Source of the DNA: Terrimonas ferruginea DSM 30193
Lineage (GTDB): Bacteria; Bacteroidota; Bacteroidia; Chitinophagales; Chitinophagaceae
Direction of reading: 5' to 3'
Assembly (NCBI RefSeq): GCF_000425585.1
Contig: NZ_KE384400.1
Location: 153,395-217,394 of the forward strand
DNA: 64,000 bases
Made by a program: the position numbers and the translations under genes
Notes under the pieces: generated by a model
What the model was told of the DNA's origin: nothing
What the model saw: only the letters and a program-made list of their open reading frames with translations
The model's database searches: none
In this document: piece by piece, positions 1 to 64,000 of the stretch
Layout: the number at the start of each line of letters is the position of its first letter
Numbering within the stretch: the first letter of the stretch is position 1

Positions 1-6
1 CAGTTG

Positions 7-30
7 CTTGTTGGTCGGGAGACCAACAAG
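7..30. repeat. REP-like palindrome 1
   Basis: A perfect 10-bp inverted repeat (CTTGTTGGTC / GACCAACAAG) around the loop GGGA. It is one of five related palindromes around the RAYT transposase gene and the probable substrate class of that enzyme. Confidence 0.8.
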
Positions 31-60
31 GGCTTCTCACTTTCACACACACAACACGCC

Positions 61-84
61 TTCGTTGGTCTCCCGACCAACGAA
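61..84. repeat. REP-like palindrome 2
   Basis: A perfect 10-bp inverted repeat (TTCGTTGGTC / GACCAACGAA) with loop TCCC, the reverse complement of the loop of the copy at 7-30. The two copies are therefore inverted relative to each other. It ends one base before the transposase stop codon. Confidence 0.8.
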
Positions 85-85
85 T

Positions 86-607
86 CTACCAATCCGCAGT
101 ATGTGTCAAAAAACCAAAGACATCAACGCCCGTCTGATAAAATACTGCTGAAGAATAATGATATTGCTCAGGTAAAGAACATAACCCCGCCTTAACAGGA
201 TTCTGATGAATATAATTGAGTTTCTGATCGAATACGTGTTTCGATCTTAATTCAATAGATAAAGGATTGCGTTGCCATAACTGGTATTTGCGATCGGCTT
301 TACCTACCCTGAGTTTTTTCAGAAAAAGCGGATTATTAATTGTCAGATCTTTCTGCATCTGACGTGCTGTATACTTTAAAAAGTCCCGTTGTACGGCATT
401 ATGACTATGCCCTGGCAGTATTTGCCAGATCAGGTGAATATGATTTGACATTATTACAAATGCAAAAAGGCGGATGCGCTGCTTTGCACAAAGAAATCGC
501 AGGCTGTTGAGTACAATGTCTTTGTATTGACAGTTGGCGAACAGAAACTGGTGTTTCCAAACAGATGCTGTAAAAAAACAGGGGTATTCTGTAATGATAG
601 CTGGCAT
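86..607 (-). CDS. REP-associated tyrosine transposase (RAYT, Y1_Tnp family)
   Basis: A single-strand DNA transposase of the HUH/Y1 class, 173 aa from the ATG at 607; an in-frame TTG at 631 is less likely. The HUH motif is in NHIHLIW (His56, His58), and the probable nucleophile is Tyr132 in LNYIHQNPVKAGL, a segment typical of RAYTs. There is no partner tnpB and no terminal IS structure. Instead, GTTGGTC/GACCAAC palindromes lie on both sides, as expected for a domesticated RAYT that acts on REP sequences rather than a free IS200 element. The frame is intact. Activity is inferred from motifs only. Confidence 0.88.
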   Translation of the reverse strand: MPAIITEYPCFFTASVWKHQFLFANCQYKDIVLNSLRFLCAKQRIRLFAFVIMSNHIHLIWQILPGHSHNAVQRDFLKYTARQMQKDLTINNPLFLKKLRVGKADRKYQLWQRNPLSIELRSKHVFDQKLNYIHQNPVKAGLCSLPEQYHYSSAVFYQTGVDVFGFLTHTADW

Positions 608-675
608 AACGTCAAGGTAAAGACGTGCCAACTTTGAGCAATGAGTTTTAAACGGTGGGATAAAGTGATTATTCC

Positions 676-699
676 CTTGTTGGCCTTAAGACCAACAAG
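676..699. repeat. REP-like palindrome 3
   Basis: Inverted repeat CTTGTTGGCC / GACCAACAAG with loop TTAA and one mismatch in the stem. It lies about 70 bp upstream of the RAYT start codon. The gene-free stretch 608-923 holds this copy and two more palindromes; no gene was seen there. Confidence 0.75.
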
Positions 700-757
700 C
701 GTCCGGTTTCTTTGATAGGTTAGGTCATCTTCGTACGTAACTCAAGGATGAGCAGGT

Positions 758-779
758 CCGTTGGTCTGGAGACCAACGG
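758..779. repeat. REP-like palindrome 4
   Basis: A perfect 9-bp inverted repeat CCGTTGGTC / GACCAACGG with loop TGGA. Confidence 0.78.
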
Positions 780-864
780 TGGCGTGGTGCCGGATTGACA
801 GGTTGTAAAATCTTCCGAACAGATGTGGCCTTCACAATGTATTTATGCACGCTCCTTACAATTG

Positions 865-904
865 CTTGTTGGTCTCCACCATGTTGGTCTGGAGACCAAC
901 ATGG
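865..904. repeat. REP-like palindrome 5 with an extra half copy
   Basis: A perfect 11-bp inverted repeat CCATGTTGGTC / GACCAACATGG with loop TGGA at 879-904. It is preceded by a lone half unit CTTGTTGGTCTCCA at 865-878. The full copy plus half copy looks like partial duplication. Confidence 0.75.
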
Positions 905-923
905 GCTTGTTTTAAAAATCCTA

Positions 924-2363
924 TCAAAACCCATATTGCAAACCCAACGACAGTCCAACCTGATGCAGCCGTTTGCGCTCGAGCATGTCGCTTGTCTGCG
1001 TTGGCATTATGCTGTACCGGATAGCCGGCTCAGCAAACACACGCAACCGCGACCGCGGATGCAGCATCAACCGCATGCCCGCATGCAGATCAAGTCCCTG
1101 CGCAACAGCAGCGCTGCTACGCTTACCTGCATTATCCGTATTAAATTCGCCAACAATATTGTTCTGGTATCTCCGCGCTATATGCACAACCGTCCCACCC
1201 TGTAATTGCAAGGACACTCCCCGTTTATCCATCAACCGGTATCCCGCCATTAGCGGTATGCTCCAGGTCTGATACCGGTTCAACGCCGCTATTTGTCTTG
1301 TGCCATATTCATAACTTTCTACCGTGTCATTCACCAGCACCGGCCCGCCAGGCTGACTGACCATTCGCTGTACGATGTTATAGTGCGTAATGACCTCACG
1401 ACCTTCCATCGATATTTTTTCACTGAAGGTTGAGTATTGCACACCCGTCATCAATTGCCAGCGTGCGTTAAGTTGTTTTCCTACATTGATTCCTCCGCTC
1501 CAACCCATTTGCGGTTTCGAGTGAATACGGGAGGAGACGAACTCCTGTTTCATCAGCGGTGTTTCCTGCACACGGCTTACTTTATTTTGTGTCACCTGCT
1601 GAAACGGTAAAAAAGGTGAAACGTATAACTCGGCGAAATAAGTCTGACGACGCTTTGCCGCAACCGCGGCTGCAAGGTTTTCCGGTTGCAGATATACGGA
1701 GTCAATTGTCCATTCTTTGATTACAGCGGCTTCCGGCATGTTTATCGTCGCAACATCCTGCCCAATACGCTCTTCCGGTATTTTTTGAATCGAAACAGTA
1801 TCGCTGTTATTGCCTTTATCTTCGGGAGGAAGCGCTGTTTGCGCTTTTTCAGCTGCATCTGTTGTTTCTTTGAGCGGCGCTTTTAAGATAATCGCGGGCT
1901 CAGTTGTTTTATAACTTCCAATCGGGTTTACCAATGTCTTTTGAATCGTCTTTTTGCCCGCTTTTTTTCCTTTTACAAATTCGCCGGATACGGCTGTTGC
2001 TATATCTCTTTCGCTATGATCATTGTCAGAGCTTTGTGCCGGCTGTTTTTCAAGTGTTGCCTGTTGTTGGTTAACCGTCACTGCTGGTTTGTCCTGCAAG
2101 CCGGTTGTGCCCGCTTCTTGTTTATCATTATTTTCTTTGTCTGCCGCCGCAATTTGTTTATTCCCCCTGGTTATCCCTGTATAACGCCAGGTACCGTAAC
2201 CCAGCACCATTATCCCCGCCGCCAGCGGAATCCACCACCAGATCAAAAAGCGTCGCCGCTTCTTTTTCCTGCCGGTAATCTTTTCCCACGCATCGGCAGG
2301 CACAGGCGCCTCATGGGCTCCGGCCTTTTGCCGCATCCATTCATCAAAGGATTCGTGCTTCAT
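924..2363 (-). CDS. ECF-linked membrane protein with C-terminal outer-membrane beta-barrel-like domain
   Basis: 479 aa from the ATG at 2363; the TTG at 2375 is a worse start. Residues 1-38 are soluble and charged, with a VPADAWEKI segment of the kind seen in Bacteroidota proteins encoded beside ECF sigma factors. A KKKRRR patch and one membrane helix (about 39-58) follow. Next is a long low-complexity linker rich in Q, K, E and T. The last roughly 230 residues look like an outer-membrane beta-barrel, with alternating aromatic strands and a terminal LGLQYGF. The start overlaps the sigma-factor stop as ATGA (2360-2363), so the two are probably translationally coupled. I infer an anti-sigma or signal-transfer role. 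The beta-barrel call rests on sequence texture only. Confidence 0.7.
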   Translation of the reverse strand: MKHESFDEWMRQKAGAHEAPVPADAWEKITGRKKKRRRFLIWWWIPLAAGIMVLGYGTWRYTGITRGNKQIAAADKENNDKQEAGTTGLQDKPAVTVNQQQATLEKQPAQSSDNDHSERDIATAVSGEFVKGKKAGKKTIQKTLVNPIGSYKTTEPAIILKAPLKETTDAAEKAQTALPPEDKGNNSDTVSIQKIPEERIGQDVATINMPEAAVIKEWTIDSVYLQPENLAAAVAAKRRQTYFAELYVSPFLPFQQVTQNKVSRVQETPLMKQEFVSSRIHSKPQMGWSGGINVGKQLNARWQLMTGVQYSTFSEKISMEGREVITHYNIVQRMVSQPGGPVLVNDTVESYEYGTRQIAALNRYQTWSIPLMAGYRLMDKRGVSLQLQGGTVVHIARRYQNNIVGEFNTDNAGKRSSAAVAQGLDLHAGMRLMLHPRSRLRVFAEPAIRYSIMPTQTSDMLERKRLHQVGLSLGLQYGF

Positions 2364-2899
2364 ACTTTGACACAATTCATTTGGTTACTAATAAGCGATT
2401 GCAACAGGCGTCTCGCTTTCAACAGTTGCGATCTTGAGGTGGAGGGTTGTATCGACAACAACTCTCCGATTTCTTCGTGACTATACCCTTCTATCACATG
2501 CAGGTTGAACACCAGCCGGTATCCTTCCGGCAGTTTACAAATGAGCCGGTGTATTTCTTCTTCCGAAATTTTGGACCACACCGCCGGATCTTCCACCGGC
2601 TGCTGCGCGGCGGGTATCGACGATTCATCCAGGTGCCATTTGCGTTTGCTGATCTCGCGTATCGCCACTCTTGCCACCAACCTGCGCATCCATCCTTCCA
2701 GGCTTCCCTCACCGCGGTACTGGTGCAGGTATTCGAATATGCGGATGAATCCCAGTTGTAAAAAGTCCTGCGCCTCCTCATAGTCCCGCGCATAACGCTG
2801 ACACAGGGACATCAGTTTTCCTGCATACCTGTCAAACAGCATCCGCTGGCAGTCAGACCGCCCGCGGATGCACCCTTTTATTATATTTTCTTCTGTCAA
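2360..2899 (-). CDS. RNA polymerase ECF-type sigma factor
   Basis: A 179-aa alternative sigma factor of normal ECF length. Region 2 spans about residues 20-95, with the core-binding segment around QDFLQLGFIRIFEYL and a following EGWMRRLVARVAI helix. Region 4 spans about 118-170, with LPEGYRLVFNLHVIEGYSHEEIGELL as the first part of its helix-turn-helix and STSRSQLLKARRLL as the recognition part. It lies 51 bp after the lipoprotein gene at 2951-4741 and overlaps the next gene by 4 bp. The three genes probably share a transcript. Its target promoters cannot be told from this window. Confidence 0.93.
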   Translation of the reverse strand: MTEENIIKGCIRGRSDCQRMLFDRYAGKLMSLCQRYARDYEEAQDFLQLGFIRIFEYLHQYRGEGSLEGWMRRLVARVAIREISKRKWHLDESSIPAAQQPVEDPAVWSKISEEEIHRLICKLPEGYRLVFNLHVIEGYSHEEIGELLSIQPSTSRSQLLKARRLLQSLISNQMNCVKV

Positions 2900-2950
2900 G
2901 GACTCGGTTAGGATCTTGGTTAAACAGTTGGTTTTGGTTTCGGCGGCAAC

Positions 2951-4741
2951 TTAGTTATTTCTTCTTACACGGAACTGGCAGTTCACGTTATACGGTGCAC
3001 CACTCACAAAATCAAACATCTGGCCGCTGAAGCTACCGCTGATAAATCCACCCACGTTCCCGTATTCAGTTATATTGACCGACAAAGGCACCGTGGCAAT
3101 GGCTCTTTCACCCGCAAATCCTTTGCAGAATACTTCCGTTATGTAGTGAGCGCTACCAATAGCTGTACCGCCATTAAATTGAAAACTGAAATCACGGTCA
3201 GGCGATATGCCGTGAACCAAAATCTGTGTCCAGTCGCTCGAAGTAGGCACAAGCAGGTATCCGGCCGGCTGTAAGGAAGGCTCGCTGGCCGTATAACTAA
3301 CGCCATCAATTTCGTAAGTAAGGGTAGCGATGCTGCTTATCGCGCAGGCACTAAGCGTACCGAGATTCTGCTGACCGGTAAGCGTAATTGTTTGTGGCTC
3401 GCTCTGGCGTAAAGCTGCACGATCTACCACCACATAACTGGTTGTCGTATTTACACAAGCTACGCCGGAAAAACTGAAGCTGCCATTGTATATCGGAACG
3501 CGATGATTAAATCCTCCATCATAGAATTGAATGTAGCCATCGGTAACGGGGTTGTTGGCGCAATTCACTACCGTGCCCTGCACTGTCACCGCTCCCTGCC
3601 CCAGGTTGCCCTGGATGTCGCCAAGATCAACGTTGGCTGTAGTGGTGGTAACCGGAATAGAATATAATGAAGTAGCGCAACGCGTGGCCACATCGATTAC
3701 CAGGTTGGATGATGCAGGCACCACCGCATTGATGTAGCCGGCGGCATCGGTATAACCAAATCGCCCGTAACCCGCCATCCAGGGCACACCTGTCGGCGTA
3801 ACGATTACCGGCGTGTTGACGAGCGGCTGCGCAGCAGTGTTGACCACCCGTGCCCTGAGCATCACCACCGGCAAACCGGTAGCGGCTTCCCAGAAACTGA
3901 AGTGACTTACTTTGCCTGTATAGCTATTGCCGGTTTTGGTTGCCGTGAATTCTTCTTTCCAGAATCCATTCTTTTCATCCAGTGACCAGAGGCTTACATT
4001 TGCCGGAGCACGACTCTGCAGAGACGATATGATTGGAATAGTGATCGTGGCTTCTTTGCCGCTTGCGACCTGCAACAACTGACCTGCATCGCCGTGCAAT
4101 TCTACCACCAGCATTCCCAGCGATGAAGTAAAACGCAACTTGTTGTCTTTGTTCAATCCTCGTGCATCGCCAGGCATGGCCGCCATTAATCCGGGATCGG
4201 CAGATGGATTGATCCATTTGGCGGATACGGACACTGCGCCTGTATAAGCAACGCCGGTGGCGGCAACAACCACGCCCTGCGCCGGCAGTTCCACACGCGC
4301 GCCGTCTGCGGTAGTTACGGCGCCGCCGGTACCCGCACTGATCGTACCGGTAACCGTGCGCTTCATCAGTTTCACTTCCACAAATCCATTGTCCGTAAGG
4401 CTGAATGCACGACTGGCATTATAGTAACCTGTGCGGGTAACACGGATAGCACTGCCCGAGACCGGAAGCAAAACATTGTTGAACTGGTAGAAGCCATACT
4501 GGTCGGTGGTGGTGGTATTGTCATCGGCCCATACCTGCACACCGGATACAGGCAAATTATTTTCATCCAATACAAAACCTTGTACGGAAGCCCTGGAACG
4601 GCTTATATAGTCTACAATCGTATCGTTTGGATGCGGATCGGGTTGATAATTTTCGTCGGAAAAGCCTTTGTGACAGCTGTTTAGCGACAGCATCAGCAAA
4701 GAAAAACAAAGGGTTACGGTTAAAAGCCTGAATAGGGTCAT
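2951..4741 (-). CDS. Lipoprotein with carboxypeptidase regulatory-like domain
   Basis: 596 aa with a lipoprotein signal; the lipobox is LNSC, with Cys23 as the lipidated residue. Residues about 50-130 form a carboxypeptidase regulatory-like (Ig-type) domain: VQGFVLDENNLPVSGVQVWA, then a TDQYGFYQF turn. More beta-rich segments follow, with a second SFSGVACVN-type repeat near residue 425. No catalytic motif was seen. It is probably anchored in the outer membrane as a binding or structural protein. It is the first gene of the group that continues into the ECF sigma factor, so it may be sensed by or controlled through that system. Its exact function is unknown. Confidence 0.75.
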   Translation of the reverse strand: MTLFRLLTVTLCFSLLMLSLNSCHKGFSDENYQPDPHPNDTIVDYISRSRASVQGFVLDENNLPVSGVQVWADDNTTTTDQYGFYQFNNVLLPVSGSAIRVTRTGYYNASRAFSLTDNGFVEVKLMKRTVTGTISAGTGGAVTTADGARVELPAQGVVVAATGVAYTGAVSVSAKWINPSADPGLMAAMPGDARGLNKDNKLRFTSSLGMLVVELHGDAGQLLQVASGKEATITIPIISSLQSRAPANVSLWSLDEKNGFWKEEFTATKTGNSYTGKVSHFSFWEAATGLPVVMLRARVVNTAAQPLVNTPVIVTPTGVPWMAGYGRFGYTDAAGYINAVVPASSNLVIDVATRCATSLYSIPVTTTTANVDLGDIQGNLGQGAVTVQGTVVNCANNPVTDGYIQFYDGGFNHRVPIYNGSFSFSGVACVNTTTSYVVVDRAALRQSEPQTITLTGQQNLGTLSACAISSIATLTYEIDGVSYTASEPSLQPAGYLLVPTSSDWTQILVHGISPDRDFSFQFNGGTAIGSAHYITEVFCKGFAGERAIATVPLSVNITEYGNVGGFISGSFSGQMFDFVSGAPYNVNCQFRVRRNN

Positions 4742-4915
4742 AAGTGTTGGTTTCCGGTAAGAGACCGGCGGAAGACGCGGCGTTGCCTCAATCCGCTATT
4801 TTTTTTCTCCGCACGTTAAACGTTGCTTTCTTTTTGCCTTCTATTAGCCGGAAGCCGGACGAACCGCATAAACCGGCACCAGGCTGACATCATTTTAAAC
4901 TACAAAAAATCAACC

Positions 4916-5635
4916 ATGGAAACAAAACGACTCCTCGCCGGCCGGCTCTGCCTTGCCATCGGCGCCACACTGCTTCTCTTTACTTCCTGTAAAAAAAACA
5001 ACGATTCCGATAACGAAATAACCCAGGACGACGCCGCTGATGTAATGGTGCAGGCCGTAGCAGGCGACAGTGGCGGCTTTGCTTTACAAACCGAAACATC
5101 CGCACGCGTGGCAGGACGCACACCCCTCACCTGCGGACAAACCCGCGATACCACTTTCAGCGGTCAAAGTCTTCCCGGCGCACTCATCACCTGGAGTTAC
5201 GATATACAAATGAGCCGCAGCCTTACCTGCGACAATGGCGTGCCGCAACAATTCACATTCAACTATACGGGACATAATACCTATGATGCTCCACGTATGT
5301 CGTCCAGCGACAACAATACCGTGAACCTCATTATTACCGGTCTGCAGCCAGCAGCTACCGGATGGATCATCAACCAGCAATATGTACGCAACGGCACACA
5401 ACAGTCAAAGATCCGTCAGCGCCGTTCCTTCTCCAGCACGCTGACCATCACGGGCAGCAATATCGTCGTCAATAAAACAACGGAGAAAATCGTTTCGGGT
5501 ACGGCCACGCTTCAATTTGTTGGACAGTCAAGCACCGGGCGCTCTGTACAGTACGGCGCAACCCTCACTTTCCATGGCAATAATACCGGCACGCTGGTAT
5601 TTAATAACGGACATACGGTGCAGTTGCAATGGTAG
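4916..5635 (+). CDS. Lipoprotein, paralogue of the 6019-6726 gene
   Basis: 239 aa from the ATG at 4916; an in-frame ATG at 4823 would put unlikely residues before the signal peptide. The lipobox is LFTSC (Cys25) followed by KKNNDSDNE, a typical acidic surface-export tail. The body is all-beta in texture and ends TFHGNNTGTLVFNNGHTVQLQW, closely matched by the end of the gene at 6019-6726. Both proteins also share a GDSGGF or ASNSGGF segment and a DTT box near residue 80. No known family was recognised. It is transcribed away from the lipoprotein gene at 2951-4741. Confidence 0.75.
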   Translation: METKRLLAGRLCLAIGATLLLFTSCKKNNDSDNEITQDDAADVMVQAVAGDSGGFALQTETSARVAGRTPLTCGQTRDTTFSGQSLPGALITWSYDIQMSRSLTCDNGVPQQFTFNYTGHNTYDAPRMSSSDNNTVNLIITGLQPAATGWIINQQYVRNGTQQSKIRQRRSFSSTLTITGSNIVVNKTTEKIVSGTATLQFVGQSSTGRSVQYGATLTFHGNNTGTLVFNNGHTVQLQW

Positions 5636-5639
5636 GAAA

Positions 5640-5745
5640 TAAGGCTTAAGGCGTAAGGTGAAAGGTGTATGGTGGAAGGTGTATCGCCGATTAGGCTCTC
5701 GAGGGGAACAGCCGTTGTAAGTTATAAGTTTTAAGTAATAAGTGA
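5640..5745. repeat. Heptamer repeat block A
   Basis: About six degenerate AAGGYGT-type heptamers at 5640-5686, a short unique core, then TAAGTWA-type units at 5718-5743. The block lies directly after the lipoprotein gene. Together with the palindrome and hairpin that follow, it fills much of the gene-free stretch 5636-6018. Confidence 0.7.
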
Positions 5746-5755
5746 ATTGCCCCTA

Positions 5756-5795
5756 TTTCCACCCTGGTTCGTGTATACACGAACCAGGGTGGAAA
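5756..5795. repeat. Perfect 40-bp palindrome
   Basis: Twenty bases starting TTTCCACCCTGG are followed with no spacer by their exact reverse complement ending CCAGGGTGGAAA. The centre is GTGTATACAC. It could form a cruciform or a long RNA hairpin. It is not related to the REP units at the window start. Confidence 0.9.
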
Positions 5796-5798
5796 ACA

Positions 5799-5839
5799 AA
5801 AACAGCCGTGATGAGCGCTCTGCTCGTCGCGGCTGTTTT
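5799..5839. terminator. Probable bidirectional terminator hairpin
   Basis: An 18-bp stem with two G-U positions (AAAACAGCCG.. / ..CGGCTGTTTT) around loop GCTCT, with A-run and T-run flanks. It could end transcription from the upstream lipoprotein. The rest of the gap, 5840-6018, shows nothing I can name. Confidence 0.65.
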
Positions 5840-6018
5840 ATTCACTATTGACCATTCACTTATTAACGATTTAACAAAACCGAAGGCATATCCGAATATC
5901 CACCACTGTATCTTTAAGATCACAGATCAATCAATGACCAACAGCGCGGCAGTTTTTTCAGGCGACATGCACTACACTACGACCACGATTTGCTTCTTTA
6001 TCCATTAACATATGCCGT

Positions 6019-6726
6019 ATGAAAAGAAATGTACTTATCCTTCATTTTTTACTCGCCACTTTTTGCACCACCTTCTTTTTTTCCTGTAAAAAAGATAAAG
6101 ACGATCGCTTATCGGGCAGGTCGGCAGATATATTGGAATTGATCAAACGTTCCACTGCCAGCAATAGCGGAGGCTTTATTCACCTTGTTGAAGAAATGGC
6201 AATGCTTGCCAGCGTATCGCAGCTCGATTGTAATCACTATTCCGATACCACCCTGCATGGCGACAATGGCAATCCTTCACTCACTCCTTTTACTTATGAT
6301 GTATTGGTGAGACGTGAAATGCTTTGCACGAGTGGTACACCAACACGGATCAGCTTTGCCGTACAGGGTAATCATGATTTTGAAACCATACGATTGAAAG
6401 ATGAGAGCAGCGTAAATATGTCCAACATCATCGAACGTCTGACCAACGCTGATGCGGACTGGCAGTTCACGATCGTCTACGGACGCTCCGGAACAATTAA
6501 ATCGAGGATGCGCGACTTAACCATCCGCAACAACTTCAGGATAAGCTCCGGTGACATCACCATCGATAAAACTTCTTTACGCATTAGCGGCGGCACCGCC
6601 CGCATAGATGTAATGTGGGAAGAAGGGGATCAGCCATCCCTTGTTTTTTCCGCCAACATCACCTTCCACGGCAAGAACCGGGCAACCCTTCAGTTTGAAG
6701 GCAACAACCATCAGCTACATTGGTAA
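6019..6726 (+). CDS. Lipoprotein, paralogue of the 4916-5635 gene
   Basis: 235 aa with lipobox FFFSC (Cys23) followed by KKDKDDR. The C-terminus ITFHGKNRATLQFEGNNHQLHW matches the end of the lipoprotein at 4916-5635, and the SGGF and DTTLHGDNG segments also correspond. The two are therefore tandem paralogues of diverged sequence. No family is recognised; the protein is probably displayed on the envelope. Its stop lies one base from the convergent ROK kinase stop (6728). Confidence 0.75.
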   Translation: MKRNVLILHFLLATFCTTFFFSCKKDKDDRLSGRSADILELIKRSTASNSGGFIHLVEEMAMLASVSQLDCNHYSDTTLHGDNGNPSLTPFTYDVLVRREMLCTSGTPTRISFAVQGNHDFETIRLKDESSVNMSNIIERLTNADADWQFTIVYGRSGTIKSRMRDLTIRNNFRISSGDITIDKTSLRISGGTARIDVMWEEGDQPSLVFSANITFHGKNRATLQFEGNNHQLHW

Positions 6727-6727
6727 A

Positions 6728-7615
6728 TCAGCCAATGGCCTGTAGTGCATGTTCCGTGCTCCACAAGCTGGCGGCACCTACCAGGGTAGCATCTTCGCCA
6801 AGCCATGTCTTGCGGATTTCCGGATAAAGATTACGCCCGGCCAATTCATTGTTGAGCGGCGTGGCAAACAACTCAAATGCCCGGGCAATATTGCCACCGA
6901 TCACCAGCAGCGTACCGGATATTTCCTGTATCAACGGGGCCAGGAATTGGCCGAGGCCCGTACCCATTTCAACAAAACATTGCCGCGCCTGGTAGTGGTC
7001 AACTGCCAGCGCAGCCAGTTCGCGAACGTTCGGTACGCTGACTCCGGTTAAATCTTTATAACGATTTAAAAGACCACGGTGTGAAAAGGATTCTTCCGCT
7101 ATTTTACCAGCAAAAGGCTGTTGCCACAGGTTTGCATCCCAAACCTGATCCGCTGCCGCAATGGCACTTCCGAATCCGGTACCCAATGTGATGCCCACTA
7201 CCTGACGATGGTTACGGGCAACGCCGCCGAACAATTCTCCCTGGAGAAAACACGCGGCATCATTGGTGAAGCGGATATTATCCGGTTCAAGGCCAACGGA
7301 GGCAGCTAAAAGCTGGCGGACATTCTCGCCATAAAGCGCCGCAAATTTGCCCTGGTCTCTCATCTGCGAAATACCTTGTTCATAATCGAATGGACCAGGC
7401 ATTGCTACGCCTATCCTGCAAGGCGCTACCTGCGCCTTGCTAAAACATTCTTTGATAACCGTAGACCATTGGTCAATAATGGTTTCTTTGTCCGCACCGG
7501 CATCGATGCCTGCACGGTGCATACTGCCGGCCACAACGGTTCTTGAAGCCAGGTTCACCAATGATACTGTAATGTGAGATCCGCCGATATCAACACCGGC
7601 TACAATTGTTTCCAT
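6728..7615 (-). CDS. ROK-family sugar kinase, atypical
   Basis: 295 aa, the usual ROK length. The ATP site is VDIGGSH (residues 8-14); other blocks are GVAMPGPFD, the catalytic Asp in FTNDAACFLQGE, GITLGTGFGSA and VIGGNI. The ROK zinc motif (CxCGxxGC) and the preceding GH box are absent: that region reads QPFAGKIAEESFSHRGLLNRY. It should phosphorylate a hexose such as glucose, mannose or an N-acetylhexosamine in the cytoplasm. It is the last gene of the PUL, 42 bp after GH92-1, which suits a kinase for the released sugar. Substrate identity is inferred from context only. Confidence 0.85.
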   Translation of the reverse strand: METIVAGVDIGGSHITVSLVNLASRTVVAGSMHRAGIDAGADKETIIDQWSTVIKECFSKAQVAPCRIGVAMPGPFDYEQGISQMRDQGKFAALYGENVRQLLAASVGLEPDNIRFTNDAACFLQGELFGGVARNHRQVVGITLGTGFGSAIAAADQVWDANLWQQPFAGKIAEESFSHRGLLNRYKDLTGVSVPNVRELAALAVDHYQARQCFVEMGTGLGQFLAPLIQEISGTLLVIGGNIARAFELFATPLNNELAGRNLYPEIRKTWLGEDATLVGAASLWSTEHALQAIG

Positions 7616-7657
7616 GGATCAGGTTTTTTCTTCTCGTAATTCGGTTTAACAGGCCCG

Positions 7658-9940
7658 TCACTTTTGAGGCGCGGACATGGAATAAGGCGCAGCAGCCTGC
7701 GATGTGCCGCGCTTAAGATCGGGTTGTGCCTGCATAATAAAATCAAGACGCATTCCTTTCATCAATGCGGCATGACTCAGCCAATTATTTGTATGTAACC
7801 GGCCGTTGGCTTTCAGCGACTGCACATATAAATTATTTTCATTGACAGCAGGTGCATTGATCTCAACCTGCTTTCCATTTTCCAGTTGCAAACGGATTTT
7901 CTTAAATAACGGCGCACCGATCACATATTGATCCGTACCGGGACATACCGGATAAAATCCCATGGCGGAAAACACATACCAGGACGAAGTCTGTCCGTTG
8001 TCTTCATCACCGCAATAACCATCCGGTTGCGGGAGGTATAATTTATTCATTACCTCTCTTACCCAATACTGTGTTTTCCAGGGTTCTCCGGCGTAATTGT
8101 AGAGATAGATCATGTGCTGGATGGGTTGATTGCCGTGCGCATATTGTCCCATGTTCATCACCTGCATCTCGCGTATTTCGTGAATCACTTTTTTATAATA
8201 GCTCTCATCAAATACAGGAGGCATTTTGAACACGGAATCCAGCATTTGTATAAATGATTTTCTGCCGCCCATCAGGTCAATCAGGCCCTGTATATCGTGA
8301 AATACACTCCATGTGTAATGCCAGCTATTCCCTTCTGTAAATGCATCACCCCATTTAAACGGATTGAAAGGAGTTTGAAAATTCCCGTCCTTGTTTTTAC
8401 CACGCATTAGTTTGGTGGAGGGATCGTAGAGATGACGGTAGTTCTGGCTTCTTTTGGCAAACAGGTCTATTTCTGCCTGCGGGCGTTTCAATACTTTTGC
8501 CAATTGCCAGATGGTGAAATCGTCGTATGCATATTCCAAGGTACGCGCCGCATTTTCATTGATATTGACATCATAGGGAACGTAACCGAGTTCATTGTAA
8601 AATGAAACGCCTTTGCGTCCCACCGCTGTCAGCGGCCCTTCATTATTTGTGCTTTTGAGGATGCCTTCATAGAGTGTCTGAATATCATAGCCGCGTAAAC
8701 CTTTGAGATAGGCATCCGCCACAACGGAAGCTGAATTATTACCGATCATGCTGTTGCGGTAACCGGGACTGCTCCATTCCGGCAGCCACCCTCCTTCTTT
8801 GTAAGCATTTACCAATCCTTCCTGCATCTCCGCATTAACCGACGGATAAAGCAAATTCAGCAATGGATAAAGTGAGCGGAACGTATCCCAAAAACCCGTG
8901 CCCGCATAGAGATAACCGGGAAGTGTTTTTCCATTGTAAGGACTGTAATGCACGGGCTTGCCGGACGCATCCAGTTCATAATGTTTTTGGGGAAATAACA
9001 CACTGCGGTAAAGGCAGGAGTAGAATGTGCGCAGTTGATCCACGGAGCCACCTTCTACATCCACTTTCCCCAACACTTCATTCCATCTTGCTTTGGCCGT
9101 TGTTTTTATCTCGTCAAAGCTTTTGCTGCCGATCTCGCGCTGCAGATTGAGTGCCGCCTGCTCCGGGCTGATGAAGGAAGAAGACACACGCGCCTGCAAC
9201 TGCTGACCGCGCATGGTTTTGAAACTGATAACGGCTCCCGTATGTTTGGCCTGCTTTTCTCCCGCACCCGGTACCAGCTTACCATCCTGGTAGATCCAGG
9301 AGGCGGAGAAAGGTTGATCAAGCTGAATAACGAAATAGTTTTTAAAATCATCGGGTACGCCACCGCGGTTGCGGGTGGTATAACCTTCGATCCGGCGTTG
9401 TTCCGGTAAAATCCGGATGAATGATCCTTTATCCAGCGCATCGATCACCAGGAAAGCACTATCCGTTTGCTGATAGGTAAAACGGAAAAATGCTGCGCGC
9501 TCGGTTGGCGTTATCTCCGTTACCACATCATGATCGGCGAGATATACCTTGTAGTAATAAGGTCGGGATTCTTCTGCTTTGTGCGAGAACCAGCTTGCAC
9601 GATCGGTTTCTTTAAAAACCAACTTACCCGTAGCCGGCATCAGGGCAAACTGGCCGTAATCGTTGATCCAGGGTGAAGGCTGGTGCGTTTGTTTGAAACC
9701 AACGATCCTGCTCGAATCATAGGTATAAGCCCAACCATTACCCATTGGTCCGGTCTGCGGTGTCCAGAAGTTCATGCCCCATGGCAGGGCTATCGCCGGA
9801 TAGGTATTGCCATTGGAGAACTCATGTTTCGATGCTGTTCCCATTAAGGGATTAACATGATCTACTACATTTTTCGTGCGGCTCACCTGCGCATTTAAGA
9901 GGGAGGGCAGCAGGCAAAACAGAAACAGGGTTTTCTTCAT
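7658..9940 (-). CDS. GH92 family alpha-mannosidase (GH92-1)
   Basis: 760 aa with a Sec signal peptide (MKKTLFLFCLLPSLLNAQ). GH92 enzymes are calcium-dependent exo-alpha-mannosidases. Family blocks are HVNPLMGT near residue 30, NTYPAIALPWGMNFW, GTGFWDTFRSLYPLL, the HGNQPIQHMIYLYNYAGEPW loop, and the acidic GDEDNGQ motif near residue 645 that provides catalytic carboxylates. It ends without a lipobox, so it is probably periplasmic. It lies 5 bp after FAD oxidoreductase 1 and 42 bp before the ROK kinase. Linkage specificity cannot be read from the sequence. Confidence 0.93.
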   Translation of the reverse strand: MKKTLFLFCLLPSLLNAQVSRTKNVVDHVNPLMGTASKHEFSNGNTYPAIALPWGMNFWTPQTGPMGNGWAYTYDSSRIVGFKQTHQPSPWINDYGQFALMPATGKLVFKETDRASWFSHKAEESRPYYYKVYLADHDVVTEITPTERAAFFRFTYQQTDSAFLVIDALDKGSFIRILPEQRRIEGYTTRNRGGVPDDFKNYFVIQLDQPFSASWIYQDGKLVPGAGEKQAKHTGAVISFKTMRGQQLQARVSSSFISPEQAALNLQREIGSKSFDEIKTTAKARWNEVLGKVDVEGGSVDQLRTFYSCLYRSVLFPQKHYELDASGKPVHYSPYNGKTLPGYLYAGTGFWDTFRSLYPLLNLLYPSVNAEMQEGLVNAYKEGGWLPEWSSPGYRNSMIGNNSASVVADAYLKGLRGYDIQTLYEGILKSTNNEGPLTAVGRKGVSFYNELGYVPYDVNINENAARTLEYAYDDFTIWQLAKVLKRPQAEIDLFAKRSQNYRHLYDPSTKLMRGKNKDGNFQTPFNPFKWGDAFTEGNSWHYTWSVFHDIQGLIDLMGGRKSFIQMLDSVFKMPPVFDESYYKKVIHEIREMQVMNMGQYAHGNQPIQHMIYLYNYAGEPWKTQYWVREVMNKLYLPQPDGYCGDEDNGQTSSWYVFSAMGFYPVCPGTDQYVIGAPLFKKIRLQLENGKQVEINAPAVNENNLYVQSLKANGRLHTNNWLSHAALMKGMRLDFIMQAQPDLKRGTSQAAAPYSMSAPQK

Positions 9941-9945
9941 CTTTA

Positions 9946-11952
9946 TTATTTTTTTACCGGCACCAGCAGAACTGCATCCGCCACAATGGTGCCATTGGCA
10001 TTTTTATTTGTCACCGTAACGGTGGCTTTATCTCCGGCCGGCAATTGCCAGGTTCCCAGTGATACCCACTCACCATTGGTTTGTCCGTTTACGATCACAT
10101 CGGCCAGGCGGATCGTGATTTCTTTTTTATTTTTTCCATCAAATATTTCCCAGTTGGTGACCGCAGAAGCTTTGGATATTTTGGGTAAGACGTAAGTGTA
10201 TATTGTGTACTCTCCTGCCTTCGCGACAGCAGGTGTAAAGGTAACAGACCTTGGCTGATCCTGCACCGATGCGTACAAGGCATCCGGACCATAAGTGCCT
10301 CCCTTTTTTACCGACCAGCGTCCGTTTACTTTTATGCGCGACGAATCTGTATTATCGACCAGTATCTCCGGTTGTGTGCCATTGGATAAAGGATCCGTTC
10401 TTAATTGTTGTTGCAATTGTGCTACGTCCACCGATTGTACATCCGTTTTTTTATTGATGGCCTGAACGGCAGCCAGCGCAGCCGATTGCCCCAGCACCAT
10501 GAACACAGGTTCCATGCGGATCGATCCGTAACTGATATGACTGGCAGAGAGACAGACCGGCACCAGCAGGTTGGTACACTGCGTACGTTTGGGCACCAGC
10601 GATCGGTAGGAGATCGGGTAAGGAGACAAACCGCCTTCTTCCACGTCACCTTCGTTTTTCACCATCCCGTTTATTACGAGCCGCTGTGTGTTGTGAGAAT
10701 CCATACCGTAAGCGGCCATTCCGATCCCATCATTCACCACCACTTTTGATTGGCAGTTGGCCTGTGTCATCACATACTCACCAATCATGCGCCGTGCTTC
10801 GCGCACATACATCTGCGGACTCCAGTGACCGTTGTCGGTGTATTCATCTTTGGGATAGCCCCAGTCAAGCATGAAATGGCGGATGGGCGCGGGTATTCTC
10901 GGATCATGCCCGATAAAATACAGCAGCCCTTTGTTATACAATTCATGCTCTTTTTGAATGCGTGCACGCGTAGCATAATCACCATCCGGATAAGCCCAGT
11001 TCATACCGATCATATCGGTAGAAAAGCCGCCACCGTTGTTGATATCCGTCTTGTGATTGGGCATCAGGTCGAACTTGAGTATTTCGCGGATATCGTCCTG
11101 CACGGTAAGACGGGCGATATAGCGCGGTAAAATTTCATACCGGCTGGAATCATAACCCGGCGGTTTGGTAATAGGAATGCGGTTAGCGGGATCGTTGGTG
11201 AGGCAAATACGAAAATTATACGCCTGTACATGATTGTCGCCACTGCCGATCGGTGCCAGCACCGTGTCGCTGATACCCCACAACAATCCGCTTGAAGGGT
11301 CACCGGGAATTTTATACGGATCCACACCGTCAGGGATCTGGTTGCCGCGCTGCGGTGTTTTCGAGGGCTGCACTTGCACACCGTTGAAAGATTCATTATA
11401 AATGCTGCCGGCCTCGCGGCCCACGATATACGAAACGCCTGCCCTCGCCATCAGATCACCTTCATAACTGCAATCGATGAACACGCGGGCACTAATTGTT
11501 TTATTGGTAACAGGAGATACCGTTACATTCTCCAGAATGATCGATCTTATCTGTGTTCCTTCTTTACTGGCGGATACAATACGATGCTGATACAACACTT
11601 CCACATTCGCTTCGCGGATATATTGGTGGAATGTTTTCTCCGCAACAGATGGTTCAAATATCCATGATTCGAACTGTCCGTAATGTTTTCCCAACCGCCG
11701 GTAAAAGTCAATTCCCAGTCCCGTTACAGCATATTTGTTACCAATATCGGTATAACCCAACCCGCCGGAGGAAAGGCCACCGAGCCGATTACCGGGTTCT
11801 ATCAGCAGCACCGTCTTGCCCTGTTTCTTCGCGGTGTACGCCGCTATCACACCGGCTGAGGTACCGCCGTAAATACAGATATCATATACTTTCTGGGCCG
11901 TTGCATTGAATACAACAACCAGCAGGCAAATCAAAAAAATGCTTCTTTTCAT
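9946..11952 (-). CDS. Exported FAD-dependent oxidoreductase 1 with C-terminal beta domain
   Basis: 668 aa with a Sec signal (MKRSIFLICLLVVVFNATAQ). The FAD_oxidored (PF12831-type) core has the dinucleotide motif YGGTSAGVIAAYTA then a GKTVLLIEP strand, [28 protein letters not shown] and the late ASHISYGSIRMEP segment. Residues about 535-668 form an added beta domain (VDNTDSS..V.GRW..KGGTYG..AL) resembling golvesin-C/xanthan-lyase-type domains. The electron acceptor and substrate are unknown. It is one of three related enzymes in this PUL, 9 bp after the MFS gene and 5 bp before GH92-1. I infer oxidation of a sugar or glycoside outside the cytoplasm. Confidence 0.85.
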   Translation of the reverse strand: MKRSIFLICLLVVVFNATAQKVYDICIYGGTSAGVIAAYTAKKQGKTVLLIEPGNRLGGLSSGGLGYTDIGNKYAVTGLGIDFYRRLGKHYGQFESWIFEPSVAEKTFHQYIREANVEVLYQHRIVSASKEGTQIRSIILENVTVSPVTNKTISARVFIDCSYEGDLMARAGVSYIVGREAGSIYNESFNGVQVQPSKTPQRGNQIPDGVDPYKIPGDPSSGLLWGISDTVLAPIGSGDNHVQAYNFRICLTNDPANRIPITKPPGYDSSRYEILPRYIARLTVQDDIREILKFDLMPNHKTDINNGGGFSTDMIGMNWAYPDGDYATRARIQKEHELYNKGLLYFIGHDPRIPAPIRHFMLDWGYPKDEYTDNGHWSPQMYVREARRMIGEYVMTQANCQSKVVVNDGIGMAAYGMDSHNTQRLVINGMVKNEGDVEEGGLSPYPISYRSLVPKRTQCTNLLVPVCLSASHISYGSIRMEPVFMVLGQSAALAAVQAINKKTDVQSVDVAQLQQQLRTDPLSNGTQPEILVDNTDSSRIKVNGRWSVKKGGTYGPDALYASVQDQPRSVTFTPAVAKAGEYTIYTYVLPKISKASAVTNWEIFDGKNKKEITIRLADVIVNGQTNGEWVSLGTWQLPAGDKATVTVTNKNANGTIVADAVLLVPVKK

Positions 11953-11961
11953 GTGATGCTT

Positions 11962-13185
11962 TTATTCTGTATAATTCAGGTCGCGGGTAAAGGTTTCTTC
12001 CATTTTCCACAGAGCCGACAGAGCCAGTAATATGGCAACGCCTCCGATCAATCCGGCGGAACCCAGCCGCCCGAAATGTTGTGCGCCCAACAGGAACAAC
12101 GGTGTGAATACATTGACGCTGCCACGGACGAAATTGGGAACAGTGGTAGCAACCGTTGCACGAAGATTGGTACCGAACTGCTCCGCCGCGATGGTCACGA
12201 ACAAGGCCCAATAACCAATGGCGTATCCCAGCAGGAGACAAAGGCCATAAAAAACAGTTGTGCTCGGCGAGCGTTGGCATAAATAAATAGCCATGGCCGC
12301 AGAAGTGAGCAACACAAAGATCAATACTGTTTTCCGGCGGCTCTTTAAGTACTGGCTTAACAATCCGCTGCTCATGTCACCGAGCGAAAGACCGATATAA
12401 GCAAACATGACAGCTTTGCCTGCATCCACAGGTGTAGTAAGCCCGATAGCCTGTGCAAACTCGGGCGAAAAAGTAATGAGAATGCCGATCACAAACCAGA
12501 TAGGTAAACCGATCAGGATGCAGCGCAGGTATTTCATAAATCTCTTCCGTGAAGTAAACAACGAAAAGAAGTTGCCACGCTGTGTCGACCGCTCTTTTAC
12601 TTCCTTGAAAATTCCGGATTCAAACACATTGAATCGCAAGATCAGCAGCAGCAATCCCAGGCCGCCGCCGATGAAATAAGCAATGCGCCAATCGTACATA
12701 TCTGCTACGAAATAGGCCAGTACCGCACCCAGTACACCCACAGACGCCACAATGGTGGTACCATACCCGCGGATATTTTTCGGAAGTATTTCCGCAACCA
12801 GTGTGATGCCTGCACCCAATTCACCTGCGAGGCCGATACCCGCAATAAACCGGAGCAGCGCATATTGATTGATCGTGGTAACAAAACCATTGGCGATGTT
12901 TGCGAGGGAATACAATAAGATAGAACCGAACAAAACAGAAAGCCTTCCTTTTTTATCACCCAGCACGCCCCAGAACACGCCACCAATCAGCATGCCCAGC
13001 ATTTGCATATTGATCAGGAACACACCCTGGTCCAGCAACTGATCTTCTGCAACATTCAATGACCGCAGGCTGGGGATACGGACAATACTGAACAAGAGCA
13101 GATCATAAATATCCACGAAGTAACCGAGGGCTGCCACGATAACAGGAACGGACAATAACTGACGGAGTGTTGATTTTTTTTCCAT
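11962..13185 (-). CDS. MFS transporter
   Basis: 407 aa with about 12 hydrophobic segments and the loop 2-3 motif GDKKGR of the major facilitator superfamily. Charged residues in the first helix (YFVDIYDLLLF) and ELGAG in helix 5 recall metabolite:H+ symporters of the sialate/aromatic-acid type. It probably imports the product of the exported PUL enzymes across the inner membrane. It lies 17 bp after the SGNH gene and 9 bp before FAD oxidoreductase 1. The sugar carried is not predictable from sequence. Confidence 0.9.
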   Translation of the reverse strand: MEKKSTLRQLLSVPVIVAALGYFVDIYDLLLFSIVRIPSLRSLNVAEDQLLDQGVFLINMQMLGMLIGGVFWGVLGDKKGRLSVLFGSILLYSLANIANGFVTTINQYALLRFIAGIGLAGELGAGITLVAEILPKNIRGYGTTIVASVGVLGAVLAYFVADMYDWRIAYFIGGGLGLLLLILRFNVFESGIFKEVKERSTQRGNFFSLFTSRKRFMKYLRCILIGLPIWFVIGILITFSPEFAQAIGLTTPVDAGKAVMFAYIGLSLGDMSSGLLSQYLKSRRKTVLIFVLLTSAAMAIYLCQRSPSTTVFYGLCLLLGYAIGYWALFVTIAAEQFGTNLRATVATTVPNFVRGSVNVFTPLFLLGAQHFGRLGSAGLIGGVAILLALSALWKMEETFTRDLNYTE

Positions 13186-13202
13186 AAAATTTAAAGCCCT
13201 TC

Positions 13203-13940
13203 TTAGCTGAGTAGTTTTTGAAGATAAGCGGGATAACTTTCCTTGTCTGTACTGCCGTCACCCTTGGTGATGCTGTCGCCCAGGCAAACAATTTTACCGG
13301 CATTCAGGTTTTGACAAATAAGGTATTGACTAACGGCCAGTGCCAGGAACCGGTAACCGTTGCGCGTAGGATGCACGCCGTCGGGCTTCTGGCTATTGGC
13401 TTCGTTGCGCAACAGGCTGTCTTCTTCGGTTCCGATTTTGCCGACTTTTTCAAAAGGCATTCCGATATCAAAGAAATAAGCTTTGCGTGCCGCTGCCACC
13501 GAGCGGATCGTATCATTGACAGCTTTTCTTCTGCCCGACGGTCCTTCGGGTTGAAAGAACTCCGCCGGATGTCGGCTCAGCAAATAGGGCTCATAAAAAG
13601 GAAGAATCGTCATCAGCAGCAGTTTGCTGCCGGCACCCTGGATCTGTTCTGCCAGTTTCTCCAGGTTTGTTTTGTACTGCGGCAGGGGCACATGCTTGCC
13701 ATTGTTCATGTCGTTGGTGCCGACCATCAGAATGGTGAGTGCGGGCTTGTGTGCAAGGCAATCCGTGTCTACCCGCTGCAGCAGATTTTTGGTATTGTTG
13801 CCATTAACGCCGGCGTTGATGATGGTAACGGGTTCGGCAGGCTGCTCATTGGAAAAATGATCGCCGGCTTTTGCCCATCCTGCAGGTGCCAGCGCGGCGG
13901 CCAGCAGGGCCGTTTGTCGGATAAAATTTTTACGATCCAT
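13203..13940 (-). CDS. SGNH/GDSL-type hydrolase with circularly permuted motif order
   Basis: 245 aa with an export signal (MDRKNFIRQTALLAAALAP, likely cut after AKA). SGNH hydrolases are serine esterases with block I (GDS) near the N-terminus. Here the order is block II INAGVNGNNT (residues 41-50), block III GTND (74-77), block V DGVHP (187-191), and only then block I CLGDSITKG (219-227, Ser223), followed by ESYPAYLQKLL and the stop. All catalytic elements are present in one open frame. Strand 1 and helix 1 have thus moved to the C-terminus behind a short NLNAG linker. The role in the PUL is probably deacylation of the glycan. It lies 17 bp from the MFS gene; repeats fill the 150 bp upstream. 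Confidence 0.88.
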   Translation of the reverse strand: MDRKNFIRQTALLAAALAPAGWAKAGDHFSNEQPAEPVTIINAGVNGNNTKNLLQRVDTDCLAHKPALTILMVGTNDMNNGKHVPLPQYKTNLEKLAEQIQGAGSKLLLMTILPFYEPYLLSRHPAEFFQPEGPSGRRKAVNDTIRSVAAARKAYFFDIGMPFEKVGKIGTEEDSLLRNEANSQKPDGVHPTRNGYRFLALAVSQYLICQNLNAGKIVCLGDSITKGDGSTDKESYPAYLQKLLS

Positions 13941-13949
13941 GTTTATAAT

Positions 13950-14098
13950 TCAAAAGGTGAATAGTGAATGGTCAATGGTGAATGGTCAATGGTGAATGGT
14001 GAATCGTCAATCGCCAATAAGGCTATTTTAACTATTACTTATTACTTACTACTTATTACTTACTACCTTACACCTTACGCCTTACACCTCCTACCTTC
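13950..14098. repeat. Heptamer repeat block B
   Basis: Eight GTSAATN units (13957-14012), a core with GCC AATAA GGC, four ACTTAYT units and three ACCTTAC-type units, ending inside the last codons of GH92-2. It separates GH92-2 from the SGNH gene and may mark a transcript break within the PUL. Confidence 0.75.
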
Positions 14099-16460
14099 CC
14101 TCCGTGGACATCGACGGCGGCGCATCCTGCGGACGGGTGCCCCACTTTTTATCGGGCGTGGCGCTCATCTCCAACTCCAGTTTACCCCCTTTAATCAATT
14201 CTTCATGATAAAACCAGGGAGCGCTTAATTTGCGGCCATTCAACCGGGCTGAGCGGATATACCTGTTTTTATCCGAAACATTTTTCGCTTCGATCACGAA
14301 TGTTTTGCCGGGATAATATTTTTCATCAAGGTGGATAGTGATCTTCCTGAATATCGGACTTCCTATTTCGTAGATGGGTTTAGTGGACCCACCACCATCC
14401 ATCTGAAAAAGACCGATCGCGCTCATCACCAGCCAGGCGCCGCCTTGTCCTTCATCCTCATCGCCGGGCCATCCGTGTTGCGGGGTGAGGCCGTAATATT
14501 TGTTGATAATTTCCCGCACCCAATATTGCGTCAACCAGGGTTTACCGGAATAGTTATATAAATAGGCAGATTGCATACCCGGCTGATTACCGTGGTTGAC
14601 GGCGGGCATGGGACTTCCATGCTGACGGAAATTCATCGTGGCTCCGTATTCAAAACCACGTGCCAGCCGCGCATTGAACGAATCACGACCCACCATGGCT
14701 ATCAAGCCGTTCACATCATGCGGCAGGAAGAAGGAATATTGAAAAGCATTTCCTTCTACAAACCCCATCCAGGAATACCGCGGTTTCTCTACGTCGCGCA
14801 TCGCGAGATAAAAATCCAGCCATTTACCATTGATATCTTTTCTCCGGAAATATTTAATCGTGCTATCGAATACGTTTTTGTAGTTATAAGCCCTTTTGAT
14901 AAAATAATTATAGTCTTCCTCCTTGCCCAATGCTTTGGCCATTTGCGCCACATTCCAGTCGTCATACGCGTAATCGATGGTGTTAGATGTTGGTCCTTCG
15001 TCCGGTGAGCCAAATACTTTAAAGCGTGACCAGTTACTGCCATCGGGTACATACCCGAGCTGCTTGTAAAGATCGAGTTGCCGGTTGCCGACGAGTCCTC
15101 CGCAGGGATGTACTTCACCCTGTACATCCTGGTTTTTGCGCATGGCCTCGTATGCTTTCTGCGCATCAAAATCGCGGATGCCTTTCTGGTAAGCACTGTT
15201 GATGAGCGTCATCTCATGATGCCCCACCATGATGTCACAATATTCAAGACCGATCGGTCCGTTGGGCAGCCATCCGCCTTTATCATACATCTCCAGGAAT
15301 GACCGCACCCAATTGGCCGTTACGCGCGGAGTAACCAGCGACCAGAGTTGATTGAGGTTCCACTGGGCACCCCAGAATGCGTCCGAGCCCAGCATGGGAG
15401 ACGAGGGATCATTCAGTTGACGGATTTGTTCGCACATATCTACCCACTTGCCCGAAGCGTCACTGAAAGTGGTACGGGAACAATAAGCACGATAAAAGTT
15501 TGTATAGAATTTTCTCCTTTCGTCTTCTGTTCCGCCCTCCACTTCTATTTTGTTTACGATCTGCGCCCATTCGCTGCGTGCTTTGTTACGCACTGCTTCA
15601 AAGTCCCATCCGAAAGGATCGGATTCTGCCGCCAGGTTTTTGCGCGCTTCCTCCATGCTCACAAACGAAATACCTGTTTTCAATTGTATCTGCTCGCCTT
15701 CGGTAGTATGAAAACCAATGAACGCTCCTACATCACCATGTCCCCAGTTATAATTGTTGATGGTGTCGATGTCCTGGTTCACCCAGGTACCGAAGGAACG
15801 CATGGGTTTGTCGACCCTTGCCACAAAATAGATCGTGTAATCGTTGGACAAACTGGCAAACCAGTTAAATAGTTGTTGTTTGGAAAATCCTTCAATCTCA
15901 TAATCGTTTACCTTCTTAATCGAAGCCCAGTCTACTTCGTAAGGATATTCGGTCGGAATTTTCAGGTCGAATAAAATACGGGAGGTGGAAGAGGCGGGAA
16001 ACGTGTAACGTTGAAAACCGGTGCGGCAGGTGCTCGTGAGTTCCGCTTTTATTCCATAATCTTTCAGCAATACGCTGTAATAGCCGACAGATGCTCTTTC
16101 ATCCGCATGGTCAAATCTTGAACGGTAGCCTGAATCGGGCTGATCGATCTTTCCGGGTTGTACTTTCAGCGGGCCGTTGGTGGGCATGGTCAGCAAACCT
16201 GCCATTGCCCAGCTATGGATATGACTGAAACCGGCAATATTGTTCGTGGCATAATTGTAACCGGCATGTGTGCCATCTTCTTTGTTATCTGGACTCAGCT
16301 TCACCATGCTGAAAGGTGTGGATGGTCCGGGGTATTGCATCCACCGTACCTCGGTAGTGCCGATCATGGGATCGATATAGTCCACCGCTTCACGGGGTTG
16401 TTGTGCATCAGCAGCGAAAGAGGTGATAATAAAAAACAGGCAAATGAAAATCTGGCGCAT
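14091..16460 (-). CDS. GH92 family alpha-mannosidase (GH92-2)
   Basis: 789 aa with a signal peptide ending AADAQ. Blocks typical of GH92 are YIDPMIGT, GFSHIHSWAM, GSDAFWGAQWNLNQLW, NHGNQPGMQSAYLYNYSGKPW and the acidic GDEDEGQGGAW motif near residue 667. It differs strongly from GH92-1: for example PGPSTPFSMVKLSPD replaces the NTYPAIALPWG segment. The two probably act on different linkages. It lies 6 bp after FAD oxidoreductase 2 and is the second gene of the transcription unit that begins at the internal operator. Confidence 0.92.
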   Translation of the reverse strand: MRQIFICLFFIITSFAADAQQPREAVDYIDPMIGTTEVRWMQYPGPSTPFSMVKLSPDNKEDGTHAGYNYATNNIAGFSHIHSWAMAGLLTMPTNGPLKVQPGKIDQPDSGYRSRFDHADERASVGYYSVLLKDYGIKAELTSTCRTGFQRYTFPASSTSRILFDLKIPTEYPYEVDWASIKKVNDYEIEGFSKQQLFNWFASLSNDYTIYFVARVDKPMRSFGTWVNQDIDTINNYNWGHGDVGAFIGFHTTEGEQIQLKTGISFVSMEEARKNLAAESDPFGWDFEAVRNKARSEWAQIVNKIEVEGGTEDERRKFYTNFYRAYCSRTTFSDASGKWVDMCEQIRQLNDPSSPMLGSDAFWGAQWNLNQLWSLVTPRVTANWVRSFLEMYDKGGWLPNGPIGLEYCDIMVGHHEMTLINSAYQKGIRDFDAQKAYEAMRKNQDVQGEVHPCGGLVGNRQLDLYKQLGYVPDGSNWSRFKVFGSPDEGPTSNTIDYAYDDWNVAQMAKALGKEEDYNYFIKRAYNYKNVFDSTIKYFRRKDINGKWLDFYLAMRDVEKPRYSWMGFVEGNAFQYSFFLPHDVNGLIAMVGRDSFNARLARGFEYGATMNFRQHGSPMPAVNHGNQPGMQSAYLYNYSGKPWLTQYWVREIINKYYGLTPQHGWPGDEDEGQGGAWLVMSAIGLFQMDGGGSTKPIYEIGSPIFRKITIHLDEKYYPGKTFVIEAKNVSDKNRYIRSARLNGRKLSAPWFYHEELIKGGKLELEMSATPDKKWGTRPQDAPPSMSTEGR

Positions 16461-16466
16461 CGTTGA

Positions 16467-18356
16467 TTATTTGGATGAACGCGATAATTTTTGTTCGTAG
16501 ATGTATTGCAATACTTCGGCTTTCTTATGTTGACCGGCTTTAAAGCGTTTGTTCAGCAGAAGACCGGATCGTTTGCTCCAATCACTCAGTTCCTTTGAAG
16601 AAACCGCGTCATCCGGTTTGGCTTCCCACGCCGGCAGGTAACCGTTGAGCCCTGCAAATTGAATGGCACGGAACTGTGGATGACTGGTGGTAACGTCGCG
16701 GTAATAGATCAGGATTGATTGTTGATTGATGAGTTCTTCCTGGATCGCTTTTACGGGTAATTGCTGTACAGGTATTTTTTTATCGATTTGTTGCGACGCG
16801 GCAACACCCGCGGCCTGTCCGAGCGCCATCCAGCAAGGCTCCATGCGTAAGGTGGCGAGGCCCAGATGCGTAGCAGATGCCGGCACAGGCGCCAGCAGAT
16901 TTGTGATACCAGGCGGAACGATCACGCCATACGGAACAGTATAGGGTGCGGTGGAATAACTTAAAAAACCATCCAGTGCGGTTCTTCCTTTTTCCCGTTT
17001 ACGATTCGCATGGGAATCGATGCCGTAGTGACTGGCCGTAAGGCTTGTTGCATGAACAGGCGGGCGGCTGGTCTTATCAACCGGTGTGGCGTCCGAGGTA
17101 CGGAAGAGATAAAGTCCTTTCATGCGGCGACCTTCGCGCACATATACCTGCCGCGGAAAATTATTGTTGTCGGTAAACTCGTCGGCCGCCAATCCCCATT
17201 GCAGGCATTCGTTGCGAAACCATTCCGGTAATTCAGAATCTGTTTGTCCGAAATACAATAATCCCAGTGTATAATTTTTCAGGCGTTCGGCAAAGCGGTC
17301 GCGCCATTCCCAGGAAGAAGTGGCCCAGGGCCAGTTTTCTTCGGGAAGATCGGTGGACACAAATGCACGGTGCTGATTATTGGCATCTGTTTTTCCGTTT
17401 GGTACGATCACTTTGTTTACCAGGCGTTGCATGCCCTGCGGCCTAAACTTTCCCTCCGGCGGTAATCCCTGGGAGCTGCGCCAACGGTTTGAATCACGTT
17501 GTTCGGTAGACATCTTTGCCCACTCCACACCGGCATGTTCACCGGTACGCACATCGCTGATGATTGAAACATATTCATCACGATTGTAGACGGCAGGTTT
17601 GGGAATAGCAATGCGTTTTGCGGGATCGTTGGTCAGGCACAACCGGTAATTGTAAGCCTGGATGGCGTTGTCGGCAAGATTGGTAGAGCCCGGCTCCTGC
17701 CCTTCGGCTCCCCACAATTTATATACCTGTCCGGCATAAGGTTCGTTGTACTCCGCTATTCCTTCGCGTCCTGTGGCGAAAGGAACGCCTGCTGCTGCGA
17801 TAAGGTCGCCTTCATAGGTAGCGTCGATAAATACCTTACCATGATAAGTTTCGCGTTTATTAGTGGTGCGATTAAAGATATGAATGCTGCGGATGGTTTG
17901 TTTCTCCATCACCAGGTTGGCGGGATCGGCATCGAACTGCCGGCTGGTGAGTACGGTTACCGTTTTGGCTTCGGCGAGCATATCGAGCAGTATTTTTTCA
18001 CCGACAGATGGTTCGAAATGATAACCATTGGTACAGTCTTTTACCTGCTGTGAATTGGCGCCGTAGGTACGGACATAATGGTTTTTGATGCGTGTGATGA
18101 ACTCAAGAAATAATCCACCGGTTGCGCCACGTGTGATCAGATCTGTAGCGCCGAGGCCGTTCGCCACCAAACCACCAGGGTGGGAAGTGCGCTCGAGTAC
18201 CAAAGCTGTTTTGCCGAGCCGTGATGCAGCAATGGCGGCCATGATGCCGGAAGGTGTGCCACTTACTACAATCAGGTCGTATTGTTGTGGCGTGTTCTGC
18301 GCATGCATGGATAATGCGGATGCGAGGAGTGCAAAAAGCAAAATATATTTTCTCAT
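16467..18356 (-). CDS. Exported FAD-dependent oxidoreductase 2
   Basis: 629 aa with a Sec signal (MRKYILLFALLASALSMHAQ). FAD_oxidored core: VSGTPSGIMAAIAAS, GGLVANGLGATD, FIDATYEGDLIAAAGVPFATGREG, YVREGRRMKGLY and ATHLGLATLRMEP. The C-terminal 80 residues (YYRDVTTSHPQFRAIQ..G..) resemble one SLH-like repeat, a weak call. It is the first gene of the downstream PUL unit. A LacI-type operator covers the bases directly before its ATG, and there is no visible Shine-Dalgarno there. Its role is inferred to be oxidation of an exported sugar substrate. Confidence 0.85.
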   Translation of the reverse strand: MRKYILLFALLASALSMHAQNTPQQYDLIVVSGTPSGIMAAIAASRLGKTALVLERTSHPGGLVANGLGATDLITRGATGGLFLEFITRIKNHYVRTYGANSQQVKDCTNGYHFEPSVGEKILLDMLAEAKTVTVLTSRQFDADPANLVMEKQTIRSIHIFNRTTNKRETYHGKVFIDATYEGDLIAAAGVPFATGREGIAEYNEPYAGQVYKLWGAEGQEPGSTNLADNAIQAYNYRLCLTNDPAKRIAIPKPAVYNRDEYVSIISDVRTGEHAGVEWAKMSTEQRDSNRWRSSQGLPPEGKFRPQGMQRLVNKVIVPNGKTDANNQHRAFVSTDLPEENWPWATSSWEWRDRFAERLKNYTLGLLYFGQTDSELPEWFRNECLQWGLAADEFTDNNNFPRQVYVREGRRMKGLYLFRTSDATPVDKTSRPPVHATSLTASHYGIDSHANRKREKGRTALDGFLSYSTAPYTVPYGVIVPPGITNLLAPVPASATHLGLATLRMEPCWMALGQAAGVAASQQIDKKIPVQQLPVKAIQEELINQQSILIYYRDVTTSHPQFRAIQFAGLNGYLPAWEAKPDDAVSSKELSDWSKRSGLLLNKRFKAGQHKKAEVLQYIYEQKLSRSSK

Positions 18357-18358
18357 TA

Positions 18359-18378
18359 TTGCTAATTCGTTTTAGCCA
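18359..18378. promoter_or_regulatory. LacI-type operator 2
   Basis: TTGCTAA-TTCGTT-TTAGCCA, matching the operator before susC in 19 of 20 bases, with the central CG usual for LacI-family sites. It abuts the start codon of FAD oxidoreductase 2 and lies 40 bp after the lacI-family stop. No clear TAnnTTTG box was found beside it. Confidence 0.8.
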
Positions 18379-18417
18379 TTGTTGAAAGAGTTTCTTTTTA
18401 TGTCCTTACCGGCCGTT

Positions 18418-19422
18418 CTATGCAGAATCCCGCCGTACGATGCTTGTCTGGATTTTCACCTGCTTGCGTGCAGATTTTTTTGCCACCCCCATTTCTCCCA
18501 TCAATATTTTCACGGCACCGCGGGCCATCGATTCGATCGGCTGACGGATGGCGGTAATGGCCGGTGTGCAAAGATCAAATACCTCGTTATCATCGAAGCA
18601 GACCACCGCCAGATCATCCGGTACATTCAACTGCAGATTCTTGATGGCCCGCAACCCAAGTATACCTACGTAGTTAGTGGCAAACAGCACCGCTTGGGGC
18701 TTTTCCTTTTCCAGGTAGGCCTGTATCCGTTCTACAGCATCTTCGCGCACCGAACTGTACGGCAGTTCGAGTAGTTGTTTTTTATTTTTGAAAAGTCCGT
18801 GTGCCGTCATTGTTTCCACAAAACCCAGCTTACGTTCTTTCATTTGTATCATATCGAGATCGACGGTCACAAAAGAAATCCGCGTATATTTTTTTTTCAG
18901 CAGAAATTCCACACCACTCACCACACCCTGGTGGTTGTCCACCATTACGTAGGGGCAATCGAGTCCGGGCAGGTAACGGTCGATCTGTACTACGGGAATA
19001 TCCCGTTTCAGCAAAGCCGTCATCCGTTCTTCCATGCTGGCGTCCGGCGTAATGAGGTAGCCATCTACCTGCTGGCGTTGCAGCATGTTGATGAGTTCAT
19101 CTCCTTTACCGGCCATGTTTTCCGTGCTGCAATACACCACGCGGTAACCAAAGCGGCTGGCTTCGTCTTCGATCGTTTTAGCGAGATTGGAGAAAAAGTG
19201 ATTGGCAATGTCCTCCACGATGAGGCCGATAATTTTGGTCTGTCCGGTGCGGAGTGCCACGGCAATATTATTGGGTTGGTATCCCAGTTGTTTGGCTGCT
19301 TCCAATATCCGTTCAGTGAGTTCTTCACTGATGCGCATTTCCCGGCTGCGGCCGTTCAATGCAAATGACACGGTTGTGGGCGATACACCTACCAGTTTTG
19401 CCAGATCTTTCAGAGATGCCAT
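18418..19422 (-). CDS. LacI-family transcriptional regulator
   Basis: 334 aa. The N-terminal helix-turn-helix reads SLKDLAKLVGVSPTTVSFALNG (residues 3-24), followed by the hinge region (LGYQPNNIAVALRTG) and a periplasmic-binding-like effector domain with IIGLIVEDIANHFFS. It probably represses or activates the PUL in response to a sugar. The two 20-bp operators at 27857-27876 and 18359-18378 flank its transcription unit, which supports local control. It lies 8 bp after the GxGYxYP gene, inside the susC operon, so it should autoregulate. Confidence 0.93.
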   Translation of the reverse strand: MASLKDLAKLVGVSPTTVSFALNGRSREMRISEELTERILEAAKQLGYQPNNIAVALRTGQTKIIGLIVEDIANHFFSNLAKTIEDEASRFGYRVVYCSTENMAGKGDELINMLQRQQVDGYLITPDASMEERMTALLKRDIPVVQIDRYLPGLDCPYVMVDNHQGVVSGVEFLLKKKYTRISFVTVDLDMIQMKERKLGFVETMTAHGLFKNKKQLLELPYSSVREDAVERIQAYLEKEKPQAVLFATNYVGILGLRAIKNLQLNVPDDLAVVCFDDNEVFDLCTPAITAIRQPIESMARGAVKILMGEMGVAKKSARKQVKIQTSIVRRDSA

Positions 19423-19430
19423 ACTCGTTT

Positions 19431-21119
19431 TTACAATTTCTCTTTGATTACTTTCTGTGTCTGCTCCGGGTTATGTTCCATTCGGATGCGCCACAACAAT
19501 TCCTCAATATTAACTACAGTTGCCGTGTTATCCAATTTATCCACGCACCACTTAACGGGTTCCGCTCCTCTTGTGGCGGGCGGGGTTGCGTCTTTGCTGA
19601 ATTTCGACCAGGCATGCACGATTGTCCAGTCGAAGCGTATTTTCTTATCTTCCGGTTGATTGATCAACGATGCAACAGTTGCCGGATCGCCCGAGCCTTT
19701 CTTTGTAAGATTGGCCCATAGCTGGTAATGCGCGGTAACGACCGGTATCTCTACCCCTTTTTTATTTTTTACCCAATATATTTTACCCTGGCCGCCATTG
19801 TATGGCGAATACTGCACGGCGATCATCCCGGTAAGTCCTTCTATCTCCTCCGCATACAATTGATAAGCGCGCTGTGCATCTTTGCTGTTCACATTTTTAC
19901 AAATAAAACCAAATACCGTGGTACCTGTGCTTTTCATGCGGCTATTTATCCTTGCCGCATATTCCCGCAACAGGCTGTCGCGGCCAGGCCGGTCAATCGC
20001 AAACAGATCCGGATAATAATAACCGCCTCCGTATTCTACTACAGTTGAATGCGGTTGTTGCGTTCTTCTCAGCTCTTCATACACATCCGGCGCCGCTTGT
20101 GTAAGATTCAATACACAGGAGGTAAACGACAACCGGGTTGATGATACAGTCGGATTGGACCAATATTCTTTGTCATCGAGAAAATGTCCCATTGTCCACT
20201 GCATGTTGTCACCGTCGCTCATCACAAAGGAATGAAACCGGCCGGTATCTTTCCAGTTAATTGTGGCAGGATCCAATTTGACCAGTTGCTTTGGTGTAAA
20301 CTTATCCGCATCAATTGAAAGCACCGCGAGATTCATGCACCAGTCGGATGCGGTATTGATCAACCCTTCGCGCGTGCAGGGAGCAATTTGTTTGAATTCA
20401 TCGCCTTTGTTCCAGCCAATAACCGGTGAAAGCGGGCGGATCCGTTTGAGGACACGGTTAAATAAACTGTCCACACCATAGTATACCATAGCGCGATGCG
20501 CAATGGCATAATCGCGGTTGTTGGGATAGCCCGGTTGCGCAATGACGATCAGTGAATCATTCAGCCGGGGCGACAACTGATCATACAGGCTGTCTGTCCA
20601 GTTGAGTTTGCGCGCATCCTGTAATAGGGAAAGACCCGCTGCTTTTGCTTTTGCTTCCTGTTTTACATCGATCAATACGCCGTGCAGCAAAGAAGCATAT
20701 ACGGTAGCCACGTTGATATGATTATCCGCCTGCTGGATATCATACAAAATATACCCTTGCACGATTCCCTGTTTGCGGAATCGTTTCACCAGATCCCAGG
20801 TAGACAGCGAAGCCGTTTGTTTAAGGCCGGTACGCTTCAGCAGTTGCCGATAATAGGTTTCATACAGACCCCGTTCATGTTTTATCCATACGGCTTCTCC
20901 TTTTTTGCCTTCGTTGAGCGATAGCGCGGCGAGGCCCGCCAATGACTGCGCCAGGTTCATATCACGCACATGTCCGGCCGGTTCACATACCACGATGGCA
21001 CGCGGCTTTGCCTGCACAGGCCACCATGTATCAATCTGTTGCTGCGCATTTGTTGCAATACCTGTAAAAAGGTACACGCTTAACAACAGTGTATGAAGAA
21101 AAAGCTGTTGCGATCTCAT
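19431..21119 (-). CDS. GxGYxYP-family exported protein, putative glycoside hydrolase
   Basis: 562 aa with a Sec signal (cut near TNAQQQ). The family-defining motif appears as [11 protein letters not shown] near residue 365, preceded by the conserved [11 protein letters not shown] acidic segment. The N-terminal domain (about 30-240) contains a WVP-like start and the C-terminal half carries the signature. Family members are annotated as putative glycoside hydrolases without firm activity data that I know of. The start overlaps the FAD oxidoreductase 3 stop as ATGA (21116-21119), which indicates coupled translation. Confidence 0.85.
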
Positions 21120-22741
21120 TTGCGCTTTTTAGGTTTTTCCAGGTCTTCCAATGTTTTGAGATCCGATTCCAGGTTTGCACCATATTTGAGTAATAATTGC
21201 CCTAATGCTTTTGCATCCACCTCCTGCACGGCTTTCTTTTCTTTAATAGCCATGGCTGCCGCAGCACCGGCCGCTTCGCCCATGATCATGTACTGCGGTT
21301 CCATACGGAGGCTGGAATACACCACATGGCTGGTGGATACGCAAACCGTTACCAGCAGGTTCGATATTTCTTTGCGCTTTGGTGTAAGAATCCGGTAGGG
21401 AATCTGGTAAGGGATATGTTTCATGCGCTCCTGTTCGGTGCGTTGCACACCTCCTTCATATTTAAGAATGCCTTTCTCATCGGCATAAGCCTGCACCCGA
21501 TGCACATCCAGGCCGTAAGAACCGAGACCAACAGGATCGGGTTTCTGCATATCGGAAACCACGTCTTTTTGAATCATGACAAAATCTCCGCGCATGCGGC
21601 GTGCTTCGCGCACATACAACTCATAAGGCCAGTTGTTGTTGTCGGTAAATTCATCCTTCGACAACCCCCAATTGCTTACATAAGCTCTGAATGCATCGGG
21701 CAGGCGCGGATCATTGGCTAAAAAATAAATATAACCAGCTACATAGTCGATATGATCCTGCCATATTTCCGCACGCCGTTTGTAAGAGCCATCCGGGTAA
21801 TCCCAGTTGCCGCCTACATAGTCAGCAATATTGAGGTCTGTTTTATCATTCGGAATTTTGCCGCTGATCGAAAATATCTGTTCGGCTGCTTTCTCCGCTC
21901 CTACCCGGTTGATCGTTTCCATCGTGCTGCGAAACAAATCGAGGTAGCGCGCGGGATCATAGCCGGCCGGTTTGCGGAAAGCCACCTGGTTGTTTTTGTT
22001 GCTCGTCAGTGAAAGACGGAAATTATAAGCCTGTGTTTTTTTATCGCCGTCGCCTATGGCTCCTGGTGATTTGGGTAATACATTCGGTAAAAGTTTTCCC
22101 TGCTCGTCATAGGCGCTGTGTCTTCCGTATCCTTCACGGATGCCCGCCGAATATTCATTGAAATCTTTCTGTGCTTCACGGCCCACGATGTAAGACACAC
22201 CGGCAAAAGCCATGAGATCACCTTCATAACTGGCATCAATAAAAACTTTTCCGGCAAAAGCAGCACCGTTCTCCATCACGATCTCGGTGATCCGTCCGTT
22301 TTTCTTTTTTACACCACCCTTTTCTTTCAAACGGTGTTGATAGAATACCTGTATATTATTTTCTTTGATCAGATCGTTGAGGATCTTTTCGGCTACGTGC
22401 GGCTCAGGAAACCAGTACATGGTGTCTTTGTCTTTTCGGTAGATAGCGCTGGTGCGCACATATAATTCTTTCGCCAATCCACCGATCACCTCTCTCCGAC
22501 CAATGTCAGTGCGGGACAAACCACCGGTTACCATTCCGCCGATATGATTTTTGGGTTCAAGAATCGCTACACGCTGGCCTTCACGCGCCGCACTCACGGC
22601 AGCCATTACGCCGGAGGCGGTACCGCCGTAGATCACTACATCAAATTCTGCCGGAGGATTGCCTGCGCGGCCGGCAACAGCTACAAGGACTAATATCGGT
22701 AAAAGAAAAAATCGTGACACAGATCGGAATATGTTTTGCAT
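21116..22741 (-). CDS. Exported FAD-dependent oxidoreductase 3
   Basis: 541 aa with a signal peptide ending near GRAGNPP. It carries the same FAD_oxidored blocks as the other two PUL enzymes: [67 protein letters not shown] and [13 protein letters not shown]. It is the shortest of the three and lacks any C-terminal extra domain; a basic tail (EKPKKRK) ends it. It lies 27 bp after susD and overlaps the GxGYxYP gene by 4 bp. The substrate is unknown. Confidence 0.87.
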
Positions 22742-22768
22742 AATCAGGATTTATAACCGGTTATTGTT

Positions 22769-24469
22769 TTAATAATTCGGGTTCTGTTTGAATTCAGCTT
22801 TGTTGGTGGAAAGATCCAGTTCCGACTGCGGGATCGGGAACAGGTAATGTTTACTGGCATTGAAACTGGTACTCGTGTTAACGATTGTGGTAAAAGAAGC
22901 CGACCGTGTCAGTTCGAGGAAATACTCAAATTTTCCTGTACGCGCCAGGTCATACCAGCGTTGGAATTCGAAACAAAGTTCACGTGCCCTTTCCATTAAA
23001 ATTTCATTGATGTTGATATCCGAAGCCACATAGTTTTTAAAGGTCGGCGTGGCTGATTCGGGAATAGGATTGCCGCCGGCATCCAGTCCACGGGCGCGCT
23101 GACGCACACGGTTGATGGCATCGAGACCTTCCTGCGAAATGGTACCGTTCTTCTTATAGTCGGCTTCGGCAAACATGAGCAGTACATCGGCAAACCGCAG
23201 TACGATCACGTTGTTCGGTGCATTGGAATACAGGTAAGGAGAAGTTTCCCTCCAGGAATTACCCCAACGGTATTTCGTCACGCCGCAACGTCCGAGCACG
23301 GTCTGGTTGTAACTGTCGGGTGAAAAAGTGGTACCCCAGATAAAAGTGAGCGTGGAAGGAACATTGTTCACCACGTTAACCAGCGAATCGCTGAGATTCC
23401 ATACCCGGCGTTTGTCATAATCAACCGAGCGGACCGTAGGTTTATAATATTTGTAAAACTTGGGGACGTATACCAGGTTGCACTGACCGATCAGCGAATT
23501 GGTATAATAGGCAGGATTACCGTTGATACTGCCGCTGGCGATCATGCCATACTCTTTTGTCCATTGCGTACCATAAGGTACTACTGTGCTGAACTGCAGC
23601 TCGAAGATCGATTCCGCGTTGACGTTCTTGTTCTCGATCTTGAACACATCGCCATATACAGGCAGCAGGGCAGCTCCGCTGTTATCTTTCACATCTTTCA
23701 AAGTCGTCCAGGCCAGTGAATACAATTCATTGGTGGTTTGGGTTATGCCCGCATAGCCCGGAACTTTTGCCGCTTCTTTCGAAGAAGCCATGGTAAGGTA
23801 TACTTTTCCCAACAGGGATTGGGCGGCCCAATGATTGGCATGTCCGTTGTTTGTTTTCTGTCTTGTAAGCACACCGGTTTCGGTTGTGTATTGCAGGTCG
23901 GCCACAATAAAATCATATACCTCCGCTATCGGCCGGCGCGGCAAGCCATAATCAAATGCACCGGTGATCGGTTCATCGATAATGGGTAATTCGCCGAAGG
24001 CCTGCACCAGGCGGAAATAAACATAGGCGCGCAGGAAACGGGCCTCACCGATGATCGTCTTGCGGTCTGCATCGCTGATGCTGGTCACTTTGTTCGCCGC
24101 GGCAATGATGGCGTTGGCGCGTGCGGCTATTTGAAAATGGCGGGTCCAGTACTCATAGATAGCGCCCTCACTGGGCGTAAACGTGTGACGGTCGAAATTG
24201 TATCGAACGCCGCTCGTGCCTTTGAACATCCCCTCATCGGTTCCAAGTTCGGTCATGAAAAGAGGTGTATTGGTATAAACGCCAAACAGATCTTTTACTG
24301 ATGAATACATACCGACTACACCGGCATCAAGCGTGGTTTTATTCACGAAGAAATTATCGGCCGTATACTGTGTTTCCGGTTTTTCTTCCAGGAATTTGCT
24401 ACAGGAAACCGTACCCATCAGCAACATACCTAATGCGGGAAGAAGCGGATATTTTTTAAAATGTTTCAT
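22769..24469 (-). CDS. SusD-like outer-membrane glycan-binding lipoprotein
   Basis: 566 aa from the ATG at 24469; an ATG two codons earlier is equally possible. The lipobox is TVSC (Cys23), followed by SKFLEEKPET. It has the SusD pattern of TPR-like helices: FLRAYVYFRLVQAFGELPI, NHWAAQSLLGKVYLT, and the C-terminal RVRQRARGLD..ELCFEFQRWYDLARTG and LFPIPQSELD. SusD proteins cap the SusC channel and bind the oligosaccharide at the cell surface. It lies 16 bp after the susC-like gene. Confidence 0.95.
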   Translation of the reverse strand: MKHFKKYPLLPALGMLLMGTVSCSKFLEEKPETQYTADNFFVNKTTLDAGVVGMYSSVKDLFGVYTNTPLFMTELGTDEGMFKGTSGVRYNFDRHTFTPSEGAIYEYWTRHFQIAARANAIIAAANKVTSISDADRKTIIGEARFLRAYVYFRLVQAFGELPIIDEPITGAFDYGLPRRPIAEVYDFIVADLQYTTETGVLTRQKTNNGHANHWAAQSLLGKVYLTMASSKEAAKVPGYAGITQTTNELYSLAWTTLKDVKDNSGAALLPVYGDVFKIENKNVNAESIFELQFSTVVPYGTQWTKEYGMIASGSINGNPAYYTNSLIGQCNLVYVPKFYKYYKPTVRSVDYDKRRVWNLSDSLVNVVNNVPSTLTFIWGTTFSPDSYNQTVLGRCGVTKYRWGNSWRETSPYLYSNAPNNVIVLRFADVLLMFAEADYKKNGTISQEGLDAINRVRQRARGLDAGGNPIPESATPTFKNYVASDININEILMERARELCFEFQRWYDLARTGKFEYFLELTRSASFTTIVNTSTSFNASKHYLFPIPQSELDLSTNKAEFKQNPNY

Positions 24470-24491
24470 ATGCATCCGGTTTTTAGCAATG

Positions 24492-27400
24492 TTAGAATTG
24501 AAGTTTAAGTCCCACTGAATACACTTTGGAGCGCGGATAGGACGAGAAGTCGAGCGAAGGCATCAGGTCTCCAAAGCCTCCCTGGCGTGTGTTCACTTCG
24601 GGATCGTAGCCGGAGTAATTGGTTGCGATCAGCAGGTTCTTACCACTTACGAATAAGCCGAGTGAAGTGGCGCCGATGCGTTTCAGCGGCTTGCCGGTGA
24701 TCGTATAGGAAAGTGTAACATCGGCCAGCCGGATATACGAAGCGTCTTCGATCCAGTCGGACAGCATCAGCAGTTCGCCGGGGCCGCCGGGCATGCGGTA
24801 TTTATTGTTGGGATTACCTGCTTCTACCTGCGCGCCGGTAGTCATGTCGTACAGCGGTGGTCTCCATGAATCAGCCAGCACGGCGCTCATGTTGGTAGGG
24901 TTACGTCCCTGCTCTAATGTTACGCGGTTGGCATTGTATACTTTATTGCCATAGCTGTATTGAATCACCATGTTCAGGTTAAAACCCATGTACCCTATAC
25001 TATTGGTAAAACCACCGGTGAACAAGGGTTGTCCCAAACCAAGTATCACACGGTCGTCGGCATTGATGATGCCATCGCCATTCTGATCGATGAAGCGGCG
25101 CGTACCCGGACGCACATCTGCCACAGGCTGGCCGTTGATAGAAGTAAGTCCTGATGACATGATCTCTTCACGTGTCTGGTAAATACCATCGGTTTTGTAA
25201 CCATACCATTGTCCGATGGGCTGACCATTGCGGATGATGGCGGATGTACCCACACCGGATACCACACCCGGATCGATGCCGAGTTCTGCGCCAATCTCTA
25301 TGGCTTTGGAACGGTTGACACCAATATTCGCATCCACCGACCAGTTGAAGAATTTTTTACGGAGAATAATAGCCCCGATATTCATTTCCACACCGCTGTT
25401 CTGAATAGAACCAAGATTGGTCCAGGTAGAACGGAATCCTGTATAACCGGGTGTTACTTTTTGAATCAACAGATCTTTTGTGCGTTTGAGATAACCTTCA
25501 ATGGTAATGCTGATCTTGTCTTCAAACAAACCGAGGTCGAGACCGAGGTTGGTTTGGGTGGTAGTTTCCCATTTGAGGGAAAGGTTCTCCGGTCTTTCCA
25601 CCACCACACCGTAATTCGGCGTATTGCCATTCATGGGTGAAAAATAAGTACCGATGGTTGACAAGGTCAGGTAAGAAGGAATGGCGGTATTGCCGCTCTG
25701 ACCGATGGTAGCGCGAAGCTTCAGGTTTGAAACTGTTTTTGAACTGCGGAGAAAATTCTCATCCGATATACGCCAGGCAAATGCTCCCGAAGGGAAGTAT
25801 CCCCATTTGTTGGTGCGGCTGAAACGCGAAGAGCCATCGGCGCGGAAGGTAACAGTAAACAAATACCGTCCTTTGTAACTGTATTCACCACGGGCAAGGA
25901 AAGAGGCCATCGACCATTTGGTGATGTTGTACGTAGGAATGATGGGAACGGTACCGTTCTGCAAACCGTATACGCCTAAAACCTCTACATCATAGTTTTG
26001 GTTCTCGGCAGTTATCTGGTTGACTTTGCTTGTTTCAAAAATGGCACCGGCAGTACCGTTGAACTGATGATCTCTTCCGATGCGGCCCCTGTAGTAAAGC
26101 AGGTTTTCATTCATAAAGCGGTTGCTGGTGGCGCGTGACAGCACCGCGCGGCCATTGAAGCGTGAACCTGCTGAAGTGAACTTCGGATAATAAGCATCGT
26201 TGTTGGTACCGATGGTAGTATAGTTACCGCTGACGCGGAAAGTGAAATTGTTGGTGATATTCCAGTCGATGGCGATACGCGTGATCCAGTCGCTGGTCTG
26301 GCGGGTATTGGTCACGTGTTTCGCCAATGTGTAAGGGTTGTTGCTGATGTAGCCGTCCACGTCTTCATTATCTTCCACGTCCGTTTGCGTAAGCGGATTG
26401 ACGGGAGGTTTGGCAAGCATGCTTGCTACAACGGCATTGGAAGAAATACCGCCGTTGAATGAACCGGCAATATAACCGTCAGTGACGGTACGGCTTGCCG
26501 CAATATTGCTGGTAAGCGTAACTACTTTCGAAAGTTTTTGCTGCAGGTTGAAACGTCCGTTGTAACGTTTATAATTACTGAAGATCACCAATCCTCCCTG
26601 ATCGAGATAACCGCCCAGGAAAGAGAACTTGGTATCTTTTGAGCCACCTGTTACACCCACGCGGTATTCCTGTACCATGCTGTTCTGGAACATGGCGCCC
26701 TGCCAGTCGGTGTTCACAGAATCGGGGCTGTTGTATTTATCCCAATCATGGTAAGTAGCATCGAGCGCCACGCCCCAGAAACCGCCGGGTGTGCCAAAAG
26801 GTGTATCGCGGAAATAAGTCAATCCGCCCTGGGTAGTTGCAGGAATATCCGGATTGGCAGTACTGGGCGGAGAATAAACGTAGGAAGAAGCGAGGTAGCG
26901 CGCGCGGGCATACTGACTTGAATTCATCAGGTCATACATCTTACCGGGACGCTGGAAGGCAACGTTGGTGTAAAGGTCGACACGTGTTTTACCGGCCTTT
27001 CCCATTTTTGTGGTAACAAGGATTACACCGTTTGCTCCGCGTGCTCCATACATAGCGGTACCCGAAGCGTCTTTAAGAATTTCTACGGATTCGATGTCAC
27101 CCGGGCTGAGGGTATTGATATCGTCCTGCAGTACGCCGTCCACTACAAAAAGCGGGGCGCTGCTGGCACTGATGGAACTCGCACCGCGAATGCGGATCGT
27201 GTTTTCAGAACCCGGTGTACCATCGTTCTGAATGATCTGTACACCGGCCGCTTTGCCTTTCATGGCATCTGCCAGGGAAAACAACGTACGGTCCGTTAAG
27301 GCGTCTTTGGAAATGGATGAAACCGAAGCGGTGAGGTCTTTTCTTTTGGTAGAATTGTAACCGATGATCACTACATCATCAAGATCGCCGGGTTTGACGG

Positions 27401-27707
27401 TCATGGTTACATCTATCACGCGGCGTGTGCGCACACGTTCTATCACGGTTTCCATTCCCACATAGGTAAAAACAAGTGAAGAAGTGTCGGAGGTTACCGG
27501 TATGCTATAGCTGCCGGAAACGGAGGTAAGCGTGCGGTTATTAGTGGCATAACGCTCTCTGACGGTAGCGCCCTGCACCGGCGTGCCGTTTGATTCGCGG
27601 ACGACACCGGTAACAATGATGGACTGCGCTTCGGCTGCTCCTTCGATGGCGAGGCTGGTGGCTGCTGCCAGCAGGAGGCGAAATACAAAAGCAGTTCTTT
27701 TTTTCAT
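24492..27707 (-). CDS. SusC-like TonB-dependent receptor
   Basis: 1071 aa from the ATG at 27707; an ATG at 27716 is also in frame. After the signal peptide there is a carboxypeptidase-regulatory-like domain (about 28-112), then a plug domain with IRIRGASSISASSAPLFVVDG and VEILKDASGTAMYGARGANGVILVTTK, and a beta-barrel ending in an aromatic-type C-terminus (VYSVGLKLQF). It should import the oligosaccharide across the outer membrane with TonB energy, capped by the SusD-like lipoprotein. It is the first gene of the PUL, preceded by an operator and a -7 box. Confidence 0.96.
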   Translation of the reverse strand: MKKRTAFVFRLLLAAATSLAIEGAAEAQSIIVTGVVRESNGTPVQGATVRERYATNNRTLTSVSGSYSIPVTSDTSSLVFTYVGMETVIERVRTRRVIDVTMTVKPGDLDDVVIIGYNSTKRKDLTASVSSISKDALTDRTLFSLADAMKGKAAGVQIIQNDGTPGSENTIRIRGASSISASSAPLFVVDGVLQDDINTLSPGDIESVEILKDASGTAMYGARGANGVILVTTKMGKAGKTRVDLYTNVAFQRPGKMYDLMNSSQYARARYLASSYVYSPPSTANPDIPATTQGGLTYFRDTPFGTPGGFWGVALDATYHDWDKYNSPDSVNTDWQGAMFQNSMVQEYRVGVTGGSKDTKFSFLGGYLDQGGLVIFSNYKRYNGRFNLQQKLSKVVTLTSNIAASRTVTDGYIAGSFNGGISSNAVVASMLAKPPVNPLTQTDVEDNEDVDGYISNNPYTLAKHVTNTRQTSDWITRIAIDWNITNNFTFRVSGNYTTIGTNNDAYYPKFTSAGSRFNGRAVLSRATSNRFMNENLLYYRGRIGRDHQFNGTAGAIFETSKVNQITAENQNYDVEVLGVYGLQNGTVPIIPTYNITKWSMASFLARGEYSYKGRYLFTVTFRADGSSRFSRTNKWGYFPSGAFAWRISDENFLRSSKTVSNLKLRATIGQSGNTAIPSYLTLSTIGTYFSPMNGNTPNYGVVVERPENLSLKWETTTQTNLGLDLGLFEDKISITIEGYLKRTKDLLIQKVTPGYTGFRSTWTNLGSIQNSGVEMNIGAIILRKKFFNWSVDANIGVNRSKAIEIGAELGIDPGVVSGVGTSAIIRNGQPIGQWYGYKTDGIYQTREEIMSSGLTSINGQPVADVRPGTRRFIDQNGDGIINADDRVILGLGQPLFTGGFTNSIGYMGFNLNMVIQYSYGNKVYNANRVTLEQGRNPTNMSAVLADSWRPPLYDMTTGAQVEAGNPNNKYRMPGGPGELLMLSDWIEDASYIRLADVTLSYTITGKPLKRIGATSLGLFVSGKNLLIATNYSGYDPEVNTRQGGFGDLMPSLDFSSYPRSKVYSVGLKLQF

Positions 27708-27856
27708 AAATGGCATTTAGAGAATAAGCAGATCGGTTGATGTCGGAGCGGATAAGGTGGAGTAAGTAAACAATCAATCTGCAGGCGGGGAAATGCCAGG
27801 AACAACAGGCAATAATACGTTAGACATGTGACAAGCAGTTTTGAGTAAAAAATACG

Positions 27857-27886
27857 TTGCTAATTCGTTTTAGCAAACCAAACTTA
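27857..27886 (-). promoter_or_regulatory. susC promoter with LacI-type operator 1
   Basis: The operator TTGCTAA-TTCGTT-TTAGCAA is at 27857-27876; its 7-bp arms are perfect inverted repeats and it has a central CG. On the minus strand a TAAGTTTG box (TAnnTTTG type, 27879-27886) sits right upstream, so transcription would start inside the operator. That is a good geometry for repression. The leader to the susC ATG is about 165 nt. No clear TTG -33 box was found. Confidence 0.78.
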
Positions 27887-27971
27887 ACAGAATTCATTAA
27901 ATAAAAAAAGATTTTTTCTTTCTTTTTTTGAATCGCTGCCTGTTAACGGCCGCACGCATTCACCCAACACA

Positions 27972-28820
27972 TTAAAAAAGAGAACCTTGTTGCGCTGCGG
28001 GAATTTTCGTTTTGCGCATTTTTTCCGCGGTTAGTAATGACCGCGTTTTAGTAAATGATGGAGTAATATGCCACAGCTCCGATTCCTGATAGCGCGATGC
28101 GACATAAATATTGGTAGTGCCCGCTTTTTCTTTGAACAAGCGTTCCACCAGTTGCGGATCGTTGTTGTTGCGGGACAAATGTGAAAGAATTAAATGACTT
28201 ACCCCTTCCCCATGACGACAGAACAGATCAAGCGCCTGTGCATTGGATAAATGTCCCTGTCCGCCGCGGATGCGTTGTTTTAAAAACCAGGGATACTTTC
28301 CTTTTTCCAGCATGTCTTCGCAGTAGTTAGACTCCAGGAAAACCGCATTGCATTGTTTGAAATGAGTAATCACCTGTTCGCAGCAATGACCGATATCGGT
28401 GAAAACGCCCACGTTCACTTCTCCCGCTGTTATTACAAAACTGTAAGGATCGGCAGCATCGTGATGTTTGGAGAAAGGCAATACACGCAGGTGTCCGAAA
28501 TCGATGGATTGTCCTGATACGAATGATCGCACCAATTCAGTTTCCAATGGTACGCGTGCCGAGCTGAGTGTAGGTTGTGTAATATATACCGGCCAGCGGT
28601 ATTTCCGGGAAAGGCCGGGCAGGCCCGTGACGTGATCGGAATGTTCATGTGAAATAAAAAGGGCCTGCACCTTGTCCATTGAAAGTCCGAGCCGCGTCAT
28701 GCGCTTTTCGGTTTCGCGGCACGACAATCCCGCGTCGATCAGCACCGCGCTTTCGGCGGTACCGACGTAATAACAATTGGCGTTGCTGCCGGAATTGAGT
28801 GAAGCTATGAACAATGACAT
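27972..28820 (-). CDS. MBL-fold metallo-hydrolase, WalJ/YycJ-like
   Basis: 282 aa metallo-beta-lactamase-fold protein. The metal motif HEHSDH is at about residues 57-62, further ligands are in FTDIGHCC and SHLSRNNND, and the N-terminus SLNSGSNANCYYVG is typical of the YycJ/WalJ group. These are cytoplasmic, probably 5'-3' exonuclease-like enzymes linked to cell-wall or DNA-repair processes. It lies 12 bp after the EamA gene. A TAATTTTG -7 box at 28828-28835 suggests its own, nearly leaderless transcript. Confidence 0.85.
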   Translation of the reverse strand: MSLFIASLNSGSNANCYYVGTAESAVLIDAGLSCRETEKRMTRLGLSMDKVQALFISHEHSDHVTGLPGLSRKYRWPVYITQPTLSSARVPLETELVRSFVSGQSIDFGHLRVLPFSKHHDAADPYSFVITAGEVNVGVFTDIGHCCEQVITHFKQCNAVFLESNYCEDMLEKGKYPWFLKQRIRGGQGHLSNAQALDLFCRHGEGVSHLILSHLSRNNNDPQLVERLFKEKAGTTNIYVASRYQESELWHITPSFTKTRSLLTAEKMRKTKIPAAQQGSLF

Positions 28821-28827
28821 GGAAGGA

Positions 28828-28835
28828 CAAAATTA
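28828..28835 (-). promoter_or_regulatory. Candidate -7 box for the WalJ-like gene
   Basis: TAATTTTG on the minus strand, ending 8 bp before the ATG and overlapping the EamA stop. Transcription would start at or just before the start codon. No -33 TTG was found. Confidence 0.4.
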
Positions 28836-29777
28836 AGCATTCCGTCGTCCGGGACCGCTTACTCTGTCAAGCGGTTTTTTCCACATTGGTTTGGTGAACA
28901 TCGCGCGTAAATAGTGCGCATTGAACAAAAGGATAGAAAATCCAATGATCGAATAAGCAATCAACTGCATTGCCGTTACCTTTTCCCCGAAATAAAAAAT
29001 AGCCAATGCAAAATTGATCAAAGGATTGATATAAAGCAGAATGCCGACCGTGGAAGAATTAGCGCCCTGCAGCGCGTAAAGGTTTAGCATCAGCGGAATA
29101 ATGGTGAAACATATAGCGATCAGCGAGGTCATGCCCAGGAAAAAGCCGTCCCAACCGGGATTGTGTCCCCATACCGGATAAAAGGGCAGCAGGCACAAAG
29201 CGGAAAAGGCCATTTGTATGGTGAGCAGAACAAATTTGTCTACCGGTCCTGCCCTTCGCTGGATAATCAGGTATAATGCGTAGGAAATAGCCACGATGAG
29301 GCTGAACGCCGTATCTGCGAAATGCCCGAGTGCGAGCATTACACAACTGACAAGGCTGAGTGCTACCGCTATCCATTGCTGCCAGCGTAATTTTTCCTTT
29401 AAAATAAAAAAGGCCAGTACTGTTGTGAGGATAGGACAAATGAGGTAGGAAAAAGAAGCCACCTTCACGCTTACGTGGTTCATCACGTAGATGAAGAAAA
29501 ACCAGTTAGCGGTGAGCAAAGCGCCACCTCCGGCGGTAACAAGCCACCAGTTGCGCCGTTCCGCGGGTGTCATTTTGCGGAATAACTGAATGGTTTCTTT
29601 CCAGGCGGTGCGGCGGGCGAAGACACCGATCACCATCATGAGCGTGACACTGATAAACACACGGAAAAACAGGATGTCGAGGGAAGCATAGCCCGCCAGC
29701 GGGCGGATAGCCAGACTAAAGAATCCCCAGATAATAAAAGCCAGTAAAGCAGCGGCGAGATAGCGGAATGATTTCAT
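28833..29777 (-). CDS. EamA/RarD-like transporter
   Basis: 314 aa from the ATG at 29777; the ATG at 29792 would overlap a leader hairpin. About ten membrane helices form two EamA repeats. The first begins YLAAALLAFIIWGFFSLAIRP, and LLTANWFFFIYVMNHVSVKVASF is very RarD-like. The second repeat contains TVGILLYINPLINFALAIFYFGEKV. The likely role is drug or metabolite export at the inner membrane; the substrate is unknown. A TACCTTTG promoter box lies 36 bp upstream. Confidence 0.88.
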   Translation of the reverse strand: MKSFRYLAAALLAFIIWGFFSLAIRPLAGYASLDILFFRVFISVTLMMVIGVFARRTAWKETIQLFRKMTPAERRNWWLVTAGGGALLTANWFFFIYVMNHVSVKVASFSYLICPILTTVLAFFILKEKLRWQQWIAVALSLVSCVMLALGHFADTAFSLIVAISYALYLIIQRRAGPVDKFVLLTIQMAFSALCLLPFYPVWGHNPGWDGFFLGMTSLIAICFTIIPLMLNLYALQGANSSTVGILLYINPLINFALAIFYFGEKVTAMQLIAYSIIGFSILLFNAHYLRAMFTKPMWKKPLDRVSGPGRRNA

Positions 29778-29783
29778 GAAACA

Positions 29784-29802
29784 ACCGGACAACCTCGTCC
29801 GG
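29784..29802. other. Leader hairpin before the EamA gene
   Basis: CCGGAC / GTCCGG arms around AACCTC lie between the promoter and the chosen start. They could modulate translation. Confidence 0.35.
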
Positions 29803-29812
29803 ACCTCTGCGG

Positions 29813-29843
29813 CAAAGGTAGTGGTGAATCGGCAATCGTCAAT
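29813..29843 (-). promoter_or_regulatory. Promoter of the EamA gene
   Basis: Minus-strand TACCTTTG (29813-29820) with ATTG 19 bp upstream (29840-29843), close to the Bacteroidota TTG-N19-TAnnTTTG consensus. The -33 part lies inside heptamer repeat block C. Confidence 0.6.
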
Positions 29844-29975
29844 CGTGAATGGTCAATCGTGAATCGTCAATGGCAATAACGAGATATACTTCACTCATTG
29901 ATTATTCGCGATCCACTTCCCGGGTGTCGAAGGCCTCAACAGTCATTCACGATTGACGATTCACGATTCACGATA
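29821..29975. repeat. Heptamer repeat block C with inverted arms
   Basis: GTSAATN units at 29824-29872 and, inverted, ATTCACG/ATTGACG units at 29944-29972. They are separated by a unique core of about 70 bp. The two arms could pair into a long imperfect hairpin. Confidence 0.75.
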
Positions 29976-29976
29976 T

Positions 29977-30552
29977 CTATCTCTTCGCCACATCCAGCTT
30001 ACGCATAATCGCCTTCACAGTGCTATTGATCTCTTTGCTGCTGATATTACGGCTATCAAGTTGTTCAGTAGCCCAACCCTGCCAAACGGTTTTATCCGTA
30101 TTAGCATCGATCATTGTGATGGTGATCGTTCCTTCTCTTGTAGGAACATTATAACTATCGTAGCCTACGAATTGCGAAGGATAGTAGACATTGATAAACC
30201 GGCGTGAATAGGGGCTGTAAAAGGTACGCGTGAACGGACGGGTATAAACGGGATCAGACTCCTGGCGAACCGAACGTTCGACCAATACGTCGTAACTCAG
30301 TACAATATCCGGATTGGTCGTGGACTCACGCCATCCTGTTTTTTGTAATTCCTGGTTTACGGCTTTGCGGATGCGCTGCTCGGTGAGATCGCTGGTTTTA
30401 TTTCCCTTATCGTCTTTATCCAGCCAGGCAAATGTTTTGTAACGGCTGAAATCAGCGTTATCGTCTTTTTCTATATGTGCTGTGGGACCACAACCGGCCG
30501 CCAAAAAGACAAAGGCCAAACATGTACTCCACAGTTTAAAGTTGCGTAACAT
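29977..30552 (-). CDS. DUF4136 lipoprotein
   Basis: 191 aa. Signal peptide with lipobox LAAGC (Cys21). The DUF4136 pattern is clear: DADFSRYKTFAWLD-type start (here DNADFSRYKTFAWLD), an ALNQEL-like helix (RKAVNQELQKTGW), PDIVLSYDV, and the end GTITITMIDANTDKTVWQGWAT followed by a helix with AIMRKL. The function of the family is unknown; it is envelope-anchored. The RBS AAGGAG lies before the ATG. It stands alone, 113 bp from the next gene. Confidence 0.88.
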   Translation of the reverse strand: MLRNFKLWSTCLAFVFLAAGCGPTAHIEKDDNADFSRYKTFAWLDKDDKGNKTSDLTEQRIRKAVNQELQKTGWRESTTNPDIVLSYDVLVERSVRQESDPVYTRPFTRTFYSPYSRRFINVYYPSQFVGYDSYNVPTREGTITITMIDANTDKTVWQGWATEQLDSRNISSKEINSTVKAIMRKLDVAKR

Positions 30553-30664
30553 GTATTTTCTCCTTTTTTGTTAATAGAAGAGTAAGTTCTTCTTACTTAT
30601 TAACGGAAAAAATAATGCCGCGGTTATTAAAGAGATGTGAAAATAGCAACCCGGCCAAACCGCC

Positions 30665-32068
30665 CTATGGCAAGCCAATTTCATAGTGACGCTCAGGTAT
30701 CTGTACATTGGTGAAGCCTTTTCGCAACAGCTTCCTTTTAAACTCCTCCTGCACCTCGTATTCCCCATGCACGAGGAATAATTGCCTCACTTCTTTCGGA
30801 TCCTGGCAGCTGAGCCATTGGCTCATATCTTCGTAGTCGCCGTGTGCACTCATGCTTCTGATCTGTCCGATGGTGGCATTTACCTGGTGCTCTACGCCAA
30901 AAATGCTGACCTCTTTTGCACCGTCGAGCAGCCGGCCACCTAAGGAGCGCGGTTCGCAATAACCCGTGAAAAGGATCGTGTTGCGGCCATTCTCGATATT
31001 GTTACTGATGTGGTGTTTTACTCGTCCCGCATCGGCCATGCCACTCGCCGAAATGATCACCATCGGCCCGTTCTGAAAGTTCAGCATCTTCGATTGCTCA
31101 ACGGACTTGATATACTTAAGTCCTTTAAAGCTGAACGGATCATCGTCTGATTGCAGAATCTTTTGAATCTGCCGGTTGAAATATTGAGGGAAACGTTTCA
31201 CTACTTCCGTGGCTTCAATACTTAAAGGGCTATCGACATAGTAAGGAAGATCGGGCAAACAGTTTTCCAATTCGAGCTGATTCAGCGCAAACAATAATTC
31301 CTGTGTACGTCCCACGCTGAAAGCGGGCATGATCAGTTTGCCTCTTTGCTCGATGCAGGCCTTCCTGATCCACTCGAGGAGAAGGTCGGGGGTTGTTACG
31401 GCAGGGTCATGGAGGCTGTTGCCATAAGTCGATTCCATGATGATATAATCGGCTTGCGGAAAAGTGTCGGGTGAGCGCAGGATCACATCGCGGTAGCGGC
31501 CGATATCACCGCTGAAGGTGATGGCGGTTTCTTTGCCATTCTCCGTTACTTTCAGGTGCACGCAGGCACTGCCAATGATGTGACCTGCATCGGAGAACAT
31601 GGCTTTCACGCCATCGGTAACGTCGAACCATTCGCCGTATTCGACCGTATGAAAAAACTCCAATGCTTTTTGGGCATCGGCTAATGTATAAAGCGGCCGC
31701 AGATAAGGAATGTCTTCCGCTGCTCGTTTTTTATTCTGAAACTTCACCTCGCCCTCCTGGATTTCCGCAGAATCTTCGAGTAAAATATGTGCGAGGTCGC
31801 GCGTGGCGGGTGTACAGAAGATTTTTCCGTGAAAACCATCGCCCACGAGTTTGGGTATAAGACCGGAGTGATCGATATGTGCGTGTGAAAGAATGAGCAC
31901 ATCTACTTCGGAAGCGGTAAATCCGAAATCGCGGTTCAATGCGTCCGTATCTCTTCCCATGCCCTGGTACATGCCGCAATCGAGTAAAACTTTTTTACCA
32001 TTTTTCAAGGTCAGCAAATGTTTGGAGCCGGTAACGGTACGCGCGGCGCCATGAAAAGCAATCTTCAT
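30665..32068 (-). CDS. MBL-fold beta-CASP RNA metallo-hydrolase
   Basis: 467 aa. The MBL motif HAHIDH (about 61-66) and the second ligand block DAGHIIGSA are followed by the GDIGR strand. The beta-CASP insert contains YGNSLHD and PAFSVGRTQELLFAL, and the C-terminal part has SASGMADAGRVKHH and MSAHGDYEDM. These define CPSF73-like exo/endoribonucleases of bacteria. It probably acts in RNA processing in the cytoplasm. It is encoded 9 bp after the DUF4442 gene on the same strand. Confidence 0.9.
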   Translation of the reverse strand: MKIAFHGAARTVTGSKHLLTLKNGKKVLLDCGMYQGMGRDTDALNRDFGFTASEVDVLILSHAHIDHSGLIPKLVGDGFHGKIFCTPATRDLAHILLEDSAEIQEGEVKFQNKKRAAEDIPYLRPLYTLADAQKALEFFHTVEYGEWFDVTDGVKAMFSDAGHIIGSACVHLKVTENGKETAITFSGDIGRYRDVILRSPDTFPQADYIIMESTYGNSLHDPAVTTPDLLLEWIRKACIEQRGKLIMPAFSVGRTQELLFALNQLELENCLPDLPYYVDSPLSIEATEVVKRFPQYFNRQIQKILQSDDDPFSFKGLKYIKSVEQSKMLNFQNGPMVIISASGMADAGRVKHHISNNIENGRNTILFTGYCEPRSLGGRLLDGAKEVSIFGVEHQVNATIGQIRSMSAHGDYEDMSQWLSCQDPKEVRQLFLVHGEYEVQEEFKRKLLRKGFTNVQIPERHYEIGLP

Positions 32069-32077
32069 ACGTCTTGT

Positions 32078-32584
32078 TTAATTCGGTGAAACAATCGTGG
32101 TCTCTTTCTGGCGAAAAGACCAGGTGATATGAAAGCGGGCGAGCTCTTCGCCGGCAGCGTTGCGGCCGACAGATTCGGCACGAACGGTGCGTGATTCGCC
32201 CGTAGCGATCGCTTCTTCGATCGCCTGGCGGATCAATTCGCCATCGCTGCAGGTGAAAATGGAAATCCCTTTGGCTTTGCGGGTATAAGCCGCTTCGAGC
32301 CCTGTCACGAGCATGGAAACAGCCGGACGTCTGCCGTAACACTGTGCCATGGCCAATACGCCGGTGCTCATTTCCGCTGCCATGGCCAGACAGGCAAAAT
32401 AAGTAGAGCGAAAAGGGTTCCTGGTAAACCATTTATACGGCACCGACACTGCGCAACGATCGTTATCGACCGTACGGATGCGTACCCCGGAGAAAAAAGC
32501 CGCGGGCAGGCGGGTCAGCAAAAACCAACGATACTTGAGCGGATGGCGGATAATGGCCAGAAACCGGTTGGTGCCAGTATGCAT
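32078..32584 (-). CDS. DUF4442 hotdog-fold thioesterase-like protein
   Basis: 168 aa from the ATG at 32584; a TTG two codons earlier was set aside. The texture is that of a DUF4442/PaaI-like hotdog protein: NRCAVSVPYKWFTRNPFRSTYFACLAMAAEMSTG-type central helix and a C-terminal strand GRNAAGEELARFHITWSF. The likely activity is acyl-CoA thioester hydrolysis; this is family knowledge, not proven here. It lies 9 bp from both neighbours, so it belongs to an operon with the thioredoxin-like and beta-CASP genes. Confidence 0.75.
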   Translation of the reverse strand: MHTGTNRFLAIIRHPLKYRWFLLTRLPAAFFSGVRIRTVDNDRCAVSVPYKWFTRNPFRSTYFACLAMAAEMSTGVLAMAQCYGRRPAVSMLVTGLEAAYTRKAKGISIFTCSDGELIRQAIEEAIATGESRTVRAESVGRNAAGEELARFHITWSFRQKETTIVSPN

Positions 32585-32593
32585 AGGCAAAAA

Positions 32594-33082
32594 TTATTTC
32601 CCTTTATACGAAGCAGGATCGAGTGCGGCCACTGTCCAGGCTTTCAGGAATGCCAGGACTTTAGCTTTACCATAACCTGTTCCATCTTCCAGGTATTCGG
32701 AATTTTGTGTGTGCAAAAGATTTCCTTTTCCATCCAGGATGAGGAATACCGGAAAGCCGAAGCGCTGCGGAAATTTATACTTTGCGAGAATAGCTTCGTT
32801 GGTGTTTTCCTTACTGTAATTAAGGTGATAAACGACAAAAGATGATTTGATCAGCGAGTCGATGGTGGGATCAGTTGTGGTAAAATGATTGAACCGGCGG
32901 CACCAGATGCACCAGTTGCCGCCTACCTGCACGAGTACATGTTTATTTTCCTTACCCGCCTGTGAAATAATCTTGCCGAGCGCCTCCTCTGCATTTTCGT
33001 TGGGCCGGTAAAGTTCCTTATCCTGCGCGGAAACGGTTATACTAAAAAAGAGCGCAAGAAAGGAACAGATATAAATACGCAT
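32594..33082 (-). CDS. Exported thioredoxin-like protein
   Basis: 162 aa with a Sec signal (MRIYICSFLALFFSITVSAQ). The thioredoxin fold has the active site WCIWC (about residues 57-61) and the cis-proline segment FGFPVFLILDGKG. Length and context suit a periplasmic disulfide reductase or thiol oxidoreductase. It is first in a three-gene minus-strand operon with 9-bp gaps, divergent from the lipoprotein at 33240. Confidence 0.88.
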   Translation of the reverse strand: MRIYICSFLALFFSITVSAQDKELYRPNENAEEALGKIISQAGKENKHVLVQVGGNWCIWCRRFNHFTTTDPTIDSLIKSSFVVYHLNYSKENTNEAILAKYKFPQRFGFPVFLILDGKGNLLHTQNSEYLEDGTGYGKAKVLAFLKAWTVAALDPASYKGK

Positions 33083-33239
33083 TATTTTTGCATTTGTTTG
33101 TTACAAAATTGTCGTCCGGTGACGGTTAGCAGCGGCAATTTAAACATTTTACCCCTCTTTCCAACCATTGTCTATCAGTCTGGTAGAACGGCTATCCTTT
33201 TTTGGCATCTGTATTGCTAATTTTAATAAAACGTAAAAC

Positions 33240-33725
33240 ATGAAGAGAATTTATCTCCTGGCAGTTCTGGTAATGGCGGTAACGCTTTGGTCTTGCTCCA
33301 GCACCAAGAAGCTGCAAAAAGGCACATTGAAAGGTAACTGGACGGTAACCTCAGCGAGAATCGAGGGTGTTACGGGAAATGCCCAGCTGAAGACGACCGC
33401 ATTTGACGATGTGCCGGTTGAATGTTTCAATGGCAGCCAGTGGAGTTTGCCCAATAACGGGTTTGGCACCTATAATATCACCTCGGCCGGCAATGGCTGT
33501 ATGGCGGGTGAGCGCCGGATTGTATGGTCGGTACGTACGATCAACGGCATCGATTATTTCAACTTCAAGAAAATGGATGGTGTAAAAAACAGTAAGGCCC
33601 ATCAGGTAGAGGATGGTTATTCACTGGAAGTAACCTCTGTCGGAGATGGAGCATTTACGGCGCGTTCACCGATCGCGTTTGAAGGACGTACGATCTATAT
33701 TGTTTACAACTTCGTGAAGCAATAA
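33240..33725 (+). CDS. Lipocalin-like lipoprotein
   Basis: 161 aa with lipobox TLWSC (Cys19), followed by SSTKKLQKGTLKGNWTVTSARIEG. The GxW segment at the start of the mature protein and the beta-rich body recall lipocalin-like domains of Bacteroidota. No binding partner is known. A strong terminator (33745-33773) ends the gene 20 bp after the stop. Confidence 0.7.
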   Translation: MKRIYLLAVLVMAVTLWSCSSTKKLQKGTLKGNWTVTSARIEGVTGNAQLKTTAFDDVPVECFNGSQWSLPNNGFGTYNITSAGNGCMAGERRIVWSVRTINGIDYFNFKKMDGVKNSKAHQVEDGYSLEVTSVGDGAFTARSPIAFEGRTIYIVYNFVKQ

Positions 33726-33744
33726 CACCTAAACATAAAAGAAG

Positions 33745-33773
33745 AAAGGTCGCCCGCTGGCGGCCTTTTTTTA
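33745..33773 (+). terminator. Rho-independent terminator
   Basis: Ten-bp stem AAAGGTCGCC / GGCGGCCTTT (one G-U) with loop CGCT and a T-run. It serves the lipoprotein gene just upstream. Confidence 0.85.
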
Positions 33774-33872
33774 TTGGGATACGGAAATGTTTTTTTCGGG
33801 TAGTACAACTTAAATACTTATCTCCCGGCTATCGGCGCCTCGTGACAGTAGCTTTGGGAAAAGGAGGAGAAG

Positions 33873-34235
33873 ATGAAGATATTGATAGGTGTATTAACAG
33901 GCATATTGATCATGACAGGAGTTATTTGGTGTTTCCGTCAGGCAGAACAGCGCCAGGCCACAGAGATAGGGCATGCATACAAATCGAGAAGTAGTGAAGA
34001 GCTTTATCAGGAGAAGATTGCTGCACTCAACAAACGGCTGGATGACATCCTGATTTTCGGAGGAGTTATCGTCACACTATTACTTGCTATAAATGCAGGT
34101 GTATTTGTGAATGCAGAGCGACAGGTGGAGAGCTTTATGCAGAAGAACTTTCACCATTATCATGACCAGATCAAGATCACTGTTGGAAAAGCTGAAAGGA
34201 TGCTTGAAGAGGCTGAAGACAAATTGAACGGTTAA
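33873..34235 (+). CDS. Small membrane protein of unknown function
   Basis: 120 aa with two hydrophobic segments (about 3-21 and 60-80) and amphipathic, charged helices between and after them, including a likely coiled coil KAERMLEEAEDKL at the C-terminus. No family is recognised. It has an unusually strong Shine-Dalgarno (AAGGAGG, 33861-33867) for this phylum, and a TAGCTTTG box at 33849-33856. The following gene starts 7 bp after the stop. Confidence 0.6.
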   Translation: MKILIGVLTGILIMTGVIWCFRQAEQRQATEIGHAYKSRSSEELYQEKIAALNKRLDDILIFGGVIVTLLLAINAGVFVNAERQVESFMQKNFHHYHDQIKITVGKAERMLEEAEDKLNG

Positions 34236-34242
34236 ATGCCGG

Positions 34243-34626
34243 ATGAAAAACTGGCTTAAAAAAAATCAGATTATGAAGAAAAGAGTAACAGTTCCTGAAA
34301 TGACCAATGAAGATTTGGATATTCTCTATCAAAGGATAGAAAAAAACCATGCGCGTCCCGAAGAATATGAAATACTTGATCAATTCGTTTCCGCAATAGG
34401 CCATGAAGGACACCTTCAAAAGAAAATGAAAAAATTTGGCATTTATGACTATAAAGAATTGATCGAGCGACGAAAGCTGGGATATGAGAGTGAAACTAAC
34501 AGGATGACGGGTGCTGCACAAGGTGTAGTGAGGTCTTTTAAAAGGTATAACAATCGTCGTCTACACGCAAAGTGTTCGTTTGCATGCATGAAAATACAGC
34601 CGGTAAAACCTGTACCACTAATTTAA
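34243..34626 (+). CDS. Hypothetical protein
   Basis: 127 aa, or 117 from an in-frame ATG at 34273. Helical and charged, with RIEKNHARPEEYEILDQFVSAIGHEGHLQ as the most protein-like part. The last 25 residues (KCSFACMKIQPVKPVPLI) look less natural, and the true end may have been altered. Base composition is more A-rich than the neighbours, as in the 33873 gene. No function can be assigned. Confidence 0.5.
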   Translation: MKNWLKKNQIMKKRVTVPEMTNEDLDILYQRIEKNHARPEEYEILDQFVSAIGHEGHLQKKMKKFGIYDYKELIERRKLGYESETNRMTGAAQGVVRSFKRYNNRRLHAKCSFACMKIQPVKPVPLI

Positions 34627-34705
34627 TACTTCGTAATAACCGATACGTAATTGACCAAGTCATTGTTGCCGGGTTATCGCGCAGTTCAGCACTTATCGCA
34701 AAACA

Positions 34706-34729
34706 GACAGCCGCATTCCTGCGGCTGTC
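34706..34729 (-). terminator. Probable terminator of the papain-like gene
   Basis: Ten-bp stem GACAGCCGCA / TGCGGCTGTC with a 4-nt loop. On the minus strand it is followed by TGTTTT. It lies 25 bp past the protease stop. Confidence 0.6.
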
Positions 34730-34754
34730 ATTAATCATTCTTGTAGAAATAAGT

Positions 34755-36341
34755 TTATTGCTTGTCAAATGCCACGACCGTTGCGGCCAGTTCGGCATCG
34801 CCTTCTGCTGCCTGTAGCGCAATGCGCCCATCCGCTACGCTGCCATACCGCGCGGCACGCGATTGTTTGCCTTGTAACGCAGCATTCACTTTATCAGCAT
34901 AAGTAGAGCCGGGTGCCGAAGCGATAGATTTATTCAGCGCGTTATAATCCAGTTCCTTTTTACTAACCACAATGGCGATGTAATCACGATTGCCGATCGT
35001 GTCGGCCTCCATCGATTGCCCTTTTGGAAAAAGACGATACCCCGTAATGCCACAGTAGGCCGAGTGCTTCGATTTTGTTTGCCCCTGCGCCAGGTAAGGA
35101 AACAATACATAAGAACTTCCGTCCTGCTCCTGGCCGAAGATGTAGATGTAACATTCGGTCGTATTCTGTACTTCCATTTTGAATCGTGTTCCCGGACGGA
35201 TCGGTGTTACGGTGCTGAAGCTGTTTCCATTTTCCGCACGCAGGCGGATGTATTGCTTCGTTTCGTTGTTCACCAATCCTATTTTGCATTCCAGGGGAAT
35301 GGCCGCCACATTCGCGCTTTGGGGAAGCGGATCTATGCCATAAGCCTCCCGCGCATAGGTTTTGAAATCACCGTATCGCACCCAGGCGATACCATCTTTA
35401 CCCCAGTTACCGCCCCAGCTATTCATGATTTCAAACGCACCGCCAAACTTCCGGTCGTCGTACCCGATGATGCACATGGCATGTCCGCCCATTCCCACCT
35501 GCGACGCATCCATTCCCTGTGGTGTCCACAGTTCTTTTCCCATCATGTCCTGCATAAAACTCTGGCCTACCATCATTCCGATCACCACCGGCGCATCTCC
35601 GGCCAGGTGTTCTTTGATGGAACGGATATTGATCGATTGCGTATTTCCGTTTGTCAGCCGTGTAAATCCATGGATCGTATTGCTTCTTCCATTTGAAAAC
35701 TGACCGCTGGGATCGCGGTTGCAATCATCATCACGATAAGGATACTGGCTTAACGGAACGCCGCCATTTTTTTGCATCGCCTCCATAGCCAGTTGGATGT
35801 AAGATCCCTGGCAACCATCGAGTTTGATCTGGTTGTACAGGTAGGATGGGCTGAATACGATCTGGTCGGGTTCCTGGTGCGTAGCGGCAGAGGTGAGAAT
35901 CGTTTGTGCGGCGTAGGCACTGCTCCAGGCAACGCAGCTTCCCTGCTGTCCCTGGTCGCCTCTGGCAGGTGCAAACCGGCGCAGCGACACCGCTTCAGGC
36001 AGCGGATTTTTATTGGCATCGTCCTCCAGTCCTTCGTATACCGAAGCTTTATTAAACTGATCCGGACTGAAACTATAGCCACTTTTGGAAAATAATGTTT
36101 GTGCCTGCTGGGCCAGCTCACCGAGATTGCAGTTGCCACGTCCGAGCAGGAAATAAGCACCGGCGGCCAGTGCGAGAAGAAGAATAATGCCTTTTCCCTT
36201 AAAAAGCCCTAACAGCAGCGGCAGCAATGCGCCCAGTCCGCCGCCCGGCCCCGATGGCCCACGGCCTCCTCCACCCCCATTGTCGTCATTATAATCATTT
36301 TGGTTCTGATCCTGTGGATCGTCGGTCATTCTTATCGGCAT
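34755..36341 (-). CDS. Papain-like (C1) protease with N-terminal membrane anchor and C-terminal DUF4384-like domain
   Basis: 528 aa from the ATG at 36341; an ATG at 36329 is also possible. Asp/Asn/Gly-rich head (MTDDPQDQNQ..GGGGGRG), one membrane helix (about 49-67), then a C1 peptidase domain. The catalytic triad is Cys136 in QGSCVAWSSAY, His in GMGGHAMCIIGYDD and Asn in IMNSWGGNWG. The last 150 residues match the DUF4384 pattern (VQNTTECYIYIFGQEQDGSSYVLFPY). It probably cleaves proteins outside the inner membrane. The substrate is unknown. Confidence 0.85.
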   Translation of the reverse strand: MPIRMTDDPQDQNQNDYNDDNGGGGGRGPSGPGGGLGALLPLLLGLFKGKGIILLLALAAGAYFLLGRGNCNLGELAQQAQTLFSKSGYSFSPDQFNKASVYEGLEDDANKNPLPEAVSLRRFAPARGDQGQQGSCVAWSSAYAAQTILTSAATHQEPDQIVFSPSYLYNQIKLDGCQGSYIQLAMEAMQKNGGVPLSQYPYRDDDCNRDPSGQFSNGRSNTIHGFTRLTNGNTQSINIRSIKEHLAGDAPVVIGMMVGQSFMQDMMGKELWTPQGMDASQVGMGGHAMCIIGYDDRKFGGAFEIMNSWGGNWGKDGIAWVRYGDFKTYAREAYGIDPLPQSANVAAIPLECKIGLVNNETKQYIRLRAENGNSFSTVTPIRPGTRFKMEVQNTTECYIYIFGQEQDGSSYVLFPYLAQGQTKSKHSAYCGITGYRLFPKGQSMEADTIGNRDYIAIVVSKKELDYNALNKSIASAPGSTYADKVNAALQGKQSRAARYGSVADGRIALQAAEGDAELAATVVAFDKQ

Positions 36342-36466
36342 AAACGGGTATTTGTGATAAATGTAACAAGTTCGTCCGATATGCAAAACAGCCGGAAAAA
36401 AGAAGGATCTGTCTTTTTTTCGTCACGCTTGCATCTTTTTCGCGGAAGTTTCGTCAAATTTGAACT

Positions 36467-37366
36467 ATGAGCATGCACCCTTTCCTCAAATCATCCCTGG
36501 CGCTTGTACTGGGACTCGGCCTGTCACAGGCTGCTGATGCACAACAACAGGCACAAAAAGTGACCGGCAAACTGCAATTCGAGCCGGGTCGTACTATCCA
36601 GATAAAAGTGGATCAGACCAGTACCATGACGCAGGACGCGATGGGTCAGACAATCGATTTCAAAACCAGCGGCGTTACCATTCACAGTTATAAAGTCACC
36701 AATGCTACCGAAGATAACAGCACGCTGCATCACTCGGTGCAACGCCTGGCTTTTAATTTCGAAGGTATGGGTGCCAAACGCAGTTTTGACTCGGATAACA
36801 AAAAAGATATGTCGGGCGAATTTGGAAAGCCCATAGCCGATGTATTGAACAAATCTTACGACGTAATCATTGACAAGAGCGGTAAAACATTGATGGCCCG
36901 CCCCGAAAAATTTGAAGCCCCCGCTTCCGACGACCGGTCAGCCGTTATCCTCAACCAGGTGCGCGACATGACGGATGTAGTGAACCCTCCGGCACGCGGC
37001 AGCAACAGTTTTTTCAAAGTGCTCCCCGACAAAGAAACGGGTATCGGCGACAGTTGGAGAGACACTACCCTTACTCCCTCTGAATCTGCTCTCACTGTCT
37101 ATACCTTATCAGCCATCACCGACTCAACTATTATTGTTGACTTCAAACGTTCTGCGGCCATCAACATGACTTTGCAGATCATGGGCTCCGAGGCGCTTAA
37201 TAAGCAGAACCAGGTTTCCACCGGACAGATCATTCTCGATCGCGCAACCGGATTGATGAAAGAAAAAACGATCAACACCGATTCAAACGGCACCACCGAA
37301 GTAATGGGAGCATCCCTTCCCGGCAGCGGCAAGATGACGATCCGCATGACGGTAGAGTACTTGTAG
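36467..37366 (+). CDS. Exported protein, DUF6263-like
   Basis: 299 aa with a signal peptide cut after ADA in SQAADAQQQ. The mature part is beta-rich, with repeated short strands such as GRTIQIKVDQTSTMTQ and LHHSVQRLAFNFEGMG. Its texture resembles DUF6263 proteins of Bacteroidota; that family label is tentative. No catalytic residues are evident. It is divergent from the papain-like gene (125 bp apart) and is followed by repeat block D. Confidence 0.6.
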   Translation: MSMHPFLKSSLALVLGLGLSQAADAQQQAQKVTGKLQFEPGRTIQIKVDQTSTMTQDAMGQTIDFKTSGVTIHSYKVTNATEDNSTLHHSVQRLAFNFEGMGAKRSFDSDNKKDMSGEFGKPIADVLNKSYDVIIDKSGKTLMARPEKFEAPASDDRSAVILNQVRDMTDVVNPPARGSNSFFKVLPDKETGIGDSWRDTTLTPSESALTVYTLSAITDSTIIVDFKRSAAINMTLQIMGSEALNKQNQVSTGQIILDRATGLMKEKTINTDSNGTTEVMGASLPGSGKMTIRMTVEYL

Positions 37367-37371
37367 AAAAG

Positions 37372-37499
37372 TCAAAAGTATTAAGTATTAAGTGGCGACC
37401 ACGGCTATTGAGGATCGCTCTGAAAAACATCAGCCGCAGCGAAGTATGAACTTGCTGCGGCTGTTTACTTATAACTTATTACTTACAACTTAATACTTA
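37372..37499. repeat. Heptamer repeat block D with hairpin core
   Basis: AAGTATT units at 37377-37392 face inverted ACTTATN/ACTTANN units at 37465-37499. Between them is CAGCCGCAGC...GCTGCGGCTG (37431-37462), which could act as a terminator for the genes converging on it. Confidence 0.7.
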
Positions 37500-38552
37500 T
37501 TCAAGTCCGGCACGTTTCGCTATGTCGCGCCAGTCATAATAATGAAACACGCGGCCATTACTCATCGCCACAAATACCCCTTTGGGAAATTTATCATTGA
37601 GCGGAATACTCGTTACCTCTGATCCATCACTCTCATTTGCCAATACCGGCACTTCGGCAACCAGGTCATGCTGATGAGGATTGGTCTTACTGCCCTCACG
37701 CGGATAAATCATGAAACTGTTCGACTGCTGGTTCGATACCAGGATATAACCCGTGGCCGGCCCGGTTTTGTAAATCGAAATTCCTTCGTGATCTGATTTG
37801 AACCCGGTGGTACCAAACACACCGAGTTCATTGTTATTATTCGCTGCAGGATCGGCGATGTATTTGTGCACACCATACCGCTCATCTGAATAATAAACAT
37901 AGCCGAGTTCATTGTCCACGGCAATGGATTCAATTTCCTTGAGGCCGCTGTAGCGGCCAAATTCACGTACTTTCTTCAACGCTACTTTCCCTTTATCATC
38001 CACCAACTGGTATTGCCAGAGATAGCCTTCGGCAGGACCCGTCTTGCGACCGGCGATCACAAATATGGCCTTATCCGAAGGACGCGTGTAAAACGCAACC
38101 CCCATCGGATCTCTTTGTTTTTCTCCGGCAAATACATCGATACCGATGTTGTTATCCAACGGGGCCAGATCGGGTAAGGAAAAAAAACGGAGCTTATTTG
38201 TTTCTCTTTCTGTTACGACAGCGATATCTACCGGTTTACCCGCAAGCAGAAAACCATAAGCGATATCAATATTATTCGGGCGCTGCAATCCCACCACTTT
38301 ACGAACGATACGTCCGTTGAGATCGAATGCATAAATGCCACCATTGGTTTCCTTATCGGTGCCAACGATGAGGCTTGCGGCAGGATCGGCCGGATTGATC
38401 CAGATAGCGGGGTCATCTGTATCAAACACTACTTTTTCCGTCACCACTACCGGCCTCACTACATCGGCCGCAGGCATTTGCTTAGCGCCGTTACAAGCAG
38501 CCAGCACCGCAATAGCTGCGATGCCGGCGATCTTATTGATCAGTTGTTGCAT
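37497..38552 (-). CDS. Beta-propeller phytase lipoprotein
   Basis: 351 aa with lipobox VLAAC (Cys20). Beta-propeller phytases use calcium to release phosphate from phytate. The diagnostic DTDDPAIWINP block is at about residues 45-55, and further propeller blades contain GTDKETNGGIYAFDLNG, RPNNIDIAYGF, DPMGVAFY, LKEIESIAVDNELGYVYYSDE and DHEGISIY. The length suits the family. It is encoded 11 bp after a TonB receptor gene on the same strand, which suggests joint uptake of phytate or its products. Phosphate control is likely but no Pho box was checked. Confidence 0.92.
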   Translation of the reverse strand: MQQLINKIAGIAAIAVLAACNGAKQMPAADVVRPVVVTEKVVFDTDDPAIWINPADPAASLIVGTDKETNGGIYAFDLNGRIVRKVVGLQRPNNIDIAYGFLLAGKPVDIAVVTERETNKLRFFSLPDLAPLDNNIGIDVFAGEKQRDPMGVAFYTRPSDKAIFVIAGRKTGPAEGYLWQYQLVDDKGKVALKKVREFGRYSGLKEIESIAVDNELGYVYYSDERYGVHKYIADPAANNNNELGVFGTTGFKSDHEGISIYKTGPATGYILVSNQQSNSFMIYPREGSKTNPHQHDLVAEVPVLANESDGSEVTSIPLNDKFPKGVFVAMSNGRVFHYYDWRDIAKRAGLE

Positions 38553-38563
38553 ATGAGATAATA

Positions 38564-41434
38564 TTAACGGCTTAAGTCAAATTTAAGACCGAGGTTATAA
38601 CGCGGACCGTAGTATTCCAATTGCGCCGTGCGGTCTTTGGCTCCCTGGTAGTAACGCAGCGGCTGATTCGTCAGGTTGTTAGCCTCGGCGAACAAACGCA
38701 GTTTGCCCGTGATGGCATAAGATGCGTTTGCATCCAGGAAAAATTGTTTATCGTAGTAACGATCGTTGAAAGCATCCGCGTTGTAACCGGCGTCATCACT
38801 GTCATCCACATAGGCAGAAGTGAAATTGCCGGAAACACGTACCACTACTTTTTTATTTTCATAAGAAAGCGAAGCATTGAAAATGTGCGGAGCAGCGCCA
38901 GGGAGTTTTACATCGCTGCGAATCTTTTCCCCGTCAACATAAATTCCTTCGGTGGTTGAATGGGTGTAGGTATAGTTCAGGTAAATACCGAATCCTTTCC
39001 ACAAACCCGGCAGGAAGTCGAACTGCCTTTGCAACGCAATTTCAGCACCCCATACCTGCGCACCGGTTCCGTTGCGGCGTTGTGCAAAGTCCCAGTTTTC
39101 ACCCACTGCGATCGGGTTGCTCACGCCGGGAAAATCAGCCGCAAATTTTGACTGTGTATACTGATTGTCGATATACGAATAGAAGAATTTGTCGATGCTT
39201 TTGTAGAACACACCGGCAGAGATCAGCCCCACAGAGCGGAAATACTGCTCCGCCATCAGATCAAAGTTGGTTGCTCTTACCGGCTCCAATGAAGGATTAC
39301 CGGCAGACAGTTCCAGGTCATTCGGATTGATGTTGAAATAAGGAACCAGGTCGTAGTACTTGGGACGAGCCAGTGAGTTGGTCCATGCACCTTTCAGGAT
39401 AAGGTTGTTGTTGACGCGGTACTTGAGGTTGATGGAAGGCAATACATCGGTGTAATTGTTTTTCAGTGTAGCGGTGCCTTTCAGGTCTTCTTCGTCTTCA
39501 ACGATGTTACCGGTGTAATTGATCGACGTGTGTTCAACCCGTACACCCAGGTTCACAGAAAACTTCGCTGTAATGTCATGTTTCAATCCAACATATCCTG
39601 CAGTGATGGTTTCTTTTGCGCGGTAGTTACCGGCGAGGTATTCGGCGGGCTCGTCTGTTTCATCAAACAGTGAACGATCGCGGAAATTGAGACCACCGAG
39701 GAAACGCGGGTCAACAAATTCGCCGGCCACATATTTGTTGCCGGGATAGAAATTGTAGCTGGACCGGTCTACCAGCGGCAGCAGGGAAATGTTGGCAAAC
39801 TGAGCGGCATTGGCGCCCAGGGCTTCATAGGAATAAAATGTATTGTTGCGCTCTTTGGTCTTCGTACGCAGACGGCCACCGAAATACAACTGACCAGAGC
39901 GGTTGGTGATCAAAGAAACAGGCAGTTCGAATTTCAATTTGGCATTCAGGTCTTGCTCAAACTGGTCCTGGAACTGGTTGGTTAATTCATTCAGACGGGT
40001 ATAGTTCTGCATTGCGGTGAGGTCCGTGAGTACGGGTGTTTCCGGATCACTGATGTTTTGTGACACGGTAATGCTGCGGCGACCGAGGGAAATATAACGT
40101 TCTTCCGGACGTTTTTCCGAAGCCTTCGCATATTGCACACTCCACTTTGCGGCCAGTTTGCCCCAGAGGTGTTCGCCACGGATAGCGGCCGTACGTACGC
40201 GCTGGTCTTCGAGGCGGCGGCCATCGTTGCGGCCGCTGTTGATACCTCCTTTGGTCTGACGCAATACTTCGCCATTGCGGTAGCCTGTGATATCACCATC
40301 GGAATTATAGATGAGGTCGGCGGGATTGGGATTTTCCGCATCGCCTCTGTAACGGTGACGGAGACGGAAACGATTTTCCTTGTCGTCACGCCAATTGTAA
40401 GTACCGGTAAGATAGATGGTATTGAGCGCGTTGATACGATAATCCACTGTTGCAGAAAGGTTGCGGCGGATACGTGTTACATCGTATACACGAACATCAT
40501 GATCGCTCACGAAAAGTTTGCCATTGGCATCTTTGCTCCATACGGCTTCCACGTTATCGGAACCGTATACATTTTTATTGATCGTACCGTTCACTACAAA
40601 TCCAAGTTGCTGGTTGCGTGTGCGGCTGCCAATGAGCAGGCCGGCCGTGCCGATAAAACCATTGCGGATGCTGTTGTAGCCGCCGGCGATGGTTCCTGCG
40701 ATACGCAGGCCGTTGGGTGTAGCGCGGGTGATGAGGTTGACAGAACCACCGATCGCGTCGGCGTCCATATCGGCTGTGAGTGTTTTGCTTACTTCGATGG
40801 TTTGCACCATGTCGGCAGGAATGAGGTCCATCTGCACGCGGCGGTTATCGCCTTCAGCAGAAGGAACACGCTCACCGTTCAGCGTTACGGCGTTGAATTC
40901 AGGTCCCATACCACGCACGATGATATTACGTGCTTCACCCTGGTCGTTTTGCATGGTGATACCGGGAACACGTTTAACGGCATCGCCGATATTGGCATCG
41001 GGGAAACGGCCGATCTGATCGGCGCTTACGATGTTGGTGATATTGTCGCTGTTCTTTTGCTGGTTGAGTGCGCGGGCCTGTCCCCTGAGACGGTCGCCCA
41101 TTACGATTACTTCCTTATCGGTGGTAACGCCGGGGCTCAATTTTTCAACGAGCTCCATGGTCGTACCGGAGAGTTTTACGTTTTTTTCCAGGGTAGCAAA
41201 ACCGATATAAGAAATAGTGAGGTGATAATCGCCTGCGGGTAAAGCTGCGAAAGTAACTTCTCCGTTGCTGTTGGTATAACCACCGTTATTGCCGGGAGAA
41301 AGTGTAATAGACGCGCCTGGTAAAGCGAGATTTTGTTCGTCGCTAACGCGAATGCGAACCGAAGTTTTTTGAGCCTTTGCATTGAACGCAAACAGGCATG
41401 CCAGTACAGGCAGAAGCCGGAGGATATTTCTCAT
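38564..41434 (-). CDS. TonB-dependent receptor linked to phytase
   Basis: 956 aa with a signal peptide (MRNILRLLPVLACLFAFNAKAQ). An N-terminal carboxypeptidase-like domain (about 24-105) is followed by a plug with NIGDAVKRVPGITMQND, RNIIVRGMGPEFNAVTLNG and ADAIGGSVNLITR, then a barrel ending YNLGLKFDLSR. It is of the TonB/oar type, not SusC type, and has no SusD partner. Encoded 11 bp before the phytase, it probably imports inositol phosphates or a phosphate source. A TACTTTCG box is at 41458-41465. Confidence 0.93.
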   Translation of the reverse strand: MRNILRLLPVLACLFAFNAKAQKTSVRIRVSDEQNLALPGASITLSPGNNGGYTNSNGEVTFAALPAGDYHLTISYIGFATLEKNVKLSGTTMELVEKLSPGVTTDKEVIVMGDRLRGQARALNQQKNSDNITNIVSADQIGRFPDANIGDAVKRVPGITMQNDQGEARNIIVRGMGPEFNAVTLNGERVPSAEGDNRRVQMDLIPADMVQTIEVSKTLTADMDADAIGGSVNLITRATPNGLRIAGTIAGGYNSIRNGFIGTAGLLIGSRTRNQQLGFVVNGTINKNVYGSDNVEAVWSKDANGKLFVSDHDVRVYDVTRIRRNLSATVDYRINALNTIYLTGTYNWRDDKENRFRLRHRYRGDAENPNPADLIYNSDGDITGYRNGEVLRQTKGGINSGRNDGRRLEDQRVRTAAIRGEHLWGKLAAKWSVQYAKASEKRPEERYISLGRRSITVSQNISDPETPVLTDLTAMQNYTRLNELTNQFQDQFEQDLNAKLKFELPVSLITNRSGQLYFGGRLRTKTKERNNTFYSYEALGANAAQFANISLLPLVDRSSYNFYPGNKYVAGEFVDPRFLGGLNFRDRSLFDETDEPAEYLAGNYRAKETITAGYVGLKHDITAKFSVNLGVRVEHTSINYTGNIVEDEEDLKGTATLKNNYTDVLPSINLKYRVNNNLILKGAWTNSLARPKYYDLVPYFNINPNDLELSAGNPSLEPVRATNFDLMAEQYFRSVGLISAGVFYKSIDKFFYSYIDNQYTQSKFAADFPGVSNPIAVGENWDFAQRRNGTGAQVWGAEIALQRQFDFLPGLWKGFGIYLNYTYTHSTTEGIYVDGEKIRSDVKLPGAAPHIFNASLSYENKKVVVRVSGNFTSAYVDDSDDAGYNADAFNDRYYDKQFFLDANASYAITGKLRLFAEANNLTNQPLRYYQGAKDRTAQLEYYGPRYNLGLKFDLSR

Positions 41435-41457
41435 ACCGCTTGTTGGTTGATTTGCGG

Positions 41458-41465
41458 CGAAAGTA
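41458..41465 (-). promoter_or_regulatory. Candidate -7 box for the TonB receptor/phytase operon
   Basis: Minus-strand TACTTTCG, one mismatch from TAnnTTTG, 23 bp before the ATG. No -33 box was seen. Confidence 0.4.
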
Positions 41466-41535
41466 GCTGGCTTGTGTAATGGTAATGTTAGCGGAGTGTG
41501 ATGGATTTGTTAAGGAGGGAGTGAAGCAGCCGTAT

Positions 41536-41696
41536 TAAGTATTAAGTAATAAGTAGTAAGTAATAAGTAGTAAGTTTTGGTGAAAGGCGTAAGGAGTGAG
41601 GCCATTCACGATTGACGATTCACCATTGACGATTCACTCCCGAGGCTTCGGGATGACGATTCACTATTGACCATTCACTATTGACCATTGACGAAC
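41536..41696. repeat. Heptamer repeat block E
   Basis: TAAGTAN units (41536-41574), an AAGGYGT-type pair, then ATTSACN units on both sides of the core CACTCCCGA..CTTC.GGATGACG (41635-41658). The same core, inverted, lies in block F (45503-45526). It fills the gap between lysA and the TonB receptor gene. Confidence 0.78.
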
Positions 41697-41719
41697 GCCT
41701 CAGGGAGCGCTCAATTTAC

Positions 41720-42928
41720 CTATGGTGCTAGCGGCACCTGCCCCCGTAACAAATCTTCAAAATTGCTTCGCTCGCGTATCAGTTTAACTTCATCCCCGTT
41801 CACCATTACTTCAGCCGGTTTGTAACGTGAATTGAAGCTGGAAGACATTTCAAAGCCGTATGCACCGGCGTTGAGGAATACCAGCAGGTCTCCTTCTCTT
41901 ACCTCGGGAAGTTCCCGGTCCCAGGCAAAAGTGTCTGTCTCGCAGATATTGCCGACCACGGCGTAATTTTTCGCCGGTCCCTGCGGGTTGGAGATATTGA
42001 TGATACGGTGGAATGAATCATAGAACATGGGACGGATCAGGTGATTGAATCCGCTGTTGACGCTTACGAATATAGCGGCGGCCGTTTCTTTTATCACGTT
42101 AACGGATGTAATAAAGTAACCGCATTCGCTTACAATAAATTTACCCGGCTCGAACCAGATCTGCAGCGCTTGCGCAACAGGATGCGCACCGAAAGCTTCT
42201 TTCACTTTTTGCGCCAGCAAAGGAATATCGGTTGCACCATCACCTTCTTTGTAAGGCACTTTGAACCCGCCGCCCAAATCGATCGAACGCAGTTCGGGAA
42301 AATGATGTAGGATATCGAACAACACACCGATGCCTTTTACAAACACTTCCACGTCTTTAATCTCACTGCCGGTGTGTATGTGCAGGTTGGTGATGTGTAA
42401 ATTATGTTCGCGGATAAGGGCCAGCAATTCTTCGAGCTGCTCTACCGGTATACCGAATTTACTTTTATCATGCCCCGTTGATATTTTCAGATTTCCGCCG
42501 GCCATGATATTCGGACGAAGCCGCAGGCCAACCGGATAATTATGCCCGAACCGCTTTCCGAATTTTGCCAGGTTCGAAAGGCTGTCGATATTGATATTGA
42601 CGCCGAGCGAAACGGCCTCTTCTATTTCGTCGAAACTGATACCGTTACTGGTATACAAAACACGCTGCGCAGGAAACCCTGCATGCAGTGCGAGTTTCAC
42701 TTCATTGATGGAGCTGCAGTCTACATTAGCGCCAAGGTCGCGCACAAAGCGCAGGATGTGAATGTTCGTAAGCGCCTTACAGGCATAGAAGAAAACAACG
42801 TTGCTTCCATTGAATGCTGTGGTTAGTTGCTTGTATTGTTCACGGATTTTATCGGCGTGATAAACATACAAGGGCGTACCAAATTGTGCAGCGAGTTGTG
42901 TCAGTTGTTCCGGAGCTAATTGAGCCAT
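41720..42928 (-). CDS. lysA: Diaminopimelate decarboxylase
   Basis: 402 aa PLP-dependent enzyme making L-lysine from meso-diaminopimelate in the cytoplasm. The PLP lysine is in FFYACKALTN (Lys51). Other blocks are GLRLRPNI, HIHTGSEI, GGGFKVPY, ICETDTFAWDRELP (the CESGD equivalent) and NAGAYGFEMSSSFNSR. The length matches the family. A TATCTTCG box, one mismatch from consensus, lies 7 bp upstream of the ATG (42935-42942). It stands as a single gene. Confidence 0.95.
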   Translation of the reverse strand: MAQLAPEQLTQLAAQFGTPLYVYHADKIREQYKQLTTAFNGSNVVFFYACKALTNIHILRFVRDLGANVDCSSINEVKLALHAGFPAQRVLYTSNGISFDEIEEAVSLGVNINIDSLSNLAKFGKRFGHNYPVGLRLRPNIMAGGNLKISTGHDKSKFGIPVEQLEELLALIREHNLHITNLHIHTGSEIKDVEVFVKGIGVLFDILHHFPELRSIDLGGGFKVPYKEGDGATDIPLLAQKVKEAFGAHPVAQALQIWFEPGKFIVSECGYFITSVNVIKETAAAIFVSVNSGFNHLIRPMFYDSFHRIINISNPQGPAKNYAVVGNICETDTFAWDRELPEVREGDLLVFLNAGAYGFEMSSSFNSRYKPAEVMVNGDEVKLIRERSNFEDLLRGQVPLAP

Positions 42929-43002
42929 AGCTGGCGAAGATAAAAAAAGCGCGGCTCTGTTTCATCAGCGCCGCGCAGGAAAAACTATTTATGAACAAAC
43001 GT

Positions 43003-43719
43003 TTAGTTGTCGTCTTCGTTTTCTTTCGCAATCAGTTCGCCGTTTTCTGTAACGGAGAGCAGCGTATCATCTTCGGTTTCTGCATCGGGGTTGGCGGTAT
43101 GTTCTTCTTCTCCGTCGAAATGTTCAGCATCTGCCTGCATATCTTTCATGATGGTGGGCTCTACCATTTGTTCGGCGAGGACTTCTTTGATTTTTGGCAG
43201 ATCATCTGCGGTATTGATACCGAAATAATCCATGAAAGTTTTAGAAGTAGCGTATACCAATGGATGACCGGGCATTGATTCGTTGCGGCCGGTGATGATG
43301 ATGAGTTCTTTTTCGAGGAGTTTCTGCACGGCATAATCCGAGCTTACACCACGGATCGCTTCGATCTCGCCTTTGGTCACCGGTTGTTTGTAGGCGATGA
43401 TGGCCAGGGTTTCGAGTGCCGCGGCAGAAAGACGTTTCAGGAATTTATCACCGTTGAGCTGCGCAATGGTTTTGTGATAGTCCTTTTTGGTAAGGAACTG
43501 CCAGCCGCCACCACTCTGGCGTAATTCAAACGGATAAAATTCTGATTTGTATTTTTCGGTTACACCATCGATGCCTGCTTCGATCTGGTCGAGGGTCAGT
43601 TTATCTTCCATGAAGCCGAAAGCATTGTTGAGCAATTCGGTCAGTTCAAGCGAAGTCAGGGGTTTGTCACTCGCGAAGATCAGCGCTTCAATATGGGGTA
43701 TCAGGTTTGTTATTTCCAT
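43003..43719 (-). CDS. scpB: Segregation and condensation protein B
   Basis: 238 aa from the ATG at 43719 (MEITNLIPHIEALIFASDKPL); an in-frame ATG at 43767 would add an unlikely tail. ScpB forms the SMC-ScpA-ScpB complex for chromosome condensation. Two winged-helix domains are visible: the second contains LSAAALETLAIIAYKQPVTKGEIEAIRGVSSDYAVQKLLEKELI. The C-terminal acidic tail (EEEHTANPDAETEDD) is typical of Bacteroidota copies. No scpA lies nearby. Confidence 0.94.
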   Translation of the reverse strand: MEITNLIPHIEALIFASDKPLTSLELTELLNNAFGFMEDKLTLDQIEAGIDGVTEKYKSEFYPFELRQSGGGWQFLTKKDYHKTIAQLNGDKFLKRLSAAALETLAIIAYKQPVTKGEIEAIRGVSSDYAVQKLLEKELIIITGRNESMPGHPLVYATSKTFMDYFGINTADDLPKIKEVLAEQMVEPTIMKDMQADAEHFDGEEEHTANPDAETEDDTLLSVTENGELIAKENEDDN

Positions 43720-43875
43720 GTCACCTATCGTGTTTTCAAAATCCAACCGGTTGCCCGGTATATTCACTATATCGAACGGCCAAAATAGGCATTATGGTGT
43801 AATGCATCAAAGAAGGTTACTGACATTTTGCAACCTGTGCTGTGGATTAAAATAACGAAGCAGTCTCGTCCCGGA

Positions 43876-44760
43876 TTAACCTTGCAGGGCAGCGGCGCCG
43901 CTCACAATCTCGGTCAGTTCCGTGGTGATCGCAGCCTGTCTTGCTCTGTTATAGGAGATCTTCAGGTTGCGGAGCATTTCGTTGGCGTTTTCGCTCGCTT
44001 TGTCCATCGCTGTCATACGGGCACCATGCTCGGAAGCATTGGAGTCCAGTACGGCTTTGTATAATTGTGTGTTGAGGATCTTCGGCATCAGTTCGGCTAC
44101 CAGTTCCGCTTCGGATGGATCGAAAATGAAGTTGGCTTTTTTATTATCGCCTTCTTTTTTCTCCACGCGGGGAATAGGCAGGAAGCGTTCTGTGACAAAA
44201 CGCTGTGTAGCGGCATTCTTGAATTGGCTGTACACAATTTCCACTACATCATATTCTTTCTCTTCAAAAGCTTTCATAGCCGCTTGTGCAGCTTTTTGTA
44301 CACCTTCGAAAGTGAGGTTGAGGAAAATATCTTTATAAGTGGCATCTGCACGGTAACCGTTCTTCAGGAAGTGTTCGTAACCTTTTTTACCGATGTTCCA
44401 GATGGTCACATTGCCTTTGCGGTATTGCTCTGTATACTTTTCGTTGATCAGGGCTTTGGTCATTTTGATCACGTTGGTATTGAAAGCCCCTGCCAGGCCG
44501 CGGTCGCTGGTGATGGCGATCAGCAGTACTTTTTCAACAGGACGTTCGGAAGCGAGTTTCATTTCCACATCACCTTCGCTGTTGCTCACGATATTGCTGA
44601 GCATATCCTGCAATTTGTTGGCGTAGGGACGCATCTGTATGATGGCATCCTGGGCACGGCGCAATTTGGCCGCACTCACCATTTTCATTGCCTTAGTGAT
44701 CTGTTGTGTGCTTTGAACGGACTTTATTCTGTTGCGTACTTCTTTTAATTGACCAGCCAT
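43876..44760 (-). CDS. atpG: F1F0 ATP synthase subunit gamma
   Basis: 294 aa central-shaft subunit. The N-terminus QLKEVRNRIKSVQSTQQITKAMKMVSAAKLRRAQ and the C-terminus MTAMDKASENANEMLRNLKISYNRARQAAITTELTEIVSGAAAL are diagnostic. The ITSDRGLAGAFNTNV block is also present. The flanking genes are not other ATP synthase subunits, so it is transcribed alone. A TACTTTTG box lies at 44810-44817, about 50 bp upstream. Confidence 0.97.
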   Translation of the reverse strand: MAGQLKEVRNRIKSVQSTQQITKAMKMVSAAKLRRAQDAIIQMRPYANKLQDMLSNIVSNSEGDVEMKLASERPVEKVLLIAITSDRGLAGAFNTNVIKMTKALINEKYTEQYRKGNVTIWNIGKKGYEHFLKNGYRADATYKDIFLNLTFEGVQKAAQAAMKAFEEKEYDVVEIVYSQFKNAATQRFVTERFLPIPRVEKKEGDNKKANFIFDPSEAELVAELMPKILNTQLYKAVLDSNASEHGARMTAMDKASENANEMLRNLKISYNRARQAAITTELTEIVSGAAALQG

Positions 44761-44809
44761 GGTAATCAGTAATTTTTAGAAGGACTTATCGGCCCTTTCG
44801 TTTCGGCGG

Positions 44810-44817
44810 CAAAAGTA
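44810..44817 (-). promoter_or_regulatory. Candidate -7 box for atpG
   Basis: Minus-strand TACTTTTG fits TAnnTTTG and leaves a leader of about 40 nt. No TTG -33 box at 17-23 bp. Confidence 0.45.
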
Positions 44818-44881
44818 CGGGTTAGGAGGCATATTTTATATATCCGGCCGTAATTTACTTACCCATGATGTGGATAACAGG

Positions 44882-45478
44882 TCAGAAATTCCAGGTGAGC
44901 CCGGCATGCCCTGCTCCGGCGGTGAGCTCTACCCCGCTGAGCTTCTTATCCAGCCAGCGGCCGTGTTTGGATTGTATGTGATACATAATGCCGTCAAACA
45001 GCAGCAGTGCGCCCCCCTGGAGGATCAGGCTGTTGCCATATCCGCGGAACTGGTCGCGTTTTTTGCCGGTATGGCGGTTGGCCCGCTCGTGGAGGTATAA
45101 GCCGCCGAGCATATAAACGCCGTCGAATCCCGCGTTGAAAAGAAAGGTTTTTTCAATGCCGTTCTGGGTGCGTACAGAGCCGGCAAATGTCATCTTTTTT
45201 CCCTCATTTTTCCTTGATTCCCAATAACTTAATTGCCCCAGCGTCAGGTTTACCACGTTGAAATAGGCATTCATTTTATGAAAATATTTTGCTTCACCGC
45301 TGGTGGTACTGCCCAACACCAGTCCGCCGGCAATATTGGCTGCAGCCCAACTGCTGAGCACCAGCATGCCGTGCTGCAGCTTTTTCTCCCGTTTCAGGTT
45401 GAATGAGTCGAGGGAGTTTTTTTGTGCAAAAGCCCACGTGGAAAGGAGGCAGAGGCTGAGGATAAGTAGTTTACGCAT
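44882..45478 (-). CDS. Exported hypothetical membrane-associated protein
   Basis: 198 aa from the ATG at 45478 (MRKLLILSLCLLSTWAFAQ signal); an earlier in-frame ATG reads through repeat DNA. Several short hydrophobic segments (GMLVLSSWAAANIAGGLVLG, GVYMLGGLYLHE, LILQGGALLLFDGIMYHIQ) suggest an integral membrane protein; the texture recalls DUF6992. The function is unknown. It sits between atpG and repeat block F. Confidence 0.6.
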   Translation of the reverse strand: MRKLLILSLCLLSTWAFAQKNSLDSFNLKREKKLQHGMLVLSSWAAANIAGGLVLGSTTSGEAKYFHKMNAYFNVVNLTLGQLSYWESRKNEGKKMTFAGSVRTQNGIEKTFLFNAGFDGVYMLGGLYLHERANRHTGKKRDQFRGYGNSLILQGGALLLFDGIMYHIQSKHGRWLDKKLSGVELTAGAGHAGLTWNF

Positions 45479-45486
45479 ATGTGTCA

Positions 45487-45645
45487 GTTGTGAATGGTGA
45501 ATCGTCATCCTGAAGTGTCGGGAGTGAATAGGTCAATAAGTGAATAAACAGCCTCGCTGTTTACTTATTACTTACCCCTTATTACCTTAAACCTTACACC
45601 TTAAGCCTTATACCTTAAGCCTTCCTCCTTCCTTTCTCACCTTAG
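45487..45645. repeat. Heptamer repeat block F
   Basis: GTGAATN units, the 24-bp core at 45503-45526 (inverted relative to block E), the hairpin TAAACAGC..GCTGTTTA (45543-45561), ACTTATT-type units and then ACCTTAN/GCCTTAN units to 45625. Confidence 0.75.
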
Positions 45646-46329
45646 CAAAAATTCCCGCTTCAGCCGGTAATTAAGGTACAATGCACCGCCTTCCGGCGTG
45701 GTGTCCTTTAAGTTACGTTTTATATCCGTGCTCAGATCTAAATAAACCGGGCCTTTTTTTAATACTGTCAGTTCCTCCGCCGGCACCACAATTCTGCCCT
45801 GCTTCACCTTTTCGATGCGCTCGATGCCATTTCCCCGGAAAGAGGTATCCGTCATCATCAGATGCAGCCGCTCCCCCTCTTCCAATCCACCTATTTCCAG
45901 CACCAGATCTTTCCCCGCAGACATACTGTCAGGAAGCAATCCCAGCTGAAAAGGGGTATAGGTAAATTGTTCCGTGTATTTTTTTCCCGCCGGACCGGTA
46001 AAAACAATTTCATGTTTCCCCGCAAAGGAATCAGTGGCGATGTCGGCTTCGTAATAGGCTCCGTTGAAGCGGGAACTGTCAACGTTCAGCATTTTCCCGT
46101 CCAGCGTTACCCGGCTGGGATCTTCGAGTACCAGCGTGGTGCCGCCGGATCCGGCAAAACGATACTGTAAACGGACCGTGGTGCGCCCTGTGGCTTCGTC
46201 TCCCGAAATCCGGTAATCAAAATAAATCGTCTCCGGATTTACATCTTTTGCTTTCCCGATCTCTTCGTTGTTACAGGCCGCCATCCCCACAATCGCAGAT
46301 ACAACCATTAATACTATCAGCTTTTTCAT
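45637..46329 (-). CDS. Lipoprotein of unknown function
   Basis: 230 aa from the ATG at 46329. The lipobox is MAAC (Cys19), followed by NNEEIGKAKD. The mature part is beta-rich (ETIYFDYRISGDEATGRTTVRLQYRF), with Ig-like texture and no catalytic motif. It is divergent from secA, 199 bp apart. Its 3' end reaches repeat block F. Confidence 0.65.
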   Translation of the reverse strand: MKKLIVLMVVSAIVGMAACNNEEIGKAKDVNPETIYFDYRISGDEATGRTTVRLQYRFAGSGGTTLVLEDPSRVTLDGKMLNVDSSRFNGAYYEADIATDSFAGKHEIVFTGPAGKKYTEQFTYTPFQLGLLPDSMSAGKDLVLEIGGLEEGERLHLMMTDTSFRGNGIERIEKVKQGRIVVPAEELTVLKKGPVYLDLSTDIKRNLKDTTPEGGALYLNYRLKREFLLR

Positions 46330-46402
46330 ATTTACCATTTTTTAACGCAACCCAGGCGTGTTTATCAACACTGTTCTTATAGTCAACTACCGTACTAAGT
46401 CG

Positions 46403-46410
46403 TATCTTTG
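46403..46410 (+). promoter_or_regulatory. Candidate -7 box for secA
   Basis: TATCTTTG matches TAnnTTTG exactly, 118 bp before the ATG. No TTG at the -33 distance. Confidence 0.4.
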
Positions 46411-46528
46411 CTCCCTTGTGGATAATCCACTGGCTGTCAAATTGGCTCATGGGAAGCCATAGCACCCTTTTTGACAACACAAATATTCACAAATAACGTT
46501 ATTTAGCAATACCCAATAACACTTAATC

Positions 46529-49852
<3,324 letters not shown>

Positions 49853-49887
49853 CAGCCCTTTTTTAGGTTGATAAATATCATGAAATC

Positions 49888-49920
49888 AGGCCCGTAGAAA
49901 AAAAATCTGCGGGCCTTTCT
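49888..49920 (+). terminator. secA terminator
   Basis: Eleven-bp stem AGGCCCGTAGA / TCTGCGGGCCT (one G-U) with an A-rich loop and a T-rich tail. Confidence 0.85.
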
Positions 49921-49995
49921 TATGCTATATTATTGGTTTTCACCTAGTTTTCAGAAAAGTGATTTTACGGACTGAGACGAAGCGTAGTTTTACTA

Positions 49996-50026
49996 TTTGG
50001 AAATAGTAAATCCTGCAATACATTTG
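49996..50026 (+). promoter_or_regulatory. Strong promoter of the T9SS-exported protein gene
   Basis: TTTG (49996-49999), 19-bp spacer, TACATTTG (50019-50026): an exact fit to the Bacteroidota TTTG-N19-TAnnTTTG consensus. The leader is about 105 nt. An ACTATTT/AAATAGT palindrome (49992-50007) overlaps the -33 box and may bind a regulator. Confidence 0.75.
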
Positions 50027-50138
50027 CCTCATCTTACGATTTACGGCTGCGAAAAACGCAGGAAATACTTCGGAAAAGATGCGGAAAATCCGACGCAAAA
50101 ACAGGATAAAAACGATCTCAACCCTAACTGAAAACGAT

Positions 50139-51740
50139 ATGAAACAAATTTCTACCCTTTTTACTTTAGTTGCTTTAAGTGTTTCCTCTTTCTTTGCCCA
50201 AAAGGCATCTGCACAAACTGTTTACGTCAACAATGGTAGTTCTACTAACTACAATCTGCTCCCCGGCGACAGCCTTTGCATCAAATCCGGAACTTACACA
50301 GGTAATATTACGAGCTGGAATGCCGGCGCAAAAATCTCTGTTGAGCAGGGTGCTACTTTCAGACCCAACAGCCTCCAGAACTACGTTTTCAAACTGATCG
50401 TACGTGGTAATGCCACACTGCCTAACTTCAGCACCCTGAACGGCTTCAGCCTGGAGAACTACGGCAATATTACCGTTACCGGTTCTGCCCAGATGGCGCA
50501 AAGCGCTCAGACCTTCAATAACTACTTCGGTGCTACCATCACCTTCAATGGCGACTTCGCCATGAACATCAGCGGTGGTCACTTCATCAACCAGGGTGAT
50601 ATGGTTGTTAACGGTAACTTCAGCATCAACTCTGCCGCTACCTTCGCCAACCGCCGCAGCATTGTGGTAAATGGTAATATCAATGTAAACGGTGGTACCC
50701 TGACCAACCTCGGCCGCTTTTATGCTACCGGCAAAATGACTTTCGCTTCCAGCAGCGTATTTCAGAACAACTGCCGCGCTATTGCCGATAATGGAATTGA
50801 AATCTCTAACTCATCTGCAACTGTTTATAATAACGGTCTGCTGTGGTCAACCGTAAGCAAGAACAACTCTTACTTTACCAACAGCGGTACATTCATCTCT
50901 ACTGCAAATGCTTATGTGAAAGCAGCTAACCTGACCAACTGGGGTACGATCCGCGGTGCTGGTTACTTCTACTTCACTGGCACTACCATCGGTGGTGGTA
51001 ACATTGGTACGGCAGGTAATACATCAGATACCATCCGTGTATACGACGTAACCCGCTCCAACCCCAACACCATTTTCGATTCTCATAATTCAAATGTTTA
51101 TCCTAATGTTAAATACCAGGTATTTAACGCTCCTGATACCCTGAATGCATCAATCGGTGCTTGTGCTCCTGAAACTGCTACATTGCCCCTTGCTGTTAAG
51201 TGGAACTACTTCCTCGTTAACCTGAGCAACAATGTACCGGTGCTGGAATGGTCTGCACAACTGGACAACTCTACCAACTTTGAAGTTCAGCGCAGCTATG
51301 ACGGCAACAATTTCTCTACTATCGCAGTGGTACTGTCTTCTGAGGAAATGCAGAAATACCAGTATGCCGATCAGCAGGTAAACACACAGGTTAAAGTTGT
51401 CTACTATCGCATCCGCGCAGTAGAACCCAGCGGCTACGTGAAGTTCTCTGATGTTCGCAGTGTGCGTTTCGCCAATACTACCAACACCACCGTACAGGTT
51501 ACTCCTAACCCTTTTACAAGCCAGTTTAGTATCGGTTACACTGCAGCAGCCCGTGAAAATGTACAGATTCGTGTCATTAACCTGTCTGGTCAGGTAATGG
51601 TTACACGTTCAGCCACCATGAACGCAGGTTTCAACAGCCTGACCATTACTGAAGCTTCTTCATTGACAAAAGGCATGTATCTGGTACAGATCGTGAGTGA
51701 AAATCGCGTAGTCGCTTCTGAGAAACTTCTGAAACAATAA
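50139..51740 (+). CDS. T9SS-exported repeat protein
   Basis: 533 aa from the ATG at 50139; a longer frame from 50079 would run through the leader. Signal peptide ending KASAQ. The middle (about 70-300) holds repeated short beta-rich units with NYGNITVTG, NQGDMVVNG, NRRSIVVNG and NLGRFYATG, which suggests a beta-helix. The C-terminus PNPFTSQFSIGYTAA..VRVINLSGQV..GMYLVQIVSENRVVASEKLLKQ is a type A T9SS sorting domain. Codon use is strongly biased to a few codons, which suggests high expression. It is probably a surface or secreted structural protein. Confidence 0.85.
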   Translation: MKQISTLFTLVALSVSSFFAQKASAQTVYVNNGSSTNYNLLPGDSLCIKSGTYTGNITSWNAGAKISVEQGATFRPNSLQNYVFKLIVRGNATLPNFSTLNGFSLENYGNITVTGSAQMAQSAQTFNNYFGATITFNGDFAMNISGGHFINQGDMVVNGNFSINSAATFANRRSIVVNGNINVNGGTLTNLGRFYATGKMTFASSSVFQNNCRAIADNGIEISNSSATVYNNGLLWSTVSKNNSYFTNSGTFISTANAYVKAANLTNWGTIRGAGYFYFTGTTIGGGNIGTAGNTSDTIRVYDVTRSNPNTIFDSHNSNVYPNVKYQVFNAPDTLNASIGACAPETATLPLAVKWNYFLVNLSNNVPVLEWSAQLDNSTNFEVQRSYDGNNFSTIAVVLSSEEMQKYQYADQQVNTQVKVVYYRIRAVEPSGYVKFSDVRSVRFANTTNTTVQVTPNPFTSQFSIGYTAAARENVQIRVINLSGQVMVTRSATMNAGFNSLTITEASSLTKGMYLVQIVSENRVVASEKLLKQ

Positions 51741-51771
51741 TAAACGAATTCAGCTTTGGACGGTTGAGAAC

Positions 51772-51804
51772 AAAACGCCCCCGGTTTATCCGGGGGCGTT
51801 TTAA
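51772..51804 (+). terminator. Terminator of the T9SS-exported protein gene
   Basis: Thirteen-bp perfect stem AAAACGCCCCCGG / CCGGGGGCGTTTT around TTTAT, with a T-run. Confidence 0.9.
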
Positions 51805-52004
51805 TGTGTAAATATGCAAATGTGCCGCCTTCGGCGGGGCATGTGGAAATGGTTTTAGCTGCGCTCCTCCTTCTCCGGAGCTCGATTGGTATCAACGAGC
51901 ATTCACTAATCATTGTCGTTAACTAAAACGCTATATACTACCCCGGTTATTACAAACTTTGGTCACTTATTCTTTCATTTACACACTTTCACATTTACAC
52001 ATTT
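51803..52004. repeat. Short tandem repeats and hairpin
   Basis: GTGTAAATATGCAAATGTG-type units beside a GCCGCC/GGCGGG hairpin (51824-51839), and TTTACAC/TTTCAC units at 51976-52003. These resemble, in different bases, the heptamer families elsewhere. No gene was seen in the gap. Confidence 0.45.
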
Positions 52005-52030
52005 AAAAAGCTCCGTTTCCGGAGCTTTTT
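52005..52030 (-). terminator. Terminator of the amidohydrolase operon
   Basis: Eleven-bp perfect stem AAAAAGCTCCG / CGGAGCTTTTT with loop TTTC, 5 bp after the stop at 52035. It can work on both strands. Confidence 0.88.
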
Positions 52031-52034
52031 AAAA

Positions 52035-53342
52035 TCACTTTATCCCATACTTCTTCTTATACCTTTCATACAACTGTGTCTGCTTGTTTTCCAGGCTTAC
52101 TTTACGGCCCTGGATAAACACATCCGTTACAAGACTGGTGCGCATATCCAGCAGATCACCCGCGCTGATCACAATGTTGGCGTCTTTCCCTACTTCAAGA
52201 GTGCCCGTACGATCTGCAATGCCTAATATTTTGGCCGGGTTCAATGTCACCGACTGCAGCGCTTCTTCTTTCGTAAGACCATAAGCCGCTGCCGTTCCGG
52301 CATTGAAAGGAAGATTACGGTAGCGCGATTCACCATGATCATCGTTGATCGCAAATAAAACACCCGCTTTCTGGAGGATCGCCGGCGTTTTATAAGGCTG
52401 ATCTACGTCGTCGTCTTCCAGCGTAGGCAGGTTGTGCATGGGCGACAGGATCACGGCAATGTTGTTTTCGCGCAGCAGATCGGCGATCTGGTAGCTTTCA
52501 CTACCGCCAACGATTACCACATCCACGCCAAATTCTTTCGCGAAATCAATAGCCACCAGCATTTCCTTTACAATGCCCGCGTGCACAAACAGCTTTTGTT
52601 TTTTCTCAAACAACGGACGCAGCGATTCAAACCGCAGGTTTGTTTCGGCATGCGTTTTTTCCGCCAGGTAAGCTTTCGCTTCGCGGAAAAATTGTTTTAC
52701 GGCTTCTACACGGGCCAGTGCCTCTTTAATCGGATCATTTTGCCCCTGCATTCCACCGCCACCGAAACGTCCTCTGCGCTGCAACAAGGAAGGAAAATTG
52801 AGGTGAAGCGCACCATCCAGTTGGTAAGCGGCGTCTTCCCAGTTCCAGGCATCGAGTTGTACCACGCTCGAAGTGCCCGTCAGCAATCCACCCTGCGGAC
52901 TTACTGAAGCCAGCAGAATTCCGTTTGCTTTTAAGGTATTGATGATACGCGAATCCGTGTTATAAGCCACAATCGAGCGCACGCTCGTGTTCCAGTCGCC
53001 CAATTCGCGGAAGTCGTTGGAACCGCGCACACCACTGCTGATTTCTTTTAAACCAAGATCCGTGTCCGGCAGGATCATACCGGGATAAACCTGTTTACCC
53101 GCAGCATTGTACACGCGTACATCGTCCACCGGAATGGGAATATTGGTCCCTACCTGCTCTATTTTTCCATTGTTGATTTTGATCGTGCCGTTGTTGATCA
53201 CCTGTCCGTTGCCTACGTGAATAGTGGCGTTGGTGATAAAACTGAGTCCTTTGTATTCCGGAGCGGGATATACATCGTCCTGTGCCGACGCTACTCCACC
53301 GGCCAGCAGCAAGGCGATGATCGCTGTTATATTTTTTTTCAT
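52035..53342 (-). CDS. Exported amidohydrolase-fold protein with degenerate metal site
   Basis: 435 aa, signal peptide (cut near VASAQD). It has the composite-domain and barrel pattern of imidazolonepropionase-like amidohydrolases (GKQVYPGMILPD, the end TLEVGKDANIVISAGD). Where the metal-binding HxH should be it reads PDTDLG. FVHAG and FAINDDHGE segments remain. Catalysis by the usual metal mechanism is therefore doubtful. It lies 11 bp after the 1043-aa-type amidohydrolase gene and the two probably work together. Confidence 0.8.
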   Translation of the reverse strand: MKKNITAIIALLLAGGVASAQDDVYPAPEYKGLSFITNATIHVGNGQVINNGTIKINNGKIEQVGTNIPIPVDDVRVYNAAGKQVYPGMILPDTDLGLKEISSGVRGSNDFRELGDWNTSVRSIVAYNTDSRIINTLKANGILLASVSPQGGLLTGTSSVVQLDAWNWEDAAYQLDGALHLNFPSLLQRRGRFGGGGMQGQNDPIKEALARVEAVKQFFREAKAYLAEKTHAETNLRFESLRPLFEKKQKLFVHAGIVKEMLVAIDFAKEFGVDVVIVGGSESYQIADLLRENNIAVILSPMHNLPTLEDDDVDQPYKTPAILQKAGVLFAINDDHGESRYRNLPFNAGTAAAYGLTKEEALQSVTLNPAKILGIADRTGTLEVGKDANIVISAGDLLDMRTSLVTDVFIQGRKVSLENKQTQLYERYKKKYGIK

Positions 53343-53353
53343 CCTTGTTTTTT

Positions 53354-56300
53354 TTATTGGTGATTTGCCTCGTTTTCTTCGTGTTCGTCTGTTTCCAGTA
53401 AGCCCACACGATGATCGTATTCTTCGCAGTGCAGTACAACCTGCGGTGTTGGTCTTGCAGGACCTGCCGTGCCGGAGCTGCGTCCTTCAGCGATCATTTT
53501 TTGCACCAGCCTGTTTTTCTCGGCTGCAATACGCACGCGTGCTGCTTCGTCTTTCTGACGATCGAAATACACCGTTCCGTCCACGATCGTGTAAAGTGCT
53601 TTGGCATAAATGCTCAGCGGATGATCGCTCCACAATACGAGATCAGCATCTTTTCCTTCACGGATACTACCCACCCATTTGTCGATATGCAGTGCTTTGG
53701 CAGGATTGAGCGTCACCATTTTCAAAGCATCCTCTTCACTCACACCACCATATTTAATAGCTTTCGCTGCTTCCTGGTTGAGGCGGCGGGCCATTTCCGC
53801 ATCATCGGAATTAATACACACGTTCAGGCCCACTTTGTGCATGATAGCGGCGTTGTAGGCGATCGCATCCTGTACTTCCATTTTATAAGCCCACCAATCG
53901 GAGAAGGTAGAAGCATTTGCGCCACGCTCTTTCATTTTGTCTGCCACTTTATACCCTTCAAGGATATGGGTAAACGTATTCACCTTGAAGCCATATTTAT
54001 CGGCCACGCGCAACAGCGCAGTGATCTCGCTTTGTACATAAGAGTGGCAGGTAATGAAGCGTTTGTTTTCCATGATCTCTACCAGTGCATCGAGTTCGAG
54101 ATCGCGGCGGCGGAGATTTTTTGCGGTCTTGTCGTCGCGGTAATCGCGTGCACGCTGGAAGGCATCGGCCAATACTTCTTCTACGCCCATGCGGGTATCG
54201 GGGAAGCGGCTGTTGCCTTGTGTGGCAGCAGTGCGTTTTACGTTTTCGCCTAAGGCAAATTTGATAAACGGATCGGCTCCTTTGAATTTCAGTCCTTCAT
54301 CATCGGCACCCCAGCGCAGTTTGATGAGTTGGGTCTGGCCGCCGATCGTATTGGCAGAACCGTGCAGGATATGCGAAGTGGTTACACCACCGCTCAACTG
54401 ACGATAGATATTCACGTCGTCGGGATTGAGGTTATCACCAATGCGCACTTCTGAGGTTACCGATTGTGCGCCCTCGTTGATGGAGAATGCGGCGATATGT
54501 GAGTGTTCGTCGATCACACCTGCTGTCAGGTGTTTGCCGCTGCCGTCGATCACGGTTGCGCCTGCTTCGGAGAGATTGCGGCCGACTTTGGCAATTTTAC
54601 CATTGCGTACAACCACATCAACGCCTTCGAGCTTACCATCCTTTTCATTGGTCCATACCGTTGCGTTGCGGATCAGCAGGGATTGCGCTACCGGAATGGT
54701 GTCGTTTCCGTAGCTGCCAAACGGATAGGTTACATGTGCCATGGCTGATGGCGTTCGTTTGCGGCCCGTATCAGGTGCCGGTGTGCCGGCCTGCTGGTAA
54801 ACGGCTGTCCAGGAGATTGTTTTACCCAGTGTGTCTACACCGGTTCCCTGCCAGCCGTTGCCGATACGGGCACCGCTGAGGCGGATACCGGATGCATTGC
54901 CTGCTGCTCCGGGCCTGCCCGCACCACGGCCGCTGCTCCTGGGCGACAGTGTGAGGGATACCAGTCCGGCATTATAGGCAAACTTGGCCGTCAGTGTGTC
55001 TTTGCTCCATACGGTTGCGCTGGAAGCTGATTTGATATCGAGATTATATTCGGTGGTGCCGCCTGCACCGCGCAGGGTAAGTTTGTAAAGGCCTTGTATT
55101 TCCCATCCTTCGGGACGTACGTTGTAGCGCTCGCCCTGCACCCAGTTCTCCACTATCTGGGTTCTTTCCTGGAAAATATTTCCGGTAGTGATGAGGAAGT
55201 TGGCGAGTTTGCCGGCGTCCAGGCTTCCTACTTTATCATATACACCGAGCAACATGGCGGGTGTGCGCGTCAGGGCGTCCATGGCACGTGATTCGGAAAG
55301 TCCGTACTGAATGGCTTTGCGCAGGTTGGGCCAGAATTGTTTGGCGTCGCGGAGATCGGAGGTGGTGAGAGCAAAGCTGATTCCTGCTTTTTCCAATGCC
55401 GCGGCATTGCCGGCTGCCAGTTCCCAATGCTGCAGGTCACCGAGTGACACAAAACGTGCATCCGCAGGATCTTCTACATTCTGCGCTTCGGGATAGTTCA
55501 GGGAAATGATGAAGTTTGCTTTGGTAGCGGCGATCTCTTTGATGCGCTGGTATTCGTTGCTGCCACCTTTGATGATGTATTGCACACCAAACTCATCACC
55601 GATGCGGTCGGCACGGATCTCGCTCCATTTATCGCCGGCCTCAAATATCTGCGGCAGTGTCTGGCTCGCGTTCCATGCGTCGAGACTCAGGTTAAGGCCT
55701 TCGCTTGCGGGACGGTTGCGGTACCAGGCTGCATCGATATAGGTCTGACGCAACAGGGCCACCGCCCCCATGATAGAACCGGGATAGCTCTGGGAGGAAG
55801 TGCCTTTGCTGAAGGAATAATGTGCCGAAGCTTTTTCTTTGACCACTACTTTGTTGTCGCGGATGGCAGCAAGCGTTACCACGGCACCTGTGCCGCGTGC
55901 GATACCATCTTTCTGATGGGTAAGCACGGTGCCGAAACCGATATCGCGCAACGGCTTTGCTTTGCTGTCGTCTACTGAAAAAAGATCGATGCCATTTACC
56001 TCACTGCGGATGGCCTGGTTCCAACCCACGGCGCCTTTGGTAGAAGAGGTAAATTGTTGCGGAGCAAAAAAACCTCTTTCTCCCGGCTGGCGTTGCGGCG
56101 TGGCAATACCATAATCGCTGTAGATGTCGATCAGGGAAGGGTAGATGAATTTGCCGCTGCAGTCGAGTACGACGGCGTCTTTGGGAAGGGATACACCTTT
56201 GCCTGCGGCAACAATGCGTCCGTCGCGGATCAGCAGGGTTGCCTCCGTGACGGTTGTTTGTCCGTCTTTGACAAGTGTGGCGTTGGTGAAAGCGTAGCAG

Positions 56301-56428
56301 CCGCTGCGCGGGTCAGCCAATCCGTTGACCGGAAAGGTGGTTGTCTGGGCATTCAGCAGGCGCGTACAGGATAGAACAAGAAAAAGCAGACCTGCGCGTA
56401 GCAGGCATTCTGGTTTGGTCATCGCCAT
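53354..56428 (-). CDS. Large exported amidohydrolase with two amidohydrolase-like halves
   Basis: 1024 aa from the ATG at 56428 (an ATG two codons later is also possible), with a signal peptide ending LLNAQ. Half 1 (about 35-460) has amidohydrolase composition but IDIYSDYG in place of the HxH metal motif. Half 2 (about 600-990) is intact: GVIDEHSHI, FITCHSYVQSEI, FTHILEG, VCINSDDAEMARRLNQEAAKAIKYG and the end GSIREGKDADLVLWSDHPLS. The substrate is unknown; peptide or cyclic amide hydrolysis is likely. It is the first gene of a two-gene operon. Confidence 0.85.
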   Translation of the reverse strand: MAMTKPECLLRAGLLFLVLSCTRLLNAQTTTFPVNGLADPRSGCYAFTNATLVKDGQTTVTEATLLIRDGRIVAAGKGVSLPKDAVVLDCSGKFIYPSLIDIYSDYGIATPQRQPGERGFFAPQQFTSSTKGAVGWNQAIRSEVNGIDLFSVDDSKAKPLRDIGFGTVLTHQKDGIARGTGAVVTLAAIRDNKVVVKEKASAHYSFSKGTSSQSYPGSIMGAVALLRQTYIDAAWYRNRPASEGLNLSLDAWNASQTLPQIFEAGDKWSEIRADRIGDEFGVQYIIKGGSNEYQRIKEIAATKANFIISLNYPEAQNVEDPADARFVSLGDLQHWELAAGNAAALEKAGISFALTTSDLRDAKQFWPNLRKAIQYGLSESRAMDALTRTPAMLLGVYDKVGSLDAGKLANFLITTGNIFQERTQIVENWVQGERYNVRPEGWEIQGLYKLTLRGAGGTTEYNLDIKSASSATVWSKDTLTAKFAYNAGLVSLTLSPRSSGRGAGRPGAAGNASGIRLSGARIGNGWQGTGVDTLGKTISWTAVYQQAGTPAPDTGRKRTPSAMAHVTYPFGSYGNDTIPVAQSLLIRNATVWTNEKDGKLEGVDVVVRNGKIAKVGRNLSEAGATVIDGSGKHLTAGVIDEHSHIAAFSINEGAQSVTSEVRIGDNLNPDDVNIYRQLSGGVTTSHILHGSANTIGGQTQLIKLRWGADDEGLKFKGADPFIKFALGENVKRTAATQGNSRFPDTRMGVEEVLADAFQRARDYRDDKTAKNLRRRDLELDALVEIMENKRFITCHSYVQSEITALLRVADKYGFKVNTFTHILEGYKVADKMKERGANASTFSDWWAYKMEVQDAIAYNAAIMHKVGLNVCINSDDAEMARRLNQEAAKAIKYGGVSEEDALKMVTLNPAKALHIDKWVGSIREGKDADLVLWSDHPLSIYAKALYTIVDGTVYFDRQKDEAARVRIAAEKNRLVQKMIAEGRSSGTAGPARPTPQVVLHCEEYDHRVGLLETDEHEENEANHQ

Positions 56429-56560
56429 TTGTTTTAATGTTAGAAAAGCTTCCGTAGCGGTGTGTGCAGTCGATCGTGGTGCCAATTTAAAGCAATTAGC
56501 GCATAAATCGAAAGCCGTTCAACACAAGAACCCAAAACAAGGGTTTCTGCCCGGTTTACT

Positions 56561-56568
56561 TATCTTTG
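56561..56568 (+). promoter_or_regulatory. Candidate -7 box for deoC
   Basis: TATCTTTG, 23 bp before the deoC ATG. No TTG at 17-23 bp upstream. Confidence 0.5.
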
Positions 56569-56591
56569 GAACTTTCTAAACTGAATGATCT

Positions 56592-57512
56592 ATGGCTGCT
56601 GCCAGTTCACAAACGATGCTTCCCGACTTCTCGCTCTCTCCCCGGATCGACCAGGTGGGCGTGGAAGAAAGAGCTGCACGCTTTACTACACGTAGTATAA
56701 AAAAAGAAAGCAAGCTCAACGGCCTGAAGCTTATCCTCAACATGATCGACCTTACCACCCTCGAAGGCAAGGATACCGATGGAAAAGTAAAACAGCTTTG
56801 TTATAAAGCCATGCACCTGCACGATGCCGTACCCGGACTACCCACGGTAGCGGCAGTATGTGTATATCCGTCGATGGTGAAAGTAGCCCGCAAGGCGTTG
56901 GAAGGTTCGGGTATCAAAGTAGCGTCGGTATCGACAGCCTTCCCGAGTGGACAAGCCCCGCGCGATATCAAACTGCGCGATACGCGTTTCGCCGTCAGCG
57001 AAGGTGCGGATGAGATCGACATGGTCATCAGCCGCGGACGTTTTCATGCAGGAGAATACAATTTTGTATTTGATGAAATAGCCGCAATCAAAGAAGCCTG
57101 TGGTGATGCACGCCTGAAAGTGATCCTGGAAACAGGTGAACTCGGCACTTACGACAAAGTCAGAAGAGCCAGTGACATCGCAATGTATGCAGGCGCTGAT
57201 TTTATCAAAACATCAACCGGTAAAATTCAACCGGCCGCTACGATGCCCGTAACACTCGTGATGCTCGAAGCCATCCGTGATTTTTATTATAAAACAGGAA
57301 AAATGATCGGCATGAAACCTGCCGGCGGCATTTCCAAATCAAAACTCGCACTGCATTACCTGGTAATGCTGAAAGAAGTGCTGGGCGAAGACTGGCTGAC
57401 GAATGAATGGTTCCGTTTCGGTGCCAGCAGTCTCGCCAATGATGTGCTGATGCAGATTGTTAAGGAACACACGGGTGTTTATCAGAGTGCGAATTATTTT
57501 TCCGTGGATTAG
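56592..57512 (+). CDS. deoC: Deoxyribose-phosphate aldolase
   Basis: 306 aa class I aldolase that cleaves 2-deoxyribose 5-phosphate to glyceraldehyde 3-phosphate and acetaldehyde. The Schiff-base lysine is Lys206 in GADFIKTSTGK, and Lys242 lies in GMKPAGGI. The length is that of the longer DeoC subgroup (about 300 aa). The two ALDH genes downstream could oxidise the acetaldehyde. Separation by repeat block G (234 bp) leaves co-transcription open. Confidence 0.96.
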   Translation: MAAASSQTMLPDFSLSPRIDQVGVEERAARFTTRSIKKESKLNGLKLILNMIDLTTLEGKDTDGKVKQLCYKAMHLHDAVPGLPTVAAVCVYPSMVKVARKALEGSGIKVASVSTAFPSGQAPRDIKLRDTRFAVSEGADEIDMVISRGRFHAGEYNFVFDEIAAIKEACGDARLKVILETGELGTYDKVRRASDIAMYAGADFIKTSTGKIQPAATMPVTLVMLEAIRDFYYKTGKMIGMKPAGGISKSKLALHYLVMLKEVLGEDWLTNEWFRFGASSLANDVLMQIVKEHTGVYQSANYFSVD

Positions 57513-57514
57513 GA

Positions 57515-57725
57515 ATAAGGTAGAAGGTGGAAGGCGTAAGGTATAGGGTAGTAAGTAGTAAGTAATAAGTAGTAAGTAGTAAGTAATAAGTATTAAGTAT
57601 TAAGTAATAAGTATTAAGTAAACAGCCATTGACGATTGACGATTCACCATTCACTATTCACCATTCACGATTGACGATTCACGATTGACTATTCACGATT
57701 TTTGACCCTTCGATAAACTCAGGGT
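57515..57725. repeat. Heptamer repeat block G
   Basis: AAGGYGT-type units to 57548, about eleven TAAGTAN units (57549-57622), AAACAGCC, then about eleven ATTSACN units to 57698. It ends with ACCCTTCGAT..CTCAGGGT (57705-57725). It is the longest block and shows all three heptamer types in order. Confidence 0.85.
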
Positions 57726-57746
57726 AACACTTTTTGAATTTACCTC

Positions 57747-59261
57747 ATGGCAGTAACGCGTAAAAAAGCCGCTCCTAAAAAAAGCAGCACCAAAAAAAGC
57801 AATACAGTAAAACTGAAGTTTGACACCGGCTGGTCGTATGATCCGGCACCGGAAAGCCGCTCTGCGGCTACCATCAAACCACAGTATGATCTTTTCATCA
57901 ACGGCCAGTGGCAGAAGCCTTCAGGCAAAAAATACTTTGCCACCACCAATCCCGCTACGGAAGAAAAGCTCAGCGAAGTAGCCGACGCCAACGCCGCAGA
58001 TGTCAATAAAGCCGTGAGCGCCGCCAGAACAGCCTACGATAAAGTATGGAGTAAAATGCCGGCGCGCGAACGGGCTAAATATATTTTCCGCATCTCCCGC
58101 ATGGTGCAGGAAAAAGCACGCGAACTGGCCGTGATCGAAACGCTCGACGGCGGCAAACCGATCCGCGAAAGCCGCGACTTCGACGTGCCAACCGCCGCCA
58201 ATCATTTTTTCTATTATGCCGGCTGGGCCGACAAACTCGAATACGCTTTTCCCAATCGCCAGGTAGCACCACTCGGTGTAGCCGGACAAATCATTCCGTG
58301 GAATTTCCCGCTGCTGATGGCCGCGTGGAAAATTGCACCGGCACTGGCAACAGGCAATACCGTTGTACTGAAACCCGCCGAAACTACTCCCCTCACCGCG
58401 CTGAAACTGGCCGAGATCATCCAGGAAGCCGACCTTCCCCCGGGCGTGGTAAACATTATTACCGGTGCAGGTGCCACAGGTGCCGCCATCGTCAGTCATC
58501 CCGATGTAAACAAAATCGCTTTTACCGGCAGTACGGATGTAGGCAAACTGATCCAGCGTTCCATCGCCGGCACCAATAAAAAAGCCACACTCGAGCTCGG
58601 TGGCAAAGCCGCTAATATCATTTTTGAAGATGCACCGCTCGACCAGGCCGTGGAAGGAGTGATCAATGGTATTTATTTCAACCAGGGGCATGTGTGCTGC
58701 GCAGGTTCACGCCTTTATGTACAGGAGTCAGTAGCCAAAACAGTTATCCGCAAACTCAAGGACCGCATCGAAACGCTCATCGTGGGCGACCCGATGGATA
58801 AGAACACCGACATTGGCGCCATCAACAGCAAGCAACAACTCGAAACCATTCACCGCTATCTCGATATCGGGCGCCGCGAAGGTGCTGAAATGTGGGAAAG
58901 CAGTTGCCCGCTGCCGCGGAAAGGTTACTTCTGCCGACCCACCTTGTTCACCAATGTGGCGCAAAGCAACCGCATTGCCCAGGAAGAAATTTTCGGCCCC
59001 GTGTTATCCATTCTCACCTTCCGCACGGATGACGAAGTGATCGAGAAAGCCAACAATTCACCATTTGGCCTGAGCGCCGGCGTATGGACAGATAAAGGCT
59101 CTAAAATTTTCAACCTTACGCGCCGCATGCGCGCGGGTGTGGTTTGGGCCAATACATTTAACAAATTCGATCCGAGCTCACCTTTTGGTGGTTATAAAGA
59201 GAGCGGCTTCGGCCGCGAAGGCGGGCTGCACGGATTGATGCCGTATGTGGACATAAAGTAA
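57747..59261 (+). CDS. Aldehyde dehydrogenase, catalytic partner of an ALDH16-like pair
   Basis: 504 aa NAD(P)-dependent enzyme. IIPWNFPLLMAAWKIAPALATGNTVVLKPAE binds the cofactor; the catalytic Glu283 is in TLELGGKAA and Cys317 in NQGHVCCAGSR, and the end EIFGPVLSILTF..PFGLSAGVWT is typical. Residues 1-22 are a lysine-rich extension (KKAAPKKSSTKK) of unknown role. It lies between deoC and a second ALDH-like gene and probably oxidises acetaldehyde or a related aldehyde. Confidence 0.93.
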   Translation: MAVTRKKAAPKKSSTKKSNTVKLKFDTGWSYDPAPESRSAATIKPQYDLFINGQWQKPSGKKYFATTNPATEEKLSEVADANAADVNKAVSAARTAYDKVWSKMPARERAKYIFRISRMVQEKARELAVIETLDGGKPIRESRDFDVPTAANHFFYYAGWADKLEYAFPNRQVAPLGVAGQIIPWNFPLLMAAWKIAPALATGNTVVLKPAETTPLTALKLAEIIQEADLPPGVVNIITGAGATGAAIVSHPDVNKIAFTGSTDVGKLIQRSIAGTNKKATLELGGKAANIIFEDAPLDQAVEGVINGIYFNQGHVCCAGSRLYVQESVAKTVIRKLKDRIETLIVGDPMDKNTDIGAINSKQQLETIHRYLDIGRREGAEMWESSCPLPRKGYFCRPTLFTNVAQSNRIAQEEIFGPVLSILTFRTDDEVIEKANNSPFGLSAGVWTDKGSKIFNLTRRMRAGVVWANTFNKFDPSSPFGGYKESGFGREGGLHGLMPYVDIK

Positions 59262-59376
59262 ACGTGAATCGTCAATCGTCAATCGTGAATGGTCAATCGG
59301 TGAATAGTGAATGGTCAATTGTGAAAATGAATGAATGGCTTTTCAAATTTTCAAATCATCAAATTATCAAATTAAC
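59262..59376. repeat. Heptamer repeat block H
   Basis: GTSAATN units (59264-59320), then TCAAATT/ATCAAAT-type short repeats to 59375, directly before the start codon of the ALDH-like gene. The latter units would be transcribed in its leader. Confidence 0.75.
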
Positions 59377-60258
59377 ATGCGCCTGGAAGTTTTGAAAACA
59401 TATAAACTCTACATCGGAGGTCAATATCCACGTACGGAATCAGGCCGCTATTATATTGCCCGCAACAAAGCCGGCGCGCAACTGGCCAATGTATGCCTGG
59501 GTTCCCGCAAAGACTTCCGCAATGCCCAGGTGGCTGCACGTGGCGCTGTGGCCGGATGGAGCGGTCGCGCCGCTTTCAACCGCGGACAAATCCTCTACCG
59601 CATTGCCGAAATGCTCGAAAGCCGCCGCGCCCAGTTCATCGACGAACTGTTGTTGCAGGATCTTTCGCAGGCAGCCGCCGAAGCCGAGGTGAACACCAGT
59701 ATCGACCGCCTTATTTACTATGCGGGCTGGTGCGACAAATTCCAGCAGCTTTTCAGCGCGGTGAATCCCGTAGCCGGTTCCTTTTTTAACTTCTCGGTAC
59801 CCGAGCCCACCGGCGTGGTTTCCATTATCGCTCCGCAAAACAGTCCCCTGCTGGGCCTGGTGTCCGTTATTGCACCGGTCATTGCCGGAGGCAATACCTG
59901 CATCGTGCTGGCTTCCGAGCAAAAACCGCTGAGCGCCATCACTTTTGCCGAAGTACTGGGCACGTCCGATCTGCCCGGCGGTGTGGTCAATATCCTTACC
60001 GGTTCGGTAAAAGAACTGGTTTCCTGGTTCTCCGACCACATGGACGTAAATGCAACCATTTATTGCGAAAATGATTCTTCTGTGCAGTCATCCATCCGCG
60101 AAAAATCGGCGCTCAACCTGAAACGCGTGTTCTTTTATGATAAAAAAGACTGGAACAGCGAAGAGGGACAATCGCCTTATTTTATCCTGGATACACAGGA
60201 GATCAAGACTACCTGGCATCCGATCGAAAACATCGCGGGAGCCGGCGGCGGATATTGA
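59377..60258 (+). CDS. Aldehyde dehydrogenase-like protein lacking the catalytic domain
   Basis: 293 aa from the ATG at 59377; an earlier start reads repeat DNA. It matches the N-terminal cofactor-binding region of ALDH (LYIGGQYPRTESGRYY, SFFNFSVPEPTGVVSIIAPQNSPLLGLVSVIAPVIAGGNTCIVLASE, LPGGVVNILTG). It ends after YFILDTQEIKTTWHP, without the catalytic Cys and Glu. Only 39 bp separate it from the next gene, so no lost domain follows. With the 504-aa enzyme it matches the two-domain ALDH16 architecture in split form. It is probably a structural or regulatory subunit. Confidence 0.85.
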   Translation: MRLEVLKTYKLYIGGQYPRTESGRYYIARNKAGAQLANVCLGSRKDFRNAQVAARGAVAGWSGRAAFNRGQILYRIAEMLESRRAQFIDELLLQDLSQAAAEAEVNTSIDRLIYYAGWCDKFQQLFSAVNPVAGSFFNFSVPEPTGVVSIIAPQNSPLLGLVSVIAPVIAGGNTCIVLASEQKPLSAITFAEVLGTSDLPGGVVNILTGSVKELVSWFSDHMDVNATIYCENDSSVQSSIREKSALNLKRVFFYDKKDWNSEEGQSPYFILDTQEIKTTWHPIENIAGAGGGY

Positions 60259-60297
60259 TCCGCAAAAACTGGTAAGAAATTTGCCTAAAAACGAACT

Positions 60298-60750
60298 ATG
60301 AAAAAAGTCATCATTGGTTGTTTCCTCCTGCTGCTTACCTGTTTTGCCGCACAGGCACAAACGGAAATCGCGTCCGACAGCAATACCGTAGTCATACACA
60401 AAGACCCGCGTATCGATCTGCTGGTAAAAAAGCAGGCGCAGATCAATGAATATACCACCCGCGATTCCCGCCGCACGGCCAAAGGGTTCCGCCTGCTCGT
60501 GATCAGCACCAACAGCCGCGATGAGGCCATTGCTGCCAAAACAAAAGTCTATACTTATTTCCCCGATATGAAGACCTACATGTGGCATCAGTCTCCGTAC
60601 TACCGCGTGAAGGCCGGCAACTTCAAAGACCGTAAAGAAGCGGAAGACTACCGCAAGAAACTGCTGGAATATTTTCCCAAAGGCGTATTTATTATGAACG
60701 ATGTGGTAGAAGTGAAGCCCGAAAAAACGTTTGACGACGCTGAATACTAG
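60298..60750 (+). CDS. SPOR-domain exported protein
   Basis: 150 aa with a signal peptide ending AAQAQ. The C-terminal SPOR domain (about 55-130) binds denuded peptidoglycan at division sites: GFRLLVISTNSRDEAIAAKTKVYTYFP and YYRVKAGNFKDRKEAEDYRKKL are the two halves of the repeat. No other domain is present. It is the next gene after the ALDH-like gene but probably not functionally linked. Confidence 0.88.
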   Translation: MKKVIIGCFLLLLTCFAAQAQTEIASDSNTVVIHKDPRIDLLVKKQAQINEYTTRDSRRTAKGFRLLVISTNSRDEAIAAKTKVYTYFPDMKTYMWHQSPYYRVKAGNFKDRKEAEDYRKKLLEYFPKGVFIMNDVVEVKPEKTFDDAEY

Positions 60751-60776
60751 TTCCTCCCTGTTACCGGATTATCAGC

Positions 60777-60784
60777 TATTTTTG
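60777..60784 (+). promoter_or_regulatory. Candidate -7 box for the M20 amidohydrolase
   Basis: TATTTTTG, fitting TAnnTTTG, only 4 bp before the ATG at 60789. A transcript from it would be leaderless. Confidence 0.35.
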
Positions 60785-60788
60785 CGTC

Positions 60789-61973
60789 ATGATCGCGAAA
60801 ATCAAGGAACTGGCGGCGGCCTATGCGCCTGAGTTTATTGCCGTCCGGCACCATCTGCATGCTCACCCTGAATTAAGTTACCAGGAATACGAAACATCCG
60901 CTTTTGTACAATCCAAACTGCGCGAACTGGGCATCCCGTTCGAAGTGAAGGCGGAGACCGGCGTCATCGGCCTGCTCGAAGGCCGCAATCCGGGCAGCCG
61001 GGTGATTGCGCTGCGTGCCGATATGGACGCGCTCCCGATCCAGGAAGAAAACGATGTGCCTTACCGCTCCTTAAATGATGGAGTGATGCACGCCTGCGGC
61101 CATGACGTGCACACTACCTGCCTGCTTGGCGCTGCCAAGATCCTGCACTCACTGCGCGATGAATGGGAAGGAACCGTGAAACTCATTTTCCAACCCGGCG
61201 AAGAAAAAAATCCCGGCGGCGCCAGTCTGCTGATCAAGGAGAACGCATTGGAAAATCCCGTTCCTTCCGCCATCTTCGGATTACACGTACATCCCGGCCT
61301 GCCGGTGGGAAGATTGAGTTTCCGCGGCGGCAAAGTGATGGCCAGCGCCGATGAATTGTATATTACCGTTAAAGGAAAAGGCGGACATGCCGCGGCCCCA
61401 CACCTGTGTGTCGATCCGATCCTGATCGCCTCGCACCTGGTGGTGGCACTGCAACAGGTTGTCAGCCGCCGCAACGATCCGCATAATCCTACCGTTTTAT
61501 CCATCACCGCTTTTAATGGAGGCACCACCACCAACGTGGTACCCAATGAAGTGAAGCTGAAAGGCACTTTCCGCGCGATGGACGAAACCTGGCGCTTTAA
61601 AGCACACGAACTGATCCGCAGTGTAGCACATGGTGTTGTAGAAGGAATGGGTGGTGAACTGGACCTGCTCATCGACGTGGGGTATCCCTGCGTATATAAC
61701 AATGAACAACTGAATGAGCTGGCGCGGCAGAAAGCCATGGAATTTGCAGGGGAAGACAAAGTGGAGGAAACGGAAAAACGCATGGGGGCCGAAGACTTCG
61801 GTTATTATTCCCAACTCATCCCCGGTTGTTTCTACCGTCTCGGGGTGATGAACCAGGAAAAAGGCATCACAGCCGGTGTACACACGCCCACTTTCAATAT
61901 CGACGAAAGCGCTATTGAGATCGGCATGGGCATGATGGCCTGGCTCGGAAGCAGCGTTGAATTTGACCAGTAA
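60789..61973 (+). CDS. M20-family amidohydrolase (N-acyl amino acid hydrolase-like)
   Basis: 394 aa cytoplasmic metal enzyme. The M20D pattern is complete: HLHAHPELSYQEYETS, ADMDALPIQEENDVPYRS, the metal ligands HACGHDVHTTCLLGAA, FQPGEEKNPGGASLLIKE, GLHVHPGLPVG, GKGGHAAAPH and GAEDFGYYSQLIPGCFYRLG. It resembles hippurate hydrolase/N-acetyl-amino acid deacylase. The natural substrate is not evident from context. Confidence 0.93.
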   Translation: MIAKIKELAAAYAPEFIAVRHHLHAHPELSYQEYETSAFVQSKLRELGIPFEVKAETGVIGLLEGRNPGSRVIALRADMDALPIQEENDVPYRSLNDGVMHACGHDVHTTCLLGAAKILHSLRDEWEGTVKLIFQPGEEKNPGGASLLIKENALENPVPSAIFGLHVHPGLPVGRLSFRGGKVMASADELYITVKGKGGHAAAPHLCVDPILIASHLVVALQQVVSRRNDPHNPTVLSITAFNGGTTTNVVPNEVKLKGTFRAMDETWRFKAHELIRSVAHGVVEGMGGELDLLIDVGYPCVYNNEQLNELARQKAMEFAGEDKVEETEKRMGAEDFGYYSQLIPGCFYRLGVMNQEKGITAGVHTPTFNIDESAIEIGMGMMAWLGSSVEFDQ

Positions 61974-62055
61974 ACCGGCGCGCCGGCGGTTAGTTATTTT
62001 ATAACTACCTTGCACCCCGCTTTTACTAACGAACGATTGCCAATAAACTACTTTT

Positions 62056-64000
62056 ATGACCAAAGATGAACTTCGCAGACAGCAGGCCCTGGAATATCAC
62101 GCGAAAGGAAGGCCTGGGAAAATAGAGGTGATCCCAACCAAAGAAGCTAAAACCCAGCGCGACCTGTCGCTGGCTTACTCTCCCGGTGTGGCCGTGCCCT
62201 GCCTGGAAATTGCCGCCAACAAAGAGAACGTTTACAAATACACCGCCAAGGGCAACCTGGTAGCCGTTATCAGCAATGGCACCGCAGTGCTCGGTCTCGG
62301 CGACATCGGCCCCGAAGCCGGTAAACCCGTGATGGAGGGAAAAGGTGTACTCTTCAAAATATTTGCCGACATCGACGTGTTCGATATCGAGATCGATGAA
62401 AAAGACCCCGAGAAATTCGTACAGATCGTAAAGGCATTGCAACCGACTTTCGGTGGCATCAACCTCGAAGACATCAAAGCGCCGGAATGTTTCTACATCG
62501 AACGTGAACTGAAGAAACAAATGGATATTCCGGTAATGCACGACGATCAGCACGGAACGGCCATCATCAGTGCCGCCGCGTTGCTCAACGCCCTGGAAAT
62601 TCAAAAGAAAAAGATCGAAAAGATCAGGATCGTGGTGAATGGTGCCGGCGCTGCCGCCATGGCCTGCGTACTGCTTTATGTTGCCCTGGGTGCCAGGCCG
62701 GAAAACTTCATGATGTTTGACCGCAAAGGTGTGCTGCATAAAAACCGCCAGGACCTGGACGAGTTTAAACAACCTTTTGCCAATGCCAAAGGAGAAATGA
62801 CGCTCGACGAAGCCATGAAAGGTGCCGACGTATTCATCGGACTGAGTGCCGGTAATACCGTAAGCAAGGACATGGTGAAAAACATGGCGAAAAATCCGAT
62901 CGTATTTGCCATGGCCAACCCGGACCCCGAGATCAGCTGGGAAGATGCCACGGATGTGCGCAAAGACGTGATCATGGCTACCGGCCGCAGCGACTACCCC
63001 AACCAGGTAAACAACGTACTCGGTTTCCCTTATATCTTCCGCGGTGCACTCGACGTGCGCGCCCGTCAGATCAATGAGGAAATGAAACTGGCCGCCGTCA
63101 AAGCGCTGGCCGAGCTCGCCAAAACGCCCGTTCCCGATATCGTGAACATGGCCTACAATGAAAAAGCCATTGTATTCGGCCCCAACTATATTATTCCCAA
63201 ACCGCTCGATCCACGCCTGCTCGCAACCGTTGCACCAGCAGTGGCCCGCGCCGCCATGGAAAGCGGAGTGGCACAACATGCTATCGTCGATTGGGATGGC
63301 TACGCAGAGCAACTCAACAAACGCCTCGGTATCGACAACCACGTATTGCGTGTGATCGGTAACCGCGCCCGCCGCGATCCCAAGCGTATCGTGTTTGCCG
63401 AAGCCGACAATATCAAGATTCTCAAAGCGGCTCAAACCATCTACGACGAGGGCATCGGGTATCCGATCCTGCTGGGTGAATACAACCGCATCAAAGCAAT
63501 TGCCGACTCCGCCAATATCGATATCGCCGATATGCCGGTCTTCGATCCGCGTTCGGATGAAATGGAGGAGAAACGCAACCAATACGGCGAACTATTTTTC
63601 CAGAAGCGCGGCCGCAAAGGGTACAACGCCTATGAAGCACGCAAGGTGATGAAAGACCGCAACCACTTCGGTTGTATGATGGTGGAATTCGGTGATGCCG
63701 ATTGCATGATTTCCGGGCTTACCAAAAACTATCCCGATACTATCCGTCCGGCTTTGCAGATTATCGGCACCGAAGAGGGAGTGGACAAGATCGCAGGCAT
63801 GTACCTGATGATGACCAAAAAAGGGCCGATGTTCCTTGCCGATACCACGGTTAATTTCAACCCTACCGCACAGGAACTGGCCGAAATCATCCTGCTTACG
63901 GCGAAAGCTGTCCGCAACTTCAACATCATTCCGCGCATTGCCTTACTTAGTTATTCCAACTTTGGCAGCAGCAATTCTCCGGAAGCCCGATTGGTAGCGA
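62056..64000 (+). CDS. maeB: NADP-dependent malic enzyme with C-terminal phosphotransacetylase-like domain (partial)
   Basis: 648 codons read to the window end with no stop; about 100 more are expected. It oxidatively decarboxylates malate to pyruvate. The N-terminal part (1-410) has [62 protein letters not shown] and [12 protein letters not shown]. The PTA-like domain starts near residue 435 ([19 protein letters not shown]). The domain order is that of MaeB. The start is the first ATG of the open frame. Confidence 0.96.

Follow-up and report, generated by a model that had tools for sequence, protein, structure and literature searches.

Sequence and structure-model evidence for a naturally circularly permuted SGNH hydrolase, with its nucleophile block at the C-terminus, in a glycan-utilisation locus of Terrimonas ferruginea

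SGNH hydrolases form a large group of esterases, and circular permutation of an enzyme fold is uncommon in nature. In canonical SGNH/GDSL proteins (PF13472; PDB entries 1yzf, 7ddy, 3p94 and 4hf7) the conserved blocks follow each other in the order I, II, III and V, that is S-G-N-H. Natural permutants of this superfamily have been published, namely AlgX, AlgJ, PatB1 and WssI, for which the accessible parts of the papers give the order H-S-G-N (PMC9487903, PMC4148444, PMC5697884, PMC10302187); in those on AlgJ, AlgX and WssI the order of WssI is also given as H-S-G-D (PMC9487903, PMC4148444, PMC10302187). The initial annotation of the gene analysed here, which knew of no firm report of a natural permutant, was thus too strong on this point. 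Since such permutants are already in print, any novelty is confined to the cut site and the family.

The gene lies on the minus strand of a 64,000-nucleotide stretch of the genome of T. ferruginea DSM 30193, which we call the window and whose coordinates are used throughout. Its features are the following:

13203 to 13940, minus strand: open reading frame of the permuted SGNH hydrolase, 245 aa plus stop; matches PF13472 with an E-value of 5.1e-25 in two stretches
13851 to 13940, minus strand: probable export signal, residues 1-30; hydrophobic N-terminus, low model confidence at residues 18-32, an RR motif opening many homologs
13791 to 13820, minus strand: block II, INAGVNGNNT, residues 41-50, with the oxyanion residue Gly44 (44 of 44 permuted rows)
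13710 to 13721, minus strand: block III, GTND, residues 74-77, with the oxyanion residue Asn76 (44 of 44 permuted rows)
13569 to 13574, minus strand: Arg123-His124, a motif typical of the permuted family; Arg123 in 42 of 44 permuted rows, the other two having gaps
13371 to 13382, minus strand: block V, DGVH, residues 187-190, with Asp187 and His190 (both in 44 of 44 permuted rows)
13206 to 13325, minus strand: residues 206-245, which correspond to the N-terminal part of the canonical fold and are displaced here (linker, strand b1, block I and helix a1); rotation scan peak at 210-213, modelled strand 216-221 and helix 236-244
13260 to 13286, minus strand: block I, CLGDSITKG, residues 219-227, with Ser223; Ser223, Cys219 and Gly227 in 44 of 44 permuted rows

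The window protein shares blocks I, II, III and V, the catalytic residues and the predicted fold class with the canonical SGNH/GDSL enzymes, but its order is G-N-H-S. AlgX and AlgJ (4KNC, 4O8V) and WssI resemble it in being natural SGNH permutants with a Ser-His-Asp triad. However, as far as the accessible parts of the papers describe them, these proteins are cut between blocks III and V (H-S-G-N), whereas the window protein is cut between blocks I and II. Moreover, they are exopolysaccharide acetyltransferases, whereas the window locus looks degradative, and for AlgJ and AlgX a DxH motif and a Tyr in block III are described (PMC9487903), where the window protein has DGVH and GTND. PatB1/DHHW (5V8E) is a natural SGNH permutant as well; the accessible part of its description gives the order H-S-G-N together with the motifs KDS, DxRY and TDHHW, none of which is found by eye in the window protein. 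The 19 members of the family alignment together match 14 Pfam families at E ≤ 1, and neither an ALGX model, which Pfam presumably holds, nor a DHHW model is among them. The model of the acetylxylan esterase AxeA1 (NF042968, 459 positions), an enzyme that we take to be canonical in block order, is matched weakly, in two stretches and with 30.6 bits against a cut-off of 700, window residues 211-244 aligning to its positions 271-306. A G-N-H-S permutant was not found in the open-access literature on permutation, as far as its text is accessible; a report in a subscription journal or an annotation note may exist.

The translation of the reading frame contains no internal stop and has the block order II-III-V-I (G-N-H-S), with a single block I at the C-terminal end that is followed by ESYPAYLQKLL (residues 234-244). 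It agrees with all block positions and with the order proposed in the initial annotation, and the one stop-free frame of 245 aa indeed holds all four blocks. Equally, the statements that no second block I lies upstream and that only repeats are found there withstood inspection: in the region 13941-14093 all three minus-strand frames are broken by stops and lack a GDS block, and the sequence consists largely of tandem repeats of 7, 14 and 21 bases. A relic of a second block I upstream was rejected on the basis of these three frames. Repeats of the same unit lengths occupy positions 13956-14097, between the genes for GH92 and for the permuted SGNH protein. The hydrophobic N-terminus and the RR motif of many homologs make a signal peptide plausible; the Pfam model TAT_signal gives a weak match (E-value of 0.17) in one of the 19 family members.

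We examined the permutation by re-ordering the chain. The native chain matches Lipase_GDSL_2 (PF13472) in two stretches, with 89.4 bits at a cut-off of 32.9. When residues 206-245 are joined to residues 34-205, the match becomes a single stretch over positions 1-177 of 178, with 101.9 bits, which bears out the proposal that placing the C-terminal segment before block II restores the canonical order. When residues 34-245 were rotated through all 212 possible starts and scored against a profile of 22 canonical SGNH rows, starts at residues 210-213 came out best, with 87.6 bits as compared to 71.7 bits for the native chain. In all 44 permuted domains that were scanned, the window's own included, the best start lies at most 25 aa before block I, and the median gain over these domains is 15 bits, the lowest 1.2. 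The scanned domains had been picked by motif order, with a pattern that failed to pick up one permuted domain, L075. The scan set and the set used for the tree, 44 domains each, have 43 in common (42 by key, plus L084, whose key differs owing to an extra G.ND hit); with L075 in the tree set only and L098 in the scan set only, this amounts to 45 distinct permuted domains. The rotation scan rejects a chance occurrence of a GDS motif at the C-terminus.

Searches of PDB sequences were in line with this. Canonical PDB chains are found better by a family profile in canonical order than by the native-order profile: 1yzf is matched with an E-value of 5.9e-21 by the former and 2.3e-15 by the latter, a rough comparison of 6 versus 19 rows. 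The native family profile matches 48 PDB sequences, and in none of them does the best stretch cover the whole profile; in 47 it ends at or before profile position 209, and in the remaining one, 4rw0, it covers block I alone. No intermediate with block I at both ends was seen, and 43 of the 44 permuted domains have one GDS-type motif per frame. The permuted domain of L095/L102 carries GAS instead of the GDS-type motif, and the full frame of L101 has an extra GDS-type hit at 908, far outside its permuted domain.

AlphaFold2 models of the permuted protein, built on 19 rows, have a pLDDT of 82.5 and a pTM of 0.80 for the first model, and of 85.9 and 0.87 for the chain from residue 34. The first model contains strands at residues 39-44, 68-72, 106-111, 155-158, 175-177 (short) and 216-221 as well as helices at 193-209 and 236-244. 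Its last strand, 216-221, is the displaced first strand of the canonical fold; it is modelled with confidence, and a linker about 6 residues long separates it from helix 193-209. Near block V both models are of modest confidence (59 over residues 181-190 in the first, 73 over 184-193 in the second), and so is the model from residue 34 just after block I (56 over 224-233). SGNH hydrolases head the VIA-align matches listed for the permuted model. Residues 29-213 align to residues 33-190 of 1yzf (Z 15.7, 157 aligned residues, rmsd 2.9), which therefore leaves the first 32 residues of 1yzf for the moved segment; the acetyl xylan esterase 7ddy is tied with it (Z 15.5). VIA-align and Foldseek are sequential aligners, which cannot place the moved segment (residues 214-245); in the row for 3mil the aligned range reaches the last residue of the model. 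Judged on the 1yzf alignment, the predicted structure has the three-layer a/b/a SGNH fold. AlgX, AlgJ and PatB1 are absent among the structure matches listed, which leaves room for a similarity in fold.

Homologues of the same block order, for which the initial annotation had proposed to search, were found, the 45 distinct permuted domains (the window's own included) coming from Bacteroidota and the Planctomycetota group. Reference genomes yielded 19 loci, 18 of them close relatives and one, L038, a weak hit; the genera of the close relatives include Pedobacter, Parapedobacter, Pseudoflavitalea, Runella, Larkinella, Xanthocytophaga, Ginsengibacter and Niabella. Within the window's own family 10 of 147 genomes, its own included, have a match at E ≤ 1e-20, and all are permuted. 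In its phylum at least 6 of 395 genomes match at E ≤ 1e-15, four of them permuted (the window's own included) and two canonical; one of the two canonical matches, L043, has a weak block I. The Pedobacter-centred family search gave matches in at least 20 of 201 genomes, the centre included, with the permuted order in all 15 in which the order was read (G680, G702, G763, G706 and G687 were left out). In a further family the only match among 92 genomes was the search centre itself. In the phylum of Bythopirellula, the Planctomycetota, at least 6 of 199 genomes match at E ≤ 1e-20; five have permuted copies, the only permuted copy in one of these being cut by a stop, and the sixth match, G827, is canonical. 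The phylum, Pedobacter-centred and Planctomycetota counts are lower bounds, as at most 6 or at most 13 candidates were scored in many genomes. Six plasmid records match, none over 80% of the query. Thus, the distribution of the permuted family is broad but patchy.

The permuted and the canonical rows are separated in score, by a smaller gap in the second collection than in the first. In the first batch (E < 1e-30) all 27 distinct sequences, the window's own included, share the permuted order, and in the enlarged first set each of the 29 rows above 100 bits has one GDS, placed after GxND. Scored with the native profile, the 29 permuted rows of the first collection reach at least 149 bits and the others at most 85.2; in the second collection the lowest permuted score is 101.9 (L093/L103) and the highest canonical one 85.7 (L096). 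Row selection skipped five ORFs missed by the motif pattern (L043, L060, one ORF of L074, L038 and L003). All 19 members of the family alignment match PF13472.

The SGNH superfamily blocks I (GDS), II (G), III (GxND) and V (DxxH) and the catalytic residues are all present, and Ser223, Asp187, His190, Asn76 and Gly44 are invariant in the 44 permuted tree rows. Three further residues, picked after the alignment had been seen, are specific to the family: Cys219 is found in 44 of 44 permuted versus 1 of 22 canonical rows, Asn182 in 43 of 44 versus 0 of 22, and the column of Arg123 is a gap in 15 of the 22 canonical rows. The moved segment is under purifying selection, with dN/dS of about 0.07-0.21 in four pairs, values that are rough for so short a segment and of which one comes from a pair with saturated dS over the whole gene. 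For the pair L027/L029, dN and dS are 0.069 and 0.497 over the whole gene and 0.035 and 0.195 over the moved segment. In L098, from the Planctomycetota group, an in-frame stop ends the frame 7759-8391 directly behind the serine of block I, whereas its close sister L099 is intact; L098 is either a decayed copy or a sequencing error.

Natural permutation is well supported, because the rotation scan, the conserved family of the same order, purifying selection on the moved segment and the predicted fold class all point to it, and we are close to certain that ORF 13203-13940 would encode a natural circular permutant of an SGNH hydrolase. There is hardly any chance that it is instead an isolated gene that was rearranged or is decaying, or an artefact of the assembly. 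Nothing in the window gene suggests this, the early stop in the distant relative L098 being the one point on that side, whereas the same order occurs in many homologs from separate named assemblies, dN/dS is low among relatives and the window reading frame is free of stops. The same-order homologs rule out a lone rearrangement or artefact and also contradict the rearranged, inactive single gene that the initial annotation had named as its refutation. Because dozens of related bacterial genes keep the rotated order, this order is probably an old rearrangement that works, rather than a broken gene, and judging from these sequences the window gene is very probably a functional, conserved circular permutant. 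Whether the order arose once is a separate matter. That the collected rows are several independent permutants would fit the 66-row tree (44 permuted, 22 canonical), which needs two order changes and in which the permuted rows fall on one side of a branch in 0% of 200 bootstrap trees, the bootstrap not being settled. In this tree the long-branch canonical rows L064, L068 and L058 were dropped, L104-L106 were added, and L098, whose frame stops after block I, was not used. Against more than one origin, the AU test does not reject a single permuted clade (p 0.094), in the 51-row tree (29 permuted, 22 canonical) a branch with weak support of 67/87 separates the permuted rows from the others, and the cut site is common to all. 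Because of this shared cut site and of Cys219, Asn182 and Arg123, one origin is favoured, not settled, and repeated origin is rather unlikely.

Two canonical loci show tandem arrangements: L063 encodes two canonical SGNH domains fused in tandem in one frame of 451 aa (1249-2601, reverse-complement coordinates), and L067 has two canonical SGNH genes side by side. They show only that tandem duplication, of the kind from which permutants can arise, happens, and not that it made the permuted family.

The permuted domain also occurs in longer frames. It is N-terminal in L101 (frame of 1209 aa), where DUF6259 follows, and in L102 (1351 aa), where CBM_4_9 follows; in L107 (668 aa) it forms the C-terminal part, preceded by a weak Beta_helix match (E-value of 0.0062). 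The first ATG of L074/L017 directly precedes block II and overlaps the upstream gene, which suggests a copy that would lack a signal peptide. Together, these loci hint at a domain with ends of its own, extending from block II through the helix that follows block I.

The window gene is embedded in a glycan-utilisation locus (6731-27716), a setting on which the initial annotation is silent, with the following neighbours:

7658 to 9940, minus strand: second GH92 gene
9946 to 11952, minus strand: FAD oxidoreductase (PF12831) with Golvesin_C
11962 to 13185, minus strand: MFS transporter (PF07690), next gene downstream, starting 17 bases past the stop of the permuted SGNH gene
14091 to 16460, minus strand: GH92 glycosidase (PF07971), next gene upstream, ending at 14091
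16467 to 18356, minus strand: FAD oxidoreductase (PF12831)
22769 to 27716, minus strand: SusD-like gene and TonB-dependent (SusC-like) receptor of the same locus (PF07980, PF07715)

The order of the locus is ROK, GH92, FAD oxidoreductase, MFS, permuted esterase, GH92, FAD oxidoreductase, LacI, GxGYxYP protein, FAD oxidoreductase, SusD and TonB receptor. As in a PUL, a SusC/D locus thus occurs together with glycoside hydrolases (two GH92, SusD, TonB receptor, LacI, ROK), and by its gene content the window locus looks degradative. At E ≤ 0.001 PF12831 is matched 19 times in the window genome, six times with more than 240 bits, and three of these six matches are the FAD oxidoreductases of the glycan locus.

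We then compared the neighbourhoods of other loci, leaving out the short-flank loci L079-L088. The core clade comprises 23 loci (the window, L020-L037 and L069-L072). A PF12831-type FAD oxidoreductase is the direct same-strand neighbour in 20 of them and is one gene away in two, the window and L069; it is absent in L026, a contig of 6.2 kb. The pair of permuted SGNH and PF12831 genes recurs in L020-L037 and L070-L072, and in some loci the gene ends touch or overlap. In six divergent loci of the first set no such neighbour was detected at the thresholds used (L077 has a shorter FAD-type ORF downstream), nor was one found by blastp in 11 later loci, so the FAD neighbour is not essential to the permuted family. 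ORFs similar by blastp to the SusC- or SusD-like ORFs of the window lie in the fetched stretch of 15 of the 22 other core loci. Other neighbours, identified from ten plus six hand-picked proteins, are GH125, GH2, GH88, GH28 and GH97. Some divergent members adjoin genes for enolase-like and DHDPS-like proteins, an SSF transporter and a short-chain dehydrogenase.

Triad closure, catalysis, substrate and export go beyond what the block order, the conservation, the family of homologs, selection, the predicted class of fold and the gene context show, and we infer them as follows. It is quite likely that the protein is an exported, circularly permuted SGNH acylesterase whose triad closes as usual and which deacylates glycans of the surrounding locus; its function as a carbohydrate esterase, considered on its own, is likely. 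The canonical first strand and helix, with block I and Ser223, would have been relocated to the C-terminus, where a short linker (about residues 210-215) would tie what was the C-terminal helix to what was the first strand, and the new termini would lie in the loop from helix a1 to strand b2. With the usual closure of the fold, Ser223, His190 and Asp187 would form the triad, and the NH of Ser223 together with Gly44 and Asn76 the oxyanion hole. The groups removed would most likely be O-acetyl (or other short acyl) groups of glycans imported via the SusC/D-type locus, and their removal could let the GH92 enzymes, and perhaps the FAD oxidoreductases, act on these glycans.

Two other arrangements would leave the block order as it is. 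The C-terminal block I could complete the active site of a partner chain in a segment-swapped dimer, with no intramolecular permuted fold. The sequence decides neither for closure in cis nor in trans, and the linker of about 6 residues could allow either; the monomer models, with pTM values of 0.80 to 0.87 and a confident strand 216-221, nevertheless speak against the dimer. The chain ends of canonical SGNH proteins lie close together, so the short linker suits closure in cis, and we hold the swapped dimer to be improbable. Scarcely less improbable is a role other than that of an esterase, either as an acyltransferase or as an SGNH protein that binds glycans without catalysis. This reading draws on the published permuted SGNH proteins AlgX, AlgJ, PatB1 and WssI, which the accessible parts of the papers describe as O-acetyltransferases (PMC9487903, PMC5697884, PMC10302187). 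However, those proteins are described, again in the accessible text, as having modified blocks (a Tyr for the Asn of block III, DxH, DHHW; PMC9487903), whereas the GxND and DxxH residues Asn76, Asp187 and His190 do not vary over the 44 permuted rows; the degradative look of the window locus also argues against it. The permuted, intramolecularly closed acylesterase is thus the reading that we prefer.

On balance, we lean towards regarding these proteins as an undescribed family of natural SGNH permutants, of an age that lets it span Bacteroidota and Planctomycetota, with a cut site other than that of AlgX, AlgJ and PatB1, capable of serving as a module and, in one clade, coupled to a PF12831 flavoenzyme in what would be a two-step processing of glycans by deacylation plus oxidation; for this coupling the evidence is suggestive only. 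Because the Pfam label is simply GDSL-like, the absence of an N-terminal block I in such proteins can be misread as truncation. A second cut site would mean that the SGNH fold tolerates permutation at two loops, in degradative as well as biosynthetic settings. The permuted family is a natural test of how folding and secretion respond to a nucleophile that has been shifted from the chain's start to its end, and the FAD oxidoreductase gene that recurs next to it points to a pair of glycan-processing enzymes yet to be characterised.
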